Of a stretch of 27,689 bases of DNA, positions 1 to 27,689 are shown piece by piece. The stretch's first letter is position 1, and the number at the start of each line of letters is the position of its first letter. A program made the translations under genes and the position numbers. Under the pieces are notes generated by a model that saw nothing but the letters and a program-made list of their open reading frames with translations, made no database searches and had not been told where the DNA came from. The DNA comes from a virus, in the IMG/VR virus record IMGVR_UViG_3300030102_005877, positions 1 through 27,689 of that record. One strand, 5' to 3'.

Positions 1-3000
1 GCAAAAGAAGACGCGCACTCTGTGTCGCTTAACAACGTGGCAAATGTAAAGCATTTGCCATTTGAGCCAGTCTCAGAACACTTTGTTGACATCTTCGTGA
101 TGACTCAAGGAAGTAACACTGCCTGCACTTTAAATTTGGTTGTTAAGGATAGAAAGACTGGATCTCTCGTGCAGACACTGGGGTTGAACGGGGGATCAGC
201 AGCAGCGTTTGGCTCCTCTGGAGCAAACAATTTCACCCCTAGTTTGCATATGGTCAAAGTCGGGGCAACGGTCTTTATTGTTTTCAACATATACAACACG
301 ACTAACTCTCCTATCGTTTACCAAAAGCTTTCCTATACTTCAGTCACCGACACATTTAGTGTTACCGGTCCTCAGTTCCTTAGAAACTCATCTGGCACTA
401 ACCTGGCGACAGATGTTGATTTCTCTGCGCTCGGAGTGACCGGTAGCAACAATCAGCTTTACGTGGCGTTTTACGAGCCCGGCTCCCTTAACACTGTTGA
501 TAGTGCAAAAGTCGAAAGGTTTGCATTGTCAAACCTGACAGGAAGTGGTGCAGCAAACGCCACTGGCACTGCCCTTACTTTGTTTACTGCATCCAGCGGC
601 ACAGGAATTGAGCGAAATATTGCGCGTGAGGCATTGAAAGTATCGCCCGGTTTTATTTGCAAATTTTACTCTGGCGACCCTGGCAGCGAGACTTTAATAG
701 TCGGATGCACCACAGGTGCATTGTCGAGCAAAAGCACAGGGGTTATTATTTTTTCCGCTGAAACTGATTTTGCGAACACAAGCTCAGATACACTCCCCGC
801 GTCTCCAGATGAAAAACGAATTCTTATCTGCGGAACTCAAGCACCATTGACTCTTGATGGCTCGGCCCATGCGTCCCAAGTAGATAAGCGAAAACTTATT
901 TTAACATCAGCTTTGGGTGCCCCGTTTGCAAACTCTGGAAGTGGTCGTCCTAGATCAAGAACAAGCTCAAAATTTCCGCTTGAATCTGTAAGCTCAGTCT
1001 TATCGTCGGGCACTGCTACAGTAACCAGCGGATTTTTAAACATTACTCCCGTTGGGGGTTCTGGCACGCTTGATTCATCGGCAAGGGTTTACTTTAGCGG
1101 TGGTGGCACCTCGATTACAGTTATTGAGGGCGGCACTATGTTTCAATCAGACCCGTCAGAAGTAGCCAATGTTAAAAGTCAACTTGAGGCAGCGGTAAAT
1201 GTGGGCGGTGGTAGCGCCGTTCTAACGGTAAGCATCAGTGTTGCAGCAACAGTTAACGTCGCAGTTTTAGAAAACTCGTGTTATCAATATGAGACGGAAG
1301 TTTTTGACGCTGTTTTGTCAAGCGGCACCCTTACGGTTTCAACAATCGGACAAAAGTTTCCGAATGCGTCTGTTATAACTGATGCAGTCCTGGCTAGGCC
1401 GCTCAATTTGTATGGCGAAAGTTATACCGGAGTCATGCCTGACCCCATGTATTTTGCGATGACATATAACGGGGGTAGCGCCAAGACAGACAATGGTTAT
1501 GACTGCCTGATGGCATGGACGCCGTTTTCAAATTTTACCGGTAACTTTGAACCAGTTGCATACCTGCCGTCAGGCAAGCAAAGTGCAAATCCAGCGCTGG
1601 ACTTTGAAGAAAAAAATGGGACCGGTGGTGGTAGGTTATTTACCGGAGTGACTAATTTAGAAATCACCTCTGACGTTAAGACAGGGCAGCCGATTAACGA
1701 AACCTTTGCAGAGGCAAGTTATGGCACCGCGTCTGTTCTCCTGGACGGATACAACGTCACAAAATCTCAGCTTAATTTCTTTCCTGACAGAGTGATGCCT
1801 GGTTTATCAGCAGGCACTCAAATGCTGTATGGAGGCGGAGCGTTATTCTCGTATGATGGCGATGAGATTGTAGAGAATGGTTTCTATAGCTTCCCGGCTG
1901 TTAAGCAGGTTAAGGCGGTGCCTACGGGTGACGGCTTGTTCCCAACAAATGGGTCGTATTCATACATCTTTACGTTTGAGTTTATCGACGCAAAAGGCAA
2001 CATACATAGGTCGCCTACATCTCCAGCGGTTGAGCTAACTGTTCAAACGACGAACATTGTGCAAGCTCTAATCTACAATGACCAAGCCACTCGCAAGGCT
2101 GCTAGGTTTAGAGTTGTTGCATACCGAGCTAATCCAGGCAGTGTAGTTTTTCGCAAAGTAAAGACTATAAGTTTTACAGGGGCTGCCGCTCTTCCTACAT
2201 CAAGATACATTTTGTTTGAAGACAGTGGCGGGTCTCAGCTTGAGTATGCAGACAACGAGGCGCTTTACACTACCGGCGGGGTCCTTGAGAACCAACAGCC
2301 AGGTTCAATCACCGACATGGTGCTGCACAAAAACAGAATCGTTGTTTCCGCTGCGTCAGAGTTTGTGAGATTTTCCAAACCACTAACACCGTTTACTTCT
2401 CCTGGATTTCCAGCGCCTCAGTTTATTATCGATATACCGGGCGACATACGAAACATCACCGGCGTAGAGTCAGGCATCAACTTCTTTACCATCTTTACGC
2501 GAGATAATGTTTTTGCTGTGTATGGGGATGGCCCTAACGCAATCGGGCAAGGTGGTTTTACGCTTCCTGCGGCAATCGCCGAAGGGCAAGGTTTAGCGGT
2601 CGGGGGCACTCATCTTAATCACGCCTTCGGCATATTCTACATGGCAGACCGAGGGCTTTATTTAATCAACCCCAACGGTCAGGTTCAATACGTAGGCGCT
2701 CAGGTTGAAGATACGTTGGGTAATGCGCACCGCGTCTTTAACATCTTGCTGTTTGATTACACCAATGAATTGCGGATTTTGTATTCCGACAATACGTCAA
2801 CCAAGTTTCGCTGCGCAACATACAATACGTTTTTCAAGCAGTGGTCTGATTGGGAAATAACAGCACGCGATAAGCCAGTCTTTCAGACGCAGCGTACAAA
2901 TGTGCAGCCTCATGTATCGCACTTTGTGCTAGCTAAAAACGGCACACTCTCAAAGCAGGTCGCCACCTTTCAAGACCAAACCAGTGCGTTTCACGATGTT

Positions 3001-3357
3001 GAGTTAAGAGTGACGCTTAATAAGTTGTATATGGCAGGGTTGCAACAAGCACAGCGAGTCTATCGAGCTATGTTGCTTTATGACCTAGACGTTGGTGGTG
3101 GGGTGGCGTCATTGCAAATGAAGTTTGCTTTCGACAATGACGCTACGTTCACAGAGACGCATACCTTAAATCCTCTACCGGCAGACCCAGAGCAAGTTCG
3201 AGTGCATTTGTCTCAGCAAAAATGCCGCGCTGTAAAAGTTCAGTTGATTGTGCAGCATGGCGCAAGCTCGACACAAGGTGCTAAGCTCAATGGTATCGCT
3301 TTTGAGGTAGGCGCACGACCAACTACCTTTAAGTTGCCAGCGGCAAACACATTCTAG
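1..3357 (+). CDS. Very large phage tail/structural protein, 5'-truncated by the window edge
   Basis: The frame is open from base 1 with no stop, so the true start probably lies upstream; a GTG at 22 is the first possible internal start and has no Shine-Dalgarno. At least 1111 residues are visible. The protein is rich in Ser/Thr/Gly/Val with short alternating strands. The most recognisable part is about residues 750-900 (counted from the GTG): motifs such as NRIVVSA, FSKPLTP, DNVFAVYGDGPNAIG and GIFYMADRGLYLI occur in large tail proteins of podovirus-like phages, some of which form propeller-like tail nozzles. That fold assignment is inference. No signal peptide or membrane segment is seen. 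It heads a tightly spaced run of virion genes (9 bp to the next). It could alternatively be a tail-tubular or adaptor protein. Confidence 0.7.
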   Translation, partial: AKEDAHSVSLNNVANVKHLPFEPVSEHFVDIFVMTQGSNTACTLNLVVKDRKTGSLVQTLGLNGGSAAAFGSSGANNFTPSLHMVKVGATVFIVFNIYNTTNSPIVYQKLSYTSVTDTFSVTGPQFLRNSSGTNLATDVDFSALGVTGSNNQLYVAFYEPGSLNTVDSAKVERFALSNLTGSGAANATGTALTLFTASSGTGIERNIAREALKVSPGFICKFYSGDPGSETLIVGCTTGALSSKSTGVIIFSAETDFANTSSDTLPASPDEKRILICGTQAPLTLDGSAHASQVDKRKLILTSALGAPFANSGSGRPRSRTSSKFPLESVSSVLSSGTATVTSGFLNITPVGGSGTLDSSARVYFSGGGTSITVIEGGTMFQSDPSEVANVKSQLEAAVNVGGGSAVLTVSISVAATVNVAVLENSCYQYETEVFDAVLSSGTLTVSTIGQKFPNASVITDAVLARPLNLYGESYTGVMPDPMYFAMTYNGGSAKTDNGYDCLMAWTPFSNFTGNFEPVAYLPSGKQSANPALDFEEKNGTGGGRLFTGVTNLEITSDVKTGQPINETFAEASYGTASVLLDGYNVTKSQLNFFPDRVMPGLSAGTQMLYGGGALFSYDGDEIVENGFYSFPAVKQVKAVPTGDGLFPTNGSYSYIFTFEFIDAKGNIHRSPTSPAVELTVQTTNIVQALIYNDQATRKAARFRVVAYRANPGSVVFRKVKTISFTGAAALPTSRYILFEDSGGSQLEYADNEALYTTGGVLENQQPGSITDMVLHKNRIVVSAASEFVRFSKPLTPFTSPGFPAPQFIIDIPGDIRNITGVESGINFFTIFTRDNVFAVYGDGPNAIGQGGFTLPAAIAEGQGLAVGGTHLNHAFGIFYMADRGLYLINPNGQVQYVGAQVEDTLGNAHRVFNILLFDYTNELRILYSDNTSTKFRCATYNTFFKQWSDWEITARDKPVFQTQRTNVQPHVSHFVLAKNGTLSKQVATFQDQTSAFHDVELRVTLNKLYMAGLQQAQRVYRAMLLYDLDVGGGVASLQMKFAFDNDATFTETHTLNPLPADPEQVRVHLSQQKCRAVKVQLIVQHGASSTQGAKLNGIAFEVGARPTTFKLPAANTF

Positions 3358-3365
3358 GAGCAGTC

Positions 3366-4229
3366 ATGGATCCAGAAGCACAACTAATTGCATCACAAGC
3401 GATGCAAGAATTAGCAAGGCAGCAAGCAACTGGTCAGGTGGATGAGGTGTTGCGAGGCCAGATAGCGCAACAAGTTTTAGGTGGGGCAGCTCAACAGGCT
3501 AAGGCTCGCGAAGCTCAACAGCAGGCGGCAGATTTTCAGCGCATGAAGCAGCTTGGTGATGTTGTGGCGAAAGGCGAAATGGAAAGTCGTTTGCGTGATT
3601 ATCAGAGGGGAACAGAGCGGTTGTCTGGTGGCTTACAGGCTGCGACTGGGGCGCTCAGTGCTGGTGCAGGAATGTTCGCTGATTATCTTGGGCGGCAAGA
3701 AGGTTTGAAGAAGGGGCTACAGGCTGCTGAAGCCAAGGGGGGTGTTCAGGGTGCGATCGACTTTCTTAATGCTAACCCTGATTATGACCCTGGTGAGGAG
3801 ACACTTCAGCGATTGTACGCTGGTTCTGAAATCGCAAAACAAACCGCTGCTGAAGTGCAGGCTAATCAAGATCAGTTAGCCAAAGCTCTTTTCAACGCAG
3901 CAGAGGCGAGACGTTTTGAGAGAGAGTTTGATCCGGGTGATGTTGCAATGTCCACCGTCCCTGACGCTATGAGTGACTTTCAGCAAACTCCTGAAGACAT
4001 ATCTATGTCAACAAGTCCTTTTCAGCGAGCGACTACTGCACTTAGATCAAGCCCTGAGTTGTTTCTATCTCAGGCAAGACGTGAGGGTAAGGCCAGGCAA
4101 GCTTTACTTGATGAACAGTTAAGGCAGCGAGAACTTCTTTATGGAATAAATCAACAGCTTGGCGCTCTACCTTCATCCGAGCCTACACTGGAAGATCGAC
4201 TAAGACTCTTACAAGCATTGGGGTTATAA
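3366..4229 (+). CDS. Helical Gln/Ala-rich protein, probable internal virion protein
   Basis: A 287-residue protein of unknown family, with ATG at 3366 preceded by AGGAG five bases upstream. Residues 1-100 are strongly Gln/Ala/Glu-rich and predicted helical (QQAKAREAQQQAADF). Residues 90-125 contain a small Gly/Ala-rich segment (LSAGAGMFADYLGRQ). The C-terminal third is charged and helical and ends at a Leu-rich tail. It has no transmembrane helix, signal peptide or catalytic motif that I recognise. It lies between a large tail protein and three more helix-rich proteins, the usual place for ejection proteins in podoviruses, so that role is inferred from composition and context only. Confidence 0.6.
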   Translation: MDPEAQLIASQAMQELARQQATGQVDEVLRGQIAQQVLGGAAQQAKAREAQQQAADFQRMKQLGDVVAKGEMESRLRDYQRGTERLSGGLQAATGALSAGAGMFADYLGRQEGLKKGLQAAEAKGGVQGAIDFLNANPDYDPGEETLQRLYAGSEIAKQTAAEVQANQDQLAKALFNAAEARRFEREFDPGDVAMSTVPDAMSDFQQTPEDISMSTSPFQRATTALRSSPELFLSQARREGKARQALLDEQLRQRELLYGINQQLGALPSSEPTLEDRLRLLQALGL

Positions 4230-4230
4230 G

Positions 4231-5100
4231 ATGGCAGAAGAAGAAAAGTCTTTAACTTACTCGGAAGAGCTTGGCGGTATGGTAGATACCGATAAATTAA
4301 ATTCATTTGGCGCTGATGAGTTATCTGGGTTGGCAAAAGCCAAGAAAATGGGATTAGAGGGGCCGCAACAGGCGCAATACCTAAATCTTGCGCGAGAAAG
4401 AAAACGACTTCTTCAGGGCACTGGTGAGCGCAGTTTAGCCGCTGAGGATATTCTCCGCCAACAACGAGAGCTGGCTGGTGCTCAAATGGGTATCGCGGCT
4501 GGCGCTCGTGGTCGCTTTGCCGGTGCGACTAGATCTCAAGCTCAACGTGGCGCTGGTCAATCGATGGCTATGGCACAGGCTCAAGCAGCCGTGGCAGATC
4601 AAGCTAGACTTCGCCAAATTCAAGATATGCGGAAGCAACTTCAGACCACTGGTGCGATTCAAAGATATCAGGAAGAAAAGGCTCGTGAAGCTTTAGCAGA
4701 TCAAAGGACTGCAATGCTCGGCGGTGGTTTAGGTAGTCTCATTGGCTCAGGTCTCGGTGCGCTTGGCTTCATGGTCCCTGGTGTTGGTATGGCGCTCGGC
4801 CCTGCGATGATGGCAGCAGGCGGTCAGTTTGGCGGTGGTCTTGGTCAGATGGTTTCTGATGAGCGCATGAAGTCCAACGTTAAGGATGGGAATCCAAAGA
4901 CCCGTCAGATGCTAGACGCTCTCTCAGCCAAAGAGTACGATATTGAAGGGGAGCGCGACTTTGGAGTTATGGCACAAGACACGCCCAAAGATATGGTCAA
5001 AGAAGTCGATGGTGTGAAGACTATCCCTGAAGGTTTCGGTAAGTTGCTTGCGGGCATGGCGAACCTTAACGATCGCCTCAAAAAGTTGGAGGGTAAGTGA
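4231..5100 (+). CDS. Probable internal virion protein with C-terminal S74-type intramolecular chaperone
   Basis: A 289-residue protein starting 1 bp after the previous stop. Residues 45-160 are Gln/Ala/Arg-rich helix. Residues 163-208 are a Gly/Ala/Met-rich hydrophobic stretch with a glycine-zipper look (LGGGLGSLIGSGLGALGF, then GVGMALGPAMMAAGG). Residues 209-289 match the endosialidase-type chaperone (Peptidase S74): S209-D210-E-R-M-K, then GVMAQD at 245-250, an EVDGVKTI turn, and a final amphipathic helix NLNDRLKKLEGK. In that family the Ser of the SD-x-R-x-K motif is the self-cleavage nucleophile, so release of the last 81 residues before S209 is predicted. S74 domains usually end tail fibres; here one follows a hydrophobic ejection-type protein. 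Confidence 0.75.
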   Translation: MAEEEKSLTYSEELGGMVDTDKLNSFGADELSGLAKAKKMGLEGPQQAQYLNLARERKRLLQGTGERSLAAEDILRQQRELAGAQMGIAAGARGRFAGATRSQAQRGAGQSMAMAQAQAAVADQARLRQIQDMRKQLQTTGAIQRYQEEKAREALADQRTAMLGGGLGSLIGSGLGALGFMVPGVGMALGPAMMAAGGQFGGGLGQMVSDERMKSNVKDGNPKTRQMLDALSAKEYDIEGERDFGVMAQDTPKDMVKEVDGVKTIPEGFGKLLAGMANLNDRLKKLEGK

Positions 5101-6716
5101 TGTCAATCGCCGATATACTTAAAGCAGAGCGTGAGGCCCGAGAAAGGGCTGATAACAAGAGAGCAGCTCAAGCTTTTACGCCCACGGGTCAACAGCCTGC
5201 AGCTCAGAGTGCTAGTCCCTATGGAGATCTTTACGCCACGGTTGACCCTAATTTAGTTCCATCAGATCAACCATTAAAACCGGTTGCCCTCCCGGCTTCC
5301 GTTCAAAGAATTCTTGGTATCGCGCAAGCGCCTCTTCCGGCTTCAATGAGAGGCGCTTCAATGCCAACTCAGCCGACTCAGACCGACACCGAAATAGTAG
5401 ACCTATCTGGTGTTTCAACCGAAGGCCCTCGCTCTGATGAAATTAGTGCGGCTGAATATGTTCGCCAAAGGGTAGCCCCTCGGGCAGAAGGATTAGCGAG
5501 TCTTGGTATTCGAGCACCTTCGGCGGCTCGCTTTGTTCTGCCTGAAGATTTAACGCCTCAGAGACAGGCGGCGATTGATGCATACCAAGCTGAACGCCAG
5601 CGCGTAGAGCAGATGCAGGAGTCAGACAGGCTTCGACGCGCAAGAGAGATTGAAGAAGAAGCTCAAGAAAGCTTCGAAGCTGCGAATAAAGCCTTAGAGG
5701 GCTACAAGCCAAGCAAAGAAGGCCCTTACTCAAATCTGTCATCAAAGATTTTTGCAGGCATTGCCATCGCACTCGGTGAAGCAGCCCGTGGTTTTCGAGG
5801 CGGGCAGGGTAGAAACGTTGGCTTGGATCTTATCAATCAGGCGATTGATCGAGAAGCCAAACGGCAACAAGACGAATATAACAGGCTACGCGATAAGGTG
5901 AATCTGTCAGAGAACGCCTATGCGAGATCTATGCAGGCCCTTGGTAATGCAGAAAACGCGTTTGCAAACACCAAGCGGGCGCTTATGGATCAAGCCAGAG
6001 TGACTATGGACGTGGCGCTTGATTCGGTTGGAGCATCTCAGCAAGCAGAGAATTTAAGGGCACAGATTCAAAATCAGCAAGCTCAAGCAAATGCTCAATT
6101 TCAGCAATCACTTTTTAACGCAAAGGTTACCCAGAAAGCCGCCACTGGTGAAACAACGCGGCGATTGTCTGCGAGTAAGGTTTCTGAGTCAAGCAAGTTG
6201 GTTAGTGAGCTTAAAGCTGCTCGCGCATTGCTAAAGCAATCAGAAACAGGTGACTCGGTTACAGATAAGCTTACAAGAGAGTTTATTGCTGATCCAACCA
6301 GTACCGTTTCAGGCAAGATTAGTGAAGCGGTACTAACAAGTGCATCGCCTAAGATCCAAGCACTTAAAGACTTCTACATTAAAATTAGCGCAGTAGCCTT
6401 TGGTCAGGCATCTCAAGGTCAATCAGCATCGTCGATTTCGGATAAGGATGTTAAGGTGTTCCGAGATCTTCTTGCAAATCCAAGTGGAAATATTGGAAGA
6501 CTTGAAAGCTACCTTGAGTATTTACAAAACAAAGCAAGCGCGGCTGTTGTCTACAATAGCGCAATTGTTGAAGGAGCTGACTTCGACCGAGCAAATGAAA
6601 TTGCTGAAGAATACATGAGAGATCAGTTCGGCTATAAGATGACCGCTGACGGTGATTATGTTCCGCCTGGATATAGTGAGAAAGAATGGTCAGAACTAGA
6701 GTACGAAGGTAGATGA
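5100..6716 (+). CDS. Long helical protein, probable internal virion (ejection) protein
   Basis: A 538-residue protein. I chose ATG 5100, which overlaps the upstream stop as TGATG, because GGAGG at 5088-5092 is 7 nt away; an in-frame GTG at 5097 would be only 4 nt from it. Residues 1-180 are Pro/Ala/Gln-rich and low in structure. About 165-350 is strongly charged coiled-coil-like helix (QAERQRVEQMQESDRLRRA), interrupted near 210-235 by a short Gly/Ala hydrophobic patch (IFAGIAIALGEAARGF). The rest is helical and ends in an acidic tail. No catalytic motif was recognised. It is flanked by other helix-rich, Gly/Ala-containing proteins in one transcription unit, which suggests a channel or ejection component. 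Confidence 0.6.
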   Translation: MSIADILKAEREARERADNKRAAQAFTPTGQQPAAQSASPYGDLYATVDPNLVPSDQPLKPVALPASVQRILGIAQAPLPASMRGASMPTQPTQTDTEIVDLSGVSTEGPRSDEISAAEYVRQRVAPRAEGLASLGIRAPSAARFVLPEDLTPQRQAAIDAYQAERQRVEQMQESDRLRRAREIEEEAQESFEAANKALEGYKPSKEGPYSNLSSKIFAGIAIALGEAARGFRGGQGRNVGLDLINQAIDREAKRQQDEYNRLRDKVNLSENAYARSMQALGNAENAFANTKRALMDQARVTMDVALDSVGASQQAENLRAQIQNQQAQANAQFQQSLFNAKVTQKAATGETTRRLSASKVSESSKLVSELKAARALLKQSETGDSVTDKLTREFIADPTSTVSGKISEAVLTSASPKIQALKDFYIKISAVAFGQASQGQSASSISDKDVKVFRDLLANPSGNIGRLESYLEYLQNKASAAVVYNSAIVEGADFDRANEIAEEYMRDQFGYKMTADGDYVPPGYSEKEWSELEYEGR

Positions 6717-9700
6717 TGGCAGAATCACCGGTACAGAAAACGGCATACTTTGAGAAAGACGGTAAGCCCTATGCGGTGCCGTTGAGTCAAACTGACGTAA
6801 TTGTTCGATTTCGAGACGATCCAGCGTATCGGCAGATTAGCCAATATGAAGCGGACGTTTTGGCTGAGGCCGTAGATCTTCAGGAAAGCCCCGTACTCGG
6901 CAGATTAGAGGCTTTGGGCCGTGGTGCTGTTTCCGGTGCCACTTTGGGACTAGGCCAGTTGGCCATGGATCCAGTAGAGCTTGCAGCGGCAAAAGAAGCA
7001 TTTCCTGGTGCGTATTATACCGGTGACATTGGTACTAGTGTTGCTTCTGCAATCCTTAGTGGTGGCGCTGGTGCTGCGGCTAGAGGTGGTGTTGCTGCTC
7101 TCGTAAGAAAGACCCCCGCCGGCATGGTTGCCCGTGCTGCGGAGAAAGCTGCGGCTGCCCCGATTGCCAAAGTTACAGGCGAAGGGTTAGTTGGGAAGGC
7201 CACTAGGTCAGTCGCTCCATTGGCCATTGCCGGTGCTGTAGAGGGCGGTGTTGCTTCTGCTACCTACGGAATGGCAGATAAATTCCTTGAGAATCCCAAT
7301 GCTACCGCTGAAGAACTCTTGAGTTATGGTGCTGCCCAAATACCTGATGGCCTAATGCTTGGCGCAGGTGTTGGTGGTGCTTTGTCTGGTGCTAAAACCC
7401 TGGCAGCGGGAACAATCAAGGGAGCGAATGCGCTCGCCAAGAAGGTCTACGCCGACTCTGTAGATAGATTTGGTGATGGGTTTTCTGAGTCAGTTGCTAA
7501 GTTTATTGCTGCGGATGACCCTGGCGTCCAGCGAGCAATGGCCGATGAGTTGTCAAAAGTCTTGCGGTTTCAAGAAGACTTTCAAGGCATCGCAGCCCGC
7601 ATCGATAACATGCAGAAGTATGCGGAGGAGATGAGAGCTGCCGGCAAGGACACCGACGAAATTAAGGCGTACTTCAAAGAAGAGATTGCAGCCCTTCGCA
7701 AAGAGTACAACGCTCTCAACAAATCTGAGAATGCAAAAGCGTTAGGTAATCTTAGTGCGCAACTAAACGAATCAAAGACAAGGGCGGCGCAAGCTTTTGC
7801 AGATGGCCAAGATGAAATCCTTGGAGGCATGGCTGACGACCTTGGCGATATAACCAGCGGTGCCCGTGGTATTCTTGGTGAGTTCGGAGATACCAAGGTT
7901 CGACTTGGAGATTATCAGGTTGCCAGCACAATCGATGAAGTTATCGACCAAAGGTTTGCTGACGACTTAGCTGCTCAACGCGTTTTCTCGACTGTAGATC
8001 AGGGTAAAGCTCTTAATGAGGCCATCAACGGCAAAGAGGGTTTTTACCAAAGGTCTTTAGATTCATACACGCGAATGCTGAGTGATCCCCGAATCACCGA
8101 GCAAGCAAAGAAGATTGTCCGAGATGCCATCGGAGAGATTGAATCGGCACGGCAACTCTACGCAGACGTTTTAGCCAGGGCTCAAAAAGAAGGTGCTATA
8201 TCCAACGCAGACTTGTTGGAGATTTATCGCAAGCAACGAAAAGTGTTGCGGCAACTAGAGTACGCGCCGAATCAAATCGCAAAAGCTACAGGTGACTTCA
8301 CGCCTGGTGGTCTCAAGAGAGATGCCATTGCCGCAAAAGACTTCTTCAAGCAGCTACATATTGATGAAGATATATTCGGTGGTGCTGCGGCTTTAGAAAA
8401 GGCCAGACTTGGAATTGTCGATACGTCCAGAACACTGCTTGGGAATGTTGGTAAACTTGATGACCTTCTGCCTGAAGAAATAGTTAAGAAACTTCGCAGC
8501 GAAATATTCACGCGAAGAAAAGGCATTGGCGACACGGTTACTTTCTACCGTATGCCGGATGTAATCGAGCCGCTTCTATCTTCTATTGATGACCAGATTC
8601 TTGAGTTTACCGAGCTTGCAGGGAGACCTGAGCTACGGAAGAAACTCAATAAGATCCGTGAAGCGATTGAGAGAACTCGATCCAGAACAAACCGCCTTGG
8701 CGAGTATCAAAAGTCCATTGAGCAAATACAGCGGCTCAAAGGCAAAAGCATGTCAGAGCTTTTTGATGAGGCCTCTGATGCTAAGTCTCTTGAGGGCCTT
8801 GGTGTCTCGCGGGAAGCTGCGGAGAACATTGCATCATCATACTCTAAGTTAATGGAATCATTAGAGAGTTTTGTTAACAAAGACGTTGTGCTGCCTGAGG
8901 AAGTAACTCAAAGACTCGCGGACATTCAAGAAGAAATTCTTCAGCTTGACGTAATGAAAGGCAGAGTTAAAGAGTTTGCGGAGGCCAGTGTACCTAAACC
9001 AGCCGACGAAAACATCGAGCAGCTCTTGGCGTACAGAGCACAAGGCGGCACTTCTGCTAGTGATGCCGCTGCTGCCTTAGCCGCCGCAAGTGGTATCCCA
9101 GGAATTAGCCAAGCCGGTGCTGCTATCTTGGTGGCAAACCGACTTAAGTCATCGCCCTTGCAGTTTATGCAAACCGTTTCTGCTCTGTCTAATGTGGCGC
9201 GAAAGACCAGTCAGGCGATTGATAGGGGTGCGGACTACGCGCTAAATGTTGCTATCGCAGGTAAAACCCCAGAGAAATATGTAAGAGGAACTTCGGTTCT
9301 TGGTCGAGTTTTAGGGGCAACGGGTGCAATTATCGCGGAACCTGGTGATGTGCCTGATGATGAAAAATACGAAAAAACAGTTAAGCGCGTTAGAGAGCTA
9401 AGAGATGACCCTCAAAAACTAGCCGGTGTTGTAGAGTCCATTAAGTCTCCAGGTGTTGAGGCTCTGAGCGAGCCACTTCAGGGTGCAACGGTTCGGGCAT
9501 TTAATTATCTTGCAGAAGTTACGCCTGACCTTGCTGAGCCAGGTCTTTTAGATCGATACGACCCAGAGCCAACACCAGAGCAAAAGCAAAACTTTGCGGT
9601 GGCCGTAGAGGTAATTAACAACCCAGTGAAGCTTTTCTACTATCACTTGGCAAACAACACTCTTACTAGTCAGGTGACAGACCCATTTAAGGCAATCTAC

Positions 9701-9979
9701 CCTGACCTTTACTCTAGGGTAACAGAGTCGGTGTTTGATAAATTTACCCGCGCCCGCAAAGAACTTCCATACGCATCCCGTGTGCAGATGGGGCTAACTT
9801 ATGGTGCGGGCATGGAGTCCACGGTCTCTCCTGAGTTCGTGGCAATGAACCAACAAATGTACACATCCCCTGGCCAAGAACAAGGTGGAGGGGTTAACAT
9901 GACACAGGGGGGAGTAGGTCAGCTACGCAAGTCGGCAGCCGCCTTTCAGACCCCCGGACAGCGAATGATGGAGGCCTGA
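6716..9979 (+). CDS. Large internal virion (ejection) protein candidate
   Basis: A 1087-residue protein. Start codons ATG 6713 and ATG 6716 are in frame; 6716 is preferred because AAGG at 6706-6709 is then 6 nt away. Residues 5-60 form a small basic/polar head. Residues 65-250 are very rich in Gly and Ala with several hydrophobic stretches (ASAILSGGAGAAARGG, LMLGAGVGGALSGAKTLAAG), typical of proteins that enter membranes on DNA ejection. Residues 270-780 are long charged helices likely to form coiled coils. A second Ala-rich hydrophobic segment lies near 780-830. I see no lytic transglycosylase or protease signature. Its size, position after two other ejection-type genes and composition resemble the largest core proteins of podoviruses; function is inferred. 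Confidence 0.6.
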   Translation: MAESPVQKTAYFEKDGKPYAVPLSQTDVIVRFRDDPAYRQISQYEADVLAEAVDLQESPVLGRLEALGRGAVSGATLGLGQLAMDPVELAAAKEAFPGAYYTGDIGTSVASAILSGGAGAAARGGVAALVRKTPAGMVARAAEKAAAAPIAKVTGEGLVGKATRSVAPLAIAGAVEGGVASATYGMADKFLENPNATAEELLSYGAAQIPDGLMLGAGVGGALSGAKTLAAGTIKGANALAKKVYADSVDRFGDGFSESVAKFIAADDPGVQRAMADELSKVLRFQEDFQGIAARIDNMQKYAEEMRAAGKDTDEIKAYFKEEIAALRKEYNALNKSENAKALGNLSAQLNESKTRAAQAFADGQDEILGGMADDLGDITSGARGILGEFGDTKVRLGDYQVASTIDEVIDQRFADDLAAQRVFSTVDQGKALNEAINGKEGFYQRSLDSYTRMLSDPRITEQAKKIVRDAIGEIESARQLYADVLARAQKEGAISNADLLEIYRKQRKVLRQLEYAPNQIAKATGDFTPGGLKRDAIAAKDFFKQLHIDEDIFGGAAALEKARLGIVDTSRTLLGNVGKLDDLLPEEIVKKLRSEIFTRRKGIGDTVTFYRMPDVIEPLLSSIDDQILEFTELAGRPELRKKLNKIREAIERTRSRTNRLGEYQKSIEQIQRLKGKSMSELFDEASDAKSLEGLGVSREAAENIASSYSKLMESLESFVNKDVVLPEEVTQRLADIQEEILQLDVMKGRVKEFAEASVPKPADENIEQLLAYRAQGGTSASDAAAALAAASGIPGISQAGAAILVANRLKSSPLQFMQTVSALSNVARKTSQAIDRGADYALNVAIAGKTPEKYVRGTSVLGRVLGATGAIIAEPGDVPDDEKYEKTVKRVRELRDDPQKLAGVVESIKSPGVEALSEPLQGATVRAFNYLAEVTPDLAEPGLLDRYDPEPTPEQKQNFAVAVEVINNPVKLFYYHLANNTLTSQVTDPFKAIYPDLYSRVTESVFDKFTRARKELPYASRVQMGLTYGAGMESTVSPEFVAMNQQMYTSPGQEQGGGVNMTQGGVGQLRKSAAAFQTPGQRMMEA

Positions 9980-9980
9980 C

Positions 9981-10343
9981 ATGGCAACGATTACTGGATT
10001 ATCTACCCACGTTGGGCAGATTGTTAAACAAATTGATACCACTGTAGGCGGCACTGACGTAGACGTCATCGGTCCAGTTTTTGAGCTTTTTCACAAGAAA
10101 GAAGTCACCGTTGCGATTCTAAACGTCAGCGGTAAATCGATCAAAGATATTAAGCTTATGCGAATCTTTAGCAATGGCGACGCATCTCAGGAGTCAATTT
10201 CTGCCGATTCTGTTACAGCCACCAATGGCGTCACGTTTGCAGTCAGTTACAACATTCCCAAGTTTCGCATTGATTACACCGTTGAGCGGAGTGGCTCGTC
10301 AGGGAGCAATTCGACGCTTGTGGAAGTCGAAGGAGGCTACTGA
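9981..10343 (+). CDS. Small beta-rich structural protein of unknown function
   Basis: A 120-residue protein starting 1 bp after the previous stop, with GGAGG six bases before ATG 9981. It is rich in Val/Ile/Thr/Ser with alternating patterns that suggest a beta sandwich (KKEVTVAILNVSGKSIKD, then a central acidic loop), and has no membrane segment. Its TGA overlaps the next ATG. It sits just before another small beta-rich protein and the LamG-domain protein, so it may be a tail decoration or fibre-attachment protein. I do not recognise the family. Confidence 0.6.
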   Translation: MATITGLSTHVGQIVKQIDTTVGGTDVDVIGPVFELFHKKEVTVAILNVSGKSIKDIKLMRIFSNGDASQESISADSVTATNGVTFAVSYNIPKFRIDYTVERSGSSGSNSTLVEVEGGY

Positions 10344-10738
10344 TGACTCAGACAGTTGTACACGTACCCGCCAGCGAGGGCGGTGGTGGCGGCGGCAAGA
10401 TGGGCGAAGGCGACTTCTTCAGTGCTACTGCCGGGGGCAATATCACCATCGACTTATCTAAGGGCTATTATCAGCGCATCACTTTAAACGCGGCTATCAC
10501 CGATGTGGCGTTCTCTGCGGTGCCTGCCAGTGAAGGACGCTCGGTGGTTGTGGATTTTATTCAACCCAGTTCTGGCACCACCTACGGCGCATCATTCCCT
10601 GGCATCAAGTTCGACTCTGGTATTGCACCGACACTGAGCACCGGCAATAGTGACATAGACCGCATTGCTTTTGACCTCATTAACGATGGCTCGACCACTA
10701 CCGAATATGGCCACGTGCTCGGCTTGGATATGCAGTAA
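10343..10738 (+). CDS. Small beta-rich, Gly-loop protein, probable tail/fibre accessory
   Basis: A 131-residue protein with AAGGAGG six bases before ATG 10343, overlapping the upstream stop as TGATG. The N-terminus has a six-glycine run (residues 14-19) and an acidic turn. The remainder is beta-rich, with an ITIDLSKGYYQRITLNAAI pattern often seen in phage receptor-binding or fibre-tip proteins. There is no signal peptide, membrane helix or catalytic motif. Its stop overlaps the start of the large LamG protein as TAATG, so the two are probably translationally coupled. A direct role in the adsorption apparatus is inferred. Confidence 0.6.
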   Translation: MTQTVVHVPASEGGGGGGKMGEGDFFSATAGGNITIDLSKGYYQRITLNAAITDVAFSAVPASEGRSVVVDFIQPSSGTTYGASFPGIKFDSGIAPTLSTGNSDIDRIAFDLINDGSTTTEYGHVLGLDMQ

Positions 10739-13700
10739 TGGCACCACCGAAGGACATAGCCAGGAGCTACCCCAAGCGCGGAATTACGGCTGACGTAGGT
10801 TTTCGGAGTGAGCCGAAGTTTTGTGGTGATGGGTCAATCGAGTTAAATGGGTCTAACCAATACCTAAACGCGGAGCTTAGTTCGGCGCTCGGTAATTCAT
10901 TTACAATCATGGCATGGGTAAAGCGTTTGGCAGGGTCAGCTTTCCAATACATATTTGACACGGGTAACTTCACGGTCTCTGGCGGGGAGATTTCACTTGC
11001 AATTAACTTCAGCAATAACCTTTACTTTTATGATGGATCGGGATCCGTAACTACGACGACGTTTAACGTAGACCTTGCCACATGGCATCACGTAGCAATA
11101 GCAGTTGCTCCCGGTTCTGGGAATCTTAAGATTTACGCAGATGGGATAGACGTAACTCCAACACATAGCGCCAACATAAACATTACTGATACCACTTTTG
11201 AGATAGGTCGTCACATAGGTGCTAACTTCTACCTGGATGGCCGGATTAGTGATGTAAGAATCTATGATGAGACATTGACACAAGATCAGATACGAGAGCT
11301 TCGGAATAATCCAGGTCAAACGATCCCGACAGGTCTCACGAGCGCGGACCTCATTCATCGATATTTACTTGAGACCGACACAAACGACAGCGGCGCAACC
11401 GGCAACAACCTGACAGCCAATAACTCACCATCTTTTAGTGTAGATCGTCCCCAACTACCGCGCGGTCTTGATTTGACCGGTGGCTTCAAGTCTCCGTCAC
11501 TAACCTTTAACGGTCAGTGTGCAAACTTCAACGGAACCAATCAAGGTGCGCACGTCTCGAATAGCTATAACTGCGCAGCAAGCGGGGCAAAGACTACGAT
11601 CGCGGCATGGTTCAATAGTAGAGATCTCACTTTATCAAGTAATCAAACAATCGCTTGTATCGCGGTCAGTAATACAAATTCTCGCATTGGTATTTATACG
11701 ACTGCGACAGGTGAAGTCGGTGCAAGCGCTGGCCTTAGCTCTGGCTTCGTCAAAGTATCGACGGGCAATGTACTAAAAGAAAACCGCTGGTATTTTGTGG
11801 CGGCGACATTGGACGCCGACAGCGCAGCCATTAAGATTTATGTCGATGGCTTAGAATTTAATCAAAGCCCTACTTCAGGATTAGGCGGTACCGATAACAC
11901 TTTCGAGGTTGGGTTTCGAGAAAACAGTGGGTCAGGGCTACAGCACTTTGACGGACGCCTTGCAAATGTAATGGTGATTGAAGACGTGTTGACTCAATCT
12001 GAAGTTGTCGAGTTGATGCGTGATACGACTTACGCGAAAGCTCAGACATTCGGTACCGTGAATCGCTTCTACACGTTTGCGTCTAATCTCAACGACTCAA
12101 CGGGAAGCCACAACCTAACAGGTGTTAACTCTCCGACGTTCACAACCATCCCAGCGAATCCCACGCGGTTGATTGACCCTAGCAGAGGCGCGGCTCAGGC
12201 TAGATGCTTCACGGGCAGGGCGGTTGATTTCGATGGGTCGGCTGACTACTTAGATATTGGCCAAAAGCACTTCGGCACGGGCGACTTTTCAATTTCGCTT
12301 TGGTTTTACGACCGGCAATCAAGCGGCGGGAACAGAAGCCTTTTCTCTAAAGGGACCTTTAACACTGTGGGCGGGTTGCTTCTTTATAATGTTTATGGAG
12401 CGACGGCGGCAGATCAATACATTTTGTTTCGAAATGACGCCCAAGCAACAGGCAGCTTTGATGATCGAATCACTATTACTTCCAAAGCTGAACCAAATGT
12501 ATGGCACCACATCGCGGTAACTAGAACCGGTGGGACTGTTAAAGGCTATTTTGATGGCAAGCTGACGGCCAGTAGCACAAACTTTAATCCCGCGTGGGAT
12601 ATTAACGTCGCGCAAAACTCTTTCATTGGAGCCCGTGACCCTTCCAGTCCTGGCTCGTTTTGGGATGGCTTTATCTCATCGGTGAAGGTTTGGGACACTG
12701 TGTTGACTGATGCTCAAGTCGCGGAGCAGTTTCATAATCCCGAGCAAGTATTGCCTACTGGAACCAGTGCCAGCAACCTAGACCGGTACTACCCACTAAG
12801 CGATTACAATGATGCAGGCGGCACTGGCGGGCGACACTTCCAAGATATAGGCGCAGATGGCGAACCAGCGGAAGATAAAGGCTCGGCCTCTATGGAGTTC
12901 GCTCAACCTGTACCGTGTCCGCAATTGGGATTACAGCAGAGTGCGACTCGCTTAAGGTTTCCTACAACCACTAACAACTACGTTCAAGCGTCAATCAGCG
13001 CGGTCGGCGCAAACTTCACTTTGTCTTATTGGGTTCAGCCGTTCTCGTTGCATACTGGTCTTTTGTATCAAAGCACATCAGGATTGCAGCAGGTTTACAT
13101 ACATAGTTCAGGGAATGTTCAGGTCTACCAAATTAACGGAGTTTACGCAGGTTCAGAGACATACACAGCGGGCGACTGGCTTCATGTTGTGGTGACTACC
13201 GATGGGCTATATGTGAATGGTGCTTTTGATGAAGCCCAAACGGGCGCTAGTGGGTTGAATCAAAGTGGCATAAGAATAGGTGCGGATGCAACTTCACCGA
13301 ATACAAACTTTGGATTCAACGGTATCATAGCAAGCGTGGGCGTTTGGAATGAGGCTATTACTGCGTCAGAGGTTTCTGCCCTCTATGCGCAGGGTCAAGG
13401 CCACGACCCAAGGATCGACACAGGAAACTACACGTCCAGCGCCAACCTTATAAACCTTTGGCTTATGGATGATCTGACGACAGTTGTTGACCGCGCCGGT
13501 TCTTCAAACGCGACGGTGACTGGTTCAGCTTTTACAGCCGCATCCTTCCCAGAAAACGCCAGCGGCTCGACGCTTGTTGGTGATTTCTCGCTTAAGCGTA
13601 AGGGTGTTAGTGTTTTGAATCCGACGGGAACACCAACTAGCTCTTTGGTTCAATCTGCCATCATTTCAAATGATGGATCTCTAAGCCCTGACCCGTCAAA

Positions 13701-14202
13701 GGGTGGTTACTCTTTCTCGGCATTTATTCGGTTCGAGCAAGCGTCAGGGTCATCGCCTTGGTTCCCGATGATGTTTTCCGGTACGAATTATTTGACCGGT
13801 TCCAAAAGGTTTATCTTGAACTTTGGGGACAACTCCGTTGCCGCAAACGCTCCAGGAATAACGATAAGCGACGGGTCAACTCCAAGAGACTATAATTGGC
13901 CGTCGGTCTTGTCTAACCCGGAAGAGTGGCATCAGTTGGCGTTTACAATTGATTACTCCACTTCTCCAAATACGACATTTAGACTCTATCTGGATGGAGC
14001 GCTGGTGAGCACTCAGGCGACTCACGCACATTCTGCGTTTGATCCAGGCGATATTATCGTTGGTTCATACACTTCGGCTAATGGCAACTTTCCCGGCGCG
14101 ATTGCTTGTTTCAAAATGTATCAGGCTAAACTCAGCGACAACGAAATAAAGCAAATCTACAACTCCGATTTACGTCTCATAAAAGGATTAGCAAATGAGT
14201 AG
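10738..14202 (+). CDS. Tail adhesin with five tandem LamG-like (concanavalin A-type) domains
   Basis: A 1154-residue protein. Five repeats can be followed by the recurring order of a first strand like SIELNGSNQYL or AVDFDGSADYLDIG, a core SFTIMAWVKR / SISLWFYD, then WHHVAIAV / WYFVAATL / WHHIAVTR / WLHVVVTT / WHQLAFTI, then IYADGI / IYVDGL / GYFDGK / LYVNGA / LYLDGA, then an FEIG/FIGA/IRIG strand and an ISDVRIYDETLT-type closing helix. Approximate bounds are residues 33-190, 260-430, 494-665, 737-885 and 945-1150. This is the Laminin_G_3 / LamG-like jelly-roll fold, which in phages usually binds cell-surface glycans. There is no enzyme motif. It is probably the main receptor-binding protein, and it overlaps the next gene by 8 bp. 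Confidence 0.85.
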   Translation: MAPPKDIARSYPKRGITADVGFRSEPKFCGDGSIELNGSNQYLNAELSSALGNSFTIMAWVKRLAGSAFQYIFDTGNFTVSGGEISLAINFSNNLYFYDGSGSVTTTTFNVDLATWHHVAIAVAPGSGNLKIYADGIDVTPTHSANINITDTTFEIGRHIGANFYLDGRISDVRIYDETLTQDQIRELRNNPGQTIPTGLTSADLIHRYLLETDTNDSGATGNNLTANNSPSFSVDRPQLPRGLDLTGGFKSPSLTFNGQCANFNGTNQGAHVSNSYNCAASGAKTTIAAWFNSRDLTLSSNQTIACIAVSNTNSRIGIYTTATGEVGASAGLSSGFVKVSTGNVLKENRWYFVAATLDADSAAIKIYVDGLEFNQSPTSGLGGTDNTFEVGFRENSGSGLQHFDGRLANVMVIEDVLTQSEVVELMRDTTYAKAQTFGTVNRFYTFASNLNDSTGSHNLTGVNSPTFTTIPANPTRLIDPSRGAAQARCFTGRAVDFDGSADYLDIGQKHFGTGDFSISLWFYDRQSSGGNRSLFSKGTFNTVGGLLLYNVYGATAADQYILFRNDAQATGSFDDRITITSKAEPNVWHHIAVTRTGGTVKGYFDGKLTASSTNFNPAWDINVAQNSFIGARDPSSPGSFWDGFISSVKVWDTVLTDAQVAEQFHNPEQVLPTGTSASNLDRYYPLSDYNDAGGTGGRHFQDIGADGEPAEDKGSASMEFAQPVPCPQLGLQQSATRLRFPTTTNNYVQASISAVGANFTLSYWVQPFSLHTGLLYQSTSGLQQVYIHSSGNVQVYQINGVYAGSETYTAGDWLHVVVTTDGLYVNGAFDEAQTGASGLNQSGIRIGADATSPNTNFGFNGIIASVGVWNEAITASEVSALYAQGQGHDPRIDTGNYTSSANLINLWLMDDLTTVVDRAGSSNATVTGSAFTAASFPENASGSTLVGDFSLKRKGVSVLNPTGTPTSSLVQSAIISNDGSLSPDPSKGGYSFSAFIRFEQASGSSPWFPMMFSGTNYLTGSKRFILNFGDNSVAANAPGITISDGSTPRDYNWPSVLSNPEEWHQLAFTIDYSTSPNTTFRLYLDGALVSTQATHAHSAFDPGDIIVGSYTSANGNFPGAIACFKMYQAKLSDNEIKQIYNSDLRLIKGLANE

Positions 14203-14533
14203 TGGAACATGGGTGTACGTATTAGTGCCGGTGGGCGATCTCGACACGGACCTGCCGTCCTCAGTGTCGCGTTTTGACTATCAAACATGGCCAGAACCTG
14301 AAGGCGAACCGGTGATGGTTCATCCGACCTACCGAACCTCGGCAGAATACAACCAAGCCAATTGCGCCCTTGGTGCCAGCGATGGCGTCCATACGATTTG
14401 GAAGTGCAACAGCCCCACGCTGATGGCTGGCGGCGACTTAGACGCATTCCGTGCAACTGGCTGGACGATCTACACTCAGCCCGAGGCGGCTGAGTGGGCC
14501 GGCAATGTCCCGCCACCGGATGATGGAGACTGA
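14195..14533 (+). CDS. Small protein downstream of the LamG adhesin, unknown function
   Basis: A 112-residue protein with ATG at 14195 inside the last codons of the LamG gene (8 bp overlap) and AAAAGGA upstream. It is acidic and Trp/Tyr/Pro-rich with an extended Pro-Asp C-terminus (VPPPDDGD), and has no membrane segment. The tight coupling to the adhesin suggests a fibre chaperone or tip component, but nothing in the sequence proves it. The family is not recognised. Confidence 0.55.
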   Translation: MSSGTWVYVLVPVGDLDTDLPSSVSRFDYQTWPEPEGEPVMVHPTYRTSAEYNQANCALGASDGVHTIWKCNSPTLMAGGDLDAFRATGWTIYTQPEAAEWAGNVPPPDDGD

Positions 14534-14534
14534 C

Positions 14535-14843
14535 ATGGAGGAGACGCTTGCCAGTGGAGGTATCACCGGCTTGCTGACTATGGCCATGTTGTTGGCAATG
14601 CGCGTGTACGAGGCGAGAAAAGCGAAAGCCAATGGGGGCTCGACGTATGACAACATCAAGCAGAATCAAGGAACTTTGCGGATTCTTGAGGAGCGCAATC
14701 AAAGAGTCGAGCAAGATGTAGCAGAGCTTCGAGAGAAGCAGAAAACAATGCACCGGGATTTGTGTGAGTTTCGAGAAGAGTTTCGCGAGTTCCTAGCATT
14801 TCAAAGGGGGATTGAACATGCCAAACGTCAAGGGAAAGACTAA
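14535..14843 (+). CDS. Single-TM coiled-coil protein of the lysis cassette (spanin- or holin-like)
   Basis: A 102-residue protein. ATG 14535 is chosen because GGAG at 14525-14528 is 6 nt upstream and the start lies 1 nt after the previous stop; ATGs at 14520 and 14523 are in frame but lie in the upstream gene. Residues 8-24 (GGITGLLTMAMLLAMRV) form a short membrane helix, followed by basic residues and a long charged coiled coil at about 45-95 (LEERNQRVEQDVAELREKQK). One N-terminal TM plus coiled coil resembles inner-membrane spanins (Rz-like) and some accessory holins. The C-terminus overlaps the start of the two-TM holin-like gene. No signal-cleavage site is evident. Which role it plays is inferred from topology and context. 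Confidence 0.6.
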   Translation: MEETLASGGITGLLTMAMLLAMRVYEARKAKANGGSTYDNIKQNQGTLRILEERNQRVEQDVAELREKQKTMHRDLCEFREEFREFLAFQRGIEHAKRQGKD

Positions 14844-15087
14844 CGGCCTCAAGTCATCGGAGTTTCTAGTAACCGTCTGCGGGCTAATCCTGGGACTCGG
14901 AATGGCAATCGCAGAGCAAGTGCTAGGTGATGGTCATGCTGGTTGGCTCAGTGCGGTAGGTGGCGTCATCGCTGCGATCTGCGGCGGTAGCTACAACCTG
15001 TCTCGCGCTAGAGTAAAGGCGGCTCTAGCGGGCGCAGAAGCGGTTGCTGAAGCGGGAAAGTCGCAAGCCAGCTCACCCAAGGACTGA
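14818..15087 (+). CDS. Holin-like two-TM membrane protein (zero-frame product)
   Basis: An 89-residue protein. ATG 14818 is chosen because a G run at 14806-14810 is 7 nt upstream; a TTG at 14812 is less likely. Residues 1-15 are basic and polar. Residues 16-35 and 41-60 are hydrophobic helices separated by an acidic turn (LGDGHAG), and a basic then Ala-rich helix follows (SRARVKAALAGAEAVAEA). Small two-TM proteins next to an endolysin gene are typical phage holins that permeabilise the inner membrane. The stop at 15085 gives this short form. The gene also carries a slippery heptamer at 15054-15060 that would extend it in the -1 frame (see the frameshift product). Confidence 0.7.
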   Translation: MPNVKGKTNGLKSSEFLVTVCGLILGLGMAIAEQVLGDGHAGWLSAVGGVIAAICGGSYNLSRARVKAALAGAEAVAEAGKSQASSPKD

Positions 15088-15281
15088 CCAGTGCGTTGGC
15101 GGCGGTTCCAAAAGACAATGGCCTGGACCTCGGTATTGGCATCATTAAGCGCCATGGTAAGCTTCGTGGCAGTTTGTCTGCTGCTGCGAAAATCAATGAG
15201 ACCGTTTCACTCGTCGCAAACGCACACGCAGCGTCGACCCAGGACTGGGCCGCTATGGCCGGACTGAAAGTGAGGTGGTGA
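14818..15281 (+). CDS. Predicted -1 frameshift product: holin-like domain fused to YadA-type OM anchor
   Basis: If ribosomes slip back one base on G GGA AAG (15054-15060), reading continues from GTC at 15060 to the TGA at 15279, giving 81 + 73 = 154 residues. The -1 part starts with a short helix (QLTQGLTSALAAVP). Four alternating strands follow, about residues 103-111, 115-126, 128-140 and 143-154, and the protein ends G149-L-K-V152-R-W154, which fits the outer-membrane beta-signal G-x-x-hydrophobic-x-aromatic. Helix plus four strands ending in Trp is the layout of the YadA trimeric autotransporter anchor. The -1 frame has no good independent start: only a TTG at 15096, without a well-placed Shine-Dalgarno, which would lose the helix. 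The TGA at 15048 lies just upstream of the heptamer. Frameshifting and membrane insertion are predictions. Confidence 0.6.
15054..15100 (+). promoter_or_regulatory. Candidate -1 ribosomal frameshift signal: slippery heptamer plus stem
   Basis: GGGAAAG at 15054-15060 is read in the holin frame as G GGA AAG, the X XXY YYZ pattern; the same heptamer is known from the lambda G/T tail-chaperone frameshift. A 6-nt spacer follows, then GCCAGC (15067-15072), which can pair with GTTGGC (15095-15100) through five Watson-Crick pairs and one G-U. After a one-base mismatch the stem continues as CAC (15074-15076) with GTG (15091-15093). Spacing and geometry are typical for a stimulatory hairpin. Confidence 0.6.
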
Positions 15282-15282
15282 G

Positions 15283-15570
15283 ATGGCAAAAGGCAAAGGC
15301 ATGAAGGGCCACACGATTAAGGGTGGCCATAAGCGTCCTACGAAGAAGGGCGCAGGCATGACCAAGAAGGGGATTGCCAAGTACCGTAGGGACAACCCTG
15401 GCTCTAAGCTCAAGGGTGCGGTGACTGGTAAAGTCAAGAAAGGCAGCAAGGCCGCCAAGCGACGCAAGTCTTATTGCGCTCGCAGTGCTGGCCAGATGAA
15501 AAAATTCCCCAAGGCTGCGAAGAATCCCAATTCGAGACTACGCCAGGCGCGTAAGCGGTGGAAGTGCTGA
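15283..15570 (+). CDS. Small, very basic Cys-containing conserved phage protein
   Basis: A 95-residue protein, roughly one third Lys/Arg, with ATG 15283 just after the -1 frame stop and a GAGGTGGTGAG ribosome-binding region. The middle and end (residues 26-95) carry a pattern I recognise from small proteins of marine phages: GMTKKGIAKYRRDNPGSKL, then GSKAAKRRKSYCARS, then SRLRQARKRWKC. I believe Pfam lists it as DUF6321, but I cannot confirm the number. Two conserved cysteines (C65, C95) could form a disulphide or metal site. Nucleic-acid binding is likely from charge alone. It is the first of four very basic small genes around the endolysin. Confidence 0.7.
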   Translation: MAKGKGMKGHTIKGGHKRPTKKGAGMTKKGIAKYRRDNPGSKLKGAVTGKVKKGSKAAKRRKSYCARSAGQMKKFPKAAKNPNSRLRQARKRWKC

Positions 15571-16031
15571 TGAAGCTGACGCCACACTTCTCCTGGAATG
15601 AGATGACGCGAACTTCGTACAAACGATTCTTTGATGAGAATCGGAGAGAGGCGCGCAACTATGCGTGCGCTATTTATTTGACCGCCAACATGATGGAGCG
15701 AGTTCGGTCTCTCATTAGGTCCCCAATCAAGGTAACCAGTGGGTTTAGGTGTGAGGACTTGAACTCGGCCATTGGAGGTTCAAAGTTATCCCAGCACCGC
15801 CGAGGCGAGGCTTGCGATTTCCAGCCCTACAAATGCACGATCGAAGAAGCCTTTGAGAAGATTGCCATCGAGGTGCGTGAGAAGCGTTTAAACGTCGGTC
15901 AACTGCTCCTGGAGCGAGGGTGGATTCATATCAGCCTTGGGCATCCGACCGCTCGCCCGGAGAATCGACAGAATGAAATTGGTCACCAAGAACCTGATGG
16001 CCGCGTGATTATTGATGAAAGGATCAGGTGA
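15570..16031 (+). CDS. Endolysin, zinc D-Ala-D-Ala carboxypeptidase-like (Peptidase M15A)
   Basis: A 153-residue protein. ATG 15570 overlaps the previous stop (TGATG) and has GGA 7 nt upstream; an in-frame GTG at 15558 is the alternative. The N-terminus HFSWNEMTRTSY resembles the start of the Peptidase_M15_3 family. The signature SGFRCEDLNSAIGGSKLSQH leads to H76-RRGEAC-D83, and WIHISL supplies H120, giving the zinc triad His-Asp-His; E115 is a plausible catalytic acid. The enzyme would cleave peptide bonds in peptidoglycan stem peptides. There is no signal peptide or TM, so it needs the holin to reach its substrate. Length fits single-domain M15 endolysins. Confidence 0.85.
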   Translation: MKLTPHFSWNEMTRTSYKRFFDENRREARNYACAIYLTANMMERVRSLIRSPIKVTSGFRCEDLNSAIGGSKLSQHRRGEACDFQPYKCTIEEAFEKIAIEVREKRLNVGQLLLERGWIHISLGHPTARPENRQNEIGHQEPDGRVIIDERIR

Positions 16032-16219
16032 TGGCAACGAAGAATGTACCGACAGACAAAGCAAAGTGGTCCAGAGCCAAAGCTAAAGCTCGTGCTAAAT
16101 TTGATGTTTATCCATCCGCATACGCCAACGCATACGCCGTTAAGGAGTACAAGAAGATGGGCGGTTCGTGGCGCACCCAGAAGACCAGCACCAAGCGTAA
16201 GCGCAAGGCCAGTAAGTGA
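16031..16219 (+). CDS. Small basic conserved phage protein (FDVYPSAYAN motif)
   Basis: A 62-residue protein. ATG 16031 overlaps the endolysin stop and has GAAAGGA at 16017-16023, 7 nt upstream. Residues 5-45 read VPTDKAKWSRAKAKARAKF, then DVYPSAYANAYAVKEYKKMG, a pattern found in small proteins of cyanophages, other marine phages and some large viruses. The C-terminus is a basic tail (TKRKRKASK). Its function is unknown. It is tightly coupled to its neighbours by start/stop overlaps. Confidence 0.7.
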   Translation: MATKNVPTDKAKWSRAKAKARAKFDVYPSAYANAYAVKEYKKMGGSWRTQKTSTKRKRKASK

Positions 16220-16482
16220 TGGCTAAGACGGGCCTGAAGAAGTGGTTTGCCGAAGAGTGGGTAGACATCAGCCGCAAGAAGAAAGACGGCTCACACCCTT
16301 CCTGTGGCCGCAAGAAGGCCGGTGGTAAGGGCTATCCGAAGTGCGTGCCGAAAGCCAAAGCCAAGCGCATGACCAAGGCGCAGAAAGCATCCGCAGTAAA
16401 GCGTAAGCGTAAGGCTGGTCTCCCCAGTGGTGGCAAGCCTCGCAATGTTTCAACATTCAAGAAAACAAGGAAGAAAAAGTGA
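16219..16482 (+). CDS. Small basic two-Cys conserved phage protein (KKWFAEEWVD motif)
   Basis: An 87-residue protein with ATG 16219 overlapping the previous TGA; an in-frame GTG at 16216 is also possible. It starts KTGLKKWFAEEWVDISRKKK, then has C29-GRKKA and YPK-C42-VPKAKAKRMT, and ends in a Lys/Arg-rich tail. This KWF...WVD...CGRK...YPKCVP layout recurs in small proteins of marine phages and some nucleocytoplasmic viruses. The Cys pair may be structural. The biochemical role is unknown; nucleic-acid contact is suggested only by charge. Confidence 0.7.
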   Translation: MAKTGLKKWFAEEWVDISRKKKDGSHPSCGRKKAGGKGYPKCVPKAKAKRMTKAQKASAVKRKRKAGLPSGGKPRNVSTFKKTRKKK

Positions 16483-16628
16483 AGAAAAAAATGCCACCGC
16501 AGTTACTTAAGAAGTTTAAGGCAGCAGCGTCAAAGAAGAAGACCGCCAAGAATGGCGCATCTTCTGTCTCTAACAAAGATGTCGCTATGAAGAAGAAGTC
16601 TCGGAAGAAGGTGGCTCGGAAGAAATAG
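16479..16628 (+). CDS. Tiny very basic protein, GTG start
   Basis: A 49-residue Lys-rich reading frame (MKKKMPPQLLKKFKAAASKK at the start, KKKSRKKVARKK at the end). GTG 16479 overlaps the previous stop as GTGA and has AAGGA at 16467-16471, 7 nt upstream, so it is preferred over the ATG at 16491, which would be 19 nt away. It is the last plus-strand gene before the strand switch, and its 3' end overlaps the convergent minus-strand gene by 44 bp. Size and composition match the three basic genes upstream. Function is unknown. Confidence 0.55.
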   Translation: MKKKMPPQLLKKFKAAASKKKTAKNGASSVSNKDVAMKKKSRKKVARKK

Positions 16629-17247
16629 CATCCGGGCCGTCCTCGTAAAACCAGGCATCCTGCAAACAATAGTTTTGATTGGTGTTTGAGAAGTAGATCT
16701 CATCGCACGCCTCAAAGTCCGGCGGGTCTTTGACGTGGGTCAGGCTAGGGTCTGTCCACAAGATCCGGTTATTCGGCTGCGATGCAAACTGGCCATTCTC
16801 TAACAGAATAATATTCTGGCTCTTGTGCTCTCTTGGTATCGAGGCGCATGAGGTCAGAAGCTCACCGTTGCTGTCACATTGGTCAATCGTGCAGATGTAC
16901 TCACCGGGCACCATCTCTTTACCGATGCGAGCCATGCAGTCTAAGTGCCGAATATTGTCTTTGACGATGGTGGTAATATGCCATGCGTCGATGTCCCATA
17001 ATGCCAGCTCATGCTGTTCATACTTAATCTCTGCCTCTGGGTCATTCACAAAAGCAGAGATAGGTAACTTGTCGTAGAGCGCACCATTCTCAAGCAATGT
17101 CTCGAAGAGCAGAGCCCGGTGCTTCTGCGCTTTGACGCTGACCCAATATCCGCGCATGAACTCACCGTGTCCTTTTTTAAAGTTATACAGATATTCTTTA
17201 CGTACCCAAACTGGCTGCATTGGCAGGTTTGCCACTAAGAAAGACAT
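16585..17247 (-). CDS. Conserved phage protein of unknown function, last gene of the leftward operon
   Basis: A 220-residue protein. The start is ATG at 17247, with GGAGGG 8 nt upstream; the frame extends to 17304 but lacks a ribosome-binding site there. The sequence has the pattern of a protein widespread in cyanophages and other marine podo- and myoviruses: MQPVWVRKEYLYNF, GYWVSVKAQKHRALLFETLL, ALYDKLPISAFV, PGEYICTIDQ, then EHKSQNIILLENGQFASQPN. I know no established function. The C-terminus is acidic and Ser/Pro-rich. Its 3' end overlaps the convergent 49-residue basic gene. Confidence 0.7.
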   Translation of the reverse strand: MSFLVANLPMQPVWVRKEYLYNFKKGHGEFMRGYWVSVKAQKHRALLFETLLENGALYDKLPISAFVNDPEAEIKYEQHELALWDIDAWHITTIVKDNIRHLDCMARIGKEMVPGEYICTIDQCDSNGELLTSCASIPREHKSQNIILLENGQFASQPNNRILWTDPSLTHVKDPPDFEACDEIYFSNTNQNYCLQDAWFYEDGPDAISSEPPSSETSSS

Positions 17248-17248
17248 G

Positions 17249-17398
17249 CTACTCACCCTCCCAGCAACGCTCTGCTCGGCGTTCTTCGCGTTCTTCTTCT
17301 TCAAGCTCTAGGCGCTTCCAGTAACGTTTCTCTTCTTTCGGCGACAGTTCGCCGTCGTTGTATTTTGCGTGGCTATCGTCTACTCGTTCGTTGCTCAT
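17249..17398 (-). CDS. Small highly charged protein
   Basis: A 49-residue reading frame starting MSNERVDDSHAKYNDGELSP, then a Glu/Arg-rich helix (LEEEERERRAER), ending GE. AGGAG lies 7 nt before the ATG at 17398, and the start overlaps the upstream gene's stop. Its own stop lies 1 bp before the next gene's start. The translation signals and tiling make it credible despite its size. No family is recognised. Confidence 0.6.
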   Translation of the reverse strand: MSNERVDDSHAKYNDGELSPKEEKRYWKRLELEEEEREERRAERCWEGE

Positions 17399-17580
17399 TT
17401 CTTCACTCCTAAAAACACGGCCTTATACTCCAGCCGCCACAGGTATTCTTTCAGATCACACAGATGATCTTCATCCGTGCATTGCTCAATCCACTTGTTT
17501 ACTAGTCGCATTGCGATAGCCAGTTCTTTGCGCTGCTCGCGTTTGTACCACCCCTTCGGCTTCACGCCTTTTTTCCCCAT
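17395..17580 (-). CDS. Small basic helical protein of unknown function
   Basis: A 61-residue protein. ATG at 17580 has GGAGG 7 nt upstream; the longer frame to 17613 lacks a site. It reads MGKKGVKPKGWYKREQRKEL, then a helix (AMRLVNKWIEQCTDEDHLCD), and ends LEYKAVFLGVKK. It overlaps the next gene as ATGA. Two Cys residues (in EQC and HLC) are present without a clear metal-site pattern. Function is unknown. Confidence 0.6.
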   Translation of the reverse strand: MGKKGVKPKGWYKREQRKELAIAMRLVNKWIEQCTDEDHLCDLKEYLWRLEYKAVFLGVKK

Positions 17581-17701
17581 TGTCTCCCCTCCAACTTTGT
17601 ATTCTTTTTTCAAGATCTTTTGTCCCTCTTCTGACCGTTACAATCTCAGAGGCCACAATCCAGAAAATCAAACAAACCAGGGTACCTAGAAACACGATCA
17701 C
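17486..17701 (-). CDS. Possible small membrane protein with GTG start
   Basis: A 71-residue frame beginning GTG at 17701, immediately after the XRE gene's stop, with GGAGG 8 nt upstream. Residues 1-20 (IVFLGTLVCLIFWIVASEI) are a clear membrane helix, and the rest is charged. The last 95 bp overlap the 61-residue gene in another frame. Without it the operon has an unexplained 121-bp gap. The TM segment and ribosome-binding site support it; the long overlap argues for caution. Function is unknown. Confidence 0.45.
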   Translation of the reverse strand: MIVFLGTLVCLIFWIVASEIVTVRRGTKDLEKRIQSWRGDNGEKRREAEGVVQTRAAQRTGYRNATSKQVD

Positions 17702-17935
17702 TTAATTGTCCTCCAGCCACGCATTCATTGGCACGCCCGTTCTTCTAAAGATTTCATGCGCCATCCCCAACGATGGCTTCTTTTCGCCAGCAATGTAACT
17801 GTGAATGGATGTTGGGTTCCAGTCCATCTCACTACACATACTTCTTAAACTGTGATTTTGCCTTTGCATCCACATTCTCAGCATGACCCCACCACGAGAT
17901 GGGGGCCTTATTTTGTATTCACTCTTCTTTGGCAT
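17702..17935 (-). CDS. Small XRE/Cro-type helix-turn-helix regulator
   Basis: A 77-residue protein. ATG at 17935 has AAGGAGG 6 nt upstream, the best site of the region. Residues 17-60 form a Cro/C1-type HTH: VMLRMWMQRQNHSLRSMCSE, with recognition part WNPTSIHSYIAGEKKPSL at 39-56, followed by a helix and a short C-terminus. It should bind operator DNA and regulate phage transcription. A 22-bp dyad overlapping a candidate early promoter at 24973-24994 is one possible target. Its 5' end overlaps the VRR-NUC gene by 17 bp. Confidence 0.7.
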   Translation of the reverse strand: MPKKSEYKIRPPSRGGVMLRMWMQRQNHSLRSMCSEMDWNPTSIHSYIAGEKKPSLGMAHEIFRRTGVPMNAWLEDN

Positions 17936-18368
17936 TCTGCACCTCCTTGAGAAATTCAATGGCTTCCTCGTGACCATGAGCAACCTTACACCTCCAGTTG
18001 CCAGTATCGTTAAATTTATGAAGCCACTCCTTTTGCGACTCAGACACCCTACCGCCCTTGACTCTTTTCATTTCAATGACGCACTGCGCCGGAGAGATGC
18101 AGATGAGATCAGGCACGCCCGACTGGACGCCTTCAGACCGCAAGCGGGCACCCGATACTTTGTCTCGCTGTCCTCCGTTTGGCACGGCGAAATAGATCCA
18201 GTCATTTTTCCGCATCCAGTTAACGACCTGCATCTGCTCCCAGTGTTCAGAAGGAATATCGCTTTTCTTGCGCTCCTTCTTTTCTTTTGGTTTTTGAAAA
18301 GATGGGTCATTCCTTTCATGAAATTTACGCATTGAGTTCATGATCCGCTGCTTGTAGTCCTCTGACAT
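17919..18368 (-). CDS. VRR-NUC family nuclease (PD-(D/E)XK)
   Basis: A 149-residue protein with ATG 18368 and AAGGAG about 10 nt upstream inside a hairpin loop. Residues 1-38 are basic and probably flexible. The VRR-NUC core follows: E44 in SEHWEQMQ, FAVPNGGQRD (60-69), EGVQSGVPD87, then E99-M-K101 and Q112. These are the acidic and lysine catalytic residues of the fold. The family includes Holliday-junction resolvase-like and flap nucleases; phage members are thought to process recombination or replication intermediates. It lies downstream of primase and annealing protein genes, consistent with DNA metabolism. Confidence 0.8.
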   Translation of the reverse strand: MSEDYKQRIMNSMRKFHERNDPSFQKPKEKKERKKSDIPSEHWEQMQVVNWMRKNDWIYFAVPNGGQRDKVSGARLRSEGVQSGVPDLICISPAQCVIEMKRVKGGRVSESQKEWLHKFNDTGNWRCKVAHGHEEAIEFLKEVQNAKEE

Positions 18369-18370
18369 TT

Positions 18371-18391
18371 CCGATAATCTCCTTTTATCGG
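18371..18391 (-). promoter_or_regulatory. Hairpin presenting the VRR-NUC Shine-Dalgarno in its loop
   Basis: On the minus strand, CCGATAA and TTATCGG form a perfect 7-bp stem around a 7-nt loop AAGGAGA, which is the ribosome-binding site of the gene starting at 18368. The site is thus exposed in the loop and could be a translational operator. Protein binding is not known. Confidence 0.5.
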
Positions 18392-18420
18392 AACTGCACT
18401 TCCGTGTTTTGGTTTTTGGG

Positions 18421-18467
18421 GGCGGGTGTCACTTTTAACTAAGTGGCTTTTGCTTGATTCACCCGCC
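18421..18467 (-). repeat. Nested inverted repeat at the end of the primase gene
   Basis: GGCGGGTG (18421-18428) and CACCCGCC (18460-18467) form an 8-bp stem that includes the last codons of the primase gene. Inside it, CACTT (18430-18434) and AAGTG (18441-18445) form a second stem. No T-run follows on the minus strand, so it is not a standard terminator; an attenuator or RNA-processing site is possible. Confidence 0.45.
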
Positions 18468-19271
18468 TCCATTTCGCCTCTCGCATCTCATAATGCTCGC
18501 ATGAATTGCATCCACCTCTTTTTCAAACAGGGGTGGCTCACACAGCATCATGTTGGCCGCGTGCAAAAGTGCGCTGGTCTCAATACTTCCTTTTCCGCTT
18601 GAAATGAGAATACCCGCAAGACGGGCGAGGCCATCATTACGTTGACCTTCTGGGATGCGATCAAACTTCCCTATGTCAATTTCAGTGTCCATAAGTTTCT
18701 CTCGCTTGCGCTGGCGAACGACGACACCTTGGCGCAAGAGCCTTAAAATCCACGATGGAAGAGGAGCAAGCGGAACACTCGTAGGAACAAGCCAGCGATA
18801 GTCGCCAGCCATCCCTCTGGAGCCAGGAGCAACCACGTAACCGTTATGACCACGAAAATCGATGCCCTGGTACTTTGCGATGTTGACCGCATTCTTGATC
18901 ACTTCATCCTTCGGTGTTTTGAAAAAGAAATGACGACCACCCGACCCCGTAACCGAGGTCCAAGTTTTAGGAAGTTCACCATACCTCACAACCATTTTGC
19001 GAAGTGAATCTTCACCGCCCTTATGGAAGTCGACGTCAAGAACGCAAACCTTGCTGGTAAGCATCCCTATGTTCGCATCTGGCCATTCGGCCCACCATTG
19101 TTTGATTTGTTCAATGTCAGTGGTCGCCTCATGAATTCCATGAGGAACTAACGGGTGTTTTGCGGGAGAGGAGCACGAGGGCCGCCGACATGAGCAGCCC
19201 CCGCTTTGTGGGTGATGAAGAGGAATCACCGGCAACCCAGCTCGCGCAAAGCTAAGTGCCTTCTTAATCAT
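18459..19271 (-). CDS. Bifunctional primase/polymerase (AEP Prim-Pol) with PriCT-like tail
   Basis: A 270-residue protein with ATG 19271 overlapping the upstream stop (ATGA). The N-terminus KKALSFARAGLPVIPLH is typical of the Prim-Pol family (PF09250), followed by a Cys cluster C26-x-C28-x4-C33 and AKHP. Catalytic motifs are V-L-D79-V-D81 (first metal acids), SGGRHFFF with H114, and GIDFRGHNGYVVAPG with D138. Residues 205-260 (IPEGQRNDGLARLAGILISS) match PriCT_1-type helical domains. It would synthesise primers for phage DNA replication with the SF3 helicase encoded at 22179-23567. Primase and helicase are separate genes here, whereas many plasmid and phage versions are fused. Confidence 0.85.
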   Translation of the reverse strand: MIKKALSFARAGLPVIPLHHPQSGGCSCRRPSCSSPAKHPLVPHGIHEATTDIEQIKQWWAEWPDANIGMLTSKVCVLDVDFHKGGEDSLRKMVVRYGELPKTWTSVTGSGGRHFFFKTPKDEVIKNAVNIAKYQGIDFRGHNGYVVAPGSRGMAGDYRWLVPTSVPLAPLPSWILRLLRQGVVVRQRKREKLMDTEIDIGKFDRIPEGQRNDGLARLAGILISSGKGSIETSALLHAANMMLCEPPLFEKEVDAIHASIMRCERRNGGG

Positions 19272-20044
19272 TCCTCATCTCCCATATTGAATTCAATCTC
19301 CTCATCATCATCAGAACTGAAAAGAATCTTTGGGTCTCCCCCGGCTTTGCATGCTTTGAACAACTCTCTGAGGCGATCCATCATCACAACGTCGCCCTCC
19401 AACTCCTTGATGTAGTCGACCCCGGCCCACTCCTCGATCATGACAGCCGTCACTCCAAAGGATTTGAAGTGCTCAAGCATCTCCAAGACAACGGACCTTG
19501 GCTTCGCCTTGAACGGCTTAGGATTTTGCTCAAGCGGCTTTGGCGCCGATACATCAGCGCTCTCGACGTGCGGATCTTCGACTGGAACACGCGCCCACAA
19601 CTCGCCCGCAAGACCAAAGCTCGCAGCCGCCGACGTGCAGAGCGCACGACGATGGGTATCTGTCAAAGTCCGAGCGTCGCATTGCTCATACATGATTGGT
19701 TGGTTCTTGTGGTTCATGCACGCTTGTGGAAACTCGGGAAGCGCCATGCCGCTCTCTTTGTGGATCCATTGCCCCAGCACGTAACCCGTCCCATCTGGCG
19801 CCTTATGGATGAACTGTGGCTGGTCTTGGTCTTTCCAGGGAAGAAGCCTAAACGTCCAACCAGGGGCGTTCTCGTGCATGTGATGATAGGTGAGTGACCA
19901 GTTCATGTAGTCAGCGCGAAAGTTGCCGCTACCCTTTTGGCTTACATCGTCGGGCCTGATTACGCCCCATAGGTTTGGAATATCCACTGTCGTCTCCTTG
20001 ATTGGTGTTGCTCTCATGACCGTCCAATTTTTCTTTTCTTCCAT
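19268..20044 (-). CDS. Single-strand annealing protein, DUF1071/Sak3-like
   Basis: A 258-residue protein. ATG 20044 has GGAGG 8 nt upstream; the frame extends to 20083 without a site. Residues 40-150 show the pattern of the DUF1071 family: NFRADYMNWSLTYHHMHENA, a beta segment around GTGYVLGQWIHK, LPEFPQACMNHKNQPI, then DTHRRALCTSAAASFGLAGE. I recall DUF1071 as the Sak3 annealing class. Such proteins anneal complementary ssDNA during phage recombination. The C-terminus is very acidic (DDDEEIEF). A YqaJ-type exonuclease is encoded two genes upstream, making a Red-like pair. The family call rests on my reading of motifs. Confidence 0.65.
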   Translation of the reverse strand: MEEKKNWTVMRATPIKETTVDIPNLWGVIRPDDVSQKGSGNFRADYMNWSLTYHHMHENAPGWTFRLLPWKDQDQPQFIHKAPDGTGYVLGQWIHKESGMALPEFPQACMNHKNQPIMYEQCDARTLTDTHRRALCTSAAASFGLAGELWARVPVEDPHVESADVSAPKPLEQNPKPFKAKPRSVVLEMLEHFKSFGVTAVMIEEWAGVDYIKELEGDVVMMDRLRELFKACKAGGDPKILFSSDDDEEIEFNMGDEE

Positions 20045-20045
20045 C

Positions 20046-20534
20046 TTAGTGTCCTCCAGGTCCGGCCATACCAAGCTCTTCAAGTATTTCTATTCCCGGT
20101 GCGTCAGGAAGATCAGACAGTCGCAAACGTTGCTTCTGATACTCTTCGCGCTTGAGCTGAAACTCTTCGAGTTCCAATTCTCGCTCTCTCTCTTTTCTCA
20201 CCGCTTCCGCTAGCGTCTCCCGCCTGTCGTGAAACTCGCGACGTTTTAGAATGACATCGTACCCTGGCAAGCTGAAAAGATGTTTACTGTACTCGAACCG
20301 CACCGTACTGCCGGTGGTCTTGTAAACGCTGTCGCGCTCAAGTGCCAATGCTGCCGTGGCCGTGAAATGAATCACTGTCATTGCAAGCAACGCAAACGCA
20401 ATCAGCTTCCAAGTAAACAGATGGAAAAGAACCGCGTTCACTTTGCGATTCCAATCGCTAAAGCCGGTGTACAGCTCTTCGCGCTCCCAAGTGACATCGC
20501 CTTCAGTCTCCATAATTTCTTTATCTTTGTTCAT
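20046..20534 (-). CDS. Membrane protein with one TM and a charged coiled coil, unknown
   Basis: A 162-residue protein. ATG 20534 follows the leader GGAGTGCAGACCA. Residues 1-30 are acidic, and 43-66 (KLIAFALLAMTVIHFTATAA) are a clear TM helix. A middle domain of about 40 residues follows, then a Glu/Arg-rich coiled coil at about 100-138 (RKERERELELEEFQLKREEY). It sits within the recombination genes, between the annealing protein and a small helical protein, with 1-4 bp junctions. A membrane-linked role such as host takeover is possible but unsupported. No family is recognised. Confidence 0.6.
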   Translation of the reverse strand: MNKDKEIMETEGDVTWEREELYTGFSDWNRKVNAVLFHLFTWKLIAFALLAMTVIHFTATAALALERDSVYKTTGSTVRFEYSKHLFSLPGYDVILKRREFHDRRETLAEAVRKERERELELEEFQLKREEYQKQRLRLSDLPDAPGIEILEELGMAGPGGH

Positions 20535-20728
20535 TGGTCTGCACTCCAGTCAAAGTTGTTCTCAGATTCATACTCTATGCGTGACCATGCACGCTCTGTT
20601 GCTGCGGCACGTGAGTAACCACGCGCCTGGTAAAAAGATTGATAAAGTTCAAACGCCAACTCTATCGCATCTCGCTCTGTCTTGGTTTTCATTGCTGCAC
20701 TGATTTGCTTTGGTACTCGAATCATCAT
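20531..20728 (-). CDS. Small helical protein, unknown
   Basis: A 65-residue protein with ATG 20728 and AAGGA 7 nt upstream. It begins MMIRVPKQISAAMKTKTERD and is helical throughout, with an aromatic/acidic C-terminus (ENNFDWSADQ). It overlaps the next gene as ATGA and starts 3 bp after the exonuclease stop. The RVPK start resembles some ribbon-helix-helix-like proteins, but I cannot support a DNA-binding fold. Function is unknown. Confidence 0.55.
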   Translation of the reverse strand: MMIRVPKQISAAMKTKTERDAIELAFELYQSFYQARGYSRAAATERAWSRIEYESENNFDWSADQ

Positions 20729-20731
20729 GAC

Positions 20732-21736
20732 TTAATCCTTGATAGATACACGAAGGGTTCGAGTGTCCCGGCCCTTTGGTGCCTTCAGGGTGATTTTGCT
20801 CTTGCCGTCCTCAATGTAGATTTCCTGCATGTCACCCGCTGATACACGAATCTTTGCCTCTGCTTCTTTCTTCGCAACCTCAAGTTCTTTGATAGCCTTG
20901 CTCAGTCGGTCGTGCTCGACGGCCAGCTCCCACTCCTCCTGGCTAAATACACGCCGTGACGCCTGCTTCTCTTCGATTCTCTTAAGTCGGTCGAGACACG
21001 CCTTTGTTGGGTCTGGGGATGGCTGCTGGCGCCGATGAAGATACTTGGTCCAAAACGTAAACACCGCGTCTTTAATCATTGCAATCCGCGCGTCGTCACG
21101 CTCAACTTTCCACCAAACTAATTCACTGTCACCTCCAAATAGTACACCGACGAAACAGACTGAAAAGTCACCCAGATACATGTGCCATTGAACTTGGTCA
21201 TATTCCATTGGATGAACTTCATTCGTCATCGGCTCCCCGTAATCCTCGCGCATGTCGTAGCGATGACGCTTGAACTCAAAGCAGACGTTTTTGTTGTCTC
21301 GAAGGATGGCATCAGGCGTAGCCCGAAGTGTCACCATGAAAGTCGGTTCATAGATTGTGATGCCCTCTTGAACCTGGTCATCGGGGTCGAGTCCTAAATC
21401 TCCGAGTGACTCTTGAGTCATCTCGCGAAAGATGGGCTCCATGCGTGACCCCATCATCATCGCTGGATTGACGCGCACCACCTCGTTGTTGAGCTTGTGG
21501 TGGAACAAATCAAAAGGCCCGGAATATGGGTTGGTGCCCATGATTTTAGGAACGTCCGTCGAACCACAGCACCACCGACGCAGGCTGCGGTCATCATCCT
21601 CGGGAACCAGGATGCGATTTCCATCAAAGTCAAAGCATGGAATGCGGTCATAGAGCAGCCCGGCCTGATATAGGTCATCCTGCTTGATAATCCTCTTAAT
21701 AATCCTATCTGTCTTAATTTCATTTGTCTGTTGCAT
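20732..21736 (-). CDS. YqaJ-like viral recombinase exonuclease
   Basis: A 334-residue protein. ATG 21736 is preferred because GGAG is 6 nt upstream; the ATG at 21742 touches the same GGAG. Motifs of the YqaJ / lambda-exonuclease PD-(D/E)XK fold are present: CGSTDVPKIMGTNPYSGPFD (58-76), GSRMEP with E100, VTLRATPD142, CFEFKRH with E154 and K156, and YDQVQWHMYL with Q183. The C-terminal 100 residues include a charged coiled coil. The enzyme should digest one DNA strand from ends and feed the annealing protein encoded downstream. It is transcribed divergently from the small SSB-tail gene. Confidence 0.85.
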   Translation of the reverse strand: MQQTNEIKTDRIIKRIIKQDDLYQAGLLYDRIPCFDFDGNRILVPEDDDRSLRRWCCGSTDVPKIMGTNPYSGPFDLFHHKLNNEVVRVNPAMMMGSRMEPIFREMTQESLGDLGLDPDDQVQEGITIYEPTFMVTLRATPDAILRDNKNVCFEFKRHRYDMREDYGEPMTNEVHPMEYDQVQWHMYLGDFSVCFVGVLFGGDSELVWWKVERDDARIAMIKDAVFTFWTKYLHRRQQPSPDPTKACLDRLKRIEEKQASRRVFSQEEWELAVEHDRLSKAIKELEVAKKEAEAKIRVSAGDMQEIYIEDGKSKITLKAPKGRDTRTLRVSIKD

Positions 21737-21754
21737 TTGCATCTCCTTTGTTTT

Positions 21755-21782
21755 GGTTTTAGACTGAGGGTCTGACAAAACC
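21755..21782. promoter_or_regulatory. Dyad in the divergent intergenic region, putative operator
   Basis: Between the divergently transcribed exonuclease (start 21736) and SSB-tail gene (start 21804), GGTTTT (21755-21760) pairs with AAAACC (21777-21782). Inside, AGAC (21761-21764) pairs with GTCT (21770-21773), leaving a 3-base bulge. It is placed to control both genes. I could not assign convincing -35/-10 boxes. Confidence 0.4.
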
Positions 21783-21803
21783 TTAACATGAGGATGAAGT
21801 GTG

Positions 21804-22058
21804 ATGCAACAAAGTGGTACAGAGAAATTTCCGGGAATTGAAATTGCGAGTCTTTGGTATAGCAAAACTCCAGGCAACATGTCGGGCAGCATGGGCGGCA
21901 AGTATGGCGCCCGTATCATTTTAGTACAGAACAAAGACAAGCAAGGCCAACAGCCTGACGCAAAGATTTACGTGATGCCGTATGAAAAGAAAGAAGACGG
22001 CCAGAATCAGCAACAGAATAATCAACGCAATAATCAGCGAGACAACATCCCGTTTTGA
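21804..22058 (+). CDS. Small protein with SSB-like C-terminal tip (putative ssDNA-binding accessory)
   Basis: An 84-residue protein, the only convincing plus-strand gene inside the leftward replication operon. ATG 21804 has AGGA 9 nt upstream; GTG 21801 is an in-frame alternative. Residues 10-60 form a small beta-type domain (GIEIASLWYSKTPG, GARIILVQNKDK, PDAKIYVMPYE). Then comes a Gln/Asn-rich linker (QNQQQNNQRNNQ) and the terminus DNIPF, nearly identical to the bacterial SSB tip DDIPF that recruits replication and repair enzymes. SSBs normally have about 110 residues of OB fold; this is much shorter. It may be a mini-SSB or a mimic of the SSB tail. Function is inferred. Confidence 0.6.
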   Translation: MQQSGTEKFPGIEIASLWYSKTPGNMSGSMGGKYGARIILVQNKDKQGQQPDAKIYVMPYEKKEDGQNQQQNNQRNNQRDNIPF

Positions 22059-22093
22059 AACGCAGAGTTCAAGTTTTTGAAAAGAATCGACCG

Positions 22094-22174
22094 TCGCTAA
22101 AACCAGCGATTGTCGAGGTTCCCCGCTCTCCGCGGAGAATCCTCCAACGACCGAAGGGGAGCGCGCACTCCCCT
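22094..22174. terminator. Three consecutive hairpins between convergent genes, probable bidirectional terminator region
   Basis: TCGCT (22094-22098) pairs with AGCGA (22105-22109). TCTCCGCGGAGA (22127-22138) is a perfect 12-bp palindrome. AGGGGAG (22155-22161) pairs with CTCCCCT (22168-22174) around a 6-nt loop. The block fills the gap between the plus-strand SSB-tail gene and the 3' end of the minus-strand helicase gene. No long T-run follows, so factor-independent termination may be weak. Confidence 0.5.
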
Positions 22175-22178
22175 AAGG

Positions 22179-23567
22179 TCAATGATGAGTGAAGTCTAGC
22201 CACTCCGTTCGTGGCTTCATTCTCAATGCAACAGCCTTGCCTGTAGACTCTCGCCGCATCTTAATCTCACACTCTTTGAGCCGACGCCCGAAAGCAATCT
22301 TGCTCATAGAACGACGCCCAGCGGACATCGCCCAATCTTTGAATTCATCGTACACGTAAGCAAACTTCTCATAGCTTTCGCTTATCTCAGCACAGCTCGC
22401 AATGAAGTCGGCAACGGGGTTTGTCTCTTCTTTCCATTGCGAGAACACATCTTCAGAGCTTTTAGGGAGAGTAAACTCGCCAGTCTCCAGAACTTTGGAA
22501 ACAGAACGGAGGCACCAAACGATGATGGCTGCGCGTTCAGGCTCCATGCTCTTTCGGATCTCTTTTGGAGAACGACGACTATCCTCTTTTGTAAACTCTC
22601 GTTTCAGCTCAAGAATAATCCAACGACGAAAGAACCCGTGGCTGTAATCACCAGAAACGGCAGAAGGAAGGGAGTTAGCTGCAAAGATATGGCCGCAAGT
22701 AGGACGGAACGTTTGTGGTTTTCCGTATGCTTCCCGACCAGTTACGTAATCACCCGAAATGATTTGCTTGAACGTTTCGGATGATGACCCTTTGGATTGC
22801 TCCGGAAGTTCCGAGCAGATGTTAATCCGTGCAGATGAAGGATGGAGCTGAGATATGTAGTACTCTTCAGACCAACGGGAAGGGGATGAACTTACAACGG
22901 TCGATGGGTCAAAACAGGAAGCTATGATATCAAGTAGAACGCTCTTGCCATTGCCACCAGCGCCATAGAGCAAAAGGGAACGCTGCAAATCCGTGGCGCA
23001 ACCTGCTAGGCAAACGCCGATAAATTGACGAATTAGAACGACCTTCTCCGCTGCGTCGGGGTCACCCCTAAATAGTTCATCGAGGAACGATAGGAACGAC
23101 GTTGGAACGACGCGTTGGGGGTCTTTGGGAAGACTCTGGTCTATCTTCATTGTGGCTTTATGGTCGGGGGAATGTTTTAGAACGGCGAGCTTCCCGTCTT
23201 GAATGGAAAGAAAGCAATCTTCAAAGCAAACGCCATTGGGTATCTCATCGAAGAATGAATCGTCTAGCAATTCGCGACACAGCAGCAACGAATTGTAAAT
23301 GCCCATAACCTTAGCGTGTGAAAGTTTTACGACTTTGGTTTTCTCTTCAACCAACCAAGTCAAACCATTGAACGCTTGAATCGCAGAAAGAAGTGAGTCT
23401 CTTTCGACTTTGTGCCAAATGCCAGAATCATACAGATAAAGAACGCCTTGGCACACAACGGCGTCGTATTTGTTTTGCAGTTCATACGCCAACGCGCGCG
23501 CTAACGTTACCTCTCCGTCGCTCTCAATCTCTACCGATTGAATGAGTGGAATAATTTCGTGTATCAT
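22179..23567 (-). CDS. SF3 helicase of the D5/P4 type
   Basis: A 462-residue protein with ATG 23567 and GGAGG 7 nt upstream. Residues 1-180 correspond to a D5_N-like region (YDSGIWHKV; FEDCFLSIQDGKL; FLDELFRGD; LIRQFIGVCLAGC). The helicase core has Walker A YGAGGNGKS (201-209), Walker B ARINICSE (246-253), sensor GHIFAANSLP (292-301) and an arginine-finger region GFFRRW (311-316). The C-terminus is a winged-helix-like basic segment. It should unwind DNA at the phage origin and work with the separate Prim-Pol at 18459-19271. No primase motif is present in this protein. Confidence 0.85.
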   Translation of the reverse strand: MIHEIIPLIQSVEIESDGEVTLARALAYELQNKYDAVVCQGVLYLYDSGIWHKVERDSLLSAIQAFNGLTWLVEEKTKVVKLSHAKVMGIYNSLLLCRELLDDSFFDEIPNGVCFEDCFLSIQDGKLAVLKHSPDHKATMKIDQSLPKDPQRVVPTSFLSFLDELFRGDPDAAEKVVLIRQFIGVCLAGCATDLQRSLLLYGAGGNGKSVLLDIIASCFDPSTVVSSSPSRWSEEYYISQLHPSSARINICSELPEQSKGSSSETFKQIISGDYVTGREAYGKPQTFRPTCGHIFAANSLPSAVSGDYSHGFFRRWIILELKREFTKEDSRRSPKEIRKSMEPERAAIIVWCLRSVSKVLETGEFTLPKSSEDVFSQWKEETNPVADFIASCAEISESYEKFAYVYDEFKDWAMSAGRRSMSKIAFGRRLKECEIKMRRESTGKAVALRMKPRTEWLDFTHH

Positions 23568-23646
23568 TGTGAATCCTCCAGAATGAAAACGTACATGGAA
23601 CGAAAGACAGGGGCAACGCCAAAGGTAAAACTTTGACGAGCCCCAT

Positions 23647-23674
23647 CACTCCAGCACACTCCAGCACACTCCAG
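23647..23674. repeat. Short tandem repeat, 2.8 copies of CACTCCAGCA
   Basis: Two full 10-bp copies (23647-23656, 23657-23666) and 8 bases of a third lie just after the stop of the 92-residue gene and before the helicase leader. On the minus strand each unit reads TGCTGGAGTG, so GGAGTG, the core of the ribosome-binding leader used by neighbouring genes, is repeated three times. Confidence 0.7.
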
Positions 23675-23953
23675 TCAAGTGGGCTCTCCCCAGTTGAACT
23701 TACAACGAATGCCTTCAGACTCCGCGCACATTTGACGCAAGACTTCGCGCTCTACTTTGAATGGGTTCAAGTTCAGCCCCCGAGCAACTCGAACGAGTGT
23801 GTCGTTATCCGGTGAAAAGATGGTGATAGACTCTCCACTCAAAGGGACAACGGAATCAAGAAAGAACGTTTCGTCTTTAAGTTGAACGCTCCAACGGATT
23901 AGCCTGGTTCGTCGTGTGTGTTTTGCATGGCTGCACATTGTGACTTCAATCAT
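23675..23953 (-). CDS. Small early protein, unknown
   Basis: A 92-residue protein. ATG 23953 follows GGAGTGCAGCCA; a GTG at 23962 is in frame but lies on the ribosome-binding site. The N-terminus has Cys/His and basic residues (MCSHAKHTRRTR). The rest looks like alternating strands and a helix (SVVPLSGESITIFSPDNDTL, NPFKVEREVLRQMC). There is no membrane segment. As one of the genes nearest the candidate early promoter it may act in host takeover; nothing in the sequence shows how. Confidence 0.6.
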   Translation of the reverse strand: MIEVTMCSHAKHTRRTRLIRWSVQLKDETFFLDSVVPLSGESITIFSPDNDTLVRVARGLNLNPFKVEREVLRQMCAESEGIRCKFNWGEPT

Positions 23954-23964
23954 TGGCTGCACTC

Positions 23965-24225
23965 CTATGATACTCGAAACACGTTAAAACCCACACCACG
24001 AATCGTGGGCGCGCTACGCTCTAAAGACTCAATGGACAATAAGAACGAGTAATCCGAACCAACTTCCTCGTCAGTCACAACATAGAAATCCATACCGTCA
24101 TAAGTCCACTTAGGACCTTGCGAATGCCAAGAGACGTGAAGGCCGTTGAATGACCAATCATGCATGTTGACTCGTAGGTGATGCTGTAAGGCATCTACCA
24201 TCCCTGTAAAAGCTGTATCTGTCAT
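23965..24225 (-). CDS. Small early protein, unknown
   Basis: An 86-residue protein. ATG 24225 follows GGAGTGCAGAACC; the same frame is open much further upstream, but only this ATG has a ribosome-binding site. It contains a Trp-rich middle (HDWSFNGLHVSWHSQGPKW), an acidic segment (VVTDEEVGSD) and a beta-like C-terminus (GVGFNVFRVS). No family is recognised. The upstream leader also contains the 11-mer AAAACCAAAAC. Confidence 0.6.
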   Translation of the reverse strand: MTDTAFTGMVDALQHHLRVNMHDWSFNGLHVSWHSQGPKWTYDGMDFYVVTDEEVGSDYSFLLSIESLERSAPTIRGVGFNVFRVS

Positions 24226-24253
24226 GGTTCTGCACTCCTGATTGGTTTTGGTT

Positions 24254-24655
24254 TTAGTTTTGACGGTAGACGTAAATCCAATGCTCGCCGAATTTGTATT
24301 CGTGTTCCTCGTGGTCATAGGGGGCAAGGGAAATACCAGCCCCATCGAACCGAGCGTCACGTTTCCACTTCTCGTAGTCAAAGTACTGCTGCGCCACTTC
24401 AGATAATTCAGGCAAAATGCATTCATCGATGTAGTTTTCTAAGCTCTCATCCCATCGTTCATCGCGCTCTGATTCCGTAACAACTAGAACCTCGCCACCT
24501 TCAACCTCATAGACGCAAGCATCATAGAACTCAGGGTCTAGGCTTGAGCATACAAGCCAAGGATTGTTTTCTAGTGGGTTGTGAACACCGTGCTCAGTCT
24601 TGAGGTATTGCTTGATTGCTGCGTACTTTGCTTGTCGTGGTGTGAATGATTTCAT
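24254..24655 (-). CDS. Acidic early protein, unknown (weak antirestriction-like look)
   Basis: A 133-residue protein. ATG 24655 follows AAGGAGCAGAACCA and overlaps the previous stop. It is strongly acidic (WDESLENYIDECILPELSEV) with an aromatic motif YFDYEKWKRDARFDG near residues 91-105 and a Tyr-rich end (WIYVYRQN). The motif around YFDYEKWKRD loosely recalls the region of ArdA-type DNA-mimic antirestriction proteins, but the match is too weak to claim. Strong negative charge and an early position would fit an anti-defence or host-takeover protein. Confidence 0.6.
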   Translation of the reverse strand: MKSFTPRQAKYAAIKQYLKTEHGVHNPLENNPWLVCSSLDPEFYDACVYEVEGGEVLVVTESERDERWDESLENYIDECILPELSEVAQQYFDYEKWKRDARFDGAGISLAPYDHEEHEYKFGEHWIYVYRQN

Positions 24656-24939
24656 TGGTTCTGCTCCTTCCCGGCAAGAAACCCCTGATAGAAAGCCATC
24701 AGTAGGTCAAAAGTCTTTCTAAAATTGCTGGGCATAGTGACCGGCGTTGTAAGCCCTGAGATACTCTTAACTCGGCGTAATGACGCCCCCATACTGCAAA
24801 ACTCAAGAACATAGGCCCCCACGTGGTGCTGTGTTCTGCCTTTACTGTCCTTAGAATATGACCGCTCATAGCCGGTAATCTGTCGGTTAATTCCGGCCGC
24901 TAGCTTTTCTAGGTCGTGAATTGTGATGTCTTCACTCAT
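24652..24939 (-). CDS. First gene of the leftward early operon, unknown
   Basis: A 95-residue protein. ATG 24939 follows GGAGTGCAGAACA. It has an N-terminal helix (EDITIHDLEKLAAGINRQIT), a beta segment (HVGAYVLEFCSMGASLRRV) and a C-terminal helix (KTFDLLMAFYQGFLAGKEQ). The layout resembles small proteins of many phages that pair a helix with an NxGxYxL-type strand; their function is unknown. It lies directly downstream of the candidate promoter/operator at 24972-25001. Confidence 0.6.
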   Translation of the reverse strand: MSEDITIHDLEKLAAGINRQITGYERSYSKDSKGRTQHHVGAYVLEFCSMGASLRRVKSISGLTTPVTMPSNFRKTFDLLMAFYQGFLAGKEQNQ

Positions 24940-24971
24940 TGTTCTGCACTCCTTTGTTTCAGTTCCCTTTG

Positions 24972-25001
24972 AGTGTACTATTAAAGTAGAACACATTGCA
25001 A
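24972..25001 (-). promoter_or_regulatory. Candidate early promoter overlapped by a 22-bp dyad operator
   Basis: On the minus strand, TTGCAA (24996-25001) and TACACT (24972-24977) are 18 bp apart, a fair match to sigma-70 boxes, and a start near 24965 would give a leader of about 26 nt before the first early gene. The dyad 24973-24994 has half-sites GTGTNCTA and TAGNACAC around 6 bp and covers the -10 box and most of the spacer. This is a typical placement for repression, for example by the XRE protein encoded at 17702-17935. Confidence 0.45.
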
Positions 25002-25221
25002 GTTATTATTTAGGGTTAATGCATGTTTTATTCATGGGGGATTGTACATGCGTACGTGCAAAAGGTGCATAGTGTGACGCAGTGCATTGTGTATCATGTA
25101 TGAAATACTGTAGCTTTTCTGCACGTTTATTTCGGCCTAAGTCCATAGAATCATTAAGAAAGTGCATAATCTGCTGTATTTACTCTTTGAACATTTATAC
25201 AAATAAATAGACTGCCTAATA

Positions 25222-25239
25222 ACGTGAATAACGTGAATA
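25222..25239. repeat. Direct tandem repeat ACGTGAATA x2
   Basis: Two adjacent perfect 9-bp copies (25222-25230 and 25231-25239) lie in the A+T-rich half of the non-coding region, just upstream of TACGTATATATATA. Paired short repeats beside an easily melted tract are a feature of origins, but two copies alone are weak support. Confidence 0.6.
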
Positions 25240-25354
25240 AGAGAGCGTGCTACGTATATATATAAAGTCTCCGGAATTTCGTGCATTTCGTACAGATTGT
25301 ACATTGGCTTGCGTGGGGCTTGGCTTTTGGTCATCTTGGAACAGCGCAGAACTG

Positions 25355-25402
25355 GGGTAGAGTTAGGGGAAATATGCTATCCCAGTATCCCTAGCTTTAC
25401 CC
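25355..25402 (+). ncRNA. Candidate structured RNA: 15-bp hairpin with strand-specific G-U pairs
   Basis: Bases 25355-25369 can pair with 25388-25402 over 15 contiguous positions: 12 Watson-Crick and 3 G-U pairs (G60-U97, U63-G94 and G69-U88, numbered by the last two digits). The loop is 18 nt. The G-U pairs work only in plus-strand RNA. Further downstream, CTTTTCTC (25412-25419) can pair with GAGAAAAG (25518-25525). It could be a 5' leader or small RNA of the packaging transcript. No known RNA family is recognised. Confidence 0.4.
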
Positions 25403-25660
25403 TCTTTGCACCTTTTCTCTCCAACCCTGGGGAAATCCTCCGAGCATCGTGCCCGCTCCCACTGGCCTAGGCGTCGCATCATGGCACCTTGCCACGTGGT
25501 ATGAGTCCAAGGCATAGGAGAAAAGCTCAATGATTTCAGGACGCTAGAAGGGGAACGGATGGATGATCTATGCTGCAATGCGTCAGGGGGGGTATCCCCG
25601 GTTTATGTTTGTGTTGTTGTTTATGTTAACACCCACACGCACTATTCATCTTTTCCAATG

Positions 25661-25671
25661 ACGCAATGCGT
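25661..25671. repeat. Odd palindrome ACGCAATGCGT
   Basis: ACGCA-A-TGCGT is a perfect dyad about 70 bp before the putative small terminase gene. Its 9-base core GCAATGCGT also occurs at 25575-25583. It is a candidate binding site for a regulator or for the terminase. Confidence 0.45.
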
Positions 25672-25684
25672 TAGCACACAGACC

Positions 25685-25703
25685 GCGCACATTTTTCGTG
25701 CGC
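25685..25703. repeat. Inverted repeat GCGCAC/GTGCGC upstream of the packaging genes
   Basis: GCGCAC (25685-25690) and GTGCGC (25698-25703) flank a 7-nt T-rich loop, 40 bp before the ATG of the putative small terminase. It could be an operator or a terminator for transcription entering from the left; there is a short T-run only in the loop. Confidence 0.45.
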
Positions 25704-25742
25704 CCCTAGGAAATAATTACTTTTTTCAGTTATCCTTTGTGC

Positions 25743-26192
25743 ATGGCAGACAAGATGATGGACATGAAGAAGTTGGTCGCACGGTTTGAGCCCAATGCAT
25801 TTGGTAAGCTGACGAAGCAGGACCAGGTGGATTTGGAGGAGGACACCGAGCAGGCCTTGGCGTATGAGGCAAGCAACACGGTTCGGATGAATGCCCAACC
25901 GGTTGAGGCGCGGTACCTTCCGAGGCTGGCAGATATTCAGCAGAATATTTATGCGGTGCTTGAAAGCGAGAGCCGTAAGTTGGCTGACTCCAGTGTTCGC
26001 AATTATCACGAGACCTTGAGTGCGGAAGAGATTAAGTTGCTTGGTGTGGTGACGCGAAGTCTTTGTCAGTTGGGGGACATGGAAAGGGGCTTGCGGCAAA
26101 ACGATCAACTCAGTAGCATGAGCGATGAAGATCTCCAAAGACTCGCCGGTGAAGCATTCAAACAGTTGGAGACCAAGGGGCAAAAGAAATAA
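25743..26192 (+). CDS. Putative terminase small subunit
   Basis: A 149-residue helical, charged protein at the head of the packaging genes. ATG 25743 is the natural start but has no Shine-Dalgarno; a TTG at 25737 is in frame. A -10-like TATCCT at 25731-25736 would place transcription start near the ATG, so leaderless translation is possible. The N-terminus is acidic/basic helix (LTKQDQVDLEEDTEQALAYE). The middle (LSAEEIKLLGVVTRSLCQLG) and C-terminus (SDEDLQRLAGEAFKQLE) are helices. In phages the gene immediately before GNAT/terminase large genes is usually TerS, which binds pac DNA. No strong family motif is visible, so the call rests on position, size and helicity. Confidence 0.5.
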   Translation: MADKMMDMKKLVARFEPNAFGKLTKQDQVDLEEDTEQALAYEASNTVRMNAQPVEARYLPRLADIQQNIYAVLESESRKLADSSVRNYHETLSAEEIKLLGVVTRSLCQLGDMERGLRQNDQLSSMSDEDLQRLAGEAFKQLETKGQKK

Positions 26193-26686
26193 TGGCTCTA
26201 GCGCAAGAAAGACGTATCCCGATCCGACTCCGTATGGCCGATGCGTCCGATGCGCCCATGATTTACTCCAACTGGCTCAAATCATACGCGGGCCAGAACA
26301 AGCACATACCGAAAACGGTGGTGGAAAAGATTCACCGCCAGGTTGTGGGCAGACTTCTAAGCGAAGCCCATACAGTCGTTGCCGTGGTAGACCTACCAGA
26401 CCTAGATGATGAAATCTGTGGCTGGCTCTGCGCACAAAGGTCCGAGAAATTTTTCATCAGCCATTGGGGCTATGTGAAACGAGAGTATCGAAGGTTTGGT
26501 GTCATGAGCGCCATGCTGGAGATGTTCGAGTACAAGCGGGGCGAGCCAGTAATGGCAAGTCATGATTTTCCGCTACGTAAGGATTTGCGTAAGCACAACA
26601 TCATGTACGTTCCGCATATTTGCCATGAAGGCGGTCTTGAGAAAATAGACAAGCTATACGGAGGAGCACTAGATGCACCAAGTTAA
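26192..26686 (+). CDS. GNAT-fold acetyltransferase-like protein in the packaging module
   Basis: A 164-residue protein with ATG 26192 overlapping the previous stop (TAATG). The order of elements fits GNAT: strand IPIRLRMADASD and helix (9-30), a long helix (40-58), strands HTVVAVVD and EICGWLCAQ (74-82), then WGYVKREYRRFGVMSAMLEM (92-111), whose R100-R-F-G103-V-M resembles the acetyl-CoA pyrophosphate loop Q/R-x-x-G-x-G/A. The final glycine position is Met, so activity is uncertain. Similar proteins occur beside terminase genes in other phages; their substrate is unknown. It may act in virion maturation or host interaction. Confidence 0.65.
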   Translation: MALAQERRIPIRLRMADASDAPMIYSNWLKSYAGQNKHIPKTVVEKIHRQVVGRLLSEAHTVVAVVDLPDLDDEICGWLCAQRSEKFFISHWGYVKREYRRFGVMSAMLEMFEYKRGEPVMASHDFPLRKDLRKHNIMYVPHICHEGGLEKIDKLYGGALDAPS

Positions 26687-26960
26687 ACTGAAATCCATTA
26701 TGTTAACTGACAACGCACGACCGGTGTTCAATCAAAACTTCATTGATGTGACAACAGATCCTCGATTTGACGTAGTGCTTATTGGTGACTGGGTATCGGT
26801 TCGTTACAACGGATCAGATCCTCGTTTTGTGCCAATTGCATCTGTTTCGTGGATGGCGCCATTGGATTCTGCCGATATGATGCCAAAAGAGACCCCAAAG
26901 CGGGGTCGAAAGCCCAAAATCAAGGCGGTAGCCGATGAGCCAGCAAAACAAGCAGTATGA
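26673..26960 (+). CDS. Small protein with C-terminal AT-hook-like motif
   Basis: A 95-residue protein with ATG 26673 inside the previous gene's end (14 bp overlap) and GGAGGAG 6 nt upstream. Residues 1-62 look beta-rich (QVKLKSIMLTDNARPVF; DVVLIGDWVSVRYNG; RFVPIASVSWM). The tail has KRGRKPKIK (76-84), close to an AT-hook (R-G-R-K-P), which in other proteins binds A+T-rich minor groove. It overlaps the large terminase by 26 bp, so a role in packaging or DNA binding is plausible but inferred. Confidence 0.6.
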   Translation: MHQVKLKSIMLTDNARPVFNQNFIDVTTDPRFDVVLIGDWVSVRYNGSDPRFVPIASVSWMAPLDSADMMPKETPKRGRKPKIKAVADEPAKQAV

Positions 26961-27689
26961 TGCGCGTCAGGTACTAAAAGAGTACCTAAAGCGGCATGGT
27001 GACTTATCCGAACTACGGGATGAGAACCCAGATGCCGAAGAACGTTCATTTGCTTGGCATAAGCACCTCTTACCGCAACAAATGGAGTATATTGCGGACG
27101 AATCGCGTTTAAAAACTGCTCTGTGTAGTCGTCGAGCCGGTAAAACTTATGCGTCATGCTACTATCTTATTGAAACGGCAATGAGGTATGCAGAATCGAC
27201 CAGTGCATACATCGCGTTAACTCGCAGCAGTGCCAAGAAGCTCATGTGGTCAGAGTTGCAGCGTGCAAATCGAAAATATTACCTAAATATTCACTTTAAC
27301 AACTCTGAGCTGACCGCCACTTTTCCAAATCACAGTCAAATTATTCTTACCGGCGCCAATGATGAGGCAGATATCGATAAATTGCGGGGTCTAAAGTACC
27401 AGTTGGTCATTCTTGATGAGGCTGGCTCGTTTGGTCGGCACATTGATGCACTGGTCGAAGAAGTACTCGAACCGGCGCTAATTGACTGCGACGGCACCCT
27501 GGCAATGATTGGGACTCCTACCGCAAGTTGCTCAGGATTTTTTTATGAAGCGTCGACAGGACTTCGGCCCGGATTCAGTCAACACCACTGGACCATTCTC
27601 GATAACTCATACATCCCACACGCTGGAGAGTACCTTGACAAGAAAAAGTACTCAAAGGGCTGGGGTGATGACAATCCAGTATATCTCCG
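26935..27689 (+). CDS. terL: Terminase large subunit, N-terminal ATPase part (cut by window end)
   Basis: ATG 26935 opens a frame with no stop to the window end (251 codons visible). An AAGGCGG lies upstream inside the preceding gene. The ATPase motifs are clear: Walker A CSRRAGKTY (64-72), Walker B LVILDEAG (157-164; D161, E162), and coupling motif MIGTP (191-195). A VIL-DEAGSFGR layout is typical of Terminase_6 large subunits, which power DNA translocation into the procapsid and carry a C-terminal nuclease, here outside the window. The N-terminus SFAWHKHLLPQQMEYI matches the adenine-binding region of the family. Confidence 0.9.
   Translation, partial: MSQQNKQYDARQVLKEYLKRHGDLSELRDENPDAEERSFAWHKHLLPQQMEYIADESRLKTALCSRRAGKTYASCYYLIETAMRYAESTSAYIALTRSSAKKLMWSELQRANRKYYLNIHFNNSELTATFPNHSQIILTGANDEADIDKLRGLKYQLVILDEAGSFGRHIDALVEEVLEPALIDCDGTLAMIGTPTASCSGFFYEASTGLRPGFSQHHWTILDNSYIPHAGEYLDKKKYSKGWGDDNPVYL

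Follow-up and report, generated by a model that had tools for sequence, protein, structure and literature searches.

A conserved -1 frameshift signal in a predicted lysis locus of uncultured bacteria-infecting viruses, with a YadA-anchor-like extension and a nested gene

In tailed phages, nearly all known programmed frameshifting concerns tail-assembly chaperones. The slippery motif of the lambda G/GT tail chaperones is G GGA AAG. The Escherichia coli dnaX frameshift occurs at A AAA AAG, with an upstream Shine-Dalgarno-like element and a downstream stem. In phage Colossus, GGGAAAC is the slippery sequence (PMC3556154), and nearly all of the annotated programmed ribosomal frameshift (PRF) genes in SEA-PHAGES genomes encode tail chaperones (PMC10885494). 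Among lysis proteins, two-form holins that arise through dual starts are known, possibly including SPP1 gp26/gp26* (PMC6316719). Spanins occur in three gene layouts in addition to the u-spanins, whose ectodomain is predicted to be beta-rich; 91 of 677 genomes surveyed had no recognisable spanin (PMC6139136). The literature searched, with partial coverage that included few subscription journals, described neither a holin gene with a frameshift nor the fusion of a holin to an outer-membrane anchor.

The window, that is, the whole stretch of DNA analysed here, is the 27,689 bp IMG/VR uncultivated virus record IMGVR_UViG_3300030102_005877. Its layout is of the tailed-phage type, with a LamG-repeat tail-fibre-like protein (10738-14202) followed by the lysis cassette and then by replication genes on the minus strand. 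Within the cassette, the original prediction had placed a -1 frameshift signal in a holin-like gene (here A), opening an extension (B). The frameshift account is supported by the comparisons described below; what it had missed was a coding gene in the 0 frame (C) and the autotransporter-anchor-like nature of B. The features of the locus are as follows.

14535-14843, plus strand: upstream gene encoding an N-terminal transmembrane (TM) segment and a coiled-coil-like helix, i-spanin- or XhlA-like by shape only
14803-14810, plus strand: Shine-Dalgarno sequence of A, AAAGGGGG, read from the sequence 7 nt before the ATG at 14818
14818-15087, plus strand: A, an 89-aa holin-like protein with two predicted TM helices (ATG 14818, TGA 15085-15087)
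15054-15060, plus strand: slippery heptamer G GGA AAG, in phase with A; an equivalent X XXA AAG is present in 47/47 sequences
15060-15281, plus strand: B, the -1 frame extension, 73 codons and a stop, predicted as a helix and a four-stranded meander ending AGLKVRW; YadA-anchor-like
15067-15100, plus strand: stem-loop (15067-15072/15095-15100 and 15074-15076/15091-15093), 6 nt 3' of the heptamer and holding the GTG of C
15079-15083, plus strand: Shine-Dalgarno-like AAGGA for C, read from the sequence
15091-15267, plus strand: C, a putative protein of 58 aa with a single TM segment, encoded in the 0 frame within B; its GTG lies at +6 from the first base of the A stop codon
15283-15570, plus strand: DUF6321 small basic protein (PF19846, E=4.8e-11), outside the frameshift
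15558-16031, plus strand: endolysin (Peptidase M15_3; phrog_894 endolysin, E=1.5e-24; PF08291, E=4.6e-16), the marker of the lysis cassette

The organization of the cassette is similar elsewhere. In most homologous loci, a gene with an N-terminal TM segment and a coiled-coil-like region precedes A, as in the window, where its match to phrog_7686 (Rz-like spanin) reaches E=0.13 only. In several clades, A is followed by an Amidase_2 or Peptidase M15_3 enzyme gene, which in some cases starts on the last codons of B. A crude regular expression found no o-spanin lipobox candidate in the window's cassette or in 12 loci. Immediately 5' of the cassette, the 1154-aa protein at 10738-14202 contains five LamG-like (Laminin_G_3) stretches and is probably a receptor-binding fibre. 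Very small Lys/Arg-rich proteins, one of them the DUF6321 protein, are clustered 3' of the lysis genes (15283-15570 and 16028-16628). On the minus strand, the gene at 16585-17304 matches PHROG 3704 'ferredoxin' (E 8.4e-60) and is a possible auxiliary metabolic gene.

Holins are small, have one to three TM segments and are encoded next to an endolysin. A has two predicted TM helices, and an endolysin gene lies downstream of it in several clades. The description of A as holin-like stands on these two properties; homology to known holins is marginal at best, with matches to phrog_1299 and phrog_1129 ('holin') at E 0.014 and 0.084, each from two of 39 members. From the two TM segments and the position before the endolysin, we infer that A is a holin. 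Both the N- and the C-terminal tails carry a net positive charge and the loop is net negative, a distribution that predicts an N-in/C-in topology. A structure model of A reached a pLDDT of only 62.

Homologues were collected by scanning viral contigs with A and B, both as single sequences and as alignments, to give a set of 47 distinct sequences consisting of the window and 46 IMG/VR homologues. In the window, GGGAAAG at 15054-15060 is read in the frame of A as GCG GGA AAG TCG, and the -1 frame extends from just after the TGA at 15048-15050 to the TGA at 15279-15281. The coordinates originally given for the heptamer and the open frame are all correct, and the lengths are confirmed from the sequence: a short form of 89 aa, an extension of 73 codons and a predicted fusion of 81 + 73 = 154 aa. 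Alignment of homologues, proposed as a check of conservation, recovered the heptamer and an open B frame in 47/47. Near the end of A, every sequence has an in-phase X XXA AAG, which is G GGA AAG in 24, A AAA AAG in 22 and C CCA AAG in one (homologue L036, at a different place). Throughout the set, a slippery site of the general form X XXY YYZ is present where the two frames overlap, in phase with the zero frame. Six distances separate the start of the heptamer from the stop codon of A (10, 16, 19, 22, 28 and 31 nt), with B open in every case; the signal has thus been kept while its position has shifted. Even where A is only 36% identical to that of the window (L067 and L069-L075), A AAA AAG and B are still present. 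Two remote A-like outgroups, L124 and L138, have neither an in-phase heptamer nor B.

In-phase X XXA AAG occurs twice among the 5274 plus-strand codons of the window, both times inside A. The second occurrence, GGGAAAG at 14832-14838 near the start of A, serves as an internal control: it is absent from most homologues and can therefore be regarded as a chance occurrence. Of 33 A genes, counting that of the window, four have any in-phase heptamer within their first 15 codons. A GAGG or GGAGG element lies 5' of the heptamer in many clades, and is only suggestive since the same bases encode conserved residues of A. Transcriptional slippage is unlikely at G GGA AAG and possible in the clades with A AAA AAG.

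The identical two-frame layout in 47/47 sequences excludes a sequencing error or an in-frame fusion as its source. Homologues in which an indel fuses the two frames, or in which B has a start of its own, had been named as grounds for rejecting a frameshift, and none was found among the 47 sequences.

The A and B parts seem to have been exchanged as modules across the slippery site. A of the L069 type (MKPGIKTSEM...) and A of the L068 type differ, yet the B domains are very similar (L067, L068, L069 and L074). The 68,173 bp contig IMGVR_UViG_3300030099_006113 carries two differing A/B/C loci (L052 and L054), approximately 34 kb apart, with B proteins 91% and 75% identical to that of L031; this contig perhaps represents two phage genomes joined during assembly. 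Beyond these viral contigs, tblastn of a collection of isolated phages with four queries (A or B) gave no match, and a scan of bacterial genomes with the A protein of clade C found no relative. HTVC023P-like and C75C1 phages have only the DUF6321 neighbour in common with the window, and no A- or B-like domain in the stretches examined.

The evidence that B is a coding frame comes from the codon-position pattern of substitutions in the stretch where C has already ended. In this B-only stretch, differences at B codon positions 1/2/3 number 257/116/783 in 1716 comparisons within clade B and 16/4/107 in 324 comparisons within clade D, the pattern of purifying selection on the shifted frame that is characteristic of PRF. 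This bears on the explanation that C is the sole real downstream gene, the -1 frame being free of stops either fortuitously or as a shadow of C. In favour of that view, the start of C at +6 is conserved, many clades have a ribosome-binding site for C, and C contains a TM segment; given C, an open -1 frame by itself is not unlikely in most sequences. However, B runs approximately 20 codons beyond the stop codon of C in several clades, with a strong third-position bias in its frame, and its C-terminal motif DW.A.AGLK.RW is kept across clades, including those where C is not. Together with the presence of the heptamer in 47/47, this makes the explanation hardly credible, and B as a shadow of C is ruled out by the substitutions in the B-only stretch.

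Alternatively, B could be translated from its own start, either the TTG at 15096 or a non-standard codon, with no frameshift. The original prediction had seen no convincing start for B, and this is borne out. In the window the B frame offers only the TTG at 15096 and CTG. The TTG is present in the window and its close relatives, but it is replaced by CTG in L004, L005, L012 and L025, and no ATG, GTG or TTG lies within reach of B in these four or in L037, L038, L051 and L052. Initiation at the TTG would also remove the conserved helix of B and leave the heptamer unexplained. An independent start is very improbable and is rejected, no start codon of B being common to the homologues. Entry into B by a -1 shift from A is the reading followed here.

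At a PRF site, a downstream RNA structure is expected at 5-9 nt. The stem predicted 6 nt after the heptamer, at 15067-15100, is supported in clade A (the clade of the window, 13 sequences), where 15067-15076/15091-15100 is paired in 100% of cells; two pairs have both sides changed and one mixes G-U, G-C and A-U. The argument for the stem rests on this covariation, since the free energy of the window's stem relative to shuffled sequences is ordinary (z 0.14). The hairpin of L069 (z -2.2) and that of L074 (z -2.4) are strong, and most other sequences have ordinary folding energies. No consensus stem serving all clades was found.

Nested within B is the third putative product, C. An ATG or GTG lies exactly at +6 from the first base of the stop codon of A in 45/47 sequences, and in the remaining two an ATG lies at +15. 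The B residue at this point varies (D, S, N, G or R), and the third base, which the start codon requires to be T, is T in 45/45. C is 58 aa long in the window, 42 aa in clade B and 36-64 aa elsewhere, with one hydrophobic segment. When codons were shuffled synonymously with the B protein fixed, the TM segment in the 0 frame was weaker than that observed (p<0.05) in 44/47 sequences (37/39 + 7/8), which are not independent tests because the sequences are related. In the overlap, differences within clade B at B positions 1/2/3 number 769/489/568 of 2838; relative to the B-only part, changes are fewer at B position 3 (C position 2) and more frequent at B position 1 (the C wobble position). Taken together, the +6 start, the TM excess and the codon-position shift indicate that C is a coding gene and that it shares DNA with B. 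The frameshift stem of the window's clade includes the GTG of C.

It is clearly unlikely, in view of these results, that C is not expressed and that its hydrophobic segment is a by-product of codon use in B. In favour of such an explanation are the divergence of C in L004 and L005 (only 35-36% identical to C of the window), the early stop in C of L125 and the weak Shine-Dalgarno sequences of several members; elsewhere, in many clades, a ribosome-binding site precedes C. Set against it are the +6 start in 45/47 sequences despite the varying B residue, the TM excess over synonymous shuffles in 44/47 and the shift in codon-position pattern within the overlap.

With respect to B, an AlphaFold2 monomer model was built from a 39-row alignment (pLDDT 75 only). 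It has a helix at residues 2-16 and strands at 24-33, 36-46, 51-61 and 64-73, i.e. the single helix and four-stranded meander, with a terminal aromatic residue, characteristic of YadA_anchor domains, which as trimers form a 12-stranded barrel in the outer membrane. A Foldseek search of the PDB with this model returned YadA, Hia and AtaA membrane anchors as the top five matches (probability 1.00 each), and among viral structures the top matches were phage proteins bearing a YadA anchor. VIA-align superposed B on AtaA with Z 5.3 and rmsd 2.5 over 55 residues, without ranking the anchors above unrelated folds.

Profile comparison agrees in part. In a Pfam search of 39 B members, YadA_anchor (PF03895) was listed first (E 0.012, 3/39), followed by Phage_OMP (E 0.05, three members), both below the cut-off. 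Eight remoter B sequences, treated as a separate set, had no YadA_anchor or Phage_OMP match, and a search of 14 whole records found neither family over the cut-off. Against a reference of eight phage YadA anchors collected in this analysis, hhalign gave E 4.1e-6 over 69 columns for B sequences of the L122 type, 8.8e-5 over 62 columns for those of the window's clade and 5e-4 for all B sequences. The B sequences of clade B or of clade C alone gave no significant alignment, and A, used as a control, gave nothing (probability 0.1). For the L122-type and window's-clade sets, comparison of single anchors with shuffled copies was in agreement. B has no significant PHROG match and no signal peptide of its own. 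The model and the profiles support, short of proof, a YadA-anchor-like B, which by the Pfam gathering cut-off is not a member of YadA_anchor. In phiEco32, the YadA-anchor adhesin gp119 (EU330206.1, 9719-10516, minus strand) is encoded in a minus-strand region distant from the lysis genes of that phage.

Sequence comparison thus shows a conserved putative frameshift site, coding patterns in B and C and, in clade A, a covarying stem. That these four elements and the YadA-anchor-like fold of B all hold together seems to us probable. They would form a three-product lysis locus around a conserved -1 programmed frameshift in uncultured bacteria-infecting viruses. A (89 aa) would be a two-TM holin-like protein of the inner membrane. 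A fraction of ribosomes would slip by -1 at G GGA AAG, helped in the clade of the window by the stem 6 nt downstream, to produce a minority A-B protein of 154 aa, in which A without its last 8 residues is joined to the 73-aa autotransporter-anchor-like domain. Ribosomes that stop at the stop codon of A, or that start independently, could initiate at the GTG or ATG 6 nt further on and produce C. A-B might then link the inner membrane, or a holin patch, to the outer membrane and act in outer-membrane disruption, and the frameshift rate would fix the ratio of A-B to A, that is, of membrane linker to hole-former.

A role of A-B as a spanin-like linker between the two membranes, made by frameshifting from DNA that also encodes a nested third lysis protein, is put forward tentatively, as an interpretation that may well be wrong. 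The predicted N-in/C-in topology of A places B in the cytoplasm and counts against a linker. A-B may insert differently from A, B may not enter the periplasm until the holin opens, or A-B may be an antiholin in which B has another task. A fuller version of the last proposal is that the frameshift is real and that A-B is an antiholin-like regulator of lysis timing, in which a cytoplasmic extension alters the oligomerization of A and the beta domain is a trimerization or retention module, not an outer-membrane anchor. This would fit the predicted topology, and holins regulated by a longer co-expressed form are known, as in dual-start lambda S and possibly SPP1 gp26/gp26* (PMC6316719). As a cytoplasmic tail, however, a conserved meander that resembles a membrane anchor and ends in an aromatic residue, as outer-membrane proteins do, would be odd, and we consider such a regulator rather unlikely.

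A conserved frameshift in a lysis cassette, combined with an anchor-like domain and a nested gene, would be a new way of setting the ratio of lysis proteins. It could also help to explain outer-membrane opening by phages in which no spanin is recognisable. Of the three products of the locus, two would escape standard gene calling.

Several known systems invite comparison. As in lambda G/GT, slippage by -1 at G GGA AAG, close to where a small gene ends, would yield a minority protein with a C-terminal extension. Tail-assembly chaperones, however, are encoded 5' of the tape-measure gene and have chaperone homology, whereas A lies 3' of a LamG-repeat fibre-like gene and 5' of the endolysin gene, neither A nor B matches any chaperone family, and the extension contains a third gene. 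The dnaX frameshift is similar in that 22/47 sequences have A AAA AAG and many have GAGG or GGAGG 5' of the heptamer; it differs in that the shift truncates the dnaX product but opens an extension of A, and the genes are unrelated. MS2 gene L is likewise an overlapping lysis gene with translation coupled to events in another gene (PMC10885494), but belongs to an RNA phage and involves no -1 fusion product of the A-B kind.

The dual-start holins (lambda S105/S107 and SPP1 gp26/gp26*) also provide two forms of one holin-like protein in a set ratio, whereas the second form here would arise by a C-terminal frameshift and gain a whole beta domain. With the YadA_anchor domain (PF03895), which occurs in trimeric autotransporters and in phage adhesins (phiEco32 gp119, for example), B shares the predicted helix and four-strand meander, the C-terminal aromatic residue and profile similarity over most of the domain. 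Unlike these anchors, B falls below the Pfam cut-off, has no passenger or signal peptide and is joined to inner-membrane TM helices. Unimolecular spanins have an N-terminal outer-membrane lipoprotein signal and a C-terminal TM segment, whereas A-B has no lipobox, would carry N-terminal TM helices followed by a C-terminal anchor-like domain, and would be made by frameshifting. It would nevertheless resemble spanins (T1 gp11 u-spanin; lambda Rz/Rz1) as a lysis-cassette product and possible connector of the inner and outer membranes, encoded, as are Rz and Rz1, by a locus with nested genes.
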